Shown here: positions 1 through 64,000 of the stretch, in pieces
Layout: each line of letters starts with the position of its first letter
Numbering within the stretch: position 1 is the first letter of the stretch
Translations under genes and position numbers: made by a program
Source: Longimicrobiales bacterium
Lineage (GTDB): Bacteria; Gemmatimonadota; Gemmatimonadetes; Longimicrobiales; Gaopeijiaceae
Direction: 5' to 3'
DNA: 64,000 nucleotides
NCBI GenBank assembly: GCA_951813395.1
Contig: OX638356.1
Location: forward strand, 847,340-911,339
The notes under the pieces: model-generated
What the model was told of the DNA's origin: nothing
Database searches by the model: none
Seen by the model: only the letters and a program-made list of their open reading frames with translations

Positions 1-153
1 TCCGTGCGTTCGAGGCTGGCGCCGGAGCAACGCACCCGGCTGGACGAGATCATGGAGCGTGGGCTCGACGACATGAACTGGCGCACGGTGGCCACATACA
101 TCTCGTTGGACCCGGCGGAAGCGGCGGCTTCTCTCCGTTGTTCTATCGTTTGC
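1..153 (+). CDS. Partial reading frame, likely upstream part of the DUF3667-like membrane protein (frameshifted)
   Basis: Frame 1 is open from the window edge to a TGA ending at 153. It encodes a protein-like, charged stretch (SVRSRLAPEQ, then RLDEIMERGLDDMNWRTVATYI). The next gene continues the family in another frame, so this could be the upstream half of one gene split by a small indel around 115-135. It could equally be the end of a separate gene. Frame 3 is also open to the left edge, but its translation is rich in Gly, His and Ala and looks like a shadow frame. The 5' end is outside the window. Confidence 0.35.
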
Positions 154-551
154 TGATCGGCTACTACCACGATCCGGTCGCCGTGATTGAGAGAACAGCG
201 CGCCGCATGACGGCGGTAATCATCCTTTCCCTGCCGTTGTATGCCCTGATCCTTGCTCTGGTCTATCGCAGCGAGCGAAGGTTCTTCGTCGAACACCTGG
301 TGCTCGTGATCCACCTGCAGGCATTCTCGCTGGTCGCCATGTTGCCGAATTACCTGATCATTCCGCGCAATGTGTTTACGACAGTGGTGGCTGTGGGCAT
401 TGTTGCCGGTCACATCTGGTACTACCTGCTGGCTCTGCGGCGCTATTTCGGCGAGAGCTGGGGCAAGACCGTCGGAAGGTGGCTTGTTTTTGCATTCCTG
501 TCGTCTTTTGTTGTTGTCGGCGGAGCTATCGCGGCCTACTTCCTGGGTTGA
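138..551 (+). CDS. DUF3667-like integral membrane protein, C-terminal part
   Basis: This 137-residue frame has about four hydrophobic segments. It carries the pattern SLPLYALILALVYR followed by RRFFVEHLVLVIHLQAF, which resembles the C-terminal membrane region of DUF3667 proteins (LPLxALxLxLxYR, YxEHLVFxLHxxAF). Members are normally about 250-400 residues, so the gene is incomplete here. The only start in the frame is a TTG at 138, and the frame is open further upstream. The stop codon overlaps the ATG of the amidase gene by one base, suggesting translational coupling. Function unknown, probably inner membrane. Confidence 0.55.
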   Translation: MFYRLLIGYYHDPVAVIERTARRMTAVIILSLPLYALILALVYRSERRFFVEHLVLVIHLQAFSLVAMLPNYLIIPRNVFTTVVAVGIVAGHIWYYLLALRRYFGESWGKTVGRWLVFAFLSSFVVVGGAIAAYFLG

Positions 552-2476
552 TGATGTGGCGTAACGCCTGTCGGGCGGTTGGAAGCACCGGGCGACTCGG
601 GCGTCGTCCAAGAACGAGCGCGTTGCCGGTGCTGCTCGTGGTCGCGGCTTGTACGGGTCCCTCCGGGGGACCGCAAACCGACTTTGAAATCGCGGAAGCG
701 TCGATCCCGGACCTGCAGGTTGCGTTGCAGGACGGACGCACGACGTCGGTCGATCTCGTGGACCAATACCTGGCCCGCATTGCGGCCTACGATCGCACGG
801 GCCCGGCCCTCAACACGATCATCCGGCTGAATCCGCTTGCGAGGGAACAGGCGGAAGCGCTGGACGCGGAGCGGGCGAGCGGCGTGGTCCGCGGCCCAAT
901 GCACGGCATTCCGGTCCTCATGAAGGACAACTACGACATGGACTGGATGCCAACGACCGGCTCGAGTCTGGCGCTGGCGGGACTCCGTCCGGCCGACAAC
1001 GCGTTTCAGGTGAAACGTCTTCTGGACGCGGGCGCGGTCATCCTTGGCAAGACCAACCTGCACGAACTCGCCGCCGGGATCACGACGATCAGCTCGCTGG
1101 GCGGGCAGACGCGCAACCCGTACGATCCGGCTCGCAATCCGGGCGGCAGCTCGGGCGGGACGGGCGCGGCGGTCGCGGCCAGCTTCGCAGCCGCAGCGTG
1201 GGGAAGCGACACCTGCGGCTCGATCCGGATCCCGGCGGCCGTGCACAACCTTTTCGGGCTACGGCCAACCAAGGGGCTGTCCAGCATCGACGGGATTCTG
1301 CCGCTCTCGCATTCGCAGGATACGGGCGGGCCGCTGGCGCGGACGGTGACCGATCTGGCCATTGCGCTCGACGCCACTGTGGGGCGTGATCCCGCCGACC
1401 CCGCCACGGCCATCCTCGAGGGGCGCGAGACGCCGGGCTTCCAGGCCGCGCTCGACCCCGCCGCCCTGGACGGCGCCCGCATCGGCGTCCTGGAAGCATG
1501 GATGTCGGAGCAGGGAAGCGCGGGCACCGTGACGCGGGTGATGCGTGATGCCCTCGCGGAGATGGAAGCCCTCGGTGCGACGGTCGTCGACGTCACGATC
1601 CCCGACATGGACGACCTGCTCTCCAACACGGGCCTGATCGACCTCGAATTCAAGTTCGACCTGATGAACTACCTGGCCGGTGTACCCGACGCGCCGGTCT
1701 CGTCGCTGGAAGAGATCCTTGAAGCCGGCCTCCATCACGAGGCGCTGGACGGCAACTTCCGCCGCCGCAACGAACGCGCCGCGCGCGACTCTCCCGAGCT
1801 CACCGAGACCATGGAGCGGCGGCGCGCCCTAACGGCGGCGGTCCTCGACCTCCTCGACCGGCAGGACCTCGACGCCCTCGCCTACCCGACCATGCGGCAG
1901 GAAACCGCCCTCATCGGCACGGCGCCCACCGGCGCCACCTGCTTCCTCAGCGCGCACACCGGCCTCCCCGCGCTCACCATCCCGGCCGGCTTCACCGAGC
2001 GCGGCCTCCCCGTCGGCCTGGAACTGCTGGGCCGCTCGCTCGACGACGCCCGCCTGGTCGCTTTCGCCTTCGCCTACGAGGCCGCCCACCCCAAGCGGCA
2101 GCCACCCCTCCGCACCCCGCCCCTGGCAGACGGCAGGACTCCGCCCCCGGTGCAAATCTCCACCGACCCCCCCAGCGGCGACGGAGTCGACGCCGTCATG
2201 GGCGTGGACCTCCCCACCGGCACGCTGTCCTACCGCATCACGATCCCGGACCTCGCACCCGCCGACGTCTACGGCACGGTTCTGCGCCGCACCTCGGGCG
2301 AGGACGGCCCGGTCGTGGTCCTGCGGCTCGGCGGCCCCGAAGAGCCGGACATGACCGGTGCGGTCGACCTGTCGCCAAGACTCCTGCTCGACATCATGAA
2401 CGGCGACCTCGAACTGCTGGTGCACACCAGCCACGGCCCCGACCACCGCAGCCTCGTCCCTCCGGCCCGACCCTGA
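551..2476 (+). CDS. Exported lipoprotein amidase with a C-terminal CHRD-like domain
   Basis: Amidase-signature hydrolase, which cleaves carboxamides with a Ser-cisSer-Lys triad. Visible motifs are Lys125 (PVLMKDN), the GGSSGG segment at about 198-203 (cis-Ser), and nucleophile Ser224 in DTCGSIRIPAA. The N-terminus has a basic region and a lipobox ending at Cys34 (LLVVAAC), so the protein is probably anchored outside the cytoplasm. The first of two ATGs at 551 overlaps the upstream TGA; 554 is equally possible. At 641 residues it is longer than typical 450-530-residue amidases. The extra 110 residues (about 530-641) read like a CHRD domain, with YRITI, GPVVVLRLGG and a GDLELLVHTSHGP segment. 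The substrate is unknown. Confidence 0.88.
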   Translation: MMWRNACRAVGSTGRLGRRPRTSALPVLLVVAACTGPSGGPQTDFEIAEASIPDLQVALQDGRTTSVDLVDQYLARIAAYDRTGPALNTIIRLNPLAREQAEALDAERASGVVRGPMHGIPVLMKDNYDMDWMPTTGSSLALAGLRPADNAFQVKRLLDAGAVILGKTNLHELAAGITTISSLGGQTRNPYDPARNPGGSSGGTGAAVAASFAAAAWGSDTCGSIRIPAAVHNLFGLRPTKGLSSIDGILPLSHSQDTGGPLARTVTDLAIALDATVGRDPADPATAILEGRETPGFQAALDPAALDGARIGVLEAWMSEQGSAGTVTRVMRDALAEMEALGATVVDVTIPDMDDLLSNTGLIDLEFKFDLMNYLAGVPDAPVSSLEEILEAGLHHEALDGNFRRRNERAARDSPELTETMERRRALTAAVLDLLDRQDLDALAYPTMRQETALIGTAPTGATCFLSAHTGLPALTIPAGFTERGLPVGLELLGRSLDDARLVAFAFAYEAAHPKRQPPLRTPPLADGRTPPPVQISTDPPSGDGVDAVMGVDLPTGTLSYRITIPDLAPADVYGTVLRRTSGEDGPVVVLRLGGPEEPDMTGAVDLSPRLLLDIMNGDLELLVHTSHGPDHRSLVPPARP

Positions 2477-2479
2477 TAC

Positions 2480-3436
2480 CTACCCCCCCTGGCCCTCCCC
2501 AAGGAAGCCCTGGAAGGGGCTCGGACGCTTCGGGCTCGAAAAGCTTCCACCGGTCTCGATGTCGACGGCTATCGAGCCGATCAGGTTCCGGATCGCCTTG
2601 TCCCCCCGGCGCAACGCGTAGCGATACAACGCACGCCAGCCCAGCATTGCCAGCCCCCCGACCGCCAATCCACCAGCAAGGAAGCCCGCCGCACCGGCCG
2701 CGAGGCCCCCGATGCCGAGCGCAACGCCCACGGCCCCGCCCGCAAAGGCACCACCCACGCCGCTCAGCGACGCCAGCACCCCCGAAATGCTGCCCCCGAC
2801 CCACATGTTGAGCTTGTGGCTGTGGATCAGGCTCCCGCGCACGGTCAACTCGGTGGCGGGGGGATCGGTGTCCAGGCGCCGGAGGCTGAAAAGCAGCTGC
2901 TTCAGGTCGATCCAGGCCATCTCGTAGGCGAACGACTGGTCGGCCGTGGATGCCGTGTACGAGTAGGCGGGGACCTTGAAGACCAGCACGCCACCCTCGA
3001 GGGGGTCGGCTCCGTGGTGATCGACGAGACTCAGGCGAAACGGGCGCTCCGGGAGAATGCGTTGCATGGCGGCGTAGACCTCCTCCGCCGGTGCGTGGAT
3101 CACCCGGGAGACCTCCAGCGCTTGCGGCGGTTGGCCCAGGAAACGGGCTGCCAATGCCGACGGGCGCTCCTGGGTTCCTTCGACCAGAGCCCTGTTGCGA
3201 GATTCCACCAGCGCATGATCGACGAACTCGGGCGAGATTCCGGCATCTTCCGCAGCGGCCCGGACATCCGCGAGGCGGTATCCGTCGACCTCCACCGTGT
3301 CAGCGGGATTCCCCCGCGGAGCCAGCTCTCGCGAACGCTCTTCGAGGCGGCGAGCGGCCTCGGCCTGCAGCTCGGCCGCCCGGCGCCAGAGCGCGCGAGC
3401 CTCCACCTCGGATATGCGGGTTTCGTCCTGGCTCAT
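2480..3436 (-). CDS. Uncharacterised protein with an SRPBCC-like middle and Gly/Ala-rich membrane segments
   Basis: 318 residues starting MSQDETRISEVEARALWRRA. The N-terminal 60 residues are helical and charged, then comes a segment (VEVDGYRLADVRAAAEDAGI) that looks like a small helical domain. Residues about 105-210 contain VIHAPAEEVYAAM, reminiscent of an SRPBCC/polyketide-cyclase-type lipid-binding fold. The C-terminus holds a long Gly/Ala hydrophobic stretch (about 225-285) that probably spans the membrane twice. The open frame extends upstream to 3613, but that extension is Arg-rich and not protein-like, so the ATG at 3436 is chosen. It converges on the amidase with 3 bp between stop codons. 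No function can be assigned. Confidence 0.72.
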   Translation of the reverse strand: MSQDETRISEVEARALWRRAAELQAEAARRLEERSRELAPRGNPADTVEVDGYRLADVRAAAEDAGISPEFVDHALVESRNRALVEGTQERPSALAARFLGQPPQALEVSRVIHAPAEEVYAAMQRILPERPFRLSLVDHHGADPLEGGVLVFKVPAYSYTASTADQSFAYEMAWIDLKQLLFSLRRLDTDPPATELTVRGSLIHSHKLNMWVGGSISGVLASLSGVGGAFAGGAVGVALGIGGLAAGAAGFLAGGLAVGGLAMLGWRALYRYALRRGDKAIRNLIGSIAVDIETGGSFSSPKRPSPFQGFLGEGQGG

Positions 3437-3637
3437 GGAATCTCGGCGAGGGTTGGATTGCCGCGAGAACATACGGCGCGGCTGGAAGAGGAGACAAGTG
3501 CCTTGTGCGGCGCCGGGTACCCGCCGTGAAGCCGTGGGATTTGCCCTGACGACTCCGGAAATGCCACGTTTGCACGCTCGCCGCCGCCGACGACAAATAC
3601 CCACCGGTGTCACGCCCCCTCAGTCGGAGAAGCCACC

Positions 3638-6600
3638 ATGCAGCGCTCCACGACGACCACCATGGTCCTGGCACTCACGTGCGCAGCCGCCACACACGTC
3701 GCCACCACCCCCGCCGCCGCCCAGGCCCCCGACCGCATCGCCGCCGGCCTCACCTGGCGCTACATCGGCCCTGCCATCGCGGGCGGGCGCATCAGCGACG
3801 TCGAGATCGTGCCGGGCACGCAGTCGCACATCCTTGTCGGGGCCGCGTCGGGCGGCGTCTGGGAGAGCGTGAACCACGGCACCACGTGGACCCCCATCTT
3901 CGACGACCAGCCCAACCTGTCCGTCGGAGACATTGCGCTCGCCCCATCCGACCCGCTCGAGATCTGGGTCGGCACCGGCGAGGCCAACAACCGCAACAGC
4001 TCGCCGTGGGGGCAGGGCGTCTACCACTCCTCGGACGGCGGCAAGACGTGGCGGCTCACCGGGCTCGAGGACACGAGGCACGTCGGCCGCATCGTGGTGC
4101 ACCCCACGGATCCGGAGCGCGTCTGGGTGGCCGCGGTGGGCCATCTCTTCGGGCCGAACGAGGAGCGCGGCGTCTTCCGCACGACCGACCGGGGCGCCAC
4201 ATGGCAGAAGCTCCTCTACATCGACGCGAACACGGGCGCGACCGATCTCGCCATGGATCCGTCCGATCCCGCCATTCTCTACGCGGCGATGTACCAGCGC
4301 CAACGGCGGGCGTACGGGTTCATCGGCGGCGGGCCCGGCAGCGGCATCTACAAGAGCACGGACGGTGGCGATACCTGGCGGGAGCTGACCGAGGGTTTGC
4401 CTGAGGGCGACATGGGCCGTATCGGCCTCGCGGTGTCGCGCCGCAACCCCCAGCTGGTCATGGCGGTGGTCGAAGCTGAAGACGGCGGAATCTTCAAGTC
4501 GACCGATCGTGGCGAAACATGGACGCGGGTCAACGAGCTCAACCAGCGCCCCATGTACTACAGCCAGCTCCGCATCGATCCCAACGACGACGAGACCGTG
4601 TACCTGGTGGCGGGCTCGCTGCACCGCACCACCGACGGCGGCGAGAACTTCGCCACGGTTGCGCAGGAGGTCGTGTACAACACCGGCGTGCATGTGGACC
4701 ACCACGACCTGTGGATTGACCCCGAGAACTCGGCGCACATGATCCTCGGCAACGACGGCGGCCTGTATTCGACCTGGGACCGGGGCGACAACTGGACCTT
4801 CATTTCCAACATCCCGATCCAGCAGTTCTACGACATCGACCTCGACATGGCCGACCCGTACTTCGTGTACGGCGGCCTGCAGGACAACAACTCGTACCGG
4901 GGGCCGAGCCGGAACACTCGCTACCACGGGATCCTCAACCGCGACTGGCAGGTGGTCGACTACGGCGACGGGATGTACGCCGAGGCGGACTGGTCCGATC
5001 CCGGGACCGTCTACGTGACCTCGCAGAACGCGGGGATCGTGCGCGTCGACCTGGCGACTGGCGACCGCAAGGCCCTGAAGCCCTTCCCGCGCGACACGAC
5101 CGAAGCGTACAGCTTCGACTGGAAGTCCCCGATCCTGGTTTCTCCTCACAACCCGGACCGCGTCTACCTGGGCGGCAACCGCCTCTTCATCTCGGACGAC
5201 CGCGGCGAGAGCTGGCGCGCGACCGACGAACTGACACGGGGCCTGGACCACGACAGCATCCCGATCATGGGGATGCTGCCCGACTCCACGACGCTGTCCA
5301 GGCACGACGGTGTCTCGGGTTACGGCGAGATCACGGCGGTGTCCGAGTCGCCGGTTAGGGCGGGCGTGCTGTGGACCGGCGCGGACGACGGCACCGTCCA
5401 GGTGAGCCGCGACGACGGCGTGACCTGGACGGACGTCTCGGCGAACATCGTGGGTGCGGCGGGCGGGCCGCCGTTTGCGTACTACGTAAGCTGGGTGGAG
5501 GCATCGCACCACGAAGCGGCGCGCGCGTACGTCAGTCTCGACGGGCACTGGGACGACGACTACGCGCCCTATGTGTTCGTGACCGAGGACATGGGGGCGA
5601 CGTGGCGGTCGCTCGCGGCCGGGCTGGGGAGCGCGACGGTCAACGTGGTGCGCGAGCATCACGCCAACCCGCACGTGCTGATCGTGGGCGCGGAGGACGG
5701 CGCCTTCGCGTCGATCGACCGGGGCGCCAACTGGGCACTTCTCGGCTCGGGAATGCCCGCCGTGCCCGTCGACGACATCGAAATCCACCCGCGCGACAAC
5801 GACGTGGTCGCCGGGACGCACGGCCGCGGCATTTACGTCCTGGACGACATCGGGCTGATCTCGCCGTACATATACCTCGAAACCGGCGGTGTAACGGGCA
5901 CCACGACCGTTTTGCTCAGCCAACCGATCTTCGCGCCGCCCAGGGACGCAACCATGTTCCTCTACCGCAACGACGTGCCGTCGCAGGGACAGGGGATGTT
6001 CCGGGCCGCGAATCCGGCGTACGGCGCGTGGTTCGACTACTGGCTGCCGGAAGCGGTGGAGAGCGGCGTGAACATCGAGGTTCGGGACGCTTCGGGTGCC
6101 GTGGTGCGGACCCTGACCGGGCCCGGGGCGGCGGGAACGAGCCGCGTGACCTGGGACCTGCGCCACGAGCCCATCCCGCACGACACGACCCGCTACGATG
6201 TCCCCAACCTGGATTCGGGCCCCGACGGGCCGCTGGTGCTGCCGGGCGAGTTCACGGTGGTTCTCACCGTTGGCGACGACCGCCGCCAGCAGGATCTCAC
6301 CGTGCGGCCCGACGACCGGCTGCGCGTTTCGGAAGCCGAACGCGTCGCGCGCTACGAGTTCACGATGGAGCTGCACGAGTTGAAGCTGTTCGCCTACGAC
6401 GTGGGCGTCGCCGCCTACGACCTGGAGCGCGAGGCGAACGGCGCGGTCGAGACGCTGGAAGAGACCGACGGCGTCGACGAGGACGACCTCGAACGCGCAA
6501 GGGAGCTCGCCGCCGAGATCGAGGAGGTTGCCGACGAGTGGCGGCGCCTCAACAGCGACATTCGCAACTGGTGGACCGGTCTGCTGGGCAAGTTCGACGG

Positions 6601-6781
6601 CGGACCGTCGACGATGGGGTCACTGAGCGGGCCCTCGGACGACCATCGCCGCCGAATGGCGCGGATCTGGGAGGAGGCCCGCGCGGCAGAGGAGCAGCTG
6701 GACGAGGTGGTCGACGATGTCGTGCGCGACCTGAACGAGGTCCTGGAAGGGGCGGGAGTGGACGGAATCGGCGGTTCGTGA
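3638..6781 (+). CDS. Secreted sortilin/VPS10-like Asp-box (BNR) repeat protein
   Basis: 1047 residues with a signal peptide (MQRSTTTTMVLALTCAAATH to about residue 30, ending AAAQA). About ten Asp-box motifs of type SxDxGxxW follow through the first 700 residues: SSDGGKTW, TTDRGATW, STDGGDTW, STDRGETW, TWDRGDNW, SDDRGESW, SRDDGVTW, TEDMGATW and SIDRGANW. This is the VPS10/sialidase-like multi-blade propeller architecture common in Gemmatimonadota and Acidobacteria. The C-terminal 300 residues hold a beta-sandwich-like segment and a helical acidic end (EETDGVDEDDLERARELAAE). No catalytic residues for glycoside hydrolysis are evident; a binding or scaffold role is an inference. Confidence 0.88.
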   Translation: MQRSTTTTMVLALTCAAATHVATTPAAAQAPDRIAAGLTWRYIGPAIAGGRISDVEIVPGTQSHILVGAASGGVWESVNHGTTWTPIFDDQPNLSVGDIALAPSDPLEIWVGTGEANNRNSSPWGQGVYHSSDGGKTWRLTGLEDTRHVGRIVVHPTDPERVWVAAVGHLFGPNEERGVFRTTDRGATWQKLLYIDANTGATDLAMDPSDPAILYAAMYQRQRRAYGFIGGGPGSGIYKSTDGGDTWRELTEGLPEGDMGRIGLAVSRRNPQLVMAVVEAEDGGIFKSTDRGETWTRVNELNQRPMYYSQLRIDPNDDETVYLVAGSLHRTTDGGENFATVAQEVVYNTGVHVDHHDLWIDPENSAHMILGNDGGLYSTWDRGDNWTFISNIPIQQFYDIDLDMADPYFVYGGLQDNNSYRGPSRNTRYHGILNRDWQVVDYGDGMYAEADWSDPGTVYVTSQNAGIVRVDLATGDRKALKPFPRDTTEAYSFDWKSPILVSPHNPDRVYLGGNRLFISDDRGESWRATDELTRGLDHDSIPIMGMLPDSTTLSRHDGVSGYGEITAVSESPVRAGVLWTGADDGTVQVSRDDGVTWTDVSANIVGAAGGPPFAYYVSWVEASHHEAARAYVSLDGHWDDDYAPYVFVTEDMGATWRSLAAGLGSATVNVVREHHANPHVLIVGAEDGAFASIDRGANWALLGSGMPAVPVDDIEIHPRDNDVVAGTHGRGIYVLDDIGLISPYIYLETGGVTGTTTVLLSQPIFAPPRDATMFLYRNDVPSQGQGMFRAANPAYGAWFDYWLPEAVESGVNIEVRDASGAVVRTLTGPGAAGTSRVTWDLRHEPIPHDTTRYDVPNLDSGPDGPLVLPGEFTVVLTVGDDRRQQDLTVRPDDRLRVSEAERVARYEFTMELHELKLFAYDVGVAAYDLEREANGAVETLEETDGVDEDDLERARELAAEIEEVADEWRRLNSDIRNWWTGLLGKFDGGPSTMGSLSGPSDDHRRRMARIWEEARAAEEQLDEVVDDVVRDLNEVLEGAGVDGIGGS

Positions 6782-6836
6782 CCTGATTGTTACAAGACCG
6801 TCGGTTTTTCGTGCGCTGGGCACGTGACGATCATGT

Positions 6837-7415
6837 ATGAAGGTGACCAACCATGCCGAACGGCTGTCCGGTAGGCGGCCCGACCTGCCGGCAAACGTGA
6901 TTCCGTTCCTGACGGCGTCGCGCCACCGGCGTGGATGCGGCCCGGTGGAACTGGCTGTTGCACTTCGGCGACTCCACGCGGCCGGTATGCGCGGCGGTTT
7001 CGTTCTCCTGGATGCCGAGCCTGCAGACACCGTGCGGAACGCACGATCCCACGGCGCTTCCATTTCGCATCCCGATCTGCAGTGGTGGAAACGGTTGGGC
7101 GACCGGATCGCGGAGCAGACCCGGCTTAGTGTCGCATTGCTCGGCGTAGAGCCAGACGCCGAGACCCCCTCCTCCGTGAACGGTCGCCCGCAGAGGCGGT
7201 GCGTCGTGCTGCCCGGCTTCCCGCGAGGTGAGCGCTCGGTCTTGCTGGAGCTCGCGCGGGCGGTCTGCTCCGGCGACCTCGACCTCCTGGCGGAAGCGCG
7301 CGCACTGGGCGTCCCGGCCTTCGAGCCGGACGAACTGGCCGGTGCGAGCAGCGACGGAACGCTGCCGGAACTGTTGGCGCACCCGGTCGCGCGGACGTTG
7401 CCGGCCTCCGCGTAG
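6837..7415 (+). CDS. Hypothetical protein, no recognised family
   Basis: 192 residues from an ATG at 6837. I recognise no domain. It is soluble-looking with no signal peptide and is rich in Arg, Leu and Ala. It has one helix-like stretch (PVELAVALRRLHAAGMRGGFVLLDAE) and a C-terminal part ending LPELLAHPVARTLP. Third-codon GC bias is weaker than in neighbouring genes, which could mean recent acquisition or a marginal gene. The opposite strand also has a long open frame (6831-7466), but its translation is Arg/Gln/His-rich and unconvincing. It converges on the next lipoprotein gene with 7 bp between stops. Confidence 0.5.
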   Translation: MKVTNHAERLSGRRPDLPANVIPFLTASRHRRGCGPVELAVALRRLHAAGMRGGFVLLDAEPADTVRNARSHGASISHPDLQWWKRLGDRIAEQTRLSVALLGVEPDAETPSSVNGRPQRRCVVLPGFPRGERSVLLELARAVCSGDLDLLAEARALGVPAFEPDELAGASSDGTLPELLAHPVARTLPASA

Positions 7416-7422
7416 CGCCCAG

Positions 7423-8694
7423 TCAGTTCGACCGCGCCAGCTCCCACAGCTGTACGTATTCGACATCCAGTTCGTCGACCGTCTTGCCCAGGATGTAGTC
7501 CTCGCCGATCTCGTAGATCGTCAGGCCCGCCGGTGTTTCGACGAATCCCAGAGCGCGGCCCTCCGGGTCGAAGACCGTCCAGACCGGGTTCGCGCCCTCG
7601 TCACCGGGGAGCTCGAACTCCCGGACCCAGAGATGGTCGAGCGCGTCGACCTCCAGGCCGGAGTAGGCGGGAAAGGTTTCCACCATGGGGACGTTGGCGG
7701 CGACCTCGAGCCGGCGATCGCGATCTTCGTCCGAAAGATCCGCGAAGCGTTCGTGAAAGTCGGCATCCAGCTGGGCCTGGGTCGGTGTGCCGACCACGTG
7801 CTCGCGGCGCACGATGCGGGCGAGGGATCCGTCGCTGGCGAAAGCCCTGATCTCGTACGTCTCGTTTTGTCCGAAGGCGATCAGGTCGCCCCATGCGGCC
7901 GCGAAGGTCGACCTGCCGAAGGGGTGCCTCAGGCGTGTGACGTAGTACATCCTCTCTTCTTCGACGAGAACGCTCTCGGAGTACGTCTCGGGTCCCGGAT
8001 GGTCGCCCATGGACGCGGTGGTGGTGCCGTCGGCCAGGACGAGACCGTAGGCATGGTCCCACCGCCAGAGCCCCTCGGTCATGGAGCCACCCTCGTCCCT
8101 TGTCAGGATCGTTCCGTCTGGAAGCATGTCCATCATCCGATGTGAGATCGGGTCGGTGCTGATTGACCTGAAGAAGCCTCCCGGCTCACCCATCAGCGCA
8201 GTGGTTCTTCCGTGGCCACCCTGGAGATCGAAGATGGCAATCCGCCCCTGCACCGAATCGGCGGCGACCAGGGAGTCCCCCGGCCACGGCTGCACGAGTG
8301 CCAGCGACCGGAACTCCCCGGGCCCTTCCCCCTGGCCTGCCCAGGCATCCAGGTAGCCACCGGCGTCGTCAAACACCAGCAACTGATTCGAACCGCTGTT
8401 CGCCACGACGATCCGACCGTCGGCCAGCCTGGTCGCGTCGCCGACTTCGTACAACTGGTAATCCTCTGCCGCCATCGGGGCGCCAGCGGACGCCCGGGGT
8501 ACCGTCGCGACTCGCCACCCGAGACGCGACCCGGGCTCGGGACTTGCGCTCTCCACGATCGTGACCCCGGCGCTGTCCCTGACTCCGTAGGCGAGCTGGT
8601 CCGGCCAGTCCGCAGGGTCGGGGCCACCCTCACAGCCGGCGATGCCAACGACGACCAGGACTCCCGCGAGCGTCAGCACCCCGCTTCTGTCCAT
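7423..8694 (-). CDS. 6-bladed beta-propeller lipoprotein
   Basis: 423 residues. The start at 8694 gives MDRSGVLTLAGVLVVVGIAGC, a clean lipoprotein signal with Cys21; the open frame runs upstream to 8853 but is Arg-rich there. The mature protein begins with a motif shared with the lipoprotein at 19865-21073 (GVTIVES versus GVRIVES). It then shows blade-type repeats such as RIVVANSGSNQLLVFDDAGGYL and GQGEGPGEFRSLALV, the NHL-like pattern in which a GEGPGEF motif joins blades. It probably sits on the outer membrane or periplasmic face. Binding partner unknown. It lies 49 bp downstream of the RidA gene and may be its operon partner. Confidence 0.82.
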   Translation of the reverse strand: MDRSGVLTLAGVLVVVGIAGCEGGPDPADWPDQLAYGVRDSAGVTIVESASPEPGSRLGWRVATVPRASAGAPMAAEDYQLYEVGDATRLADGRIVVANSGSNQLLVFDDAGGYLDAWAGQGEGPGEFRSLALVQPWPGDSLVAADSVQGRIAIFDLQGGHGRTTALMGEPGGFFRSISTDPISHRMMDMLPDGTILTRDEGGSMTEGLWRWDHAYGLVLADGTTTASMGDHPGPETYSESVLVEEERMYYVTRLRHPFGRSTFAAAWGDLIAFGQNETYEIRAFASDGSLARIVRREHVVGTPTQAQLDADFHERFADLSDEDRDRRLEVAANVPMVETFPAYSGLEVDALDHLWVREFELPGDEGANPVWTVFDPEGRALGFVETPAGLTIYEIGEDYILGKTVDELDVEYVQLWELARSN

Positions 8695-8743
8695 CCGGTT
8701 CGCCCCGGTGCGAGACGCCCGTACCGGGGGCGGTTCGCGCACG

Positions 8744-9253
8744 TCACCGCCCCCGCGCAATGCACTCGATCTCCACCTTTGCGCCGAGCGCAAGTCCGCT
8801 TCCGGCCATCGCCGATCGCGCCGGCGGTTCGATGTCCTCGAAGTAGGTGACATAGGCCTCGTTCATCTCCGGGTAGTCGGCGATGTCGGCGAGGAATACC
8901 GTGCACTTCACGAGGTCCTCGAAGCCGAGCCCCGCCGCTTCAAGGATGCGCCCGATGTTGTCCATGGTTGCACGCGTCTCGGCGCCGACGCCGCCCTCCA
9001 CGACGCGCAGTTCACCGCTGGGCGGGGTGCCGATCGCGCCGGAAAGGAAGACCAGGTCGCCGACGCGCACCGCCGGGGTGAAGAACGGCAACCGGGCGAC
9101 GCCCTCGGGGACGATGTGCTCGATGGGTGTGGGTTCGGGCATGGTGCCGCCTTCCTGGTGGGCGCCTTCGCCGGGCGCGGGGGGTGACTCGCAGGCCACG
9201 CTCGTGGCGAGTGTGAACAGGGTGGCGCTCATGCAGGCATGCCGCAGCCACAT
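8744..9253 (-). CDS. Exported lipoprotein of the RidA (YjgF/YER057c/UK114) family
   Basis: The RidA fold occupies about residues 45-169. It includes PFFTPAVRVGDLVFLSGAIG, the conserved TRATMDNIGRILEAAGLGFEDLVKCTVFL segment read in pieces, and the family ending KVEIECIA. RidA proteins normally deaminate reactive enamines or imines in the cytosol. This one instead has a lipoprotein signal with Cys21 (TLATSVAC). I chose the ATG at 9253, 46 bp past the amidohydrolase stop. An earlier ATG at 9310 would overlap that gene by 11 bp and add a basic leader. It probably acts in the periplasm, but the substrate is unknown. Confidence 0.83.
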   Translation of the reverse strand: MWLRHACMSATLFTLATSVACESPPAPGEGAHQEGGTMPEPTPIEHIVPEGVARLPFFTPAVRVGDLVFLSGAIGTPPSGELRVVEGGVGAETRATMDNIGRILEAAGLGFEDLVKCTVFLADIADYPEMNEAYVTYFEDIEPPARSAMAGSGLALGAKVEIECIARGR

Positions 9254-9299
9254 TGAAGCCACGTGGCGGGGGCGAAGCCATAGCCGAAACGGCCGCGTT

Positions 9300-11063
9300 C
9301 TACCTCTCATACCGAACCACTCCTCCCACGATGGTGATGTCCACGTGCGCCTCGGCCAGCTCCGTGTCGGGCACGGTCAGGATGTCGCGGTCGATGACGA
9401 CCACGTCGCCCAGCTTGCCGACTTCGAGCGAGCCCTTGTACTGCTCTTCGAACGAGGCGTAGGCGTTGTTGATCGTGTAGCTGCGGAGCGCCTCGGTGCG
9501 CGTCATGTTCTGCTCGGGGTAGAAGATGGAGCCGTCGGCGGTCAGGCGCGTGACCGAGGAGTGGAAGCTGGCGAGCGGGTCGATGTCCTCGACCGGCACG
9601 TCGGTTCCGTTGTTGATGGGCACGCCGGCGTCGATGAACGAGCGCCACAGGTAGGTGCGCTCCTCGGCGCGGGTGTTGCCCAGGCGGAGCGGGATCCAGG
9701 GGGCGTCGGAGGTGGCGTGGACGCCCTGCATCGAGGCGAGGATGCCGAGTTCGGCGAAGCGCGGGATGTCGTCGGGGTGGACGTGCTGCGCGTGCTCGAT
9801 CCGCCAGCGGAGTTCGGCGCCGGCACCGGCCGAATCGAAGACGGACTCGTAGATGTCGAGCACCTCACGGTTGGCGCGGTCGCCGATCGCGTGCGTGTTG
9901 ACCTGGAAGCCGTGCTTGATCGCGGCGTGGGCGGTGCCGGTGATGTCCTCGACGGTTTCGAGGACCAGGCCTGCCGATGAGGGCATGTCCTCGTAAGGCT
10001 CCAGGAGCCATGCGCCGTGCGACCCGAGCGCGCCGTCGATCTGGCGCTTGATGGAGCGGACGGTGAGGTAGTCGTCGCCCTCCGACGGCATGTAGTAGTC
10101 GGCAAGGCGCGCGTCCATTTCCTCGTTGGACTGGCCGCGCACCATGATGTACAGGCGGACGGGGAGCGCGCCCTCTTCTTCCAGGCGCATGAGCCCGTCA
10201 ATGGTCGAAAAGGACGCCCCGGCGTCCTGGAACGAGGTCACGCCCCTGGACAGCGCTTCCTCGGCGGCCAAGGCGACTTCGCGGCGGAATTGGGCTTCGA
10301 TCTCCTGGGCCGAGCGCCCGGCCCGGGATGCGGCGAAGGCGGCGGAGACCGGACGCTGGGCGGTTTCGCGGAGCAGCCCGGTGAGTTCGCCGTTCTCGTC
10401 GCGCACGAGTTCGCCGCCGGGGGGCGGTTCGGAGTCGCGGGTGTAGCCGGCGGCGGCCAGGGCGGCCGCGTTGGCGAATCCGGCGTGGCCGGACGCGTGA
10501 CCGAGGAGCACCGGATTGTCGGGACTGACCGCGGAAAGGGACGCATGCGTGGGGTTGCCCTCGACGGCGGGGTCGGGCGGGCGGTCCCACTTCTCCTGGT
10601 GCCAGCCGCGGCCGCGGATCCACTCGCCGGGCTCGGCGTCGGCCGCCGCGTCCGCGACCATCTGCACGATCTCGTCCCAGTTGGCGACGTCGTTCAGGTC
10701 GAGGATCGTCTTCGAGTTGCCGAGGCTCATGTAGTGGCCGTGACCCTCGATGAATCCGGGTGCGGCGAACCGGCCGTCGAGTTCGATGACTTGGGTGCCG
10801 GCGCCGATGAAGGCGGCGACCTCCTCGTCGCTGCCCACCGCCACGATCCACCCGTCGGCGATGGCGACCGCTTCGGCCATTGTGTTGCCCGCGTCGACGG
10901 TGGCCACGACGCCGCCGCGGAGCACCAGGTCGGCGGGCGTCGGCGCGTCGGGTTGGGTGTCGGCGCAGCCGGCGGCGAAAAGCGCGGCGAACAGCGCGGC
11001 CAACGCCGCCGGGAGACGGATCCCCGGCCCGCCACGACTCGGCAGGTACTTGATGATGTTCAC
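9300..11063 (-). CDS. Exported YtcJ-like metal-dependent amidohydrolase, lipoprotein
   Basis: 587 residues with a lipobox at Cys33 (LFAAGC) after a long hydrophobic stretch. The amidohydrolase family 3 features are all present: DLVLRGGVVATVDAGN at the N-terminus, the metal-binding HxH in GFIEGHGHY (about 109-111), NTHAIGDRA, RIEHAQHVHPDD, and INNGTDVPVEDIDP near the C-terminus with the metal Asp. YtcJ-type enzymes hydrolyse amide or N-formyl bonds, but the substrate cannot be read from sequence. The next gene downstream is the lipoprotein RidA, so the pair could process the same nitrogenous compound outside the cytoplasm (inference). Confidence 0.9.
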   Translation of the reverse strand: MNIIKYLPSRGGPGIRLPAALAALFAALFAAGCADTQPDAPTPADLVLRGGVVATVDAGNTMAEAVAIADGWIVAVGSDEEVAAFIGAGTQVIELDGRFAAPGFIEGHGHYMSLGNSKTILDLNDVANWDEIVQMVADAAADAEPGEWIRGRGWHQEKWDRPPDPAVEGNPTHASLSAVSPDNPVLLGHASGHAGFANAAALAAAGYTRDSEPPPGGELVRDENGELTGLLRETAQRPVSAAFAASRAGRSAQEIEAQFRREVALAAEEALSRGVTSFQDAGASFSTIDGLMRLEEEGALPVRLYIMVRGQSNEEMDARLADYYMPSEGDDYLTVRSIKRQIDGALGSHGAWLLEPYEDMPSSAGLVLETVEDITGTAHAAIKHGFQVNTHAIGDRANREVLDIYESVFDSAGAGAELRWRIEHAQHVHPDDIPRFAELGILASMQGVHATSDAPWIPLRLGNTRAEERTYLWRSFIDAGVPINNGTDVPVEDIDPLASFHSSVTRLTADGSIFYPEQNMTRTEALRSYTINNAYASFEEQYKGSLEVGKLGDVVVIDRDILTVPDTELAEAHVDITIVGGVVRYER

Positions 11064-11132
11064 TTCGATCTCCGTGCGTCGGTGGTGGAACCGGACTCGA
11101 GGATGGGGTTGAAGGGGATGGATTCTTCCACC

Positions 11133-12338
11133 TCAGCCCACGTCGGTGTCGGGCATCGAGCCGGCGCGGTACGCCCGCCACAGGTCCAGCACTTCGCGCT
11201 CGCGCTCGGCGCTGACGCCCGCCCGCAGGGCCGCCTGCCGCTCCGGCGGACGCGCGAAGTGGAACTCCAGCGTGGCGGCGGTCGTGTCGGCGAGCGACCT
11301 GAAGGTGAGCCCCTTCTCCACCTCCGGCGTGAGGTCGAAGCGGGCGAACCCCTCGGCGCCGTCACGCGCGGGGCGCCATACCGGCATCTCGCCGTAGGGG
11401 CGCAGCCCCGCGTTGATCACGAAGTCCGTGTCCACCCAGGTGAAGGTCGTCTCGGCGGTGGTGACCGCCCGGATGCCGTACAGCAATTCGGCCATCGGGC
11501 GCGGCGTGCGCGGCCCTACCACGTTGTAGGTGCCGGATTCGCCCGCCTCGGCCATGCGCACCAGCCAGTCGCCGAAATCGCGCACGTCGATGATCTGCAC
11601 CGGGTCCGTGCCGTCGCCGGGCGCCAGCACCTCGCCGCCGCGGTGAATCCGAACGGGCCAGTAGGTGAATCGGTCGGTCGGATCGCCCGGGCCGATGATG
11701 AGGCCGGGCCGGAAGACGATGGTGCGGTCTTCGCCGAAGGCGTCCCGCGCGATCTGCTCGGACAGCGCCTTGCCCAGTCCGTATGGCAGCCGCTCCGCGC
11801 CCGGGTCCACGCCGGCCAGTTCGTGGGTCCACACCGGCGCGTCGATCGACATGGGGATCCGGCTGGTGTCGGCGTAGACCGACCTCGTGGAGACGAAGAT
11901 GTACCGCTCGCAAGTGTCTCTCAGCAGGTTCGCGCTCGCCTCGACCCAGTGCGGGGCGTTGGTCGCCGAGTTGTCCACGACCGCGTCCCAGCTTCGCCCT
12001 TCCAGCGCGGTGAGGTCGCTTTCACGGTCGCCGACCAGCTTCTCCACCTCGGGGAAGAGGTGTGCGTTCGTGCGACCCCGGTTGAAGAGCGTGACCTCGT
12101 GGCCGCGCGCGAGCGCGTACTCGACCTGGTGGGGCCCGATGAAGCCGGTCCCTCCGAGGATCAGGATCTTGAGCGGATTGGCCGCCTGGCGTTGCCCGGC
12201 CCCGGCCTCTGCGGAGCCGCCAACGGCCGGCGTGTCACCCGCGGCGCAGCCCGCGAGCGCGGCGGACGCGGATCCGGTGGCCAGAATGCCGCTTGCGGCC
12301 GCGGTTTTCGTGAGGAAGTCACGGCGGGTCGTCGTCAT
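11133..12338 (-). CDS. Tat-exported NAD-dependent epimerase/dehydratase (extended SDR)
   Basis: 401 residues starting MTTTRRDFLTK. This is a twin-arginine signal followed by Ala-rich sequence and a lipobox-like Cys31 (AALAGC). The Rossmann motif GGTGFIG lies at 62-68 and the active-site pattern YGLGK around residue 215. Late features (GTYNVVGPRTPRPMAELL) match the extended SDR family of epimerases and reductases. The start at 12338 was chosen because it begins the Tat signal. Tat export fits a protein that folds around NAD(P) before crossing the membrane. It sits between the amidohydrolase and the beta-sandwich protein on the same strand. Substrate unknown. Confidence 0.87.
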   Translation of the reverse strand: MTTTRRDFLTKTAAASGILATGSASAALAGCAAGDTPAVGGSAEAGAGQRQAANPLKILILGGTGFIGPHQVEYALARGHEVTLFNRGRTNAHLFPEVEKLVGDRESDLTALEGRSWDAVVDNSATNAPHWVEASANLLRDTCERYIFVSTRSVYADTSRIPMSIDAPVWTHELAGVDPGAERLPYGLGKALSEQIARDAFGEDRTIVFRPGLIIGPGDPTDRFTYWPVRIHRGGEVLAPGDGTDPVQIIDVRDFGDWLVRMAEAGESGTYNVVGPRTPRPMAELLYGIRAVTTAETTFTWVDTDFVINAGLRPYGEMPVWRPARDGAEGFARFDLTPEVEKGLTFRSLADTTAATLEFHFARPPERQAALRAGVSAEREREVLDLWRAYRAGSMPDTDVG

Positions 12339-12373
12339 GCTGTAAGGTCCCTTCTGCGCAGGTTGAAACCGTG

Positions 12374-13267
12374 TCAGGGCGTTACGGTGACCCGCACGTA
12401 GGCGTTCGTCCAGCAGCACTGGTCACCTCCCGTGCTGTCGTTCGCGTCCCAGTTGTCGATGCGTGCGCGGAGCACATACTCGCCCGGCTCGCTGAACACG
12501 GCGCTCGCCGTGGCCTCGCCGGTGCCGCCTTCCACCACCGCCCGCCGGGGATCGAAGGAGACCGCGCCCGCGGGTCCCTGGTGCTTGAACCAGCTCACTC
12601 CTACGTCGACTACAGCGTTCACCATGTCATCGGGCGCGCGCACCGAGACCTCCTCCGTCCACAGCGTCAGGGCAAGCGGCTCGCCCGCCCTGGCGGTGAT
12701 CGGCTCACCCCACACGCCCTGGACGTGCTGGCCCTGCGGCCCGTCCGGACCGAAACGGACGACCGGGGGCACCGATCCCATGGCGCGCGGCCCGTAGTCC
12801 AGCTGCAGCGCCTCGATCCCTACCCGTCCCGGGGTGGCGTTCGTCCACCCGTTCGCCGTGATCGTCCACACCACGGCCTGCTCCCCGTCCGCGTAGGACG
12901 CGGGCACCGTGACGTGGAAGACGCCACGGTCGCGTCGCGGCCGCACCGGGAAATGGGTGGGCTGCATCCCGTTGAACTCGGCCGGCTCGACGAAGTTGTC
13001 GGGACCGAGCGGAATGTCGAGGATCTGCTCGCTGTTCAGATTGAAGAAGCCGAACGAGAGCGTGAACGTGCCGTCGTCGTTGCGGTACCAACCCTCGAAG
13101 AAGGGGGCGACTTCATCCCCTTTGGGGAGGATGGGCGCGAGGGGCAGGCGCTGTCGCTGTTGGGCGTGCAGGGACGTGCCCGCCGCCGCGCACACCAGCA
13201 GCAGGACTTGCGCCGCCGGCAGGATCCTCGCGGCGGGCGCAATCCGCGCCACCGGTGGACTGCGCAT
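12374..13267 (-). CDS. Secreted beta-sandwich protein, partner of cytochrome c/PHM-like protein (module copy 1)
   Basis: 297 residues with a signal peptide (to about LHAQ, residue 35). The mature part starts with a conserved block (PFFEGWYRNDDGTF, then SFGFFN and QPTHFPVRPRRDRGVFHVTVPA). The C-terminus contains FSEPGEYVLRARIDNWD, an Ig/PKD-like strand pattern. The same blocks occur in the protein at 35637-36701, and both genes lie directly downstream of a cytochrome c/PHM-like gene. The ATG overlaps the upstream stop by one base. There is a Cys-Cys pair near the end (GGDQCCWTNAY). Function unknown; the constant pairing suggests a subunit or accessory role. Confidence 0.82.
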   Translation of the reverse strand: MRSPPVARIAPAARILPAAQVLLLVCAAAGTSLHAQQRQRLPLAPILPKGDEVAPFFEGWYRNDDGTFTLSFGFFNLNSEQILDIPLGPDNFVEPAEFNGMQPTHFPVRPRRDRGVFHVTVPASYADGEQAVVWTITANGWTNATPGRVGIEALQLDYGPRAMGSVPPVVRFGPDGPQGQHVQGVWGEPITARAGEPLALTLWTEEVSVRAPDDMVNAVVDVGVSWFKHQGPAGAVSFDPRRAVVEGGTGEATASAVFSEPGEYVLRARIDNWDANDSTGGDQCCWTNAYVRVTVTP

Positions 13268-14652
13268 CAGCGGCCGTCGGTGCCGTTGTTGCCGCTGCTG
13301 TCGTCCTCACCGTCGGTCGCGAGCCTGGCCTCCCTCTCCTCGACCAGCTTCCGGTAGCCGTCCTCGGTCAGGTGCGTGACGGCGATCCACGCATGCGACA
13401 TCTCGTCCATCGTGCGCGAGCCGCGCGCATACCAGATCTCGGGGTCCGGCGTGAGTTCGTTCTCGGCCGTGTTGTCGTACCAGCCGGTGAGGACGACGAC
13501 TGTCCCGGTGGGCAAGAGCGGCGCGGCATCGTCTTCGTAGATGTAGCTGTGGTGCCAGCGCGCGTCGAAGTCCGTGACCATGCTGATCAGCTCGACATCG
13601 CCGTCGGGATACACGACCTGTACGGACATCGCGTGCAGGTGCACATGGCCGTGCGGCTGGAAGCTGTCGAGGCGCACCGGGTGGTCCCAGCGGTGGAACC
13701 CCTGGGTCATTGCGGTCCCGCCGGGCCGCAGCGCGATGTCGCCGCGCAGCGGGTAGAGCCGCAGGTCCTGGTTGAATTCCGGCTCGTAGCCCTCCTCGTG
13801 GAACCAGATCCCGAGTTCGACCTGGTCACCGGTCACATCGTATCCCATGGGATAGTAGTGGGCGTCCCACTCGATCATGTCGGTCGCCTTCAGGAGCCGG
13901 CCCGCGTCGCGCGGCACGATCTCGCCGACCTTGCCCATGGCGTACTCGGACAGGCTCTGGATTCGCCGGTACTCGCCCTCGTCGTTGAGCCGCAGGAGCC
14001 GCGGGATCGCGTGGTGGACGATCTGGCGGCCGGCCGGGAAGGAGGGACGCGTCTCGGCCGCCATCACCCACCTGTCCTCGGCGAGCCCCGTGGGCACCCG
14101 CGGACGCCACCAGGTGTCGCCGCCCTCGGCCGGCACGTCGAACGGCTTCGACCTGATCACGTGATCGGGCGGGCCGAGGATGTCCTCGAGCTGCCACATC
14201 TGCTTGTTCGGCCACTCGATCGGCGGCGGCAGGTCGGCGGGATCCCCCTCCGGGGCCCCGGCGTCCACCCATGCCACGAACGTCTCGATCTCCTCTTCGC
14301 TCAGCCGCCAGTCGTCCTTGATGTCCTGGATTCCGAACCCTGTGTCGAGGTGGAAGGGGGGCATGAGGCGCTTCGAGACCAGGTCGCGCGCCCGCGACGC
14401 GTAGCGCCGCGTCTCCTGGTAGGTCAGGAGCGACATCGGGCCCACGGAAGCCGGCCGATGGCAGATCTGGCAGTTGGCCTGGAGGATGGGGGCGACATCC
14501 TTGCTGAACGTCACCTCGTCCGGATGGGCGCCCCCGTTGGCCATGGACTGCTGTGCGGTGAGCGGGGTGGCGGTCACCGCCACGAGGATAGCCAGCGCCA
14601 GGGGGGCGAGGGGGTTCAGTCGGCGATCCGAGCGGACACGCAGGGTACGCAT
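13267..14652 (-). CDS. Secreted cytochrome c-copper type II (PHM-like) monooxygenase-like protein (module copy 1)
   Basis: 461 residues from MRTLRVRSDRR (another ATG lies at 14667), with a signal peptide ending near TPLTAQ. A c-type heme site CQICH is at 61-65 within FSKDVAPILQANC. The rest matches the copper type II ascorbate-dependent monooxygenase fold: HH at 213-214 (CuH-type pair), HYYPMG at about 265, HGHVHLH at 334-340, YDNTAEN, and DEM with Met418 (CuM-type ligand). In peptidylglycine alpha-hydroxylating monooxygenase these positions bind two coppers. A heme domain fused to such a copper domain suggests an electron-delivering periplasmic oxidase; substrate unknown. It overlaps the downstream partner by one base. 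Confidence 0.85.
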   Translation of the reverse strand: MRTLRVRSDRRLNPLAPLALAILVAVTATPLTAQQSMANGGAHPDEVTFSKDVAPILQANCQICHRPASVGPMSLLTYQETRRYASRARDLVSKRLMPPFHLDTGFGIQDIKDDWRLSEEEIETFVAWVDAGAPEGDPADLPPPIEWPNKQMWQLEDILGPPDHVIRSKPFDVPAEGGDTWWRPRVPTGLAEDRWVMAAETRPSFPAGRQIVHHAIPRLLRLNDEGEYRRIQSLSEYAMGKVGEIVPRDAGRLLKATDMIEWDAHYYPMGYDVTGDQVELGIWFHEEGYEPEFNQDLRLYPLRGDIALRPGGTAMTQGFHRWDHPVRLDSFQPHGHVHLHAMSVQVVYPDGDVELISMVTDFDARWHHSYIYEDDAAPLLPTGTVVVLTGWYDNTAENELTPDPEIWYARGSRTMDEMSHAWIAVTHLTEDGYRKLVEEREARLATDGEDDSSGNNGTDGR

Positions 14653-14796
14653 GGCCAGAGCCTCCATCGATAGCGGTCGTGCGGAGCCGCCTCGTCATGC
14701 GCGCGGCAGGCGCGCTACGGCTCCGATCCCTACTACAATGCGGGCGCGTCGAACGCCCCGGCAAGGCCGAGCGGCGTTGTCACTCCCCGGTCCTGG

Positions 14797-15615
14797 TCAA
14801 AGATCCCTTCTGCGCAGACTGAGGAAGGCGATTGCAAGGAAAACGGCGCAGTACGCGAGCGCCACGACGACCAGCAGCCAGAAGTCGTGGAACTCCAGAA
14901 GCGGTCTGCCCTGCTCCGCTCTCAATGCGTTTTGCTCCGCCAGCACCCGCGGATAGTGGAGCGGCGGACTCACGAGCACTTCCTGTGTGCTGATCGGCAG
15001 GAAATCCGTCACCGCGGACAGAATCTCGCTGGAACGTCCGATCAGATCGGCGAAGATCTGCTCCACGAGCAGGTACACGAACAGGATGCCCATCGCCGCG
15101 CCCGAGGTCCTCAGCAGCGCCGCGAGCAGGAATGCCCCGCTCCCCACCAGCAGGTGGCCCAGCCACGATGCGATCATGAAATTGAAGTCCGAGGGCCCGA
15201 CCAGTGGCGAACCGGTCTCGCTGGGGCTGAGCAGGGCGACCGTGCCCCCGATCACTACCGGTATTGCCGCGTAGACCACCGTCAGAGGCAGGAACAGAAT
15301 GACCTTCCCGGCGAAGAAGCGTTCCTTGCTGAGGCCGTCGATGACGTTCTGCCGCGCGGTTCGCCAGGAGAACTCGGGCGCCACGAGAAGGATCATCACG
15401 ACCCCGAGGAAGAACGGTCCGATGTTGGCGCCCGGCTCGATGATCGTCCTCCAGGCCTCCGGGAGCGCGAAGGTGTAGCTCTCGCGCGTCATGTCGCTTC
15501 GGAGGCTGCTGAACGCGAACATCGCGTTGAAGGCGGCAAACAGACCCGTCGTCACCCAGAATCCCAGGCGCTTCGCCGTCTTCAGCGCCTCGATCCGGAC
15601 CAGAACGCCGATCAC
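14797..15615 (-). CDS. ABC-2 type transporter permease
   Basis: 272 residues from a GTG at 15615 whose GTGA overlaps the stop of the ATPase gene, so the two are translationally coupled. About six membrane segments are visible: GFWVTTGLFAAFNAMFAF, FFLGVVMILLVAPEF, VILFLPLTVVYAAIPVVIGG, HLLVGSGAFLLAALL, GILFVYLLVEQIF, and FWLLVVVALAYCAVFLAIAF at the end, followed by RRRDL. The pattern around FSWRTARQNVIDGLSKERF is typical of ABC-2 permeases that act as homodimers with a bacitracin/copper-type ATPase. Substrate cannot be predicted. Confidence 0.87.
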   Translation of the reverse strand: MIGVLVRIEALKTAKRLGFWVTTGLFAAFNAMFAFSSLRSDMTRESYTFALPEAWRTIIEPGANIGPFFLGVVMILLVAPEFSWRTARQNVIDGLSKERFFAGKVILFLPLTVVYAAIPVVIGGTVALLSPSETGSPLVGPSDFNFMIASWLGHLLVGSGAFLLAALLRTSGAAMGILFVYLLVEQIFADLIGRSSEILSAVTDFLPISTQEVLVSPPLHYPRVLAEQNALRAEQGRPLLEFHDFWLLVVVALAYCAVFLAIAFLSLRRRDL

Positions 15616-16550
15616 GTCGCAATCTCCGTCATGGAGCCGAAGTCGCCCTCGGTAAGATCGATGAAGACGTCCTCGAGGCTCTGGCGGTATGGGGCGAGGT
15701 GCGACACGTGAATCCCCATACCCGCCAGATAGCGGTTGAGAGCGGCGAGGTCGCCGGAGGTCAGGGCCACCACCACACCGTTGTCGGATCGCTGGACCGA
15801 GGTCGCTTCCGGATACTCCTCCAGCGCGGCGACCAGGGCGTCCTCGTCCTCGGCGCGCAGCAGGGCGGCGGTGCCCGCGCTGACGACCTCGGCGACCGTG
15901 CCCGTCGTAACGATCCTGCCCTTCCGCACGATGGCGACGTGGGTACAGGTCCGTTCCACCTCCCACAACAGGTGGCTCGACAGGAAGATCGTCTTGCCCC
16001 GGCCCGCCAGGATCCGGATGATCTCGCGGATCTCCCTCATTCCCTGGGGATCCAGTCCGTTGGCGGGCTCGTCGAGGATGACCAGCTCGGGATCGTTGAG
16101 CATGGTGGCCGCGAGGGCGAGCCTCTGCTTCATGCCCAGCGAGTAGGTCTTGAACCTGTGCCTGGCGCGGTCGGCCAGACCCACCAGTTCGAGGCACTCG
16201 TCGATCCGCGGCCGGCTTACCCCCTTGATGGCGGCGGCGACGCGCAGGTTGTCGAGTCCGGTCATGTAGGGGTAGAAGTTGGGCGTCTCGAGCGTGGCGC
16301 CGAGGCGTGTGCGCACGGCCACGAGATCCTGCGGCTCCGAGGCGCCGAAAAGCCGGAAGCTCCCGCCCGTCGGGTTGATGATCCCGACGAGCATCCCGAT
16401 CGTGGTCGTCTTTCCGCTCCCGTTGGGCCCCAGGAAGCCGAAGACCTGTCCCTGTTCCACGGCGATCGAAACTTCGTCCACAGCCAGCACGGAGTTGCCG
16501 CGCCGGGTTCCGTAGCGCTTGGTCAGTCCGAAGGTTTCGATGACGGCCAT
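15612..16550 (-). CDS. ABC transporter ATP-binding protein
   Basis: 312 residues. Walker A is GPNGSGKTT at 41-49, the signature is YSLGMKQRL, Walker B is LVILDEPANGLDP, and the H-loop is FLSSHLLWE. The C-terminal 80 residues after LTSGDLAALN form the regulatory tail typical of the drug/lipid-export DrrA/CcmA-like group. It supplies energy to the permease encoded immediately downstream by a 4-nt GTGA overlap. The gene lies 9 bp after the DUF4143 ATPase and could be cotranscribed with it. Confidence 0.93.
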   Translation of the reverse strand: MAVIETFGLTKRYGTRRGNSVLAVDEVSIAVEQGQVFGFLGPNGSGKTTTIGMLVGIINPTGGSFRLFGASEPQDLVAVRTRLGATLETPNFYPYMTGLDNLRVAAAIKGVSRPRIDECLELVGLADRARHRFKTYSLGMKQRLALAATMLNDPELVILDEPANGLDPQGMREIREIIRILAGRGKTIFLSSHLLWEVERTCTHVAIVRKGRIVTTGTVAEVVSAGTAALLRAEDEDALVAALEEYPEATSVQRSDNGVVVALTSGDLAALNRYLAGMGIHVSHLAPYRQSLEDVFIDLTEGDFGSMTEIAT

Positions 16551-16559
16551 GGGCGCAAT

Positions 16560-17726
16560 CTAGCGCCTCGCGATCAGCCGCTGCATGAGCGCGGGCAGCG
16601 GGATGGCCAGCATGCCGTCCCCCAGGGGATAGGTCTCGGTCCCTGGGTACACAATGAACTTGCGGGTGGCTGCGACGTCCGTCGTGGCCACGCGAAACCC
16701 CCTTGGCACTCTCGGTGCCGACGAGCGCTTCACCTCGACCGCCCACAACTCGTGTCCGGGCAGAAGCAGCAACAGGTCGATCCCGGCGCCGGACCGGGTC
16801 CTGTAGAAGAACGCATCCGTGCCGGCGGGAGCGGCCCCGATCAGGTTCTCCACGACGATCCCCTCCCAGCTGGCGCCCGCGACCGGGTGTCCCAGAAGGT
16901 CGTCGAGGGACCGGATGTTGAGGAGGGCGTGCACGACGCCGCTGTCACGCACGAGGACCCGGGGTGACTTGATGAGCCGCTTTCCGACGTTGGCGTGGTA
17001 GGGCTGAAGACGGCGCAACAGCATCAGGTCGACGAGCGTGTCCGCGTAGCGGTTTACGGATGGCACGGAGACGCCGAGACTGCGGGCCAGCTCGGCCGCG
17101 TTGAACACGGATCCCTGCCGGTGGCACAACATCGTCCAGAACCTGCGCAGCGTTTCGACCGGAGCCCTGAGTCCCGACTGGGGGAGGTCCCGTTCGAGGT
17201 AGGTACGGATCAAGTTCGCCCGCCACCGGAGGCTGAGATCGTCGTCCGTGGCCGTGAAGCTCTCCGGGAATCCGCCCCTCAGCCACAGCCGGCTGAGATC
17301 GGAACCGGCTTCCAGCGCGTCGAATCCCGCCAGCTCGCGGTACGCCGTGCGTCCCGCAAGAGATTCGGCCGACTGGCGTAGCAGCGCTCCGGACGCCGAC
17401 CCCAGCAGAAGGAAGTGTCCGCTGGTGCGGCCGTCGCGACGGCGCGCGTCGATCTGCCCGCGGAGGATCCGGAAAAGATCCGGCATCTGCTGAACCTCGT
17501 CCAGGATGACCAGCCGATGCCGGTGCAGGTCGAGATAGTCGCGAGTGTTTCCAAGGCGCGCCCGGTCGGAGGGATCCTCCAGGTCCAGATAGATACAGTG
17601 CGCAACCGTGTTGGCGATTGCCCGGGCGAGCGTCGTCTTTCCCACCTGGCGGGGCCCAAGGAGCACGACCGAGGGGAACGCGGCGAGATCCCGCTGGACC
17701 AGCTCGGTGTCACGTCGTGTGATCAT
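16560..17726 (-). CDS. AAA-type ATPase with DUF4143 domain
   Basis: 388 residues from ATG 17726. Residues 24-31 are a Walker A (GPRQVGKT), with Walker B RLVILDEVQQ and the sensor-like FLLLGSAS. The second half carries DUF4143: a winged-helix segment (LARSLGVSVPSVNRYADTLVDLMLLRRLQPY) and a C-terminal nuclease-like fold around ELWAVEVKRSSAP. These proteins are often isolated, horizontally moved genes of uncertain function, with hints of toxin or restriction-type roles. A strong AT-rich promoter and operator-like region lies directly upstream, and the ABC transporter genes follow at 9 bp. Confidence 0.9.
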   Translation of the reverse strand: MITRRDTELVQRDLAAFPSVVLLGPRQVGKTTLARAIANTVAHCIYLDLEDPSDRARLGNTRDYLDLHRHRLVILDEVQQMPDLFRILRGQIDARRRDGRTSGHFLLLGSASGALLRQSAESLAGRTAYRELAGFDALEAGSDLSRLWLRGGFPESFTATDDDLSLRWRANLIRTYLERDLPQSGLRAPVETLRRFWTMLCHRQGSVFNAAELARSLGVSVPSVNRYADTLVDLMLLRRLQPYHANVGKRLIKSPRVLVRDSGVVHALLNIRSLDDLLGHPVAGASWEGIVVENLIGAAPAGTDAFFYRTRSGAGIDLLLLLPGHELWAVEVKRSSAPRVPRGFRVATTDVAATRKFIVYPGTETYPLGDGMLAIPLPALMQRLIARR

Positions 17727-17730
17727 AGTT

Positions 17731-17762
17731 GCTAATATTAATGGGTCATTAGCGATTAGCAA
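17731..17762 (-). promoter_or_regulatory. Promoter with operator-like repeats before the DUF4143 ATPase gene
   Basis: This AT-rich island in GC-rich DNA contains GCTAAT at 17731, the palindrome TAATGggtCATTA at 17739-17751, and two direct ATTAGC copies at 17748 and 17755. On the minus strand a -10-like TAATAT (17740-17735) ends 8 nt before the ATG, and a -35-like TTGCTA lies 16 bp further up. The transcript would be nearly leaderless. Overlap of the repeats with the promoter suggests autoregulation (inference). Confidence 0.45.
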
Positions 17763-17963
17763 GGATAAATGCGCCAGAGTTCACTCGAACGGCCGTATTC
17801 TCGCCAGGTGCCCGTTGGCCGGGTTCGGGACGCACCTGTCCCCCGCCGGCCCGGCGATGCAACCTTGTACGCACTAGCGAAACCGAACTCTCAGGGGTCC
17901 CATAGTGGGGCAGCGGTCTGCATGATGCCTGGTTGGATGGCGATTACCGGACGGGATGGATAG

Positions 17964-19868
17964 ATGAAGCCAAGGCAGGGGCTGGGCGCCTTCTGGCGAG
18001 AGTTGCGCCGGAGACACGTGGTGCGCGCGGGCGGCATGTACGTCGCGGCGGCGTTCGTGGTGCTGCAGCTCGGCGAGATCGTGCTCCCCGCCTTCAACGC
18101 CCCGGACTGGGTGTTGCAGTCGCTGGTGGTGGCGGTCTTCCTGGGCCTGCCGGTCGTGCTGGCTTTCGCCTGGGTCTACGACCTGACGCCGGACGGACTG
18201 GCGAAGACGCGGAATCAGGGCGGCGCGCGGGTGACCATCGTACCGCGGCTGGCGCTCCTGGTCGTGACGTCCGTCTCGGTGGGGCTCGGGACGCTGTGGT
18301 TTGTGCGGGGCGCCGCGACCGAAGACGCGGGCGCCGGCACCGAGACCGCGCCACCCGCGGGCGCGCAATTCGCGAGCCTGGATCCGGATGCGCCCATCAC
18401 CGCGATCGCGGTCCTTCCCCTGGCCGACTTCGCGGCAGGGGATGACCTCTTCGCCCGCCAGCTTCACGAGGAGATCATCACCCAACTCAGTCTCCTCACA
18501 AGCCTGCGGGTCGTGTCGCGGACATCGGTGGAGCGGTATGCCGATTCCGACATGCTGCTGCCCCAGATCGCGGCGGAGCTGGGGGTGCAGGCCGTCGTGA
18601 CGGGCTCCGTGGCCATGACGTCCGAGAGCGACAGCGTGCGGATTACCCTGCAGCTTCTGCACGCCGCTACCGATACGCACATGCTGTCGCGCACCTTCCA
18701 GCGCGAGATGAAGGACATTCTGCGGCTTCAGACCGAGATCGCGGTCGAGATCGCCAGCACCGTGCAGGGGGAGTTGGGCGATCGGGTGATCGAGGAGGTC
18801 GACAGGGTCGCCGAGGTGGATCCGGAGGCCTACCGGGCGTTCCTGCGGGGCAAGAGCGAGCTGGAACGGCAGACGCCCGAGGGGCTGCGGGCGGCGCTGG
18901 CCTATTTCGACCGGTCGGTGGCGCTTGATTCGAGCTTCTCGCTGCCCGTGGCATGGAGGGCCGGGGTGCGCCTGATGCAGTTGCCGAACCGCGACTCGGT
19001 GCCGCCGGAGGTCCTGGCGCAGGTGGTGGAGGATGTGCGGAGGGCGGAGGCCCTGGGGGGTGCCGAAGACGAGGTGGCGGCGGCGAGGGTCGTGCTGATC
19101 GACCAGATGGGCGCGGGGTTCGCGGGCATGAGCACGGGTCCGGAGGCGAGCGCGGGGGTGGAGGCGGACGAGGGCCTGGAGGCGGCGGCGGAAGCTGTGC
19201 GGACCGTGGAGGCCGCGGGAGATTCGCTCCGGCGGCGCTACCTGCTGGAATCGACGCGATTCGGGCGTCGGCTGGGGCGGGGCTCTCCAGTTGTCGGGGC
19301 CCACCGCCTGCTGCATGAGGGCCGGTACGACAGTGCGGCCGTTGTGTTCACGGCAATCCTGGAGGCCGACCCGAGCATCGCTCCGGCCTGGTCCGGCCTG
19401 GAGGAGGCACACCTGTTGCAGGGCGACCATGCGGGTGCGGTCGGGGTCCGGGAACAGCGGATTCTGGCCACCCAGGGTGAGACGCCCGATGCGGCGGCCT
19501 CCGTCGAGGCGCTGCATGAGGCCTTTGAGGAAGACGATCCGGCGAGCTACTGGCGCTGGCGGCAGGAACACAACGACGATCTTGCCGCGCGCGGCGAACG
19601 CGTGTCGGATGTGGAGAAGGCGACGACGGCCCTCGGGCTGGGGGACCATGCGGCAGCCCTGGACCACCTCGAAGGCGCGGTCCGAAATCGCGATCCGGCC
19701 CTGGTCGCCCTGACGAGCAGCTCGATGTGGGATCCCCTGCGCAGTGACCCGCGCTTCACGGAGATCGTGCGGCGTGCGCGTGAATTGTGGCGGCGAGGTG
19801 GACGGCCGCGACCGGGCGGTGGAGTCCCGGACGGACCGAACGCGCCGGGCAGGCCGCCGCCGAGATGA
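17964..19868 (+). CDS. Membrane-anchored TolB-N/TPR protein
   Basis: 634 residues. The N-terminus (FWRELRRRHVVRAGGMYVAAAFVVLQL) is the characteristic anchor of a large family in Gemmatimonadota, Acidobacteria and Proteobacteria. It has membrane segments at about 22-40, 48-70 and 92-112. Residues about 145-265 form the FlgO/TolB amino-terminal domain (AIAVLPLADFAAGDDLFARQLHEEI, then RVVSRTSVERYAD and GVQAVVTGSV). The remaining residues are helical repeats of TPR type (YRAFLRGKSELERQTPEGLRAALAYFDRSVALDSSF). Relatives are often fused to cyclase or kinase domains; no such domain is present. Its stop overlaps the next ATG (ATGA). Likely a sensory or scaffold protein at the inner membrane. Confidence 0.85.
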   Translation: MKPRQGLGAFWRELRRRHVVRAGGMYVAAAFVVLQLGEIVLPAFNAPDWVLQSLVVAVFLGLPVVLAFAWVYDLTPDGLAKTRNQGGARVTIVPRLALLVVTSVSVGLGTLWFVRGAATEDAGAGTETAPPAGAQFASLDPDAPITAIAVLPLADFAAGDDLFARQLHEEIITQLSLLTSLRVVSRTSVERYADSDMLLPQIAAELGVQAVVTGSVAMTSESDSVRITLQLLHAATDTHMLSRTFQREMKDILRLQTEIAVEIASTVQGELGDRVIEEVDRVAEVDPEAYRAFLRGKSELERQTPEGLRAALAYFDRSVALDSSFSLPVAWRAGVRLMQLPNRDSVPPEVLAQVVEDVRRAEALGGAEDEVAAARVVLIDQMGAGFAGMSTGPEASAGVEADEGLEAAAEAVRTVEAAGDSLRRRYLLESTRFGRRLGRGSPVVGAHRLLHEGRYDSAAVVFTAILEADPSIAPAWSGLEEAHLLQGDHAGAVGVREQRILATQGETPDAAASVEALHEAFEEDDPASYWRWRQEHNDDLAARGERVSDVEKATTALGLGDHAAALDHLEGAVRNRDPALVALTSSSMWDPLRSDPRFTEIVRRARELWRRGGRPRPGGGVPDGPNAPGRPPPR

Positions 19869-21073
19869 GGTCGGGTCGCGGCGCGGTGGCGTCGACGGTG
19901 TGGGCGGGATTGGCGTGTGTGATCGTTGGCGGGCTGTTCGGTTGCGAAGGCGGGCCCGGCCCGACAAGTGCGTCCCGCGACAGTCTCGGGGTGCGGATCG
20001 TCGAGTCGGTTGCGCCGAGTTGGGGGGCGGGGGCCGGGTGGGTGATCGAGGAGGAGCCGGTCGTGGATCTGGTCGAGACGGGCTCGGGGGACATGCACTT
20101 GTTCCTTGGCGTAAGGGACCTGCTGCGCGCGGACGATCACCTTGTGGTCGCTGACGGGGTGTCCCGGCAGATTCGCGTCTACGATGCGGACGGGTTCTTT
20201 CTGCGTGCGTTTGGCGGGCCGGGCGAAGGACCGGGAGAGTTCAGCTTCCTCGCGGAGCTCGCCTTGATGGACAATGGCCGGCTCGTGGCCCAGGACTATG
20301 CACCGGGTGGGGGCGGTGCGGAGTTCGACCTGGAGTCGGGTCTGGTCGGGACCTTCTCCAGGCCGCAAATGGTTTATCCTCTTCCCCAGTTCGTGCCGTC
20401 ACAGGCAATCTGGGGATCGGATGAGCGGGTGATCCTCGGGGACGACAGATCGTCCCAGGGGCTGCGGCGTCCCTTGATGACGGTCGTGCGCCTGTCTCCG
20501 GACCGGGCGTCGAGTGACCCGATTGTCAGTATTCCCGGAGACGAGGTCATCTTCCTGCCGGACGCGGATGGGATCCCGATCATGGGACGGAGGACCCACG
20601 CGGTGCCCACGGGCGACGGGGGACTGGTGATCGGTACGGCCAACGCCATGGAGTACTCGAGGGTCGAAGCCCGGTCCGGTCGCGTGGAGTTGATCGCGCG
20701 GATCCTCGGCGTATCGCTGGAGGTCTCCCGGGAAGAAGCAGAGCGTGAGAAACAGGTGAGACTCGGTCCCCGCGCCAGCCCGCGGGTACGTGAGATCTAT
20801 GCCGACATTTCGGTGCCCGATCGGAAGCCGGCGTATCAGCAGATGCTCGTGGATGCCGAGGGCAACGTCTGGGCGGGTGAATTCCTGGGCCTGGCGCGCC
20901 GCGACGAACCACAGGACTGGTATGTATGGGACTCGTCCGGGGTATGGCTGGGTGTGGTCGAGACGCCCGCGCGGTTCGAGTTGATGAGAGTGGGCGAGAG
21001 CGAGGTGTTCGGCGTGCGGCGTGATGTCGACGATGTTGAGCATCCGCAGGTTCTTCGGCTGGTGAAGCCCTGA
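19865..21073 (+). CDS. 6-bladed beta-propeller lipoprotein
   Basis: 402 residues from ATG 19865, which overlaps the stop of the TolB-N/TPR gene by 4 nt. The signal ends with a lipobox at Cys27 (VGGLFGCEGG). The mature protein shares the start LGVRIVESVAPSWGAGAG and blade pattern (QIRVYDADGFFLRAFGGPGEGPGEF) with the lipoprotein at 7423-8694. They are paralogs of the NHL-like 6-bladed propeller group. Coupling to the TolB-N protein suggests a pair spanning inner membrane and periplasm (inference). Ligand unknown. Confidence 0.83.
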   Translation: MRSGRGAVASTVWAGLACVIVGGLFGCEGGPGPTSASRDSLGVRIVESVAPSWGAGAGWVIEEEPVVDLVETGSGDMHLFLGVRDLLRADDHLVVADGVSRQIRVYDADGFFLRAFGGPGEGPGEFSFLAELALMDNGRLVAQDYAPGGGGAEFDLESGLVGTFSRPQMVYPLPQFVPSQAIWGSDERVILGDDRSSQGLRRPLMTVVRLSPDRASSDPIVSIPGDEVIFLPDADGIPIMGRRTHAVPTGDGGLVIGTANAMEYSRVEARSGRVELIARILGVSLEVSREEAEREKQVRLGPRASPRVREIYADISVPDRKPAYQQMLVDAEGNVWAGEFLGLARRDEPQDWYVWDSSGVWLGVVETPARFELMRVGESEVFGVRRDVDDVEHPQVLRLVKP

Positions 21074-21095
21074 GGCTGGCACGACTGACGCCTCA
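21071..21095. terminator. Possible convergent terminator hairpin
   Basis: TGAGGC at 21071-21076 and GCCTCA at 21090-21095 form a 6-bp stem with a 13-nt loop. The repeat contains the stop codons of the lipoprotein gene and of galK, which converge here. There is no T-run on either side, so a Rho-independent terminator is only weakly supported. Confidence 0.25.
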
Positions 21096-22274
21096 ACCGT
21101 CCGCGATCTGCACCCTTGCGCCGCCGCTCGGCTGCGCGGCAAACATCATGTCCCCACTCGGCGAGGCGCCCAGGCGCGGCTCGTAGAAGCGCGCGGAGAG
21201 GGCCTCCATGACCGGTGCGACCTGGCCCGCCTCACACAGCGCGACCGCGCAGCCGCCGAATCCGGCCCCGGTCAGCCTGGCACCCGCGGCCCCCGCCTGC
21301 AGTGCCACCGCGACGATCTCGTCCAGTTCGGGCGTGCTCACTTCGTAGTCGTCCCGGAGGCTCTCGTGCGACCGGACCATGAGATCACCGAACCCGCGCG
21401 TGTCGCCATCGCGCATGGCCACCTCGGCCAGCGCCACCCGACGCCCTTCCGTGACCACATGGCGAAAACGGCGGAACAGCACGCGGGGCAGCGCGCGGCG
21501 GGCGCGCTCGAGCAGCCCGTCCGCGTCGGCGTCGGCGACCAGGTCGCGAAAGCCGACCACCTCACCCTCGGCCCCGCCGACCACCGCCAGCGCTTCCCGG
21601 CACTGCTGCGCCCGCTCGTTGTACGCCGCCCGTGCGCCCCGCGACTTCTCGGCCCGCGCCAGCGACGACGCAACCACCCACCGCCACCGCTGTGGCACGG
21701 CCACCGGAGTGACCCGCAGCGGCTCGAAGTCGATGCGGAGGGCGTGGCCCGCGACCCCGTGAAGGCACGCGGCCTGGTCCATCCCGCCGCCCTCCAGCCC
21801 CACGAACCGCTCGGCGCGTGCCAGGAGCGCGGCCAGTTCGAGCCGAGCGATGGCCGGGGCCGGTCCGGGGTCCCCCCCAACCTCCACGCCATTTGCGTTC
21901 AGGAGTGCCAGCGCCGACGCCACCACCAACGCCGAAGAGGACGACAGCCCGGATGCGATCGGCACGTTGCCCGCCACGGTCCCCTCGATACCCCGCTCCA
22001 GCGGCACGCCGTGCTCCAGCAGCCCCCTGGCTGCGGCGCGGACGTAGTTGGACCAGTCGCCCTGGCGCGCCGCCTCGATTGAACGTTTCAGCTGAAACGC
22101 AAAGGGGTCGAAACGTGCCCGGGGGCTGTCCAGCCGCACCACCGGCCGGTCGGTGACGCTGTACTCGATGCGGATGTCCCGGTCCAGCGCCATCGGCAAC
22201 ACCGGCAAGCCGTTGTAGTCGGTGTGCTCGCCGATCAGGTTGACGCGGCCGGGCGCGATGGCCAGTCCGCTCAA
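21093..22274 (-). CDS. galK: Galactokinase (GHMP kinase)
   Basis: Phosphorylates galactose (or a similar sugar) with ATP. Motifs: APGRVNLIGEHTDYNG near the N-terminus (galactokinase signature), the ATP loop PIASGLSSSSA at about 105-115, catalytic Asp166 (GGMDQAAC), and the third GHMP motif LTGAGFGGCAVAL. The likely start is a TTG at 22274 whose TTGA overlaps the symporter stop, giving 393 residues. This leaves only six residues before APGRVN, against the usual 15-25, so initiation could lie further upstream inside the symporter gene. It belongs to an overlapping operon with the symporter, nucleotidyltransferase and MutS-like genes. Confidence 0.9.
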   Translation of the reverse strand: MSGLAIAPGRVNLIGEHTDYNGLPVLPMALDRDIRIEYSVTDRPVVRLDSPRARFDPFAFQLKRSIEAARQGDWSNYVRAAARGLLEHGVPLERGIEGTVAGNVPIASGLSSSSALVVASALALLNANGVEVGGDPGPAPAIARLELAALLARAERFVGLEGGGMDQAACLHGVAGHALRIDFEPLRVTPVAVPQRWRWVVASSLARAEKSRGARAAYNERAQQCREALAVVGGAEGEVVGFRDLVADADADGLLERARRALPRVLFRRFRHVVTEGRRVALAEVAMRDGDTRGFGDLMVRSHESLRDDYEVSTPELDEIVAVALQAGAAGARLTGAGFGGCAVALCEAGQVAPVMEALSARFYEPRLGASPSGDMMFAAQPSGGARVQIADG

Positions 22275-24043
22275 TCCGAGAGGCCCAGCCGCGGCAGGAG
22301 CCGGAAAAGCCAGACACCCGCGCCCGCCGAGACCGCTAGCGCGAACACCCCCGCCGCGTGCTGACCGTAGAGCAGGTAGCCGGTCGCAAACAGAGCCGAG
22401 TACACCAGCACGCAACCCAGGAACCAGGCCAGGAACGCCGCGGTGATCGATTCGGCGTCGCGCGGTCCCGGGCCCACGTCGACCACTCTTCGCCACCCCC
22501 TGCCGAGCGGCTGGATCCGGTCGTAGAAGCGCTGCAGCGTTTCCCGGCTTGCGGGCGGCGTGACCAGGGTGACCCCGACCCACACCACCGTCGTCATCGC
22601 CACGCCGATCACCAGCTGCTGCCAGCCGGTGAGCGTCGCGAAGCCCAGCGCCTCGTGCACCCACGCGAAGTAGATGGCGACGAGAAACGAGATCGTCATG
22701 CCGGCGAGTTCGCTCCACACGTTCACCCGGTACCAGAACCAGCGCAGCAGGAAGATCAGCCCGGTCCCGGCCCCGATCTGCAGGAGGATCTGGAAGCCCT
22801 GGCCCGCGGTGTCCAGCTGCAGCGCGATGATGGCGCCGAGCACCATCAGGCCGACCGTCGACAGTCGACCCACCGCCACCAGCCGCCGTTGGCTCGCCTT
22901 CGGATTCACGAACCGCCGGTAGAAGTCGCTCACCACGTATGACGAGCCCCAGTTGAGTTGCGTGCTGATCGTCGACATGTACGCGGCCGCCAGTGACGCG
23001 ACCACGAGTCCCAGCAGGCCCGCCGGCAGGAAGACGAGCATCGCGGGGTACGCGAGGTCGTTGCCGACCAGCGAGGGATCGAGATCCGGGAAGCGGGCCT
23101 GGATGTCGGCCAGCTCCGGGTAGATGACCATGGAGCAGAGCGCCACGATGATCCAGGGCCAGGGCCGCAGGCCGTAGTGCGCGATGTTGAACCACAGCGT
23201 TGCCTTCATCGATTCCTTCTCGTTCCTGGCGGCCAGCATCCGCTGTGCGATGTAGCCGCCGCCCCCCGGCTCGGATCCCGGGTACCAGGCGCTCCACCAC
23301 TGCACCGCGATCGGAATGATGAAGATGCCCGCCGCGACGCTCCAGTTGGAGAAGTCGGGGAAGAACCGCATCGCGGAACGCAATTCGGTGTTGCCGACGA
23401 GGCCCGCGAGTCCGCCGACCTCGGGCTGGGCCAACGCGAAGTACGCGGCCGCGATCGATCCCACCATTGCCACGACGAACAGGACGAGATCGGTGACGAC
23501 CACGCCCCACAGCCCCGAGGTGGCCGAATAGAGCATGGTCACCGACCCCGCGATCAGCACGGTCGTGAGGGGGTCCAGCCCGAGAAGCACGCCCCCGATC
23601 TTGGTCGCGGCGAGCGTCACGGTCGCGATGATCATCACGTTGTAGAAAACGCCCAGGTAGAGGGCGCGGAACCCCCGCAGGAAGGCGGCGGGACGCCCCG
23701 AATAGCGCAGCTCGTAGAATTCGATGTCGGTGAGCGCACCCGATCTGCGCCATAGCTTCGCGTAGAAGAAGACCGTGCACATGCCCGTGATGAGGAAGGC
23801 CCACCACGACCAGTTCTGCGCGACGCCCCCGGTGCGCACGAAGTCGGCGACCAGGTTGGGCGTGTCGGTCGAGAAGGTCGTCGCGACCATGGACGTGCCC
23901 AGCAGCCACCAGGGAAGCTTGCGCCCCGACAGGAAGAACTCGTCGGCGTCCGAACCCGCCCGCCGGGCAAAGTAGAGGCCGATTGCGAGGGCCGTCATCC
24001 CGTACAGGGCGATGACGATCCAGTCGAGGGGGGCAAGCTGCAT
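22271..24043 (-). CDS. Sodium:solute symporter (SSS family)
   Basis: 590 residues from ATG 24043 (MQLAPLDWIVIALYGMTALA). About 13-15 membrane segments are present, with SSS family features: FFLSGRKLPWWLLGTSMVATTFSTDTPN in the first helices, WYPGSEPGGGGYIAQRMLAARNEKES in the middle, and AAYMSTISTQLNWGSSYVVSDFYRRF. Members import sugars, amino acids or other solutes with Na+. Its position directly before galactokinase and after a sugar nucleotidyltransferase favours a sugar substrate (inference). The start is 5 bp from the nucleotidyltransferase stop. Confidence 0.92.
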   Translation of the reverse strand: MQLAPLDWIVIALYGMTALAIGLYFARRAGSDADEFFLSGRKLPWWLLGTSMVATTFSTDTPNLVADFVRTGGVAQNWSWWAFLITGMCTVFFYAKLWRRSGALTDIEFYELRYSGRPAAFLRGFRALYLGVFYNVMIIATVTLAATKIGGVLLGLDPLTTVLIAGSVTMLYSATSGLWGVVVTDLVLFVVAMVGSIAAAYFALAQPEVGGLAGLVGNTELRSAMRFFPDFSNWSVAAGIFIIPIAVQWWSAWYPGSEPGGGGYIAQRMLAARNEKESMKATLWFNIAHYGLRPWPWIIVALCSMVIYPELADIQARFPDLDPSLVGNDLAYPAMLVFLPAGLLGLVVASLAAAYMSTISTQLNWGSSYVVSDFYRRFVNPKASQRRLVAVGRLSTVGLMVLGAIIALQLDTAGQGFQILLQIGAGTGLIFLLRWFWYRVNVWSELAGMTISFLVAIYFAWVHEALGFATLTGWQQLVIGVAMTTVVWVGVTLVTPPASRETLQRFYDRIQPLGRGWRRVVDVGPGPRDAESITAAFLAWFLGCVLVYSALFATGYLLYGQHAAGVFALAVSAGAGVWLFRLLPRLGLSD

Positions 24044-24048
24044 CGGCT

Positions 24049-25074
24049 TCAGGCTCGGGAGACGAGGGTTGGCGGAGCGTCCCAAAGACGCATCGGATAG
24101 ACCCCGGAGTCTACCAGCGCCCGCAGGGATTCGGCCACTCCGGCGTGATCGTCCGGGAAGGTGACTCCCAGCCATTGCTCGCGGGTGGGCAGCACCGAGC
24201 AGCGGACCAGCGCGGCGGGGATCAGGTCGTTCACCGCCTCGGTCAGATAGAATTCGCGGTCGAGCCCGGGCCCGAACTCGATAAAGTCCGAGAAGAGACG
24301 GCGGAGGTGGTAGCGGATGCCCTCGCGGGATGTCCGCCGAGTCTCCAGGAATCCCCAGAGGTTCATGCAGACCGGGCGGTCCAGGGGCACGTCAATGGGG
24401 TTTCCCGCCACATCATGGCCCCGGACCCGCTTTCCGGCGCGGCGCAGTTTCAGCCCCTCGGTCAGCTTTTGGAGGACGCCCTCCTCGTCGATCCGGCAAA
24501 GGCCTCGGGATACGCCTCCGCTCTCGGACAGGGTGACCTCGAGCGGGTAGCCGACGGTGAAGGCGTTCGGCGGGCCGGTGGTGGCGGGGTCGGGAGGACG
24601 CGCCGCTGCAGGGCCACCGGGCTGGCGCGCGTCCGGGAGCAAGTCGCGCTCCGCGTCCCGCATGGCTTCGGCCAGTGCCGCGAAGGCCTCGCGCCCGTAG
24701 AAGTCGTCGGCGTTGCAGAGCGCGAAGGAACCGCCGAAGCTCTCCGCCGCGGTGAGCACCGCGTGACCCGTGCCCCAGGGACGCGAACGGTCGGACGGCG
24801 GGTCGTCAACCAGCCCGGGATGCGCAAGCCCCTGGTACACGTAGCGGATGTCGAGTCCGGCTGCGGCGGCGGGGGCGAGGTGTGCGTCGAAGTCGTCCTG
24901 CTTGTCCTCCTGGATGACCAGCACAAAGCGTGTGAACCCGGCCAGCGCTCCGTCATGGAGGGCGTAGTCGAGAAGGGCCTCTCCGCCGGGACGGATCGGC
25001 GTGAGCTGCTTGAGGCGGCCGAATCTCGTGGAGCGGCCGGCCGCGAGGATGACGAGGGTCAGGGGTGTATTCAC
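24049..25074 (-). CDS. Sugar-1-phosphate-type nucleotidyltransferase
   Basis: 341 residues from a GTG at 25074 that overlaps the stop of the MutS-like gene (GTGA). The N-terminus has the nucleotide-binding motif LVILAAGRSTRFGRLKQL of the NTP transferase fold. ALCNADDFYGREAFAAL carries the catalytic Asp-Asp pair, and ESGGVSRGLCRIDEEGVLQKLTEG matches the usual central strand region. Such enzymes activate sugar phosphates to NDP-sugars. With galactokinase and a symporter in the same operon it could act on the kinase product. The exact sugar cannot be read from sequence. Confidence 0.85.
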   Translation of the reverse strand: MNTPLTLVILAAGRSTRFGRLKQLTPIRPGGEALLDYALHDGALAGFTRFVLVIQEDKQDDFDAHLAPAAAAGLDIRYVYQGLAHPGLVDDPPSDRSRPWGTGHAVLTAAESFGGSFALCNADDFYGREAFAALAEAMRDAERDLLPDARQPGGPAAARPPDPATTGPPNAFTVGYPLEVTLSESGGVSRGLCRIDEEGVLQKLTEGLKLRRAGKRVRGHDVAGNPIDVPLDRPVCMNLWGFLETRRTSREGIRYHLRRLFSDFIEFGPGLDREFYLTEAVNDLIPAALVRCSVLPTREQWLGVTFPDDHAGVAESLRALVDSGVYPMRLWDAPPTLVSRA

Positions 25075-27038
25075 GTTGCGCCACCAGTCGGTTTCGGTTC
25101 GGGTTGCCGCGTTCGGGACCGATCGGCGGGCGAGCCGTCGGCGTGTCGTCCCAGCCCCACCATTTCCAGCAGCTTCAGCGCGTTCGTCGACGTGGCGATG
25201 CCGGCGCGCAGCCGGTAGTCGAAGGCGAGGCCATCCCCTCCGTCGCCCACCGACTCCGTGAAGTGCATGGCCACGGCCCGCGCGACCAGGTCCTCTGCGT
25301 CCGCGAGCGACAGATCGTGCGTGGTCACCGCGCCGATGGCGTTCGTTTCCAGCAGATGACGCATTACCGTGCGGGCCGCGATCCGCCGCTCGGCGCTGTT
25401 GGTTCCCCGCAGAATCTCGTCGAGGAGGTAGAGGGTGCGGGGATTGTCGGTGCCGGGCGAGGCCGCGCTGGAGCGGGCCGCATCCACGACCTCCTTCAGC
25501 CGGTGCAGGCCGGCCATGAAGAAGGATACGCCGCCGGTGACCGAATCCTCGACCCGCATGCTGGTCACGACGCGCATCGGCGGCATGCGCAGTTCCCCGG
25601 CGCACACCGGTCCCCCGGCTTGCGCGAGCACGGCGTTCAGTCCGGCAGCCCGGAGCAGCGTCGACTTGCCGGACATGTTGGAGCCCGTCACGAGCAGGAA
25701 CGAGCCCGCGGGACCGATCTCGACGTCGTTGCGCACGCAGACGCCGGGGGCGAGGAGCGGGTGGCCGAGTGCCCCGGCTCGCAGCGTGCGGGCGCCCCGG
25801 TCCAGTGCGGGCAGGGTCCAGTCGGGGTGGTCGGCCGCGGTGGCGGCGAGGGCGGCCAGCGCCTCGGCCTCGCCGATGGCTTCCAGCCAGTCCCGCACCC
25901 GCCGGCCCGACCGCGCTTTCCAGCGCTCGAGCGCGGCCAGCACGTGCACGTCCCAGTGCAGTACGATGGCGAGGGGGAGATGGAAGAGAGGCGACCTGCG
26001 AACGTCGGCCAGGTCCAGGAGCCGCCGCAGTCTGGCGATCTCGTCCGGGGCCGCCCGCGGTCCCGTGCCGATGCGTTGTCGGATCGCGGTCATTTGGCGC
26101 GACGCGAGGGGTGCATCGACAAGGTGGCCGAGAAGGTCGCCGTACTGCCTGATCCCGGATTCGCCGGCGTCGGCCTCCGCGAAGACACGGTGGATCGCCT
26201 TGCGTTGCCGGGTGAGGACCAGGATCGAGACGAGCAGCGGCCAGGCCAGCGCCGCGGTCGGCACCGCGCCCGCAAGGTAGAGGGCGATGGCGGCAAGGTT
26301 CACCGGCGCGAGGACCAGGGCGCCGATCCGAACCCACCGGTGTTTCGGCAACCAGGAATCGGCCTCGGCCCAGCGAAGGAAGCGTTCGGCCGTCGAAGCC
26401 TCCGCGCCGGGTGTCGAGGGCTCCGGCCCGGCCGGCGAAGGCTGCGCGAGCCGTGCCTCCGCTGTGAGGCGATCCCGGAAGTCCATCGCCGCGGCCATCT
26501 CGCGGACCGCCTCCTGGCGCAGCGACACGGTCTCCGGATCGGCCCGGCCGAGCAGCCACGCCTGCAGCGTCCTCCACCCGGGTGCCGTCCCGCAGGTCCC
26601 GACCAGCCGCAGGACCGATGCTTCGCCGTACAGGTCGAGGTCCGTGGCGTAGTCGTGGTTCCCCGGGGCCGAGAACCGGGGCGTCGGGGGCAGGTCCGTC
26701 CAGCGGCGTTCGACCCGTGCGATCCCGGCCCGGTTGAAGTCCGCCATGAACTCGGCGCGCCGCAAACGGCGCCGCGCGGCCCGTTGCCGCACGACGAGGA
26801 CCGCGAACGCGACCGCCGAGGCGCCGAGGACCACCCAGGCCGCCGCGCCGTGTCCCGAGGCGAACTGCCACCAGGCGCCGGCCACCGCCGCCGCGAACAC
26901 GACTAGGCGCCACGTCCCGTACACACCGACGGTTGCCGTCCTCGCGGCCGCCTCCCGGTCGAAGCGCTCCGCCCGCTCGGCGTAGACCGCTACGGGAGAA
27001 GCGCTTGCGGTGTCTTTGCGGCGACCGTCACGTTTCAT
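25071..27038 (-). CDS. MutS-family ATPase with membrane segments
   Basis: 655 residues. The C-terminal third is a MutS-type ATPase: Walker A GSNMSGKSTLL, ELRMPPMRVVTSMRVEDSVTGGVSFFMAGL, Walker B TLYLLDEILRGTNSAER, and a late VTTHDL. It lacks the MutS mismatch-recognition and connector domains. The N-terminal half instead has two hydrophobic pairs (LVVFAAAVAGAWWQF with AAWVVLGASAVAFAVLVV near 45-85, and another around 245-290), so it appears membrane-associated. Similar proteins are annotated as MutS-like, but a repair role is unproven. It begins the galK operon and starts only 2 bp from the divergent serine hydrolase remnant. Confidence 0.85.
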   Translation of the reverse strand: MKRDGRRKDTASASPVAVYAERAERFDREAAARTATVGVYGTWRLVVFAAAVAGAWWQFASGHGAAAWVVLGASAVAFAVLVVRQRAARRRLRRAEFMADFNRAGIARVERRWTDLPPTPRFSAPGNHDYATDLDLYGEASVLRLVGTCGTAPGWRTLQAWLLGRADPETVSLRQEAVREMAAAMDFRDRLTAEARLAQPSPAGPEPSTPGAEASTAERFLRWAEADSWLPKHRWVRIGALVLAPVNLAAIALYLAGAVPTAALAWPLLVSILVLTRQRKAIHRVFAEADAGESGIRQYGDLLGHLVDAPLASRQMTAIRQRIGTGPRAAPDEIARLRRLLDLADVRRSPLFHLPLAIVLHWDVHVLAALERWKARSGRRVRDWLEAIGEAEALAALAATAADHPDWTLPALDRGARTLRAGALGHPLLAPGVCVRNDVEIGPAGSFLLVTGSNMSGKSTLLRAAGLNAVLAQAGGPVCAGELRMPPMRVVTSMRVEDSVTGGVSFFMAGLHRLKEVVDAARSSAASPGTDNPRTLYLLDEILRGTNSAERRIAARTVMRHLLETNAIGAVTTHDLSLADAEDLVARAVAMHFTESVGDGGDGLAFDYRLRAGIATSTNALKLLEMVGLGRHADGSPADRSRTRQPEPKPTGGAT

Positions 27039-27040
27039 GG

Positions 27041-27706
27041 ATGAAAGTAAGCACTTCCCCGATCCGCGCGGGGCGCGCCGCCGCGTTCGCGACCGTCGCC
27101 GCCGCCGCCACCGCCCTCGCTGCCTGCAGCCCGGCCATCGTCGCCCGCGTCGACGCCGTCTTCGCCGACTACGCCAGCCCCGCCGGGCCCGGATGCTCCC
27201 TGGGCGTGATCCGGGACGGGCGCCTGATCCACGCCACCGGCTACGGCACCGCCAACCTCGACCACGGCATCCCGAACGGCCCCGCGACGATCTTTCGTGT
27301 CGGCTCGGTCTCGAAGCAATTCACGGCCGCCGCGATCGCCCTGCTCAGCATTCGTCGTGAACTGGACCTGGATGCTCCAGTCCGCGACTACATCCCGGAG
27401 TTCCCCGACTACGCGGACCCTCCCACCATCAGACACCTGGTTCATCACCGCGCGCGTTACGCGGGATCCTTCCACAGCCCCGAGTTGAATGCCGCCTACC
27501 GGATTCTGGAGGAGGGCGGCACGGGGCTCACGCTCCACGCGGGACGCCTCGACCCGGCCACGCTGCTGGCCGATTCGGACGGGGTGCTCACCGGCGAGCG
27601 CGGCATGACCTTCCGATTCTCGCAGCTGGTCGACGGCCGCTACCAGGCGATGACGGTCGACGCGGGACGGGTCAGGAACCTGCGTTTCGAGCGGGCCGGG
27701 GGCTGA
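27041..27706 (+). pseudogene. Internally deleted serine hydrolase (beta-lactamase class C-like), reading frame intact
   Basis: 221 residues with a lipobox at Cys29. Residues 35-137 match the first part of a class C beta-lactamase/esterase: GCSLGVIRDGRLIHATGYG and the nucleophile SxxK as Ser89 and Lys92 (GSVSKQFTAAA). The usual continuation IRHLLHHTSG is present as IRHLVHHRARYAG, then the sequence jumps to what looks like the far C-terminal domain (MTFRFSQLVDGRYQAMTVDAGRVRNLRFER). The YxN and KTG motifs and about 200 or more residues are missing. An in-frame deletion near nt 27455-27480 is the simplest reading. Probably non-catalytic. The downstream P450 starts 7 bp later. Confidence 0.75.
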
Positions 27707-27713
27707 GCGGACG

Positions 27714-28943
27714 GTGCCCGCGACCTTCACCCTCACCGACGACCTCTTCGCACCCGAGGTGATCGCCGACCCCTACACCTACTTCGGTGCCCTCCGCGAG
27801 ATCGAACCGGTGCACCGGAACGACCGGTTCGGCCTGTGGCTGGTGACCGGATACGAGGAGCTTGTGTGGATCCTGCGCCACCACGAACTCTTTTCGTCGG
27901 CCGTGATCAAGCGCGTCGCGGCGCCGCCCTACCCGCCGGTCGATGCGGCCGACCTGCCGCTTTTCGACGAGATCCGCGAGTTCCGCGCGAACCAGCTCGT
28001 GGAACAGGACCGCCCCGAGCACCTGCACCAGCGAGGTGTCGTCCACGGATACTTCACGCCCAAGGCGATGGAACGGTGGCGCCCGTTCGTGCGCGCGGCG
28101 GTGGCCGAGATCCTCGATGGCGTTCACGCCGGTGGGACTATGGAAGTGCTGACGGAGCTCGCCGCGCCGCTTCCAGTGCGCATTATCGCGGAGATGATGG
28201 GTGTTCCGTACGAGGACCGGGACCGCCTTCGGGCGATGGCCGACGGAATCCTGTACATCAATCGCGGCGAGCCCCATCGTCTCCGCCCGCTCGTTGACGC
28301 CGTGAGGGGAATCGTCGACTATGCGTCGCCGCTCGTGAAGGAACGGATTGTGGAACCGGGGACGGATTTCATTTCGGTGCTTGCCGAGGGCGAAAGCCGG
28401 GGCGTATTCGACAGGCGGCAGGTGCTGGTGAACACGGGCCTGCTGCTCTTTGCGGGCCACGAGACGACGATGAACCTGATTTGCAACGGGCTTCTGGCCT
28501 TCATTCGCAATCCCGGCCAGTGGGAGCGGCTCCGGGCCGACCCCGGGGGAATGGCGCGGTTGGCCACCGAGGAGTGCCTGCGCTACGATCCGCCGGTCAA
28601 GTCGACCCAGCGGATTGCCGCCGAAGACGTCGAGATCGCGGGGCGGACGATCCGCGGGGGCGAGCCGTTGCGCTGGATCATGGCTGCGGCGAACCGCGAT
28701 CCGGCTGTCTTCAGCGATCCGGACACGTTCGATATCGGGCGGCAGCCCAACCCGCATCTGTCGTTCGGGTCGGGAATCCACTACTGCCTGGGAGCCACGC
28801 TGGCGCGGATCGAGGGGCAGGAGGTGTTCCGCGGCCTCGCGGAGCGATTCTCCCGCTTCGAACTGGCCACCGACCGGATCGAGTACCAGCCCAGCCTGCA
28901 ATTCCGGTCGGTCAAGTCGCTGCCCGTGCGGTGGTCGGCATGA
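27714..28943 (+). CDS. Cytochrome P450 (bacterial class I type)
   Basis: 409 residues from a GTG at 27714. The I-helix oxygen-activation motif AGHETT is at 247-252, the ExxR pair is Glu287/Arg290 (EECLR), and the heme loop FGSGIHYCLGATLAR has Cys358. Length and the FTPKAMERWRP region fit soluble bacterial P450s that take electrons from a ferredoxin. The ferredoxin gene follows with an ATGA overlap, giving a dedicated redox partner. No ferredoxin reductase is visible nearby. The substrate is unknown. Confidence 0.95.
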   Translation: MPATFTLTDDLFAPEVIADPYTYFGALREIEPVHRNDRFGLWLVTGYEELVWILRHHELFSSAVIKRVAAPPYPPVDAADLPLFDEIREFRANQLVEQDRPEHLHQRGVVHGYFTPKAMERWRPFVRAAVAEILDGVHAGGTMEVLTELAAPLPVRIIAEMMGVPYEDRDRLRAMADGILYINRGEPHRLRPLVDAVRGIVDYASPLVKERIVEPGTDFISVLAEGESRGVFDRRQVLVNTGLLLFAGHETTMNLICNGLLAFIRNPGQWERLRADPGGMARLATEECLRYDPPVKSTQRIAAEDVEIAGRTIRGGEPLRWIMAAANRDPAVFSDPDTFDIGRQPNPHLSFGSGIHYCLGATLARIEGQEVFRGLAERFSRFELATDRIEYQPSLQFRSVKSLPVRWSA

Positions 28944-29248
28944 GTGGATCCCCGCAGGACCCGATCGTCGGCCCACCGGGACCCGAACCGCTCGCCGCTG
29001 CCGCTGCCGCTGCCAGGAAGAGCGTGCCCGAACGGCTCGACGTGCACGTCGACCATGACCGATGCGTCGGCAACGGCATGTGCCTGGAATTCGCCACCGG
29101 CGTTTTCGCCCACAACGCGCGACGCCAGGCGGAAGTCGTGGACCCCGAAGGAGACGCAGCCGAGGACATCATCGTGGCCGCTGAAAACTGCCCGACAGCC
29201 GCCATCCAGCTCAGCGACGCGGCGACGGGCGAGCCGTACGAGGTGTAG
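28940..29248 (+). CDS. 3Fe-4S-type ferredoxin, P450 redox partner
   Basis: 102 residues from ATG 28940, overlapping the P450 stop by 4 nt. After a 30-residue Pro/Ala-rich leader comes the single-cluster ferredoxin pattern with Cys42, Cys48 (RCVGNGMC) and Cys84 (NCPTAAI). The second position of the usual four-cysteine set is Asn45, so a [3Fe-4S] cluster is expected, as in many P450-linked ferredoxins. The tight overlap with the P450 gene supports a donor role. The leader is unusual in length and has no clear targeting signal. Confidence 0.9.
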   Translation: MSGSPQDPIVGPPGPEPLAAAAAAARKSVPERLDVHVDHDRCVGNGMCLEFATGVFAHNARRQAEVVDPEGDAAEDIIVAAENCPTAAIQLSDAATGEPYEV

Positions 29249-29254
29249 CGGCCC

Positions 29255-30085
29255 ATGGACAGGAAACCCCCGGCAACCGAACGGCGAAGCATCAGTGTTC
29301 TCGACTTCGCGCGCCGCAAGAAGGCGGGAGAGCCGATCGTCATGATCACCGCGTACGACGCCCTGTTCGCTTCTCTGGTGGACGCGGCCGGGGTCGACGC
29401 GATTCTGGTGGGTGACTCGCTGGTGTCGGTGCTCTGCGGAGAAAAGACGACACTGTCCGCGACCGTCGACCAGATGATCTACCATGGGCGCATTGTCTGC
29501 CGGGGCGCGTCGCGGGCGCTGGTCGTGGTCGACATGCCCTTTCTCAGCTACCAGGTGTCGCCTGTGGACGCGGTCCGGAACGGGGGGCGCATTCTCAAGG
29601 AGACGGGCGCCGGCGCGGTGAAGGTGGAGGGCGGCGCCGAGATCGCGCCTGCGGTGGAAGCGCTCGTGAAGGCGGGGGTTCCGGTGATGGGGCACGTCGG
29701 CTTCACGCCCCAGTCGGTGCACGCGCTGGGAGGGCCCCGGGTCCAGGGACGGGCCGAAGGCGCGCTCGAGAAGCTGTTGGGCGACGCCAGGGCACTCGAG
29801 AACGCGGGTGTCTTCGCGATCGTCCTGGAACTCATGCCGGCGCTGATCGCGCAACGGCTGACGACGGGTCTCGCGGTGCCCACGATCGGCATCGGCGCCG
29901 GTCCACGCTGCGACGGACAGGTGCTCGTGCTGCACGACCTGCTCGGTCTGAACGAGGGATTCGCTCCCCGCTTCCTGAAACGGTACGCCGAGCTGGGCGA
30001 GGAGGTGCGGGGCGCGGTCGAGCGCTACGCGCAGGAGGTACGGAAGGGCAAGTTCCCCGGGCCCGAACACGTGTACAAGGTGTGA
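29255..30085 (+). CDS. panB: 3-methyl-2-oxobutanoate hydroxymethyltransferase
   Basis: 276 residues, the full family length. PanB transfers a hydroxymethyl group from methylenetetrahydrofolate to 2-oxoisovalerate to give ketopantoate, the first step of pantothenate and CoA synthesis. Visible features are VMITAYDALFASLVDAAGVDAILVGDSL at the N-terminus, AVKVEGG, VPVMGHVGFTPQS, and VPTIGIGAGPRCDGQVLVLHD. It lies 6 bp after the ferredoxin gene and is likely cotranscribed with the P450 pair. No panC or panD is seen in the window. The converging leucine dehydrogenase also acts at branched-chain oxoacids. Confidence 0.95.
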   Translation: MDRKPPATERRSISVLDFARRKKAGEPIVMITAYDALFASLVDAAGVDAILVGDSLVSVLCGEKTTLSATVDQMIYHGRIVCRGASRALVVVDMPFLSYQVSPVDAVRNGGRILKETGAGAVKVEGGAEIAPAVEALVKAGVPVMGHVGFTPQSVHALGGPRVQGRAEGALEKLLGDARALENAGVFAIVLELMPALIAQRLTTGLAVPTIGIGAGPRCDGQVLVLHDLLGLNEGFAPRFLKRYAELGEEVRGAVERYAQEVRKGKFPGPEHVYKV

Positions 30086-30130
30086 CGCCGGGTCGCCTGG
30101 GCCCGGTCCCCTGCGCCCGGCCGCAATTCC

Positions 30131-31180
30131 CTACCGCCGGGTCGCGATCCGTTCTTCGGCCATCCAGTCGGCGGCGGCCGCCGTGCTCGTCCCCAATTCC
30201 GCTGCCAGCTTGATCACCTGGAGCGTCTGGTCGTAGATCTGCGTCACCTTGGAGTAGATCGTGAAATCCTCCGTGGGCCGCCCGAAGACCTCCTCCTGAC
30301 AACGGATCAGGCCGCCGGAGTTGACGAGGTAGTCGGGCCCGTAGGTGATTCCACGTGCCATGAGCGCGTCCGCGTGGCGAGCTTCGGCCAGCACGTTGTT
30401 TGCGCCCCCCGCCACCGCCGGACAGCGAAGCCGGGGCACGGTGTCGTCGTTGATCACGCCCCCGATCGAGTTGGGTGAGAACACGTCGCATTCCACGTCG
30501 CAGATCTCCTCCGTGGGCACGACCTCGGCGCCCATTTCACTTGCGGCGCGGACCGTGACCGGTTCGTAGATGTCGGCGACGGTGAGCTTCGCGCCGGCCT
30601 CGTGGCAGAAGCGCGCCACCGCGAAGCCGACGTTGCCCAGCCCCTGGATCGCGATATGACGCCCGGCGAGCGTGTCGCTGCCCGTCGTGGCCTTCAGCAC
30701 CGCCCTGATTCCGCAACTGACGCCGTACGCAGTCGTCCGCGAAGGGTCGCCCGCGCCTCCCGCGGACTCGTTCACGCAGGCGACGTGTCTTGTTGCACCG
30801 CGAATGACCGCCATGTCGTGGGAGTTGGTGCCGATATCCTGACCGGCGATGTACTCGCCTCCCATCGTCTCTACGAAACGTCCCAGGGCGCGCAGCATGG
30901 CCGGATTCTTCGAGGTCCGCGCGTCCCCGATCACCACGGACTTGCCGCCGCCCAGGTCGACGCCGCTGATCGCGGCCTTGTAGGTCATGCCGCGCGACAG
31001 GCGCAGCACGTCGTTCAACGCTTCTTCTTCGGTCCGGTACGGCAGCATCCGCACGCCCCCGAGCGCTGGACCCAGGGTCGTGTCGTGAATCGCGACGATT
31101 GCCCGCAGCCCCGACTCGTTGTCGTTGCAGAAAACCACCTTCTCGTAATCATATTCGGAAAGACGCTCAAACACATGCAT
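30131..31180 (-). CDS. ldh: Leucine (branched-chain amino acid) dehydrogenase
   Basis: NAD-dependent oxidative deamination of leucine, valine or isoleucine to the oxoacid. Starting at ATG 31180 the N-terminus (MHVFERLSEYDYEKVVFC) lines up without offset with Bacillus leucine dehydrogenases. The two catalytic lysines then fall at the canonical 68 and 80 (GMTYKAA and GGGKSVV). The Rossmann motif GLGNVGFAVARFC is central, and PAVAGGANNVL follows. An alternative ATG at 31198 adds six residues. The enzyme may make 2-oxoisovalerate, the PanB substrate; the genes converge 45 bp apart. Confidence 0.93.
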   Translation of the reverse strand: MHVFERLSEYDYEKVVFCNDNESGLRAIVAIHDTTLGPALGGVRMLPYRTEEEALNDVLRLSRGMTYKAAISGVDLGGGKSVVIGDARTSKNPAMLRALGRFVETMGGEYIAGQDIGTNSHDMAVIRGATRHVACVNESAGGAGDPSRTTAYGVSCGIRAVLKATTGSDTLAGRHIAIQGLGNVGFAVARFCHEAGAKLTVADIYEPVTVRAASEMGAEVVPTEEICDVECDVFSPNSIGGVINDDTVPRLRCPAVAGGANNVLAEARHADALMARGITYGPDYLVNSGGLIRCQEEVFGRPTEDFTIYSKVTQIYDQTLQVIKLAAELGTSTAAAADWMAEERIATRR

Positions 31181-31415
31181 CGGACGGGTGAGCTCCAATT
31201 CTTCTGATCGACTATGGGAAACCTCGCCGCACCGGCCCCTCGCCAGGTCGACGACACCTCAAGATGGAAAACAACCCCGTAAAATAAGCCCAACGGAGCC
31301 TGCGCGCCGAACGGTTGCGGTTGCCCGTTTGCGGGTCTACGGTACCGGATCCGCAGTTGCCGGGCGCGCCTGGAAGGGCGACTCCCACTTCTCGAACCAG
31401 CTTGCTGGAGGACTC

Positions 31416-32717
31416 ATGACCACGCTTCATTCGGCCACCGCGGCCAGCCAGTCGCGCCCCGTCCTGTTGGCGCTTGCCGCAGCGGGCCTCATCCTCTCGC
31501 CGGGAGTCCGTCCCGCGACAGCCCAGGAATCGGCCGATCCGGTGGCTGAACTGGTCGCCCGCCTCACGCTCGACGACTACAAGGCCACCCTGAAAGGCTT
31601 GACGCAGTTCGGGGACCGCAGACAGGGGACACAGCGCAACCGGGACGCGGTGGACTGGATCGAAACCACCCTGCAGGACTTCGGCTGCACCAGCACCGAG
31701 CGCGTCTTCTACATGTTCCCGCCCCCGGACGCCCGGCCGCGGCGTGCTCCGCCGCAACGTTCCGCCGGGCCCCCGCGTGCGCGCCCGCAGCAGCGGCAGG
31801 AGGAGGACCTGACCACCGCGACAGGGGGGCGGGTCGGTCGGCGCGGAGCCGGTTCCGGCGGCAGCGTGATCTTCGGCTACCGGGGCCGCACCGGCGTGAA
31901 TCGCGACCTCATGGCCCAGCCCGACGAGCGCATCCGTGAACTGAACCGCGAAGAGCCGGTGGACGGCGAGCGGTCTCAGGTCTACTGCACCAAGGTGGGC
32001 ACGACGCGTCCCGACGAGATGTACATCGTCGGCGCGCACATGGACGGACACGGCGTGAACGAGGCCGTGGACGACGACGGGTCCGGTACGGCTCTCGTCA
32101 TGGAACTCGCCCGCATCTTCAGCTCACCGGACGTGCAGACCGAACGCTCGATCCGCTTCGCACTGTGGAACAACGAGGAGACGGGGCTGAATGGCGCGCG
32201 CGCGTACGTGGCGCAGCGGCAGGAGCTCCAGGGCGTGGAGGATCCACCGGGTTCCGGGCACTACCCCGAGCCGCGATGGCTGGGGATGATTCAGCACGAC
32301 ATGATGCTGTGGGATCACGGAGCACCGGGTCCCGACGGACGGGTCAGCCGCGATCAGCGCCCCGAAGCCGACGTCAACATCGAGTTTCAGTCGAATTCCG
32401 ATATGGCGCGGGAGTCGATGGAACTGGCGTTCTTTTTCAAGGCCGCCAACGAGCGCTACGCCACCGACTACCCCGCGACGGTCGGCCCCCACATGACCAA
32501 CACCGACTCCACGCCCTTCATGAACCTCGTCGCGGCGATCAGCCTTCGGGAGAACGAACGCGGGGCGCATGTGGGCGCCGGGTGGAATCCCAACTGGCAT
32601 CAGCCCACCGACGTGTGGACGACCTACACGGACGACGACTTCCGGCTCGGGTTGAACGCCGCACAGACGACGCTGGCCGCGATTGCGCAACTGGCCGGTG
32701 CGGAGGTGGTGCCTTAG
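31416..32717 (+). CDS. Secreted M28-family zinc peptidase
   Basis: 433 residues from ATG 31416, preceded by GGAGGA at a good distance; the frame is open upstream but not protein-like. The signal peptide covers about residues 1-37 (ending TAQE). Zinc-site segments of the M28 co-catalytic fold are visible: YIVGAHMDGHG, AVDDDGSGTALVMELA, LWNNEETGLNGA, MIQHDMM and a late NWHQPTD. Between residues about 105 and 155 there is a Pro/Arg/Gly/Gln-rich low-complexity insert. The TAG stop lies exactly at the edge of a 245-bp repeat element. Confidence 0.9.
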   Translation: MTTLHSATAASQSRPVLLALAAAGLILSPGVRPATAQESADPVAELVARLTLDDYKATLKGLTQFGDRRQGTQRNRDAVDWIETTLQDFGCTSTERVFYMFPPPDARPRRAPPQRSAGPPRARPQQRQEEDLTTATGGRVGRRGAGSGGSVIFGYRGRTGVNRDLMAQPDERIRELNREEPVDGERSQVYCTKVGTTRPDEMYIVGAHMDGHGVNEAVDDDGSGTALVMELARIFSSPDVQTERSIRFALWNNEETGLNGARAYVAQRQELQGVEDPPGSGHYPEPRWLGMIQHDMMLWDHGAPGPDGRVSRDQRPEADVNIEFQSNSDMARESMELAFFFKAANERYATDYPATVGPHMTNTDSTPFMNLVAAISLRENERGAHVGAGWNPNWHQPTDVWTTYTDDDFRLGLNAAQTTLAAIAQLAGAEVVP

Positions 32718-32962
32718 CAGCCCGTGGACAAAATCCCCCCGGCATTCGACCGGCGATGCATCCGGGCCGGGCGCTCGGCTTCACCCCTTCACGCTGTAAA
32801 GCAAAGTTTACATGATGTCATGTTTACTATACATCGTGTCTTGTCGGGGCCGTGCTCTGCGTTGCTCCTCGGGCCCGTAGCGCTGCTACTGGCCTTTCGT
32901 CGCGCCTTGCCGGCCCGGCGCCTCGCCGCTCTCGGTGCTCGGGCGGATTCATCCACGGACTG
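32718..32962 (+). repeat. 245-bp MITE-like repeat element, copy 1
   Basis: This segment recurs in inverted orientation at 51727-51971, with the same length of 245 bp and roughly 80-85% identity by eye. The ends are imperfect 12-bp inverted repeats: CAGCCCGTGGAC on the left and the complement of CAGTCCGTGGAT on the right. TTAG flanks both ends (32714-32717 and 32963-32966), a possible 4-bp target duplication, and the left one holds the TAG stop of the M28 gene. The right flank repeats TTAGCAGCCC. An 80-codon frame starting GTG at 32724 is open in both copies. No transposase is inside. Confidence 0.8.
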
Positions 32963-32972
32963 TTAGCAGCCC

Positions 32973-33932
32973 TCAGGAGACGCCGCTAAACCGCGCGATC
33001 TCGGCCTCCGCCGCGATGTAGCCGAAGCCCGCCCAGCCGGAGCCCTCCAGAATACGGCGGAACATCTCTTCGGCCTGCTCGGATCGCCCGTTGTACAGGT
33101 GCCACGTGGCCACGCCGTACGCGATCGCCACGCCGGCGGGGTCGTCCTCCTCCGGGTTCCACAGCTCGTCGGCCCCGATCTCTCCCCTGTACATCAGGAG
33201 GAGGCGGTGGTAGCTCGTGTTCTCGATCACGTCCAGCTCCGCCGTGATCGGCTCCAGGACGGCGGCGGCTTCCTCGTCGCGGCCCAGTCGGCGCAGCGCC
33301 ATGTACCACCAGTGCGAGATCGCGACCAGCTGGTCGGGGTTCGTGGTCACGGCGAAGTAGGCCTCGTACGACGGCAACGCGGCCTCGAAGTCGCCCTTCA
33401 GGTAGTGGGCGAGCGCGAGGTGGTAGTGGATGTTCGACTGCAGGGTGCTCGTGGGGATGCCGCGCTCGTTCGGCTGACCGTCCGGCTCCACCTCGTCGGG
33501 ATGGCCCTCCACGAGCGTGGCCGCATGAGACAGGTCCTCGATGGCGCGGTCGAATTCCCGGACACTGATCCAGCGGTGCCCGCGGTGGCGGTACATGCGC
33601 GCATCGCCGGGGTGCTTGCGGATGCCCTCCGCGAATACTTCGATCGCGTCCCGGTATTGGCTCGTGTAGCCGATGCGCCGGCCCAGCCAGATGATCGCGT
33701 CCGCGTCGTCGGGGTCGGACTCGTAATCGGCCCGGGCGGCATCCACGTCCGCTGCCTGGCGGGCCGCCACCTCGGGCGACGGCAGCATGGGATAGAGCGG
33801 ATCGCCCAGCAGCGAGATGGCCTCGGCTCCCTCGGGCAGCGCCACGTCGGCCGAACCGCTGTCGGCCGCGCCGCATGCGGCGGACAGTGAAACGAGGGGC
33901 AACAGAGCAGCGGTGAGAAGCGTGCGGTGCAT
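32973..33932 (-). CDS. TPR-repeat lipoprotein
   Basis: 319 residues from ATG 33932 with a lipobox at Cys20 (LVSLSAAC). The body consists of helical tetratricopeptide-type repeats: DADAIIWLGRRIGYTSQYRDAIEVFAEGIRKHPGD, YRHRGHRWISVREFDRAIEDLSHAATL, YHLALAHYLKGDFEAALPSYEAYF, and a final one before WAGFGYIAAEAEIARF. Such lipoproteins are protein-binding adaptors; nothing points to a specific partner. It is divergent from the cytochrome/PHM-like gene at 34091, and its 3' end borders the repeat element. Confidence 0.83.
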   Translation of the reverse strand: MHRTLLTAALLPLVSLSAACGAADSGSADVALPEGAEAISLLGDPLYPMLPSPEVAARQAADVDAARADYESDPDDADAIIWLGRRIGYTSQYRDAIEVFAEGIRKHPGDARMYRHRGHRWISVREFDRAIEDLSHAATLVEGHPDEVEPDGQPNERGIPTSTLQSNIHYHLALAHYLKGDFEAALPSYEAYFAVTTNPDQLVAISHWWYMALRRLGRDEEAAAVLEPITAELDVIENTSYHRLLLMYRGEIGADELWNPEEDDPAGVAIAYGVATWHLYNGRSEQAEEMFRRILEGSGWAGFGYIAAEAEIARFSGVS

Positions 33933-34018
33933 GCGGGCGTCCCGGTTGATGAGGGCTGGGAGTGTTTTCGGGGACAAGGTTGTCGTCCGGGTCGGCCGGG
34001 GCAACGGGACGGCTGCTT

Positions 34019-34047
34019 TTGCACGGAGAAGGCGGGCCGGGTAGACT
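34019..34047 (+). promoter_or_regulatory. Possible promoter of the second cytochrome/PHM-like module
   Basis: TTGCAC at 34019-34024 and TAGACT at 34042-34047 are separated by exactly 17 bp and lie 44 bp before the ATG at 34091. A purine-rich GGAGGAAAAA follows at 34071. Matches to consensus are only partial, so this is a candidate. Confidence 0.3.
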
Positions 34048-34090
34048 GTGGATCGTGACCCGACCCGACCGGAGGAAAAAGGCGCGCAGC

Positions 34091-35632
34091 ATGTCAATCG
34101 CAAAGCTGTCCGGAATCACACTGCAGGTGTCCACGTTCGCCGTCGCGGCAGTCGTCGCCGTGGGCCTCGCGCCCGGCCCTCTGCCCGCCCAGACGGATGC
34201 CGCGCACACCGACGCTGCCACCGACGACATCACCTTCAGCCGCGACATCGCCCCCATCCTGCAGCGCGCCTGTGTGCGCTGCCACCGCGACAACGGCGTG
34301 GCGCCCATGTCGCTCGTCCGCTTCGACGAGGTCAAGCCCTACGCAAGCCGGATCGTGCGCCGCACCGGGATCCGCGACCGCATGGGGGCCATGCCGCCCT
34401 GGTACGTGGAGAAGAACATCGGCATCCAGCACTTCAAGGACGACATGTCGCTCGACGACCGCGAGATCGACGCGCTGGAGCAGTGGTGGCGCGCCGGAAC
34501 GCCCGAAGGCGATCCCGCGGACCTCCCGCCTCCGCTCGAGTTCGACGACGACATCGTTTGGGTCGCGGGCGAGCCCGACCTGGTCGTCCGCCTCCCCGAG
34601 GTGCTGGTCGAGGGCGACGTCCCCGACTGGTGGGGCGACATCGAACCCATCCCGACCGGCCTCACCGAAGACCGCTACGCCAAGTCCGTCGAGATCCGCG
34701 AGGTCAACGACGTCGGCCGCAACGCGGAAGGCGCACACGAGGGGCGCCACACCGTCGGCGGCCGCTTCGTCGTGCACCACATGATCTGGAGCACGCGCGT
34801 GCCCGAGGCCGAGGCGGGCGACGGCCCCAGAACCATAAGCTGGCCCGTCCACGAAGTAGGCCGCGAGCCCGACATCTTCGACGAGGACGCGGGCCGTCTC
34901 CTGCGAGCGGGTTCGTCCGTCGTCTCGAACTCGCTGCACCTGCACTCCAACGGCCGCGACACCCGCGCCCACCTGGAGATCGGCTTCCGCTTCCACCCGC
35001 CCGACTACGAGCCCAGATACCGCCGCGCCTTCTTCGGCCTGGGCAACGGCAGCGACATCGACATCCGGGCAGGAGAGGCGGGCCAGGAACTGCACGCCTA
35101 CCAGGTCCTCAACCAGCACACCAAGATTGTCACCTTCGAACCCCACCTGCACGCGCCCGGCATGCGCATGTGCCTCGAGGCGATATGGGGCTTCAACGTC
35201 GAGACGATCAACTGCGTCGGCTACGACCACAACTGGGTGCGCGGCTACACCTACGCGCAGGACCACCAGCCGCTGCTGCCGAGGGGAACGGTCCTTCATA
35301 TCGTCGGCTACATGGACACGTCGGACTCGAACCGCAACGTGCCCGACACCCGCAACTGGCAGGGCTCGGGGAACCGCTCGGTGGCCAACATGTTCATCGA
35401 CCTCGGCATGCGGGTCGCGCTCACCGACGAGCAGTTCGTCGAGGAGATGGCGCTCCGCCGCGAACGTCTCGCACTCGGCCCCAACGACCACGTGATCGGG
35501 TGTCCGCTCTGCATGGTGATCCCCGAGAACGGGAACCCGCGCTACTACGTGGAGGATGGGGAGGGGGCCGGAGGCCAGGGCGACCAGGCCGGCGATTCCA
35601 CCCGCGCGAACCGTGGCCGCGGGAACCGGTAG
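34091..35632 (+). CDS. Secreted cytochrome c-copper type II (PHM-like) monooxygenase-like protein (module copy 2)
   Basis: 513 residues from ATG 34091, with a signal peptide ending near LPAQ (residue 34). It is a paralog of the protein at 13267-14652. The heme motif CVRCH is at the same residues 61-65 within FSRDIAPILQRAC, and EGDPADLPPPLEF is nearly identical in both. Copper-site candidates are HHM at 229-231, HLH at 283-285, HLH at 352-354, and Met434 in VANMFIDLGM. A late CPLC pair (GCPLCMVIPENGN) is unique to this copy. Divergence outside the motifs is large, so the duplication is old or the two arrived separately. Substrate unknown. Confidence 0.83.
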   Translation: MSIAKLSGITLQVSTFAVAAVVAVGLAPGPLPAQTDAAHTDAATDDITFSRDIAPILQRACVRCHRDNGVAPMSLVRFDEVKPYASRIVRRTGIRDRMGAMPPWYVEKNIGIQHFKDDMSLDDREIDALEQWWRAGTPEGDPADLPPPLEFDDDIVWVAGEPDLVVRLPEVLVEGDVPDWWGDIEPIPTGLTEDRYAKSVEIREVNDVGRNAEGAHEGRHTVGGRFVVHHMIWSTRVPEAEAGDGPRTISWPVHEVGREPDIFDEDAGRLLRAGSSVVSNSLHLHSNGRDTRAHLEIGFRFHPPDYEPRYRRAFFGLGNGSDIDIRAGEAGQELHAYQVLNQHTKIVTFEPHLHAPGMRMCLEAIWGFNVETINCVGYDHNWVRGYTYAQDHQPLLPRGTVLHIVGYMDTSDSNRNVPDTRNWQGSGNRSVANMFIDLGMRVALTDEQFVEEMALRRERLALGPNDHVIGCPLCMVIPENGNPRYYVEDGEGAGGQGDQAGDSTRANRGRGNR

Positions 35633-35636
35633 CGGG

Positions 35637-36701
35637 ATGGGGGGAAGGTTCGCAGGGTCCGCACTGCCGAGGTCGCGGTGCGGTGACCGCGTTCCGGCGC
35701 GCCCCGCCGGTGTCATGGCGACGATTGCGCTCGCGTTCCCCTTGCTCATCGCTGGCGCGGCCCCATACCAGGCCGCCGCGCAGACCTACCAGCGCGGCCA
35801 GAACGTGGCGCCCGCGTTCGAGGGCTGGGAGCGCAACGAGGACGGCTCGTTCAACTTCCTGTTCGGCTACATGAACCGGAACTGGCTCGAAGAGGTGGAT
35901 GTTCCGGTCGGGGAGCACAACGCGTTTTCCCCGGGACCGGCGGACCGGGGTCAGCCCACGCACTTCCTCCCGCGCCGCAACCGCTTCGTCTTCAAGGTCC
36001 GCGTGCCGGCGGACTGGGGCGACCGGGAGCTCGTGTGGATGCTCACGAGCCACGGGGTGACGGAGCGGGCCTACGCGACACTCCGACCCGACTACGTCGT
36101 CGACAATGTCGTGATCATGTCCGAGACGGGCGCGCTGGGGGCGGGATCGAGCAACGCCCGGATGCGCGCGAACGAGCCTCCCGCGATAACGCTGGAGGGC
36201 CCGGCCGCCCGCGAGGCCACCGTGGGCGTCCCGCTCGGCATCACGGTGCTCGTGCAAGACGATGGCCTGCTGAGGTCGCGCCGCCGCCCCCCACCCCCGC
36301 CACCCGAAACACCCGAGGACTCCGCGCGCGTCGACTCGATCTGGAACGCACCGCCCACCTTCAGCCGCAGGCAGCTCACGCCCCCGTCCCGGATCACGGT
36401 GCAGAAGGCGAACGGGCTGTTCATGTCGTGGTTCCTGTACCGGGGTGAGGGCGCCGAGGACGGCGAGAGCCCCCTGACCTTCGATCCACCCCAGATCAAG
36501 GTGTGGGAGGACACGCGCGCCGGGGCCAACTCGCCCTGGGCCCCGCTGTGGGTGCCGCCCGAGCTGCCCGAAGACGGCCGCTGGACCGTGAACGTCACCT
36601 TCGACCGCCCGGGGACCTATCTGCTGCGCGGGCGCGCGGACGACGGCGGGCTGTTCTCGGACGTGGAGGTGACGGTCATTGTCAGGCCCGTGGCGAGTTA
36701 G
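35637..36701 (+). CDS. Secreted beta-sandwich protein, partner of cytochrome c/PHM-like protein (module copy 2)
   Basis: 354 residues from ATG 35637, 4 bp after the upstream stop; an internal ATG at 35715 gives a cleaner signal peptide (MATIALAFPLLIAGAAP). It shares blocks with the protein at 12374-13267: APAFEGWERNEDGSF, FGYMNRN, GQPTHFLPRRNRFVFKVRVPA, and the Ig-like end FDRPGTYLLRGRADDGG. A Pro-rich insert (RRRPPPPPPETPED) sits in the middle. It presumably works with the cytochrome/copper protein encoded immediately upstream; the biochemical role is unknown. Confidence 0.8.
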   Translation: MGGRFAGSALPRSRCGDRVPARPAGVMATIALAFPLLIAGAAPYQAAAQTYQRGQNVAPAFEGWERNEDGSFNFLFGYMNRNWLEEVDVPVGEHNAFSPGPADRGQPTHFLPRRNRFVFKVRVPADWGDRELVWMLTSHGVTERAYATLRPDYVVDNVVIMSETGALGAGSSNARMRANEPPAITLEGPAAREATVGVPLGITVLVQDDGLLRSRRRPPPPPPETPEDSARVDSIWNAPPTFSRRQLTPPSRITVQKANGLFMSWFLYRGEGAEDGESPLTFDPPQIKVWEDTRAGANSPWAPLWVPPELPEDGRWTVNVTFDRPGTYLLRGRADDGGLFSDVEVTVIVRPVAS

Positions 36702-37504
36702 GAGGCGGGGTCAGCAACCCTCGGTAGAATGCCCCCAGGTTGGCCGAACTGGGTCACCAGGCCCTGTTCCTGTAGAGAGTGCCCGGGAGACGGCGCCACG
36801 AAACAGTCGCGGCTCGTAGAGTAGTACAGGCAGCCGACCTCTTCGTGGGGTCTCTCTCGGACGAAGCGCTCCGCGTCGAGAAGTGCCGTTCGCCAAGCCG
36901 CTTTCGCTGCGGCGAGATCGAACGGTCTGGCGAGGGCAAGCCGCGCGATTTCCCCGGGCTGATATCGTCCTCGCCGTTTCAGTTGCTCGAGAAGCGACGC
37001 CGGTGTGAATCCCGGGTCCTTTCCGACGGCTGCCCAGACCATGGCACCAAGAGGCAGGACATGCTCGTGGGCGTAGAGGATGTCCACGAAGTCGCGCGCC
37101 TCATTGCGACCCGCGAGGGTCAGCACCTTGTTGATCGCCAGGTCCACCTCGTGCAGTACCAGGCCGCCGGTCGCGTCTTGCACCAGGGGCATGAAGCGCC
37201 ATGCCGAGTCGTGCGCCCAATCGATACGTGTGGCCTGATCTTCCACCGCAACAAGTGCCCGGATGAAGCCGGGCTGGCTGAGGAGGACTTCAACACGATA
37301 GCCCGCTTCTTCGAGCACCGAGTTGTCCCGCGTGAACGATTCCGCGACGGCCTCGATGGAGTCGTGAAAGAAGTCGAGATCGTCGCTGAACCGGTACGAG
37401 GTCGGCGCAGAGTGGAGTGCCGTTCCCTCGGCCAGGTAGCCTGCAGCACCGCTCGAGCGTGCCAGCCGCGCCAATACCTCTTGCTGAAAGCCGGTTAGCG
37501 GCAC
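36698..37504 (-). CDS. AbiEii-like nucleotidyltransferase (toxin-type)
   Basis: 268 residues from a GTG at 37504 that overlaps the upstream small gene by 10 bp. The segment AGYLAEGTALHSAPTSYRFSDDLDFFHD fits the AbiEii/AbiGii nucleotidyltransferase fold, with a GTAL loop and the SDDLDFF metal-binding Asp pair. LVLHEVDLAINKVLTLAGRNEARDFVDILY is the usual following region. Relatives act as toxins of bicistronic type IV-like toxin-antitoxin or abortive infection systems. The coupled small gene and a palindromic promoter upstream fit this. Toxicity itself is an inference. Confidence 0.8.
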   Translation of the reverse strand: MPLTGFQQEVLARLARSSGAAGYLAEGTALHSAPTSYRFSDDLDFFHDSIEAVAESFTRDNSVLEEAGYRVEVLLSQPGFIRALVAVEDQATRIDWAHDSAWRFMPLVQDATGGLVLHEVDLAINKVLTLAGRNEARDFVDILYAHEHVLPLGAMVWAAVGKDPGFTPASLLEQLKRRGRYQPGEIARLALARPFDLAAAKAAWRTALLDAERFVRERPHEEVGCLYYSTSRDCFVAPSPGHSLQEQGLVTQFGQPGGILPRVADPAS

Positions 37505-37761
37505 AGTCGTCCAGCCCTTCTCCAGGCCCTCATGTCGCCGTTTTTCCGGAGCGTGTCGGCGACCCAGTCGACATCGGCCAGGCCGATATCGAGATCCTTG
37601 CGGTAGGACCAGAAGCATGTCGCGTGGAACTGGCGAAACGCCCGCCGGGCCTCGCGTACGCGCACCATGGCCCGGGCGGTCTCGGGGTCAAGTGTGCGAC
37701 GGCTCTTCCTGCCCCCTCGACGGCCGATTTCCGCCAGGTATTCGTGGATTGTGTTGTCCAT
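37495..37761 (-). CDS. Small partner (antitoxin-like) of the nucleotidyltransferase
   Basis: 88 residues, basic, with a characteristic core IGRRGGRKSRRTLDPETARAMVRVREARRAFRQF followed by HATCFW. This type of protein is regularly found directly upstream of AbiEii-like nucleotidyltransferases. The stop overlaps the next GTG start by 10 bp. The basic helical core could bind DNA, and an 8-bp palindrome sits just before the start codon, so autoregulation is likely (inference). No named family is certain. Confidence 0.75.
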   Translation of the reverse strand: MDNTIHEYLAEIGRRGGRKSRRTLDPETARAMVRVREARRAFRQFHATCFWSYRKDLDIGLADVDWVADTLRKNGDMRAWRRAGRLCR

Positions 37762-37767
37762 GAGAGT

Positions 37768-37796
37768 ATCATAAGCCGCTTATGATCAATCGTCCA
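37768..37796 (-). promoter_or_regulatory. Promoter with palindromic operator for the toxin-antitoxin-like operon
   Basis: A perfect 8-bp inverted repeat ATCATAAGccgCTTATGAT spans 37768-37786. On the minus strand its outer arm contains the -10 element TATGAT (37773-37768), which ends 6 nt before the ATG. TGGACG lies 17 bp upstream as a -35 candidate (37796-37791). The mRNA would be leaderless or nearly so. The position of the palindrome over the -10 and spacer suggests repression by the operon's own product. Confidence 0.6.
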
Positions 37797-37802
37797 TTCC
37801 CG

Positions 37803-39725
37803 CTACAGCCGATACCGCTCCTGCAATACCGCCACCGACGCCAGCATGAACAGCAGCGAATCGAGCGACGGGCGGTCCTCTCGGGGCATGGCAGGGAGGC
37901 GGTCGAGCAGATCCACCACCGCCCGGTGATCAAGGAAGGGCACCGAGCGGCAGGCGTCGCCGCGCAGGGTGTCCTGCAGGAAATCGTGGAGCGGGCCGCC
38001 CGCGGCGTGGACCGCGGTGGGGCCCCAGAACGGGCGCTTGACGCGGTCGTAGACCGGGTCGGGAATGTAGGACCGCATCGCTTCGCGGAGCAGGTGTTTC
38101 TCGCGCGGGTGGTGGGCGAGCAGGGAGACCGGGAGACTATTGACGTATTCGAAGAGGTGGTGGTCGAGGAAGGGAAGGCGGACCTCGACGCCGTGCGCCA
38201 TGTCGAGCCTGTCGGCGGCCAGGTGGTAGTTGACGAAGAGCGAGTGCAGCCACAGGTAGAGCAGGCGCCGCGACGGTTCGCGCCGTGACAGGTCGGCGGA
38301 GCGCCGGCAGCGGCGGTAGTACGTGCGGTAGACGTCGTACCCGGCGAAGTCGTCCAGGAAGTCGCGGGTACACGCCGCGTGGAGGTGGCCGAGTCCGCGG
38401 GCCAGGCGCGTGAAGAGCGAGGGCGCCGCGGGAAGGAGCAGGGCGAGGCGGGCAAGCCATGGCGAGGCGGCGGCCAGGCCGGGGTAGTGGCGCGAAGGTG
38501 ACCGCAGCAGCCCGCCCAGCATGCGCAGCAGCTTGCGCGCACCCGGCCGCCGGCCGGAGCCCACCGTGGCGCGCAGGAACTCGTAGCCGAAGAAGGCCTC
38601 GTCGGCGCCCTCGCCGGCGAGCATCGACTTGTAGCCCGCGTCGCGTACGCCGCGGCTGAGCAGGTAGCGCGCGGCCCCGTGCGTGTTGTACTGGATCGTC
38701 TCGGCGTGCCACACCGCGTCGGCGAAATGGTCGGCCAGTTCGGCGTCGCTCAGCGTGACCACATGGTGCTCGGCGCCCGCCGCCGCAGCGGCCTCGCCGG
38801 CGCCCGCGCTCTCGTCGAAGTCGCGGCGCTCGAAGCCGACCGTGAAGGCGGCGACGGGGTCGTCCGTGCACTCCGCCGCCACGCCCAGGACCGCCGACGA
38901 GTCCAGCCCACCGCTCAGCAGGCATCCCACGGGGACCGCCGCGACCATGCGCAGCCGGACCGACTCCTCGGTGAGATCCCGGACGCGGTCGATCGACTCT
39001 TCCAGGGTGGGCGTGTGGCCGCGGGGGGTGGGCGTGCGGACGGGCCGGCGCCGCGGCGATGGCGGCAGGTCCCAGTAGCGCTCCATCCGCACCCCGGCCG
39101 CGCTCGCGTGCAGGAAGTGCCCGGGCGGCAGCTGCGAGATGCCCGCGAAGAGCGAGATCCTCTCGTCGGGGCAGGCGTGGAGGGCGTGGTAGACGCCCCG
39201 CGTGTCCCATCCCGCCGCGACGCCGGCTGCCAAGAGGGCCTTGGCCTCCGACGCAAGGCAGAGGTGGCCTTCGCTCTCGGCGTAATGGAGCGGCTTCAAT
39301 CCGAAACGATCGCGCGCCGCGAAGAGGACGCCGCTCTCTTCATCCCAGATAACAAACGCGAACTGGCCGCGAAGGTGCCTCAGGCACGCCGGTCCCATCT
39401 CCTCGTAGAGGTGAAGCGCGATCTCGCTGTCGGAGCGGGTGCGGAAGCGGTGCCCCCGGTCCGCGAGCGATGCACGGATGCGCTTGTAGTCGTAGAACTG
39501 GCCGTTGTGGATGATGTGCAGGCGTCCGTCCTCGCTGGCGATCGGCTGATGGCCCTGGGGGTCGGTGATCGCGAGCAGGGTGTGGCCCAGCCCCGCGCGG
39601 CCGGACGGTGCGATCCACGTGCCCTCTCCGTCGGGGCCCCGGTGGCGCATGGCGAAGGTCGCGCGTTGCAGGGCGTCGGCGGGAACGGGCCCGTCGCGGG
39701 ACAGAATCGCGGCGATTCCGCACAT
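37803..39725 (-). CDS. asnB: Asparagine synthase, glutamine-hydrolysing type
   Basis: 640 residues. Cys2 is the glutaminase nucleophile (MCGIAAI), followed by RHRGPDGEG and HNGQFYDY of the Ntn amidotransferase domain (1-210). The synthetase domain starts near 240 with the PP-loop SGGLDSS at 271-277, then GEGADEAFFGY and a C-terminal VKRPFW. Stand-alone members make asparagine; others in this family amidate peptides or cell-wall precursors. It follows an HTTM-like membrane protein gene by 5 bp, which is not the context of a housekeeping asnB and hints at a specialised role. Confidence 0.92.
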   Translation of the reverse strand: MCGIAAILSRDGPVPADALQRATFAMRHRGPDGEGTWIAPSGRAGLGHTLLAITDPQGHQPIASEDGRLHIIHNGQFYDYKRIRASLADRGHRFRTRSDSEIALHLYEEMGPACLRHLRGQFAFVIWDEESGVLFAARDRFGLKPLHYAESEGHLCLASEAKALLAAGVAAGWDTRGVYHALHACPDERISLFAGISQLPPGHFLHASAAGVRMERYWDLPPSPRRRPVRTPTPRGHTPTLEESIDRVRDLTEESVRLRMVAAVPVGCLLSGGLDSSAVLGVAAECTDDPVAAFTVGFERRDFDESAGAGEAAAAAGAEHHVVTLSDAELADHFADAVWHAETIQYNTHGAARYLLSRGVRDAGYKSMLAGEGADEAFFGYEFLRATVGSGRRPGARKLLRMLGGLLRSPSRHYPGLAAASPWLARLALLLPAAPSLFTRLARGLGHLHAACTRDFLDDFAGYDVYRTYYRRCRRSADLSRREPSRRLLYLWLHSLFVNYHLAADRLDMAHGVEVRLPFLDHHLFEYVNSLPVSLLAHHPREKHLLREAMRSYIPDPVYDRVKRPFWGPTAVHAAGGPLHDFLQDTLRGDACRSVPFLDHRAVVDLLDRLPAMPREDRPSLDSLLFMLASVAVLQERYRL

Positions 39726-39730
39726 GGCCG

Positions 39731-41248
39731 CTAGACCGCGTGGCGTCTGATGCGCCGATGCGGGCGCATCACGACATCACCGCCGCTGCAGGTGAAGCGC
39801 ATGAGGACCCGCTCTTCGCCGCGGGTCAGGTCAAGGTTGTCCGGGGTGATGCGCTGTACGACGGCGACCGCCTCGATCTCGCCGGCGTCGGGGTGCGCGC
39901 GCGCGAATCTCCTGGCGTGTCTGGCGAGCAGCGACTGTCGGATCAGGTCGAGACTGGCGGGCTCCATCTGCAGCCAGACGTTGCCGAAGAAGTAGGATTG
40001 GAGGAGAAGGTGACGCATGCTGTCCGGGAAGAGTTCGCGCGGCTCGACCGATTCGTTGCGGCCCGAGTGGAGGCGCCGCACCTCGTAGCGGGCATGATAG
40101 TTGCGCGCATCGACCCAGTCGAAGAGGCGGTAGCTCTGGAAGAGCCCGAAGAGCCAGAGGAACGAGCGGATCGGGTTGGCCCAGCCGCTGCCCGAGTATG
40201 GCTGGCCCGGTCTGGGGAGCCGCAGCCAACTCCTTGCGGCCTGCCAGATGCTCATGATCGCCAGGAGTGCTACAAGGGCTACGGCGGCGACCTCGGCCGG
40301 GGCGTTGCCGACCAGCGGCATCGCGGCCAGGGCAGGCGCGCCCGGCCCAAACGCCCCGCCGAACGCGGCCGCCCCGCCGGACATGATTTCAGGCGCGAGC
40401 GGAAGCGCCAGCGCGGCCAGCATGAGCGCGTTGGAGTACGGGATCTTGAGCGTGGCGATGATCCCCAGGTGAAAGACCGCCGCGGCGGCCACCAGCGCCC
40501 ACTTTGCCGCGGAGCCCGCCGGCAGCACGAAGATCAGGACGAACAGCGGCTCCAGGATGAGCGCGGCCCAGGTCACCAGACGCAGAGGAGCGCGGTGGCG
40601 GAGGGTCCAGAAGTGCGGCGTGCGCGCGATCGGCATCTTGAGCGCGGCGTGCATCGCGGAGCCGCCCCGCCACATGGGGCTGGAGAACTTGTACAGGCCG
40701 GCCACCAGGTAGATCAGCGCCAGGTTGGCCACGAACGCGCGGGGCGCGGTGCCGGGGACGGTGGCGGCGTGCCACTGCGAGTTGGCGGTGGCCAGCGCGC
40801 CGGGGTTTGCGGCTCCGCTCGGCAGGAGGTCCGGCAGGTTCAGCGTGGTGCCGACGGGAAGCAGGACCAGCCACAGGCACAACAGGTGCACGATGCAGTC
40901 GTCCAGGTACGCGGCGAGCGCGTTCCACCGATAGGTCGACACGGCCGCCGCGAAGAGGAAGGCGGCCGCGGGGCGGGGGTGGTAGCCGACGACCACGCAG
41001 ACCGCCGCCAGACACGCGCCGAGATAGGTTGCGCGAAAGAGCCACCCGGACATCCCCGGCTGGAACAGGCCGAAGCGAAGCGGAGGGAACAGCCGGATAC
41101 ACAGCCGGTGGTCGATTAGGCCGTCGGGGTCGCTGAAGTCGCGCGCCTGGCGCAGGACCTGGATGAAGTAGACAAGCAGCACGCCTCCCGCCAGCGCGCG
41201 GAACATGTCGAGCGGAAGCGCGGGGACAGGGGCTGCGAGGGGGGGCAT
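39731..41248 (-). CDS. HTTM-like integral membrane protein
   Basis: 505 residues from ATG 41248 (MPPLAAPVPALPLDMFRALAGGVLLVYFI). About ten hydrophobic segments fill residues 10-330. The opening PLDMFRALAGGVLLVYF and the PLRFGLFQPG region resemble HTTM domains, the membrane fold of vitamin K-dependent gamma-carboxylase relatives. The soluble C-terminal 150 residues (after LFDWVDARNYHARYEVRRL) are unassigned. The frame is open upstream to 41479 but not protein-like there. Operon partner is asparagine synthase 5 bp downstream. Catalytic ability cannot be judged. Confidence 0.72.
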   Translation of the reverse strand: MPPLAAPVPALPLDMFRALAGGVLLVYFIQVLRQARDFSDPDGLIDHRLCIRLFPPLRFGLFQPGMSGWLFRATYLGACLAAVCVVVGYHPRPAAAFLFAAAVSTYRWNALAAYLDDCIVHLLCLWLVLLPVGTTLNLPDLLPSGAANPGALATANSQWHAATVPGTAPRAFVANLALIYLVAGLYKFSSPMWRGGSAMHAALKMPIARTPHFWTLRHRAPLRLVTWAALILEPLFVLIFVLPAGSAAKWALVAAAAVFHLGIIATLKIPYSNALMLAALALPLAPEIMSGGAAAFGGAFGPGAPALAAMPLVGNAPAEVAAVALVALLAIMSIWQAARSWLRLPRPGQPYSGSGWANPIRSFLWLFGLFQSYRLFDWVDARNYHARYEVRRLHSGRNESVEPRELFPDSMRHLLLQSYFFGNVWLQMEPASLDLIRQSLLARHARRFARAHPDAGEIEAVAVVQRITPDNLDLTRGEERVLMRFTCSGGDVVMRPHRRIRRHAV

Positions 41249-41345
41249 GGCGACGAATGTAGCAGAAGCACGGAGGTCGATTTGCCCAGGCCGCGGTCGG
41301 CCCCGACCTTGACCGGAGACACCGACTTTCGGAGGGGAGACCTCA

Positions 41346-42823
41346 ATGTCACGGAAATGGCTGACCGTTTGTGCCGCCGTACTGTTCCTTCCGTCCCCCG
41401 CCCCCGCCCAGCTCTCCGACGTCCAGATGGAGTGGGGCGTGACGATCGCCGTGCGGGACGGCACCAACCTCCACGGCACGATCTACCGCCCGGCGGACCA
41501 GACGGAACCGCTGCCGGTGATCCTCGGGTCCATAACGTATTCGTTCCGTACAACATGACCTGGCTGACGTTCACGAGCGGGAAGGCGGCACAGAGCACGA
41601 TCTTCGGCGACGGGGAGCTGTGGGCCGACGCGTTCAGCGAGCGCTACTTCAACCACCGCCCCTTCGCGGACCTCGACCGGATCGTCGGCAACCTGACGAC
41701 GCGCTTCCAGACGTGGATGGAACACCCCACGCCGGACGAGTACTGGCTGGCCTCGGCGCCCACTCCCGAACAGCTCGCGGCGATGGACATCCCCGTCCTC
41801 ACGATCACCGGGCACTACGACGGCGACCAGCGCGGCGCGCTCCAGCACTACCGCATGCACATGCGCCACGGCAACGAGGCGGCGAAACAGAGGCACTACC
41901 TGGTGATCGGCCCCTGGAATCACGGTGGCGTGGGCACGTCGGTCGGCTCGGTGGGCGGGCTCGAGTTCGGCCCCAACGCCCTGCTCCCCCAGGACTCGCT
42001 GCGCAAGGCGTGGTACGACTGGACGCTGAAGGACGGCCCGCGCCCCTGGTTCCTCGAGAAGCGGGTGGCGGTCTACGTCGCCGGCCGCGACGCCTGGGAG
42101 TACGCGGACGCGCTGGAAGAAGTCGCGAACGATCAGTTGACCTACTACTTCGACTCTGCCGATGGACGCCCCAACGACATCTTCCGTTCCGGGACGCTCG
42201 CTCCGGAGCCCACCGGCAACACCCCGGCCGACTCCTACGTCTACGACCCCCTCGACACCCGCCCGGGGCACTTCGAGAGCTTCGAGTCCGGCAACAACCT
42301 CTCTCACTTCTTCTGGGGCGAGCAGCCGCTCAACCAGCACTTCGCGCTGAACATGTTCGGCAACGGACTGGTCTATCACACCGAACCGTTCGAGACCGAG
42401 ACCGACCTCGCGGGCTTCATGGAGTTCGACGCGTGGATGAGCCTCGACGTGCCCGACACCGACTTCATGGTGACGGTCTACGAGATCATGCCCGACGGCA
42501 CCAGCATCTTTCTCACGGGCGACATCATGCGCGCCCGCTACCGCAATTCGCGCACGGTCGAGGAACTGGCGACCCCGGGCGAGGTGAACCGGTACCGCTT
42601 CGACGGCTTCCAGTTCTTCGCGCGCCAGGTTGCGGCGGGCAGCCGCCTCCGGCTGATCCTCAACTCACCGAATTCGGTGTGGCTCCAGAAGAACTACAAC
42701 AGCGGCGGCCGGGTCACCCACGAGTCGGGAGCCGACGCGCGCACGGCGACGGTCACCTTCCATCACGGCGGCGAGTATCAGAGTCGGCTGAGCGTGCCGG
42801 TGAGGCGGCGACCGGTGTCGTAG
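41346..42823 (+). pseudogene. Broken CocE/NonD-type hydrolase (X-Pro dipeptidyl-peptidase family)
   Basis: The first piece (41346-41558) has a signal peptide (MSRKWLTVCAAVLFLPSPAPAQ) and the family start GVTIAVRDGTNLHGTIYRPADQTEPLPVIL. It then runs out of frame at about 41515-41560. The second piece (to 42823, one frame over) resumes with MTWLTFTSGKAAQSTIFGD and covers the rest: catalytic Asp in ITGHYDGDQRG, His in GPWNHGG, and the C-terminal jelly-roll. Roughly 130-170 residues between them, including the nucleophile GxSYxG loop, are gone. The deletion also breaks the frame, so the product cannot be active. Confidence 0.8.
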
Positions 42824-42851
42824 GGGGGTCGGTGCATGGGCCGGGATCGCA

Positions 42852-42884
42852 TTGCAGTTTGTCATTTGGATTGACAATTTGCAA
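42852..42884. promoter_or_regulatory. Extended palindrome, operator-like
   Basis: Symmetric arms around position 42868: TTGCA at 42852-42856 with TGCAA at 42880-42884, and TTGTCA at 42859-42864 with TGACAA at 42872-42877. This 33-bp region is AT-rich against GC-rich surroundings. It lies 51 bp before a DUF4143 remnant and could be the operator of the lost intact gene. Confidence 0.5.
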
Positions 42885-42935
42885 GGTGCCTACCACCCTT
42901 TGATGGCGCTTCAACCCGTTTGACCCGACCACCCG

Positions 42936-43268
42936 TTGCGCGGGGCGATCTTCGAGAGTTGGGTGGCGTCCGAGATCTTCAAGGCCGCAACCCACCGCGG
43001 CGTACATCCCTGGATGCACCACTACAGGGCGGCGGGCACCGAAGTCGATTTGATCGTCGACACGGGATCCGCGTTGATCCTCACCGAGGCCAGGTCCGGA
43101 AGCACTGTAACCCCACGCTTTTTCGCGGGAATGCGCCGACTTGAGGGCGAACTGGCGAAAGCCGGATTCGCCACCGAACGGCGCCTGGTCTACGGGGGTG
43201 ATCTCCGACAATCCCGCATGGACACGGAAGTCGTCCCCTGGAGCCGGCTGCTGGAACTCGCCTGGTGA
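42936..43268 (+). pseudogene. C-terminal remnant of a DUF4143 AAA ATPase
   Basis: 110 codons from a TTG, reading GAIFESWVASEIFKAATHRG, then YRAAGTEVDLIVDTG and EARSGSTVTPRFFAGMRRLEGEL. This is the nuclease-like C-terminal part of DUF4143 ATPases (FExWVxxExxK, RxxxGxEVDLI, ExKSGxTxxxxF). The whole AAA domain and winged-helix part, about 280-300 residues, are missing. The normally conserved Lys of EVKSG is Arg here. It is of a different subtype from the complete DUF4143 gene at 16560-17726, so it is not a recent copy. Confidence 0.72.
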
Positions 43269-43277
43269 GCGCCGCCC

Positions 43278-45197
43278 CTACCTCGTGACCCGCCCGATGA
43301 TCCGGAAGTCCAGCGTCGTGTCCATCCCCGGCCCCGTCGTCAGTTCCACCTTGACCGGCTCGCTCACCCCGCCCGGCGGCAGCCGGTCGTGCGAGCCCAT
43401 CCTGCCCTCGAACGACCATTCACGGCCCTCGCCGCCCTCCGCACGCAGCCGCACCGGCCCGTGCACCACGCCGTCCGACACGTTCCGGAGCTGCACTTCC
43501 ACCGTCGCCGTGCCACCGGCCGCATCGTAGACGACAGGCCCCGTCACCACCAGCAGCTCGCCGGTGATGTCCGCCTCCTCGCCATCGGGGGCTGCGGAGG
43601 CACCGGCCGTCACCTCCACCGTGGTCGTGAACAACTCGTCGATCCCGTTCCGGCGGCTGATCCACAGGGGATGAAAGACGCCGTTCGCGTCGCCCGCGAG
43701 CCCCAGGTAATGACCGGGCTGGTTGCCCCGCGCATTGTCGAAGGATACCTCCAGGCGAGCGTGACCCGGATCTCCGAAATACTCCGCCCTGGCGTTGCGG
43801 CTCTGCTCGGCCATCACCACGGTCATGCGCTGAATCAGGTCCATCTTCGCGATCTCTTCGTCGGTCAGCTCCTTCACGTCGGGGTCGGCCGCGACATTGT
43901 GAACCCGCGCCACGGGGGTGTGCGCCGGCGGCGGGCAGGACGGCGCGCTCGCCACCGGGACGTTCCGGCCGAAAGTCTCCCCGCCATCCGACGACGACGT
44001 GAAGAACAGCTCCCAGCACCGGCGCGTCTCGTCGCGGCGCCGATCGTACCACGCCACGCCCACAACGCCGTCCCGGTTGACCTCGACCACGGGGATCATG
44101 CGGTCGTCCAGGGGCGCGCCCGGCGCCGCCGGCTCGTTGTCGTTGAGCCGCATCCGGTCCGACCAGCCGCGCCCGCCATCGGTGGAGCGGCGGAACCAGA
44201 TGTCGGAGGTCCCGTCGCTGACCTGGTCCCAGACGACGTAGATGTTGTCGCCGTGGGGGCCGTCCGTGCGGTCCCAGATCACGATCGGCAGCGTGAACGC
44301 GCTCGTCATCTCTGTCTGCGCGTACGGCCAGGAGTGGGTACCGACCCGGAATGCGACCTCCGGCTCGGTAAAGGTCTCGCCCCCGTCCTCCGACCGCATG
44401 GTGAAGAACGGCATCCGGGCGTTCATCTCGTCGCTCAGCGGGAAGAAGTACTGGTAGAACGTGACGAGCAGCGCCCCATCCGACAGCACGACGGGCTCGG
44501 TTGCCACGAGCTTGCCGCCGGGGATCGTGGTGAGGAGCTTCGGCTCGCTCACCGTGTTGCCGCCGTCGTCCAGGGTGTGCAGGAACAGCTGGAAGTCGTC
44601 CCGGATGAACGAGTCCCGCACATCGTTCCACACCACGTAGAGGCGCCCCCGGTTGGGACCGTCGCTCCAGTCCGCGGCGATGCGGGCGTGGTCGGGCGGC
44701 ACGGGGCTGCGCAGGCGCGCCGGACCCGTCCAGGTCGCGCCCTCGTCGTCGGTCGACCACACCATGATCGTGCCGTTGGTGCGCACCGGCTGATCGGGCA
44801 GCAGGCCGCCCATCGTGTTCGCGCCGACGTAGCAGTAGAGGATCCACATCCTGCCGTCGGGGCCCGGGACCACCATGGGGTCGAAGGCGCCGGGCTCATC
44901 GCCAGGAAGCGTGACCGGCTCCCACGTCACCCCGCCGTTGCGGCTCACGAAAGCGGCGTTGCTGCGGGCCGACAAGCCTTGGGCAAACGTCGGATCAAAG
45001 CTCATGCCGCCGGTCTGCGTCACCGCGATCAGGAAGTCGGGATTGTCCGGACTGGCTGCGATCCAGGGCTCGTTGAACTGGCCGGGCCCGACGCGCAGGT
45101 TGGGGCCGACGACGACTTCGGGGGTCTGGGCGGTGAGGTGCGTTGCACAGGCAAGCAGGGCCACCAGTGCGGGGAGGGATGCTTTTGTCGTCTTCAT
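43278..45197 (-). CDS. Secreted sialidase-like Asp-box (BNR) repeat protein
   Basis: 639 residues from ATG 45197 with a signal peptide ending near LTAQ. Asp-box type motifs recur: SRNGGVTW, STDDEGATW, SEDGGETF, STDGGRGW and SSDGGETF. RIAADWSDGP and YVVWDQ strands between them fit a six-bladed sialidase-like propeller. The last 110 residues form a separate beta domain ending in TTLDFRIIGRVTR. Catalytic residues of exo-alpha-sialidases (the arginine triad) cannot be confirmed by eye. Exported, likely binding or hydrolysing glycans (inference). Divergent from the sarcosine oxidase operon. Confidence 0.85.
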   Translation of the reverse strand: MKTTKASLPALVALLACATHLTAQTPEVVVGPNLRVGPGQFNEPWIAASPDNPDFLIAVTQTGGMSFDPTFAQGLSARSNAAFVSRNGGVTWEPVTLPGDEPGAFDPMVVPGPDGRMWILYCYVGANTMGGLLPDQPVRTNGTIMVWSTDDEGATWTGPARLRSPVPPDHARIAADWSDGPNRGRLYVVWNDVRDSFIRDDFQLFLHTLDDGGNTVSEPKLLTTIPGGKLVATEPVVLSDGALLVTFYQYFFPLSDEMNARMPFFTMRSEDGGETFTEPEVAFRVGTHSWPYAQTEMTSAFTLPIVIWDRTDGPHGDNIYVVWDQVSDGTSDIWFRRSTDGGRGWSDRMRLNDNEPAAPGAPLDDRMIPVVEVNRDGVVGVAWYDRRRDETRRCWELFFTSSSDGGETFGRNVPVASAPSCPPPAHTPVARVHNVAADPDVKELTDEEIAKMDLIQRMTVVMAEQSRNARAEYFGDPGHARLEVSFDNARGNQPGHYLGLAGDANGVFHPLWISRRNGIDELFTTTVEVTAGASAAPDGEEADITGELLVVTGPVVYDAAGGTATVEVQLRNVSDGVVHGPVRLRAEGGEGREWSFEGRMGSHDRLPPGGVSEPVKVELTTGPGMDTTLDFRIIGRVTR

Positions 45198-45303
45198 TGT
45201 CGCCCGACTCCTGATTGCTGCATGTTTGCTGGCGGTGGCGTGTCCCCGTTGACCATGGCGGGGCACCCCTTCCCAAACAAGATTGAGCACCGGGAATGAG
45301 AGA

Positions 45304-46611
45304 GTGAAAAACGACTACGACGCGATCATCATCGGGGCGGGCGTCATCGGCACCGCCACCGGCTTCGAGCTCGCCAGGCGCGGGTACCGTACCCTCAACG
45401 TGGACAAGCAGCCGACGGCCGGTTCCGGCTCGACGTGCAACACCTGCGCGATCATCCGCCTGCACTACTCCACGCCCGACGGCTGCGCGATGGCCCGCGA
45501 GAGCTACTTCCATTGGCTCGACTGGGGCCGGTACCTGGGCGTGGCCGACGAGATGGGGCTCGCCCAGTACGTCAACACGGGCTGCCTGGTCGTCAAGAAC
45601 GACCGCAACCGCAACCTGGTCAACGTGATGGCCGCGCTCGACGAGCTGCACGTCGCCTACGAGGACCTGACGGCCGACGGAATCGCCGCACGCTTCCCCT
45701 GGATCGACACCCGCACCTACGGTCCCCCGGTCACCACCGACGACGAGCGCTTCGGCGAGCCCACCGGCGGACACATCCGCGGCGCCGTGTACATCCCGGA
45801 GTCCGGCTACATCGACGATCCCACCCTGGCATGCCACAACCTGCAGCGGGCGAACGAGGCGCATGGCGGCGAGTATCGTTTCAACGCAGAGGTTGTGGCG
45901 GTTTTGAAGAGCGGAGGCCGCGTCTCGGGAATACGTCTCGCCGACGGCTCCGAGATCCGCGCGCCGGTGGTGGTGAATGTGGGCGGCCCCCACTCGGCGA
46001 TCATCAACCGCATGGCCGGCGTTCTCGACGGCATGAACATCACGACACGCGCTCTCAAGCAGGAGGTGTGCTACGTCCCGGCCCCCGCCGGCATGGACTA
46101 CAACCAGCTCGCACCCCTCATCTCGGACGGCGACATCGGGTGCTACTCGCGGCCGACTACCGGCAATCACATCCTGATCGGCTCCGAGGACCCGCCCTGC
46201 GACGTGCTGGAGTGGGTGGAGGACCCGGACGACTACAACACCAACTTCACGCACCAGTGGGAGACCCAGGTCATGCGCGAGGCGCAGCGGCTGAAGGGGC
46301 TGGGCATTCCCGGCCAGACCGGCGGGCTCGTCGACCTGTACGACGTGTCGGACGACTGGATCCCGATCTACGACAAGTCCGATCTGCCCGGCTTCTACAT
46401 GGCCGTGGGCACGTCGGGCAACCAGTTCAAGAACGCGCCCGTGGCGGGCAAGCTCATGGCCGAGCTGATCGAGCAGGTGGAGGGTGGCCGCGATCACGAT
46501 GCGGACCCGGTCACCATGCCGCTCACGTACACGCGCCGGAGTTGCGACATCGGGTTCTTCAGCCGCAGGAGGTCGCTGAACCCGGATTCGTCGTACTCCG
46601 TCATCGGTTGA
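45304..46611 (+). CDS. FAD-dependent oxidoreductase of the DAO/sarcosine oxidase beta type
   Basis: 435 residues from a GTG at 45304 with GGGAATGAGAG just upstream; a TTG at 45283 is an alternative. The dinucleotide fold DAIIIGAGVIGTATGFELARRG opens the protein. GHIRGAVYIPESGYIDD and VVVNVGGPHSA are typical DAO-fold features, and the end has FYMAVGTSGNQFKNAPVAGK. It resembles sarcosine oxidase beta or dimethylglycine dehydrogenase-like subunits. The stop overlaps the next ATG by one base. It may oxidise a further N-methylated amine feeding the same operon (inference). Confidence 0.87.
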   Translation: MKNDYDAIIIGAGVIGTATGFELARRGYRTLNVDKQPTAGSGSTCNTCAIIRLHYSTPDGCAMARESYFHWLDWGRYLGVADEMGLAQYVNTGCLVVKNDRNRNLVNVMAALDELHVAYEDLTADGIAARFPWIDTRTYGPPVTTDDERFGEPTGGHIRGAVYIPESGYIDDPTLACHNLQRANEAHGGEYRFNAEVVAVLKSGGRVSGIRLADGSEIRAPVVVNVGGPHSAIINRMAGVLDGMNITTRALKQEVCYVPAPAGMDYNQLAPLISDGDIGCYSRPTTGNHILIGSEDPPCDVLEWVEDPDDYNTNFTHQWETQVMREAQRLKGLGIPGQTGGLVDLYDVSDDWIPIYDKSDLPGFYMAVGTSGNQFKNAPVAGKLMAELIEQVEGGRDHDADPVTMPLTYTRRSCDIGFFSRRRSLNPDSSYSVIG

Positions 46612-47831
46612 TGAGCTGGCTCCGACCGCGCCGTCTCTGGCGTCCCGCGCCGCTCGAGCGTCACTACGAGTTCGTCATCATCGGCGGCGGCATTCACGGC
46701 CTTGCGACCGCCTACTACCTGGCCCGCACCCACGGCATCGAGAGCGTCGCCGTGCTCGAGTCGCACTACATCGGTTTCGGCGGGTCCGGGCGGAACACGG
46801 CGATCGTCCGCGCCAACCAGCGGACGGTCGAGAACGTGCGGCTCTACGAGGAAGGGCTGAAGCTGTGGCCCGTCCTGACCGACGAGCTCGACTTCAACCT
46901 CATGTTCTTCAACTGCGGGACCCTCAACCTCGGGCACAGCGAGGCCGCGATGAACGGGATTCGCATGCTGGCCAGCACCCACAACCTCGTGGGCGTGAAG
47001 TCGGAGGTGCTCGACCCGCAGCAGTGCGCGGAAGTCATCCCCGGGCTCGACCTCTCCGACCGTCCCGCATTCCCGATCCACGGAGGCCTGTACCACCCCC
47101 CCGGCGGAATCGTCCGGCACGATGCGGTCGTGTGGGGTCTGGCCAAGGGGGCGAGCGCCCGGGGCGTGCACATCCACCAGGGTTGCGAGGTACAGGGGAT
47201 TGACACCAGCGACGGCCGCGTGACGGGCGTTCGCACCAGCCTGGGCTCCATCGGTTGCGATCGGCTGGGGATCATGGCGGGGGGATACGGCTCGGCGGTG
47301 GCCGCCATGCTGGGAATCGAGCTGCCCATCCACCCCCTCACGATCCAGGCGATGGTCACGCACCCCTTCAAGCCGTTTCTCCACACCGCCTTCTCCTCGG
47401 GCGCCTACCACGTCTACGCCAACCAGACGCTCAAGGGGGAGATCGCGACCGGCGCCCACATGGACCCGCAGGTCAACTACACGAACGATGCCACCGCGTA
47501 CTACCTCAAGCACCAGGCCGAGGCGCTCGTCGAGCTGATGCCCGCGCTGCGCGGCGTCCGCTTCATGCGCATCTGGTCGGGCCTGGCCGACATGACGCCG
47601 GACATGGCGCCGATCATGGAGGGCGAGCTGGGCTACGAAGGGCTCTACCTGGACGCGGGCTGGGGGTACTTCGGCTTCAAGTCCGGGCCCGTGGCGGGCA
47701 AGTACATGGCGCAGTACATGGCCAGCGGCGAGAGACCGGAGATCCTGGCGCCGTTCAGGCTCGGCCGCTTTCTGGAGAACCGCTATTCCGGTGAGACGGC
47801 TGCGGTCATGAAGTACGGGCACTGGGACTGA
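46611..47831 (+). CDS. soxB: Sarcosine oxidase beta subunit
   Basis: 406 residues. HYEFVIIGGGIHGLATAYYLARTHG is the FAD-binding motif. ESHYIGFGGSGRNTAIVRANQRT is close to known SoxB proteins, as are YHPPGGIVRHDAVVWGLAKGA and GLYLDAGWGYFGFKSGPVAGK. Heterotetrameric sarcosine oxidase converts N-methylglycine to glycine, with formaldehyde or methylenetetrahydrofolate and H2O2. SoxB holds the flavins and sarcosine site. The gene lies in the order soxB-soxD-soxA-soxG, the standard arrangement. Confidence 0.94.
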   Translation: MSWLRPRRLWRPAPLERHYEFVIIGGGIHGLATAYYLARTHGIESVAVLESHYIGFGGSGRNTAIVRANQRTVENVRLYEEGLKLWPVLTDELDFNLMFFNCGTLNLGHSEAAMNGIRMLASTHNLVGVKSEVLDPQQCAEVIPGLDLSDRPAFPIHGGLYHPPGGIVRHDAVVWGLAKGASARGVHIHQGCEVQGIDTSDGRVTGVRTSLGSIGCDRLGIMAGGYGSAVAAMLGIELPIHPLTIQAMVTHPFKPFLHTAFSSGAYHVYANQTLKGEIATGAHMDPQVNYTNDATAYYLKHQAEALVELMPALRGVRFMRIWSGLADMTPDMAPIMEGELGYEGLYLDAGWGYFGFKSGPVAGKYMAQYMASGERPEILAPFRLGRFLENRYSGETAAVMKYGHWD

Positions 47832-47862
47832 TGAGACCCCGCCGACCGATGGGACCGCGGCC

Positions 47863-48105
47863 GTGACCTTCCGACTCACCTGCCCGGTCTGCGGCAAGCG
47901 CGACGTCTACGAGTTCACCTTCGGCGGACAGGAGCGTGGTCCGCGGCCGGAACAGGACGGGCTCAGCGCCGAGGAGCACTTCCGCTGGACGCAGTTCCGC
48001 CTGATCCCGAACGAGCCGCAGGAGGAATGGTGGTATCACGGGCAGGGGTGCGGCGTCTGGTTCAGGACAACGCGGGATCCGGGCACAAACCGGGAGGTCA
48101 GGTGA
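47863..48105 (+). CDS. soxD: Sarcosine oxidase delta subunit
   Basis: 80 residues from a GTG at 47863. This small zinc-binding subunit has CPVC at 7-10 and a second metal-site region at His59 and Cys63 (WYHGQGCGVWF). The core FRWTQFRLIPNEPQEEWWYHG is strongly conserved in SoxD. The stop overlaps the soxA GTG start (GTGA). Confidence 0.94.
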   Translation: MTFRLTCPVCGKRDVYEFTFGGQERGPRPEQDGLSAEEHFRWTQFRLIPNEPQEEWWYHGQGCGVWFRTTRDPGTNREVR

Positions 48106-51044
48106 GCCGCCTGCGTCCGGGCGAGACGTGCCGCGTCGACTTCTCCCGCCCGCTCGAGTTCTCGTTCCTGGGCCGGGAGATGACGGGCTACGCGGGCGAT
48201 ACCGTGGCATCCGCGCTGTACGGCGCCGGGGTGCGCATCTTCGGACGCAGCCTCAAGTATCACCGCCCGCGTGGGCTGTACAGCATGGAGGGCGAGTCGG
48301 CGAACACCTTCATGTCGATCGACGGGGTACCGAACGAGTGCGCGGAGACCACGGAACTCCGCGCCGGGATGGCGATCGAGCCCCAGAACGTGCGGGGCGA
48401 CCCCGGGAGAGATCGCTTCGGCTTCCTCGACGCCTTCGACCGGTTGATGCCGGCGGGATTCTACTACCATCTCTTCCATCGTCCCTACGCCCTATGGCCG
48501 CTGTTCCAGTCCGGCCTCAGGCGGATGGCGGGGACCGGTGTCCTGGATCCGGGAGCGGAGTATCGGAACGGCGTTCGGACCGAGCGCTACCTGAACGCGG
48601 ATGTGGCGGTGATCGGGGGTGGTCCGGCGGGGATGGCGGCAGCGCTCGCCGCGGGTGAGAGCGGGCTGAGGGTCTGCCTCTTCGAGCGGCGCGGCCGGCT
48701 CGGCGGACAGATGACCTGGCGGGTTCGGGACTTCGAGGGGGAGCCGCTGTACCGGCGGGCCGGGGCGCTCGCCGCCAGGGTGCGGGCCGCGGAGAATGTG
48801 AACGTATTCACAAGGTCGCCGGTCACCGGTGTCTGGGGCGAAAACCTGGTGACGGGGTTTGCGGTGGGCACCGAGGACGACCCGTTTCGGGAATGCCACT
48901 GGGAATGCCGGGCGACGACGGTCGTGGTCGCCGCGGGGTGCATGGACCGGCCGCTCGTGTTCAACCACAACGACCGTCCCGGCGTCATGCAGGTAGGCAC
49001 GGCGTGGCGTCTGGCGCGCACCTACGGCGTCCGCCCGGGCAAGTCGGTCGCGTTCAGCGTGGCCGACGATCTGGGCCTGGAGGCCGCGATCGATCTCGAC
49101 GACATGGGCGTCAGAATCCGGTTCATCGCCGACGCCCGCGAGTCCGGACAGCAGGGCCCGGAGGTGTTCGACGCGCTCTGTGACCGCGCGATTCCGTTCT
49201 TCCCCGGCTGCGCCGTCTCGCGCGCGGTGGGTCGGAAGCGCGTGAGGGGTTGCGTCCTCCGGTCGCTGAAGGGCGGACGATCCCGCCGCTTCCGCTGTGA
49301 CCTGCTGGTTGCGAACGCGGGGATGCAGCCCCGGATCGGAATCCTCGCGACGGCGAAGGCCCGGCTCGCGTACTGCACGCACACCCACGGCTACCAGCCC
49401 ACCGAGCTGCCGCCCGGCGTGTTCGTTGCGGGGAGCATGACGGGGCTGCGCGACCCGCGTTCGATCGAGGCCTCGGGACGCGTTGCGGGATACGGGGTGG
49501 CGGAGTGGTGTGGGGGCCGGCTGAAGAGCGTCGCGGGCGCCCGGGCCCCCGCGCGGGAGGCGGAAGCGCTGCCCGGCCCAGGCGCCGGTTGCGGAATCAT
49601 CCATGCTCCCGCCATCGGGCGGGGCGCGAAGGCGTTCGTCGACCTCGACGAGGACGGCACCTACAAGAACGTGAAGGAGTCGATTGCGCGGGGGCTCGAT
49701 GTGCCCGAACTGGCCAAGCGCTTTGCCGGGTTCGGGCTCGGGCCGGGCCAGTACCGGGTCGCGGGACAGAATCTGGCGATGATCATGGCCGACCTGAGAG
49801 GCGACCCGGTGGAGACGGCGCATCCCACGACGGTGCGTCCGCCGCTGGGCGCTCCAAGCCTCGCGACGCTGGCGGGACCGGGGCACGACGTGCACAAGCG
49901 GACGCCGCTGCACAGCGAGCTGGCCGGAAGAGGGGCGGTCTTCCGCCGTGCAGGGGCCTGGCAGCGTGCCCGCCACTTCGGCGACGACCCGTCCTGCCGC
50001 GACGAGATCCGGAACGTGCGCACCAACGTGGGCGTGCTCGACAGTTCGCCGCTCGGCAAGTTCCGGATCCACGGTCCGGACGCCCTGAACGCGCTGCAGC
50101 GGGTCTACATGTCCGACATGAGCAAGGCCCGCCCGGGCCGTTGCAAGTACTCGGCGATGTGCAACGACATGGGCCAGCTCATGGACGACGGCGTCGTCGT
50201 CGCCGAGGGCCCGGGCGACTACTACTTCACGACCAGTTCGGCCCGCGCGGGTGACACGGTGGAATGGTTCCGCTTCCACACTCGCCACGACGACTGGGAC
50301 TACAACCTCGTCAACCTCACCGACGTGCTGGGCTCGCTCAACATCGCCGGGCCGAACGCGCGCAGGGTGCTGGAACGCCTGACCCGCGACAATGTCTCGA
50401 ACCAGGCGTTCCCGTACCTGGCGTGCCGGCGGATCACGGTCGGCGACGGGGTCGAGGCGCGCTGTCTGCGGCTGGGGTTCGTGGGCGAGCTGTCCTTCGA
50501 GCTGCACGCGCCCGCGAGCTACGTCCCGTACCTGTGGGACCTGGTGATGGAGGCGGGGGCCGACTTCGGGATCCGGCCGTTCGGCCTTGAGGCGCAGAAC
50601 TGCCTGCGTGCCGAGAAGGGACACGTCATCATCGGGATGGAATCGGAGCAGCGCGTCACGCTGACGGACATCGGGATGGGGTGGATGTGGGACCGCGAGG
50701 ACACGGTGTCGAAGAAGGTGGGCGCGCCTGCGCTGCGGGCCTGCGATCGGCAGCCGGGCCGCTTGAACCTGGTGGGGCTCCGGGTGGAGGAGGGTGCGAA
50801 GGCTCCCCGCGACGGGACGCTGGTGGTCGACGGGGACAAGATCGTGGGATACGTGTGCACGACGCGCAGCAGCGATACGCTGGGGTGGCAGTACGGCCTG
50901 GCGCTTGTGCACAGGGAGCATGCATTCCCGGGACGGCGGATCCACCTCTGCCACGAGGAGGCGCCGGGACAACGCGTGACGTCCACGGCGTTCGTCATGT
51001 CGCCGCACTTCTACGACCCAAGGGGAGAAAGACTGCGCTCATGA
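48102..51044 (+). CDS. soxA: Sarcosine oxidase alpha subunit
   Basis: 980 residues, the usual length. Starting at GTG 48102 (GTGA overlap with soxD). The N-terminal 100 residues form the ferredoxin-like segment with MTGYAGDTVASALYGAGVR and SLKYHRPRG. The NAD-binding domain starts at about 165 (VAVIGGGPAGMAAALAAGESG). The C-terminal 400 residues are a GcvT-like tetrahydrofolate domain (GVLDSSPLGKFRIHGPDALNAL, CLRAEKGHVIIGME). It catalyses transfer of the methyl-derived carbon to folate. Complete with no visible lesions. Confidence 0.95.
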   Translation: MSRLRPGETCRVDFSRPLEFSFLGREMTGYAGDTVASALYGAGVRIFGRSLKYHRPRGLYSMEGESANTFMSIDGVPNECAETTELRAGMAIEPQNVRGDPGRDRFGFLDAFDRLMPAGFYYHLFHRPYALWPLFQSGLRRMAGTGVLDPGAEYRNGVRTERYLNADVAVIGGGPAGMAAALAAGESGLRVCLFERRGRLGGQMTWRVRDFEGEPLYRRAGALAARVRAAENVNVFTRSPVTGVWGENLVTGFAVGTEDDPFRECHWECRATTVVVAAGCMDRPLVFNHNDRPGVMQVGTAWRLARTYGVRPGKSVAFSVADDLGLEAAIDLDDMGVRIRFIADARESGQQGPEVFDALCDRAIPFFPGCAVSRAVGRKRVRGCVLRSLKGGRSRRFRCDLLVANAGMQPRIGILATAKARLAYCTHTHGYQPTELPPGVFVAGSMTGLRDPRSIEASGRVAGYGVAEWCGGRLKSVAGARAPAREAEALPGPGAGCGIIHAPAIGRGAKAFVDLDEDGTYKNVKESIARGLDVPELAKRFAGFGLGPGQYRVAGQNLAMIMADLRGDPVETAHPTTVRPPLGAPSLATLAGPGHDVHKRTPLHSELAGRGAVFRRAGAWQRARHFGDDPSCRDEIRNVRTNVGVLDSSPLGKFRIHGPDALNALQRVYMSDMSKARPGRCKYSAMCNDMGQLMDDGVVVAEGPGDYYFTTSSARAGDTVEWFRFHTRHDDWDYNLVNLTDVLGSLNIAGPNARRVLERLTRDNVSNQAFPYLACRRITVGDGVEARCLRLGFVGELSFELHAPASYVPYLWDLVMEAGADFGIRPFGLEAQNCLRAEKGHVIIGMESEQRVTLTDIGMGWMWDREDTVSKKVGAPALRACDRQPGRLNLVGLRVEEGAKAPRDGTLVVDGDKIVGYVCTTRSSDTLGWQYGLALVHREHAFPGRRIHLCHEEAPGQRVTSTAFVMSPHFYDPRGERLRS

Positions 51045-51703
51045 CGCCCCAGGCCTCCGGTCGCCCCCGCGCCTTTCGCCGCTCGCCGTGCTCGTTTGAC
51101 TCGAAGCCGGCCGAGACGGAGCTGCGCGGCGGATGGACCGTCGTGCTGCGCTATGAGGGTGAGGACGGCCACCCGGGTCCCCGGCTTGTCGACCTCAGCC
51201 ACCGGCGGCGCTGGGACTTCCAGGACAGCGGGGTGGCCGCCCTGCGGCCGATGGGGCTGGCCGTTCCGGAACGATTCGGCGAGGTGGGTGCGCACGGCCC
51301 GCTGGTCATCAACCGCATGAACCGCACGCAGGTCGCGATCTGGCACCTGGGCACGGGTCCGCTGCCGGACACGCCCGAGGAGACCGGCTTCACGGAGACC
51401 ACCGATGGGCACTGCTTGCTGGCCTTCGTCGGCGACGGGGTCCCGGAAGTCCTCGAACACCTGACGGCCCTGGACCTCTTCGACCCTGCCCGCGCAGCCC
51501 CCTTCCTGACCCAGGGACCGGTGCTTCACGTGCCGTGCCAGGTGGTGACCTTCGCGCCCGACCTGGTCGTGATGACCCTCGCCCGCGGCTACGGCAAGAC
51601 GTTTGCGGAGGCGGTCCTGGCGTCCGGCGCGATCGCCGGGCTGCGGCCCGGCGGGGAGCGGGTGTTCCAGCGTGCGTTTGCCGAGGGGAAGCGTTTCAGC
51701 TGA
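51041..51703 (+). CDS. soxG: Sarcosine oxidase gamma subunit
   Basis: 220 residues from ATG 51041, overlapping the soxA stop (ATGA). It matches SoxG in the GcvT-related fold: LVDLSHRRRWDFQDSGVAAL, LAFVGDGVPEVLEHLTALDL, VPCQVVTFAPDLVVMTLARGYGKTFAEAVL. The N-terminus (SGRPRAFRRSPCSFDSKP) is somewhat divergent. It completes the four-subunit complex. The second 245-bp repeat begins 24 bp after the stop. Confidence 0.88.
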   Translation: MTPQASGRPRAFRRSPCSFDSKPAETELRGGWTVVLRYEGEDGHPGPRLVDLSHRRRWDFQDSGVAALRPMGLAVPERFGEVGAHGPLVINRMNRTQVAIWHLGTGPLPDTPEETGFTETTDGHCLLAFVGDGVPEVLEHLTALDLFDPARAAPFLTQGPVLHVPCQVVTFAPDLVVMTLARGYGKTFAEAVLASGAIAGLRPGGERVFQRAFAEGKRFS

Positions 51704-51726
51704 AACGTCGCGCGGCGCCGGCCTGG

Positions 51727-51971
51727 CAGTCCGTGGATAAAGCCGCCTGAGCACCGAGAGCGGCGAGGCGCCGGGCCGGCAAGGCGCGACGAAGGGCCAG
51801 TAGCAGCGCTACGGGCCCGAGGAGCAACGCAGAGCACGGCCTCGGCATGGACGAATGTATAGTAAACATGACATTATGGAAACTTTGCATTACAGCGTGT
51901 AGAGGTGTGGCCGTGCGGCCGGCCCGGATGCATCGCCGCTCGAATGCCAGGGGGATTTTGTCCATGGACTG
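51727..51971 (-). repeat. 245-bp MITE-like repeat element, copy 2
   Basis: Inverted copy of the segment at 32718-32962, identical in length. The terminal inverted repeats are CAGTCCGTGGAT on the plus-strand left side and GTCCATGGACTG on the right. In element orientation it follows TTAG, which supplies the TAG stop (51974-51972) of the S9 peptidase gene, just as copy 1 follows the TAG of the M28 gene. The other flank reads CCAG in that orientation, so a target duplication is imperfect. The same 80-codon frame stays open (start ATG at 51965), with several conservative differences (D/E, S/T). Confidence 0.8.
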
Positions 51972-54290
51972 CTAAGGAATCACCCCCCTCTCCCGTCCCG
52001 TCAGCCCAAGCAGGTGTTCCTGGAAGTACCGGCGTCTCGCGGCGTCCGTGAACTCGGCGCTCTGGCCGGTGAACCAGTGCGGCTGCTCGGGCACGACGAT
52101 CAGGTCGTGCGGCTTGCCGGCCCGGATGAGCGCCTCGACGAGTTTCATCGTGGCCGAGAAGGTGGCGTTCACGTCGCTGGTGCCGTGGATCAGCAGCAGC
52201 TTCGCCTCGAGCTGGTCGGCCAGGCGCAGGCTCGATCCGTACTCGTAGCCTTCCGCGTTCTCCCAGGGGCGGTTCATGTACGGCTCGATCGCCCACGCGT
52301 TCTGGTCGTGGATGTCGTAGACGCCGTTCACGGCCACGCCGACGTCGTAGAAGTCGGGTTCGAGGACGAGCGCGCGCACGGTCATGTAGCCGCCCCACGA
52401 GCCCCCGTGGATGCCGACGCGGTCCAGGTCCATCCAGGGCCGCGTGGCCGCGGCGTTCTCCATCGCCGCACGGTGGTCGGGGATCTCGTTGCGGCCGAAG
52501 TTGCGGTACGCCACGTCCTGGAAGGCCTTGCCGCGCTCGGTGGTGCCGCGCCCGTCAACCATGAACACCACGAACCCCAGTTGCGCGAGGGCGGCCTGGC
52601 TGAGCCCGCGGCCGTCGGTGAACGTCTTCGGGACCCAGCTGATGAAGGGGCCGTTGTAGATGTAGTCGATGACCGGGTACTTCCTGGCCGGGTCGAAGTC
52701 GTGCGGCTTGTAGATCAGCCCATAGAGGTCGGTCTCTCCGTCGGCGGCCTTCACGACGAACTCCTCGGGCGGTATCCAGCCGAGTTCGTCCAGCGCGCTC
52801 ACGTCGGCTTCGGTCACGACGTGTACGAACTCGCCCGACGACGTGCGCACCTCGGTGCGGGGTGGGCGGCTCGTGCTCGAATGCGTGTCGACGATGTACG
52901 CGCCGTTGGGCGACACCGTGGCGCTGTGCTGACCCTCTCCGTCGGTGACGCGCACCACGTCGCCGCCGTCCAGCGAGACACGGTAGAGGTGTGTGTCGTA
53001 CGGCCTCTCCTCCTCCATGTGCCCGGTGAAATACACCTGCCCGGCGGCCTCGTCGACGTGAACGATGCCGAGAACCGGCCACGCTCCCGCGGTGAGTCTG
53101 CGGATGAGCCGGCCGTCCATGCCGTACAGGTAGATGTGGTCCCAGCCGTCGCGCTCGCTGATCCAGAGAAACCGCTCTCCGTCGGTGAGCGGGCGGGCCA
53201 GCGCGCGCCAGGACGGCGTCGTTCCGATCCCCTTGATGAAGGTGGGCTGCGTCTCTTCCAGCACGACCCGGGTTTCGCCGGTGGCCGGGTCGGCGGCGAC
53301 CAGGTGCAGCGTCCGGTACGTCCTGAGCATCCTGAGGAAGAGGTATTCCGACCCGTCCGGAAGCCACCCGACCGGGCTGAGGAGCTGGTCGTCCTCGCCG
53401 ACGTCGAGCTCGACCGCGCGGCGCCCGACGACGTCCACGACGTGCACCTCCTGGCGGGGCAGGGGATTGCCGGCCTTCGCGTACGGCGCGTATTCGACTT
53501 CCTCGGTCTGCTTCAGCCAGTGCAGGATCGGAACGCGCTCCATGTGGCGGCTGTCCACCTTCATGGCCGCGACGCGGCCGCCGTCCGGGGCCCACATCGC
53601 GCCCTCGACGCTCCAGGCGTAGTCCTCCTCGCCGTTCTCCATGACCGGATGCTCGCGGCCGTCGAACGTCGCCCGCACCCAGAGGCCGTTGTCCTTCTCG
53701 GTAAGCAGCCAGCGGCCGTCCGGCGAGGGCACCTCCATGACCGCGGGCGCCCCGCTGGTGAAGCCCTCTCGCACGACTCGCGGGGCCGCGCGCCGGGCGG
53801 CTTCGGTTTCGGCGGACGGGTGGGGGGTGACCGAGTAGCTGTCGAGATCCAGTTCGAAGCCGCGATCCTCGACCGTGAAGCGCACCGTGCGCTCGCTCTC
53901 GCCCTCGCCGGAGAACGTGAAGCGGTCGAAGGGGAGGCCGCGGTACGGCGGCTCGTGGCCCAGCACGGGGGTAAGCGCCTCGCGCAGCCGTTCGGTGTCG
54001 AAGAGGGGCTCGGTGGTGCCGGTGGCCGGATCCGCGCGCTGGATCACGGTCTGGTCGGGCTGACCCTCGGCGAACCAGAAGCTCTGACCGTCGGCCATCC
54101 AGTTGACCGCACACGCGGCCGAGCCCAGGGGTCCGGCGTCCGGGCAGATCACGCCGCCCTTGATCAGGCTCGGGATCGACATGTAGCGGGCGTACAGCTC
54201 GTCCCGCTCCGGGTCGAGCGACTCCTGGGCGTTCGCGGCGGCGGGGACCAGCAGGCCGGCCACGGCGAGCGAAACGGCGAAGACACGCAT
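51972..54290 (-). CDS. Secreted S9-family dipeptidyl peptidase (DPP IV-like)
   Basis: 772 residues from ATG 54290 with a signal peptide (MRVFAVSLAVAGLLVPAAANA). An N-terminal eight-blade propeller of the DPP IV type is followed by an alpha/beta-hydrolase domain. Catalytic residues are Ser631 in GGSWGGY, Asp706 in IHGTSDVN, and His738 in EQPHWF. Such enzymes remove X-Pro or X-Ala dipeptides from peptide N-termini in the periplasm or outside. Divergent from a second DPP gene with 103 bp between starts. The TAG stop coincides with the border of the repeat element. Confidence 0.93.
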   Translation of the reverse strand: MRVFAVSLAVAGLLVPAAANAQESLDPERDELYARYMSIPSLIKGGVICPDAGPLGSAACAVNWMADGQSFWFAEGQPDQTVIQRADPATGTTEPLFDTERLREALTPVLGHEPPYRGLPFDRFTFSGEGESERTVRFTVEDRGFELDLDSYSVTPHPSAETEAARRAAPRVVREGFTSGAPAVMEVPSPDGRWLLTEKDNGLWVRATFDGREHPVMENGEEDYAWSVEGAMWAPDGGRVAAMKVDSRHMERVPILHWLKQTEEVEYAPYAKAGNPLPRQEVHVVDVVGRRAVELDVGEDDQLLSPVGWLPDGSEYLFLRMLRTYRTLHLVAADPATGETRVVLEETQPTFIKGIGTTPSWRALARPLTDGERFLWISERDGWDHIYLYGMDGRLIRRLTAGAWPVLGIVHVDEAAGQVYFTGHMEEERPYDTHLYRVSLDGGDVVRVTDGEGQHSATVSPNGAYIVDTHSSTSRPPRTEVRTSSGEFVHVVTEADVSALDELGWIPPEEFVVKAADGETDLYGLIYKPHDFDPARKYPVIDYIYNGPFISWVPKTFTDGRGLSQAALAQLGFVVFMVDGRGTTERGKAFQDVAYRNFGRNEIPDHRAAMENAAATRPWMDLDRVGIHGGSWGGYMTVRALVLEPDFYDVGVAVNGVYDIHDQNAWAIEPYMNRPWENAEGYEYGSSLRLADQLEAKLLLIHGTSDVNATFSATMKLVEALIRAGKPHDLIVVPEQPHWFTGQSAEFTDAARRRYFQEHLLGLTGRERGVIP

Positions 54291-54393
54291 GATCGCGGGC
54301 TCCTCTGGGCAGCAGGGCGGAACGGGTCTGGCTTGAGACCACGTGCGCGGCCAGTATACGGACAACGCAACCCGCATTCCAGACGAGGTCACC

Positions 54394-56760
54394 ATGGCGA
54401 TGTCCCCGAACCCGATTTGCCGTCCCGCAACGCCGCTCACCCTGCTGCCGCTGCTCGGGCTGGCGTCCATGGCGTACGCCGTCGGCGCCCCCGCCTCGGC
54501 CCAGCAGGTCACGGAGCGCGACTACGCGCGGGCCGAGCAGTTCCTGCCCTGGAACGCGGCCAGGCTGATCGCCGGCGATCAGGTCGTGCCCGAGTTCTTC
54601 GACGGGGACCGTTTCTGGTTCCGCAGCCGCACGTCGTCGGGTCACGAGTTCATCGTCGTCGACCCGCCCGCCCGCTCACGCGAGCCCGCCTTCGACCACG
54701 CCCGGCTCGCCGCCGCCCTCTCCATTGCGGCGGACACCGCATACGAGGGCCGCGACCTGCCCTTCGAGGAGTTCGACTTCGTGGACGGCGAGGGATCCAT
54801 CCGGTTCCACGTGGCCGACTCGGTGCGCTGGCGCTGCGACATCCGGACCTACACCTGTGCCGGCCCGACCGCGGAGGTGGCGCCATCCGACGCGGAGCGG
54901 CCCTCGCCCGACGGCCGCTGGATCGCATTCAGCCGAGACGAAAACCTGTGGGTGCGGGACGCGGCTACGGGCGACGAGACCCAGCTGACCACCGATGGCG
55001 AGAAGGACTTCGGGTACGGCGCGATCCCCGAGGGCTGCTGCCAGGAGATCACGAGCCGCCGGGCCGGCCGCGAGCGGTCGCCGGTGCTGCAGTGGTCCCC
55101 CGACTCCCGCCGCATCGCGACGCACCGGTACGACGAGCGCGAAGTGGGGCGCTTCCACCTCCTCGAGGCGGCCGACGGGCGGCCCATCCTGCACACCTGG
55201 GCCTACGCGCTGCCGGGCGACTCGATCATCCCCACGTCCGAGCTCTGGATCTTCGACGTGGAGGCGCGAGCCGGGGTGCGCGCCGACATCGATCCCCAGC
55301 CGGGGAACTTCGCGCGCGGCGACACGACGTACGCCGACGTGCAGTGGACGGCGGACGGCGCCTCCGTCTTCTACACGCACCGCACGCGGGACTTCAAGAG
55401 CTACAAGCTGTTCCGCGTCGACGCGGCGACCGGCGCAGCCACCGAGCTTCTCGACGAGACCGGGCCCACCTACGTCGAGCTCAACCAGTTCACGCGCCTC
55501 AACCCGGCGTGGCGGGTGCTGGGCGACGGTTCGGAGTTCCTGTGGTGGTCCGAGCGCGACGGGTTCGGACACCTCTACCTCTACGGCGGCGACGGCACGC
55601 TCAGGAACCGGGTCACCTCGGGACCGTGGCTGGTCCTGGACGTGATCGCCGTCGACGAAGCCGCCCGCACCGTGTACTTCACGGCGGTAGGGCGCGAGGA
55701 TGGCCGGCATCCGTACCACGCGCACATGTACCGGATCGGCCTCGACGGTTCCGGCCTGCAGCTGCTCACCCCCGAGGACGCGGTCCACCAGGTCACGCCC
55801 TCACCCAGCGGCCGCTACTTCGTCGACCAGTACTCGACCCCGGAGACGGCGCCCGTCGCGGTGGTGCGGGACCGGACGGGCCGCGCCATGCAGACGATCG
55901 AGACCGCCGACATCACCGCGCTCGAAGAGGCCGGCTGGATCCCCCCGGTCCCCTTTCAGGCCAGGGGACGCGACGGCGTGACCCCCGTGTACGGCCTCCT
56001 CTGGTTCCCGTCCGACTTCGACCCGGAGCAGAGCTATCCGGTGGTCGACTACATCTATCCGGGCCCGCAGGTCGGCGCGGTCACGCAGTACACGTTCTCC
56101 GCCCCCGGGCGCGGCAACGGCCGCGCGCTCGCCGAACTCGGCTTCGTCGTCTTCGCGGTGGACGCCTTCGGCACCCCGCTTCGCTCCAAGGCGTTCCACG
56201 ACGGCTACTACGGCAACATGGGGGACAACGGCCTGCCCGATCACATCTCGGCGCTCAAGGAACTGGCGGGCCGGCACCCCCAGATCGACCTCGCCCGCGT
56301 GGGCATCTTCGGGCACTCGGGGGGCGGCTTCTCATCGACCGATGCGATCCTGCGCCACCCCGACTTCTTCAAGGTGGCGGTGTCCGGGGCCGGCAACCAC
56401 GACAACCGCGGCTATCACTTCCCCTGGGCCGAGAAGTACCAGGGACTGCTGGTGGAGAACGAGGACGGCACCGACAACTACGACAGCCAGGCCAACCAGA
56501 ACCTGGCCGCGAACCTGAAGGGCAAGCTGCTGCTGCACTACGGCACGCTGGACGACAACGTGCACCCCAACATGACGATCCGGGTGATCGAAGAGCTCAT
56601 CGCCCACAACAAGGACTTCGACATGTTCGTGCTGCCCAACCGCAACCACGGCTACTCGAGCGAGCCCTACGTCGTGCGCAGGACCTGGGACTACTTCGTC
56701 GAGCACCTGCGGGGCGAGGTGCCGCCAGCCGAGTACAGGATCACCGGGCCGGGGAATTGA
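54394..56760 (+). CDS. Secreted S9-family dipeptidyl peptidase (DPP IV-like), second gene
   Basis: 788 residues from ATG 54394 (54400 is also possible). The signal peptide extends to about residue 37 (ending PASAQQ). The propeller part includes SPDGRWIAFSRDENLWVRD and WSERDGFGHLYLY. The catalytic triad is Ser642 in GHSGGGF, Asp720 in YGTLDDN, and His752 in NRNHGYS. It is only distantly similar to the divergent neighbour, so they are not a recent tandem duplicate. The two may have different peptide preferences. Confidence 0.93.
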   Translation: MAMSPNPICRPATPLTLLPLLGLASMAYAVGAPASAQQVTERDYARAEQFLPWNAARLIAGDQVVPEFFDGDRFWFRSRTSSGHEFIVVDPPARSREPAFDHARLAAALSIAADTAYEGRDLPFEEFDFVDGEGSIRFHVADSVRWRCDIRTYTCAGPTAEVAPSDAERPSPDGRWIAFSRDENLWVRDAATGDETQLTTDGEKDFGYGAIPEGCCQEITSRRAGRERSPVLQWSPDSRRIATHRYDEREVGRFHLLEAADGRPILHTWAYALPGDSIIPTSELWIFDVEARAGVRADIDPQPGNFARGDTTYADVQWTADGASVFYTHRTRDFKSYKLFRVDAATGAATELLDETGPTYVELNQFTRLNPAWRVLGDGSEFLWWSERDGFGHLYLYGGDGTLRNRVTSGPWLVLDVIAVDEAARTVYFTAVGREDGRHPYHAHMYRIGLDGSGLQLLTPEDAVHQVTPSPSGRYFVDQYSTPETAPVAVVRDRTGRAMQTIETADITALEEAGWIPPVPFQARGRDGVTPVYGLLWFPSDFDPEQSYPVVDYIYPGPQVGAVTQYTFSAPGRGNGRALAELGFVVFAVDAFGTPLRSKAFHDGYYGNMGDNGLPDHISALKELAGRHPQIDLARVGIFGHSGGGFSSTDAILRHPDFFKVAVSGAGNHDNRGYHFPWAEKYQGLLVENEDGTDNYDSQANQNLAANLKGKLLLHYGTLDDNVHPNMTIRVIEELIAHNKDFDMFVLPNRNHGYSSEPYVVRRTWDYFVEHLRGEVPPAEYRITGPGN

Positions 56761-56764
56761 GGGG

Positions 56765-58048
56765 TTAGCCGCCCGTCCCCAGGAAGCGCGCCGCCAGCCC
56801 TTCGCGGTCCACCGCCGCCCCGCGCAGGTACACCGCGTCGATCGCCCGCGTGTTGGCGATGTCGTCGAGCGGGTTCGCGTCCAGCACGATGAAGTCCGCG
56901 CTCCTGCCCGGCTCGATCGTGCCGAGATCGTCGGCGCCCACGAACGCGGCCGAGGTGCCGGTCGCCGCCACGATCACGTCGGCGGGCGACATCCCGGCCC
57001 GCACCATGTCCGCGAGTTCCTGGTGCACGGCCCAGGGTGAGCGGCCGTCGGTCCCGAAGGCCACCGTGAATCCCTCACGGCTCAGGCGCACCATGTTGCG
57101 CGCCTGGATCCCGAAGAACTCCTGCGCGTCGGGGCGATCGGTCGAGTTGGCGTTCATCTCCGCGATCCGGTCGGCGGGCACCGTCCCCGCGAGCCAGTCG
57201 AAGTTCTCGGCCACCCCGGGCCCGGGCAGATTGGGGACCAGCACCACGTGCGGGCGCTCCCGCCACAACGCGACGAGCTCGTCGTCGATGTCCATGTCGC
57301 GGATCCCGTGGGCGAAGGCGTCGACACCGGCCCGGAGCAGGCCCTTCGCATCCTCCAGGCGGAACACGTGGGCCGTGACGCGCAGGCCGTGGGCGTGCGC
57401 CTCGTCGATCGCGGCGCCGTAGAGTTCGGGCGAGAGCCGCTCGTACTGGCCGCCCCGGTCGTCCACCCAGATCTTCACGATGTCGACCTGCCGATCCGCC
57501 AGTTCGCGCACCGCGGCCCGCGCCTCCTCCTCGGTGGTCACCCAGTGCGGGACTTCGCTCCGGCCGGGCTCCGGCGACGTGATGCCCCGGCCCGCGGTCT
57601 GTGAACGCGCGCCATCGGCGAGCACTTCGTCGCGCATCTCGAAGGCGGCCTCTCCGTCGTCCAGCCCGAGGCTCACCGCCAGCGACGTGCCGTACCAGGC
57701 CGAGTGCTGCAGCTGCTCGGTCCGGCCCTCCCGCTCGGGATCCAGGTGGAAATGCGCGTTGACGATCGCCGGCATGACGGTCTTGCCACTCAGGTCCACG
57801 CGGGTGGCCCCCTCGGGCACATCGATCGTCCCCGCCGCACCCACTTCGCCGATCAGGCCATCGTCCACCACGAACGCCGCGTTTTCGATCACGGTGCCGT
57901 CGCCCACGACCACGCGCGCGCCCTCGAACGCCACCGCGGTGGACGCGGCCGTTTCGGGATCGCCGGCGCAGCCCGACAGCAGGAACACCGCGCAGAAGAG
58001 GGAGGACAGGCTCGCGGCCACCCGTCTGGCGTCAATTGTCGTCAACAT
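56765..58048 (-). CDS. Exported amidohydrolase, lipoprotein
   Basis: 427 residues with a lipobox at Cys27 (FLLSGCAG). The N-terminal beta part is FEGARVVVGDGTVIENAAFVVDDGLI. The metal site HxH is in IVNAHFHLD, followed by later metal-site His residues in LRVTAHVF and DAFAHGI, and the Asp in AFGTDGRSPW. The C-terminus IEPGRSADFIVLDANPLDDIANTR matches the prolidase/imidazolonepropionase-like branch. It may hydrolyse dipeptides, which would fit the adjacent DPP genes (inference). The gene starts 2 bp after the methyltransferase stop. Confidence 0.9.
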   Translation of the reverse strand: MLTTIDARRVAASLSSLFCAVFLLSGCAGDPETAASTAVAFEGARVVVGDGTVIENAAFVVDDGLIGEVGAAGTIDVPEGATRVDLSGKTVMPAIVNAHFHLDPEREGRTEQLQHSAWYGTSLAVSLGLDDGEAAFEMRDEVLADGARSQTAGRGITSPEPGRSEVPHWVTTEEEARAAVRELADRQVDIVKIWVDDRGGQYERLSPELYGAAIDEAHAHGLRVTAHVFRLEDAKGLLRAGVDAFAHGIRDMDIDDELVALWRERPHVVLVPNLPGPGVAENFDWLAGTVPADRIAEMNANSTDRPDAQEFFGIQARNMVRLSREGFTVAFGTDGRSPWAVHQELADMVRAGMSPADVIVAATGTSAAFVGADDLGTIEPGRSADFIVLDANPLDDIANTRAIDAVYLRGAAVDREGLAARFLGTGG

Positions 58049-58050
58049 GT

Positions 58051-58803
58051 CTACCTCTCGTCTGAACCCGTGGTCGCTTCTGAATCCAGGGTATTATTGC
58101 CGCCTTGCCGCCGAAACGTCCATCCCCCGTACAGCAGGCTCGTGTAGAAGCGGCGCGGTTCGACCAGGCCGACTCTTCGCGCCAGTTCGACAACCCGCGA
58201 CGCCGGGGCGAAGTGAATCCCCTCGCGAATCCGCGCGCCGAAGCGGCGCTTCTCGGCCCCCGTCATCCCGCGGATCGTCCAGTAGCGCCGCCACGCGGAC
58301 AGGTAGCGTTCGTGCTCCTCCGGGTCGCCGCCGCCGTGCAGGTCGAAGAAGACGAACACGCCGCCCGGCTTCATCCGCTGCGCGATGTCGCCCAGCAGCG
58401 CCGCCTTGCTCCCGTCGTCGGGGACGAAATGGAGGACGTTGATCAGGGTTGCGGCGTCGAACAGCGGAGTGGTCGCGACATCGGCCGCGTAACCGAGCTG
58501 GAAGGTGACGCCGTCGCTCACCTCCACCCCCGCCTCCGCGACGCGCCGCCGGGCGATCTCGAGCATCTGCTCCGAGGGGTCGACCCCATGCACCTCGAGG
58601 TCGGGCCGCACCTGCTTGAGCGTGACAAGCTCGATGCCCGTGCCCGCCCCGATCACCAGAACCCGCGCGCCGGGGGGGAGATCCGGCTCGACGAGCGCGG
58701 CGAACATGGGGAAGAAGGTCCGGTACCCGGGGATGACCTGCCGGGCCAGAGCCTCGTAGCTCTCCCCGTAGTCGCCGTCGAAGTTGAAGACTCCCTCGTC
58801 CAA
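58051..58803 (-). CDS. SAM-dependent methyltransferase, class I
   Basis: 250 residues. Motif I is VLVIGAGTGIE, followed by the acidic residue in VHGVDPSEQML, then TLINVLHFVPDDG and RMKPGGVFVFFDLHG. The fold is cytosolic with no signal. The C-terminal 80 residues (after GMTGAEKRRFGARIREGI) may set substrate specificity. Operon with the amidohydrolase downstream. The substrate cannot be predicted. Confidence 0.88.
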   Translation of the reverse strand: MDEGVFNFDGDYGESYEALARQVIPGYRTFFPMFAALVEPDLPPGARVLVIGAGTGIELVTLKQVRPDLEVHGVDPSEQMLEIARRRVAEAGVEVSDGVTFQLGYAADVATTPLFDAATLINVLHFVPDDGSKAALLGDIAQRMKPGGVFVFFDLHGGGDPEEHERYLSAWRRYWTIRGMTGAEKRRFGARIREGIHFAPASRVVELARRVGLVEPRRFYTSLLYGGWTFRRQGGNNTLDSEATTGSDER

Positions 58804-58858
58804 AGGGGGCTATCCACCTATTCTGAAGGGATCCATTTGCTCGGCCAGGATAAGACCA

Positions 58859-60214
58859 ATGCCCCTCGAACCGCTACCGCCGACCGAAGACGGCGAATCG
58901 CTTGCGCGGCGGGACTTCCTGAAAGTCTCGGCGGCGCTGGCGGCCACCCTCCCCGCCGGGCTCGGCGCGTCCACGCCCGCCAGCCGCCAGACTCCGCTTG
59001 TCGACGGCGACCGGCTCAACGCGATCCTCGACGTCTTCCGCCGCTACGGGGGCGGCGACGACGACGGGACGACCCGCCTGGCCTACAGCGACGAAGACAT
59101 CGCCGCGAGGGCCTACGCCGCGTCCGTCATGGAGAGCGCCGGCCTTCGGGTGTCGGTGGACCTCGCCGGCAACCTCATCGGACGGCGTCCCGGCGCCGAC
59201 CCGGCCGCCCTCCCGATCATCATCGGGTCCCACCTGGACTCCGTACCGGACGGCGGCAGCTACGACGGCCAGGTGGGATGCGCGGCGGCGTTCGAGGTCG
59301 CGCTCACGCTGCATCACCACGAGGTCGAGCTGCGGCATCCGCTCGAGGTCGTCGTCTTTCAGAACGAAGAGGGGGGCAAGACCGGGAGCCGCGCGCTGGT
59401 CGGACGGGTCGAACCTCACGAATTCGACATCGTCACGGCCTCCGGATTCACCATACGGGACGGCATCAACCGTCTCGGCGGCGATGCCGCGCGGCTCGAC
59501 GAGGCCCGGCGCGAACCCGGTTCCATGGCGGGGTTCCTCGAGCTGCACATCGAGCAGGGCGCGGTCCTCGAGGCTGCCGGCACCCAGATCGGCGTCGTGG
59601 AGGGGATCGTCGGCATCCGCCGGTGGAACATCACGGTGCTCGGCGCCCAGAACCACGCCGGCACGACGCCCATGCCCCAGCGCCGGGACGCGCTCGTCGC
59701 CGCCGCCGACCTGATCCGCGCCGTCAACGAGGTCGCGACCACCATGGAAGGGCGACAAGTGGCCACGGTGGGCAGGATCGAGGCCGTGCCGGGCGCTCCC
59801 AACGTCGTGCCGGGCGAGGTGCGGGCCACGCTTGAGGTGCGCGACCTCGAAATGGACAAAATCGGACAGATTTTCTCCGAAATTGTCGCACACGCCCGCG
59901 AAATCGAGTCCGCCCGCGAGGTCTCCATCGAATTCGACCCCTTCTACGAGAGCCTCGCCGCTCCCACGGCGCCCGCCTTTCGCGACATGCTGGAACGCGC
60001 CGCGGCCGACCTCGGCTATTCCACCCTGCGCATGCCGTCAGGGGCCGGGCACGACGCGCAGAGCATGGCCGAACTCGGTCCGGTCGGCATGATCTTCGTC
60101 CCCAGCCGCGACGGCATCAGCCACTCGCCCCGCGAATACACGGCACCCGACGACATCACCCGCGGGGCCAACGTGCTGCTGCGCGCGGTGCTGGCGCTGA
60201 ACGCCGCCGGTTGA
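58859..60214 (+). CDS. Tat-exported M20-family Zn hydrolase (allantoate/N-carbamoyl amino acid amidohydrolase-like)
   Basis: 451 residues from ATG 58859. A twin-arginine signal SLARRDFLKVSAAL leads to an Ala-rich stretch. The metal site begins IIGSHLDSVPDGGSYDGQVG, then QNEEGGKTGSRAL, LELHIEQGAVLE and the dimer-type GAQNHAGTTPMPQRRDAL. These are the signatures of the hydantoinase/carbamoylase family, as is the late GAGHDAQSMA. Such enzymes release ammonia or CO2 from ureido compounds. Export by Tat is unusual for the family, which is mostly cytosolic. Confidence 0.92.
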   Translation: MPLEPLPPTEDGESLARRDFLKVSAALAATLPAGLGASTPASRQTPLVDGDRLNAILDVFRRYGGGDDDGTTRLAYSDEDIAARAYAASVMESAGLRVSVDLAGNLIGRRPGADPAALPIIIGSHLDSVPDGGSYDGQVGCAAAFEVALTLHHHEVELRHPLEVVVFQNEEGGKTGSRALVGRVEPHEFDIVTASGFTIRDGINRLGGDAARLDEARREPGSMAGFLELHIEQGAVLEAAGTQIGVVEGIVGIRRWNITVLGAQNHAGTTPMPQRRDALVAAADLIRAVNEVATTMEGRQVATVGRIEAVPGAPNVVPGEVRATLEVRDLEMDKIGQIFSEIVAHAREIESAREVSIEFDPFYESLAAPTAPAFRDMLERAAADLGYSTLRMPSGAGHDAQSMAELGPVGMIFVPSRDGISHSPREYTAPDDITRGANVLLRAVLALNAAG

Positions 60215-60237
60215 AGGGCGCCCGCGACAACACCCCC

Positions 60238-61170
60238 TCACAGGTACGTGACCCACCCCCACGGATCCGGTCCCACGCCGTTGGCCAGCTCCAGGTAGCG
60301 CGTCTGGATGCGCTCGGTCACCGGCCCGCGGCGCCCGTTCCCGACCTCGAGCCCGTCGACCGACCGGATCGGCGTCACCTCCGACGCGGTCCCGGTGAAA
60401 AACAGCTCGTCGGCCGCGTACAGCATCTCCCTCGGCACCAGCTGCTCGCGCACGGTGTACCCCAGTTCCTCCGAGATCTTCAGCACCGAGTGACGCGTGA
60501 TGCCCGACAGCGAGGTCCCGTCCAGGATCGGCGTGACGACCTCGCCGTCGACGACCATGAAGAGGTTCTGTCCGCTCCCCTCGCTCACCAGCCCGCTGGG
60601 CCCCAGGCCGATCGCCTCCGCGTACCCGTGCGACGACGCCTCCATGACCATCAGCGTCGACACCAGGTAGTTGCCCGCCGACTTCGCCCCGCTCGGTACG
60701 GTGTTCGGCGCCGGCCGGTTCCACGACGACACGCACACGTCCACCCCTTTGGCCAGCCCCTCCTCACCCAGGTATGCCCCCCACCGCCACACCGGGATAT
60801 AGGTCTCGACGGGGCTGTGCTCGGGGTGCATGCTCGACGACCCGAACCCCCTCAGCACCATCGGGCGTATATAGCACGACCTCAGATCGTTCTTGCGGAT
60901 CGTCGCGCGCACGGCGTCGGACAGTTCCTCGACCGTGTGGTCCGGCTGCATCCGGTAGGTCCGACTCGACGCCATGAGCCGCCGCAGGTGGGAGCCCAGC
61001 CGGAAAACCGCCGGCCCCCTGGCCGTCTCGTAGCAGCGCACGCCCTCGAAGACCGACGCCGCGAACTGCACCGCCAGGCTCAGGACGTGGACCTGCGCGT
61101 CCTCCCAGCGGATGAACTCGCCGTCCTTCCAGATCCACGGGCTCCCGACGAGCCTGCCCGCCGACCCCAT
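60238..61170 (-). CDS. ilvE: Branched-chain amino acid aminotransferase
   Basis: 310 residues from ATG 61170, overlapping the cupin stop (TAATG). Class IV PLP enzyme: ASVFEGVRCYETARGPAVFRL near the N-terminus, the PLP Lys in PSGAKSAGNY, and EGSGQNLFMVVDGEVVTP, then GITRHSVLKI. It interconverts Leu, Ile and Val with their oxoacids, linking to the ldh and panB reactions seen elsewhere in the window. Complete. Confidence 0.94.
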   Translation of the reverse strand: MGSAGRLVGSPWIWKDGEFIRWEDAQVHVLSLAVQFAASVFEGVRCYETARGPAVFRLGSHLRRLMASSRTYRMQPDHTVEELSDAVRATIRKNDLRSCYIRPMVLRGFGSSSMHPEHSPVETYIPVWRWGAYLGEEGLAKGVDVCVSSWNRPAPNTVPSGAKSAGNYLVSTLMVMEASSHGYAEAIGLGPSGLVSEGSGQNLFMVVDGEVVTPILDGTSLSGITRHSVLKISEELGYTVREQLVPREMLYAADELFFTGTASEVTPIRSVDGLEVGNGRRGPVTERIQTRYLELANGVGPDPWGWVTYL

Positions 61171-61562
61171 TATTCCTCCTCGCCGGAGCCGGCGCTCCGC
61201 AGGTACGAGTCCGTTCCGTCGAGCCAGTCCTGCCGGGGCGGCGTGAACACGTCCACGTCGATCGTGTCCTCCAGCGCCACGGCCTCGTGCGGCACGTTGC
61301 TCGGCAGGTGCAGCACCTCGCCCGAACGCACCACCAGGTCTTGCGGCCCGTCGTCGCCGATCCGGAACCGGAGCGCTCCCTCCAGCACGTAGGTGATCTG
61401 CTCGTTGTCGTGCGAGTGCATCGGCACGACGGCGCCCTTCTTGAGGTAGACGTGCGCCAGCATGGCCCTCTCGCCGGTGATCAGGCTCCGGGAAATGAGG
61501 GGATTGAGCTCCTCTACGGGTTGCTCGGCCACGCGATAGTGGGTGACGGGTGCATCGCTCAT
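61170..61562 (-). CDS. Small cupin-domain protein
   Basis: 130 residues from ATG 61562. Single cupin barrel with MHSHDNEQITYVLEGALRFRIG (two His and a Glu of motif 1) and the second motif GEVLHLPSNVPHEAVALED. Probably a metal-binding sensor or enzyme of unknown substrate. The open frame runs upstream to 61988, but that part is not protein-like. The cupin stop overlaps the ilvE start, so they are coupled. Confidence 0.87.
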   Translation of the reverse strand: MSDAPVTHYRVAEQPVEELNPLISRSLITGERAMLAHVYLKKGAVVPMHSHDNEQITYVLEGALRFRIGDDGPQDLVVRSGEVLHLPSNVPHEAVALEDTIDVDVFTPPRQDWLDGTDSYLRSAGSGEEE

Positions 61563-61785
61563 GGGGTGTCCATGGGAAAGAGAGGGCGGTGAGGGCGGGC
61601 CCGGTGCGCAACCGGCACCGGAAAGCTCCCCAATCTGCACAGCCGGCGGGTGATTTGGAAGGCTGCCGCACGTCCGATCCCCGTCCACCGGCCACGGAAA
61701 CGTCCCCCGGGGCGACCACCCTCCCACGCGGCCCGCTCCCGAGTCCGCGTCGAGCAAGGTGGAACCGCGCGGTGTACTATCAGTC

Positions 61786-63537
61786 ATGAGACGACTGTTC
61801 CCCGGCCCGCTCCTCCCGTTCGGCCGGCTCCTTCTCTGCGGCCCGCTCCTCCTCTTCAGCCCGTTCCGCGCGGCGGCCCAGCCCGTGTTGGGGATCGTCG
61901 TCGAGGAGGGTACGGGCATGCCCGTGATGGGGGCGATGGTCATGCTCTTCGACGACGGCGGCGAGCCGGTCGACCGCATGCTCACCAACGTCGCGGGGCG
62001 ATTCGCGCTGAACGCCCGCGCCGCCGGGCCACACTACATCACGGTGGAACGGATCGGCTACGCCACGCTGAACACCGATCGCTTCACGGCAGGCGCCGAC
62101 GACCTCCAACTCACCATCGACGTCCCGATCGACCCGGTCGCGCTCACCGGTCTCGATGTCGAAAGCGGACGCCGTTGCGAGGTCCGCCCCGAGGAGGGAC
62201 GCGTGACGGCCCGGGTCTGGGACGAGGTGCGCAAGGCGCTGACGGCCGAGGCGTGGACGCGCGAAGCCTCCCTGTACCGCTACACGCTCGCGCGTTTCTC
62301 ACGGACCCTGGACCGAAGCGGGGACGACGTGCTCTCGGACACGACGCGCATTTCCACGAACCGGGAGGCGGCGTTCACATCGGCGCCGATCGAACGACTC
62401 GCGGCCGAGGGGTTCGTGCAGGCGGAAGGCGATTCCGCCACCACCTACCACGCGCCCGACGCCGAGGCACTCATTTCGGACGTGTTCCTGGACACCCACT
62501 GCATGGGTGTTCGCGACGGCGACGACGGCCGCATCGGCCTGACCTTCGAGCCGATCCCCGAACGCAGGGTCGCGGACATCGCGGGCGTCCTCTGGGTGGA
62601 CGCGGCAACCGGCGAACTGGACCAGCTGGAATACCGCTACAGGAACCTGATCCGATCGAGGGAGATCGGCGAAGCGGGCGGCGAGGTCTCGTTCGCCCGC
62701 CTTCCGAACGGGGCGTGGATCGTGCGCGAGTGGCGGATCCGCATGCCGAGTCTGGAGGCGTTCATTGCCGGGATCGTCCGCCGCTACGGCTACCGCGACG
62801 AGGGGGGCGTCACCCGGGTGGTGACCGACAATCGCGGACGTGCGGTTCTCGATACCGAAGCCGGCACCATCTTCGGCGTGGTGACGGATTCGCTCGGCAC
62901 GGGACCACCGGGCGAGGCGGTGGTCGTCGACGTCCCGGGCACGGCGACCGGCATGGTCCCCGACGACGACGGCTCCTTCCTGTTCAGCGGCGTGGATCCG
63001 GGGCGGCACTTTGTGCGGCTGCAGCGTCCGCTCCTCGCGTCGTGGGGCCTGGCGGCGGCCGAGGTCGCGGTCGAGGCCGAACTCGGCGAGGTGACCTATG
63101 TGCGGATGCGAACGCCGTCGGTGGCCGACGTGCTGGCGTCTTCGTGCGGCGGCGCCCCGCGTCCGCCCGGGACCGCGGCGGTGCTGGGCCGCCTCACCAC
63201 GCCGGAAGACGTGCCGGCGGGCGACGCGCGCGTGACCGTGCGCTGGCCGGCCGCGACGGGATACAGCCCCACGGGCCCCGCGACCCCCGGAAGCCTGTCC
63301 GCAGAAGCGGGACCGGCCTGGCAGACCGGCCGGGACGGCCATTTCGCCACCGCCACCACGACAACGGACGCCAGGGGACTCTTCCTGCTCTGCGACGTGC
63401 CGCCGGGCCTGCGCCTCGCGGCCAGCATCGGCCGGCCCGGCACGGAACCGAGCCTGCACACGACGATCTTCGTCGAACCGGGCGTCCCGGCGGTCGTGAA
63501 ACGCATCGTGCTGTCAACTTTGGATTACATGATGTGA
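61786..63537 (+). CDS. Secreted protein with carboxypeptidase-regulatory-like domains
   Basis: 583 residues from ATG 61786, with a signal peptide ending near RAAAQP. Residues about 32-120 form a CarboxypepD_reg-like beta domain (VLGIVVEEGTGMPVMGAMVMLFDDGG and RFALNARAAGPHYITVERIGY). A second such domain is at about 365-450 (TIFGVVTDSLGTGPPGEAVVVDVPGTATG), and a third at the C-terminus. The middle 200 residues look like a lipid- or substrate-binding beta domain. This domain mix is common in Gemmatimonadota. Exported; function unknown. Confidence 0.83.
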   Translation: MRRLFPGPLLPFGRLLLCGPLLLFSPFRAAAQPVLGIVVEEGTGMPVMGAMVMLFDDGGEPVDRMLTNVAGRFALNARAAGPHYITVERIGYATLNTDRFTAGADDLQLTIDVPIDPVALTGLDVESGRRCEVRPEEGRVTARVWDEVRKALTAEAWTREASLYRYTLARFSRTLDRSGDDVLSDTTRISTNREAAFTSAPIERLAAEGFVQAEGDSATTYHAPDAEALISDVFLDTHCMGVRDGDDGRIGLTFEPIPERRVADIAGVLWVDAATGELDQLEYRYRNLIRSREIGEAGGEVSFARLPNGAWIVREWRIRMPSLEAFIAGIVRRYGYRDEGGVTRVVTDNRGRAVLDTEAGTIFGVVTDSLGTGPPGEAVVVDVPGTATGMVPDDDGSFLFSGVDPGRHFVRLQRPLLASWGLAAAEVAVEAELGEVTYVRMRTPSVADVLASSCGGAPRPPGTAAVLGRLTTPEDVPAGDARVTVRWPAATGYSPTGPATPGSLSAEAGPAWQTGRDGHFATATTTTDARGLFLLCDVPPGLRLAASIGRPGTEPSLHTTIFVEPGVPAVVKRIVLSTLDYMM

Positions 63538-63589
63538 ACGACCCCGGCCAGGCTTGCTCGCCCTCTTTCAGCGCGGTTACCATGGCTTC

Positions 63590-64000
63590 ATGAACCGGAT
63601 TCGAGGACAGACCGCCGTCATCACGGGCGCTACCGCGGGCATCGGCGAGGCGTGCGCCCGGACGCTGGGCGAAGCGGGTGTGCACCTGGTGCTGATCGGC
63701 CGGCGAACGCACCGGCTCGCGCCGTTGGCGGCCGAGATCGAGGTCGAAAGCGGGATCCGGGTGCTGCCCTACGAACTGGATGTCCGCGACCGTCCGGGCG
63801 TGAACCACTTCATCGAGTGGCTGGATGATGAAGGCCTGAATATCGACATCCTCGTCAACAACGCGGGGCTGGCGCGCGGCCTGGACGCCGTGCACGACGG
63901 CAGCCACGACGACTGGGACGAGATGATCGACACCAACATCAAGGGCCTCCTCAACATGACGCGCGCCATCCTTCCCGGGATGATCGCGCGCGACTCGGGG
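63590..64000 (+). CDS. Short-chain dehydrogenase/reductase (YdfG-like), 3' end cut by window
   Basis: 137 codons are inside the window. The dinucleotide motif TAVITGATAGIGEACARTLGEAG, LIGRR after strand 2 (NADP preference), and ILVNNAGLARGLD are clear. NIKGLLNMTRAILPGMIARDSG leads toward the active-site Ser/Tyr, which lie beyond the edge. The pattern is close to NADP-dependent 3-hydroxy acid dehydrogenases. The ATG at 63590 is chosen because a nearby ATG at 63581 runs into a stop. Confidence 0.9.
   Translation, partial: MNRIRGQTAVITGATAGIGEACARTLGEAGVHLVLIGRRTHRLAPLAAEIEVESGIRVLPYELDVRDRPGVNHFIEWLDDEGLNIDILVNNAGLARGLDAVHDGSHDDWDEMIDTNIKGLLNMTRAILPGMIARDSG

Follow-up and report, generated by a model that had tools for sequence, protein, structure and literature searches.

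Why should two copies of one repeat each begin at the very base that follows the stop codon of a peptidase gene? An earlier note on the window, by which we mean the whole 64,000-nucleotide stretch of DNA analysed here, had reported that both copies start directly after the TAG of such a gene (M28 and S9) and that they have the same orientation relative to it, and the coordinates confirm both statements. The M28 gene ends CCT-TAG; its stop codon TAG occupies 32715-32717, and 32718 is the first base of the element (CAGCCCGTGGAC...). The S9 gene also ends CCT-TAG; here the stop codon occupies 51974-51972, and on the minus strand the element (CAGTCCATGGAC...) begins at 51971. In both cases it is the L end of the element that faces the gene. 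The two genes with those stops were recovered by a home-made codon-usage gene finder trained on the window, which gives approximate starts, and a Pfam search confirmed both peptidase families. Each copy lies between convergent genes, with the end of the opposite gene 10 bp (copy 1) or 23 bp (copy 2) from the R end of the element. The 261-bp repeat given by a repeat tool comprises an element of 245 bp plus flanking bases common to both copies. The features of the two loci are as follows.

31359..32717, plus strand: M28 peptidase gene (start approximate; gene finder, Pfam)
32714..32717, plus strand: left flank of copy 1, TTAG, which includes the M28 stop TAG (32715-32717)
32718..32962, plus strand: MITE copy 1, L to R, 245 bp
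32718..32735, plus strand: L terminal inverted repeat of copy 1, CAGCCCGTGGACAAAATC
32945..32962, minus strand: R terminal inverted repeat of copy 1, CAGTCCGTGGATGAATCC
32963..32966, plus strand: right flank of copy 1, TTAG, which repeats the left flank (4-bp target duplication)
32973..33956, minus strand: convergent gene near the R end of copy 1 (start approximate; gene finder)
51095..51703, plus strand: convergent gene near the R end of copy 2 (start approximate; gene finder)
51723..51726, minus strand: right flank of copy 2, CCAG, a mismatch to TTAG; duplication decayed or doubtful
51727..51971, minus strand: MITE copy 2, L to R, 245 bp
51727..51744, plus strand: R terminal inverted repeat of copy 2, CAGTCCGTGGATAAAGCC
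51954..51971, minus strand: L terminal inverted repeat of copy 2, CAGTCCATGGACAAAATC
51972..51975, minus strand: left flank of copy 2, TTAG, which includes the S9 stop TAG (51974-51972)
51972..54305, minus strand: S9 (DPP IV type) peptidase gene (start approximate; gene finder, Pfam)

We consider, at a probability of about 0.88 for the explanation as a whole, that the element is a MITE moved by an IS1182-like transposase at a CTAG-type site, and that its position at stop codons follows from that target. This reading builds on what we observe of the element and its ends, of the ends and CTAG flanks of a partner insertion sequence (IS), of a 4-bp duplication, of the distribution of the target and of the absence of the element from orthologous loci.

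The MITE has 18-bp imperfect terminal inverted repeats and no transposase gene, and its ends read CAG[TC]CC[GA]TGGACAAAATC and CAGTCCGTGGATRAA[TG]CC. Its own genome, a single contig of 4.09 Mb, contains 37 BLAST pieces of the element besides many solitary or deleted ends, and it was found in 23 of the 23 genomes of the genus searched, with a patchy occurrence beyond the genus; a recurring 170-bp form is an internal deletion. The genomes surveyed are mostly MAGs, the copies were picked by similarity to two queries, and the sequence analysed consists of the stretches around them. Like other bacterial MITEs (PMC10969869), the element is short, has no evident gene, shares its inverted ends with a full IS, carries a 4-bp duplication and occurs in tens of mostly intergenic copies. 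It differs from them in its genus-wide conservation of a covarying hairpin and of the exact length of 245 bp, and in the many copies that adjoin stop codons. It is an ordinary kind of mobile DNA with a neat reason for its position. Shorter derivatives of 52-102 bp that retain both ends were seen at L028 (G000:C1:1796152-1796203), L027 (3747097-3747155) and L024 (1168517-1168618). Elsewhere, at L204 (G021:C1:205450-209592), three full-length copies lie in tandem at 207150-207892, spaced exactly 4 bp, as if new copies had entered the duplicated target of the first or unequal exchange had occurred.

A candidate partner is present in the same genome as three near-identical IS copies of about 1.5 kb, which start CAGGCCGTGGATAAAATCC and end TTCTTCCACGGCCTG and are flanked by CTAG/CTAG, CTAG/CTAG and CTAA/CTAG. 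The L ends of IS and MITE have 20 of 24 bases in common. The 448-aa transposase of the IS shares with the IS1182 family (IS1272, ISPsy36) its DUF772 and DDE_Tnp_1 domains, its best NCBIfam match (IS1182, NF033551, E 4.8e-55) and short terminal inverted repeats, but it scores below the curated NF033551 cut-off (187 vs 270 bits), and we therefore call the IS “IS1182-like”. Relatives in other Gemmatimonadota MAGs, including Candidatus Palauibacter poriticola, have ends reading CAGTCC, CAGCCC or CAGGCC, and CTAG directly precedes 12 of 12 clearly located ends (one being the R end of a truncated copy, with two further ends giving no clear match). Over all IS copies together, 17 of 18 clear ends are flanked by CTAG and one by CTAA. 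Palindromic targets have been reported for IS1182-family members (PMC5678879), among which ISPsy36 has the 4-bp target GGCC (PMC8027508). MITE and IS thus have both ends and target in common, from which we infer that the IS1182-like transposase most likely moves the MITE in trans. A second transposase group of about seven copies (L070-L083, for example G000:C1:927398-928519) has a 456-aa frame that matches part of the IS1182-like protein at 35% identity. The IS1182-like IS itself, again flanked by CTAG, is also found at L385 (JAPPHB010000004.1), in a MAG labelled Gammaproteobacteria, which suggests either that it passed between members of the community or that the sequence was binned wrongly.

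The flanks of the MITE have the consensus YTAG at both ends, and the agreement of left with right flanks over that of shuffled pairs peaks at k=4 (z about 4). The more intact the terminal repeats, the better this agreement tends to be (about 1.8 rising to 2.8 of 4), a trend that decaying duplications should show. A copy in genome G013 is flanked by CTAT/CTAT, and in two relatives (96% identity) the same gene end is without the element and shows CTAT once, which makes this a clean 4-bp target duplication by simple insertion with no deletion. A second empty-site comparison was not clean, and at a further empty site (L259) the sequence was too far diverged to read. The target-site duplication is 4 bp and has decayed in most copies, four identical flanking bases being found in only 15 of 112; in the window, copy 1 has TTAG/TTAG and copy 2 TTAG/CCAG. 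The alternative of a TA duplication, which would extend the element by one base on either side, was rejected on its weaker signal (z 3.0 vs 3.9). Where an L end adjoins a stop, GTAG and TTAG match CTAG in frequency, so that either later drift of the wobble base or a looser target is needed.

The statistics of such a target explain why it is so often a stop codon. CTAG was counted 78 times (0.17 per kb) in 468 kb of sequence free of the element, at 68.2% GC; by our own arithmetic, base composition would predict roughly 3 per kb. These 78 sites comprise 21 in-register stop codons, 26 intergenic sites and 31 coding sites, stops making up 27% of all CTAG sites and 45% once coding sites are set aside; the corresponding shares for YTAR are 16% and 27%, and in the window six of 20 YTAR sites are stops. 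Genus-wide, a stop codon lies exactly at an end of 43 of 123 non-redundant copies (35%). The distribution of the target tetranucleotide therefore accounts for the stop association: copies often lie directly after genes because CTAG is rare in a GC-rich genome and many of the usable sites are TAG stops, and the reading frame and its stop are kept after insertion because the four target bases are duplicated. The first alternative of the earlier note, a (C)TTAG-type target found at stop codons, is thereby borne out as a YTAR/CTAG-type site. Its description of two insertions out of two as striking holds against random position, where the outcome is far beyond chance, but not against the target distribution, since at the 35% rate two of two has a probability near 0.12, falling to about 0.06 when both copies must present the L end. 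The note had named a scatter of other copies without relation to stop codons as what would count against it; on this point the outcome is mixed, as 35% of the 123 touch one and 65% do not, which is what the target predicts.

It is very unlikely that stop codons are themselves targeted, through a coupling to translation or transcription termination that goes beyond a tetranucleotide preference. The 35% of copies touching a stop would fit such a coupling, as would the roughly twofold excess of L over R ends there (30 vs 14), but that percentage lies between the predictions from non-coding YTAR (27%) and CTAG (45%) sites, most copies lie away from stops, and TGA, the commonest stop here, is found at only two of the 30 stop-adjacent L ends.

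IS1272, whose transposase family is the same, replaces inverted repeats or hairpins without duplication (PMC5678879), and CTAG is itself a palindrome, which raises the idea of a structure-dependent insertion that replaces a stem-loop. We regard this as very improbable for the MITE, in which, in contrast to IS1272, a CTAG target is combined with simple duplication: at the clean empty site a simple insertion duplicated 4 bp and deleted nothing, and no excess of inverted repeats was found between left and right MITE flanks.

The CTAG-type target leaves a further property of the element to be considered, its fold. The strand read from R to L is the more stably folded in 108 of 109 copies, and the alignment folds at -62 kcal/mol on that strand vs -31 on the other. 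In the R-to-L alignment 98% of cells are paired and 15 pairs are changed on both sides, with 56 both-side-changed cells vs 12.6 in shuffles, a count in which the copies are related and the events not independent. In the alignment of copy 1 (32718-32962) with its relatives, the R-to-L strand forms a covarying hairpin with G-U pairs, which become A-C mismatches on the other strand; an alignment of mixed orientation was discarded. An Rfam search gave no match to the element, and a known RNA family was ruled out. Over all genomes 62 copies are oriented with transcription vs 29 against it (p 7e-4), but a general orientation rule was rejected, as genome G021 (L167-L206) drives the bias with 19:2 non-redundant copies and the remainder stands at 43:27 (about p 0.07, an estimate). 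We think it rather unlikely that the R-to-L strand is maintained as folded RNA or single-stranded DNA, its hairpin being recognised in transposition or acting as RNA and perhaps underlying the tendency to follow the direction of transcription. If true, the element would be more than a passive MITE. The strand-specific conserved fold is a testable point.

The second alternative of the earlier note, that the element has been domesticated as a regulator or terminator in the 3′-UTR of genes for exported peptidases, is not supported by our results, and we consider it highly improbable. Both window copies do follow peptidase genes, both lie between convergent genes and the element folds strongly on both strands, but the 3′ end of the M28 gene lacks the element in 15 orthologues and that of the S9 gene in nine, and these element-free orthologues already end in TAG (one in TAA). 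The genes that precede stop-adjacent copies elsewhere in the genome encode ClpX, HolA (DNA polymerase III delta), MetK, AdoHcy hydrolase, an ABC transporter, a histidine kinase, a beta-lactamase-like protein and an M20 peptidase; they are unrelated, and an association with peptidases was ruled out. With both insertions absent in relatives and the host genes diverse, the repeat is therefore not a conserved 3′-UTR element. Scanning with a simple consensus found no intrinsic terminator (stem plus U-run) and no promoter-like site, and the commoner orientation places the less stable strand in the upstream mRNA.

GTAG REPs are thought to depend on Y1 transposases. A REPIN of this class, moved by a tyrosine transposase of the Y1 type (RAYT), would resemble the element in its palindromic ends beside a TAG, its hairpin-forming pairs, the G-T pairs in its stems and its downstream location between co-directional or convergent genes, and ORFs next to GTAG REPs often take their TAG stop codon from the repeat termini (PMC3733652). 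We nevertheless dismiss this origin as extremely improbable, since Y1_Tnp was found in none of the 23 genomes of the genus in a search that detected its positive controls, the ends match those of a DDE IS flanked by CTAG, and a 4-bp target duplication is present.

Returning to transposition by the IS1182-like system, we propose that its DDE transposase, present in this genome and in the genus, would move the 245-bp non-autonomous MITE in trans into a 4-bp CTAG-type (YTAR) site, gap repair then doubling those bases. With CTAG strongly depleted at 68% GC, many of the surviving non-coding sites consist of the last base of a sense codon followed by TAG, and insertion there would place the four bases on both sides and leave the stop codon intact. 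Such insertions would survive, and those inside genes would presumably be purged. This offers a simple quantitative reason for the position of some bacterial repeats exactly at stop codons: GC-rich coding sequence has few CTAG-type targets, and the stop survives insertion because the target is duplicated. It also documents an IS1182-like/MITE pair in the Gemmatimonadota, and warns that stop-codon positions of this kind should not be taken as a sign of regulation.
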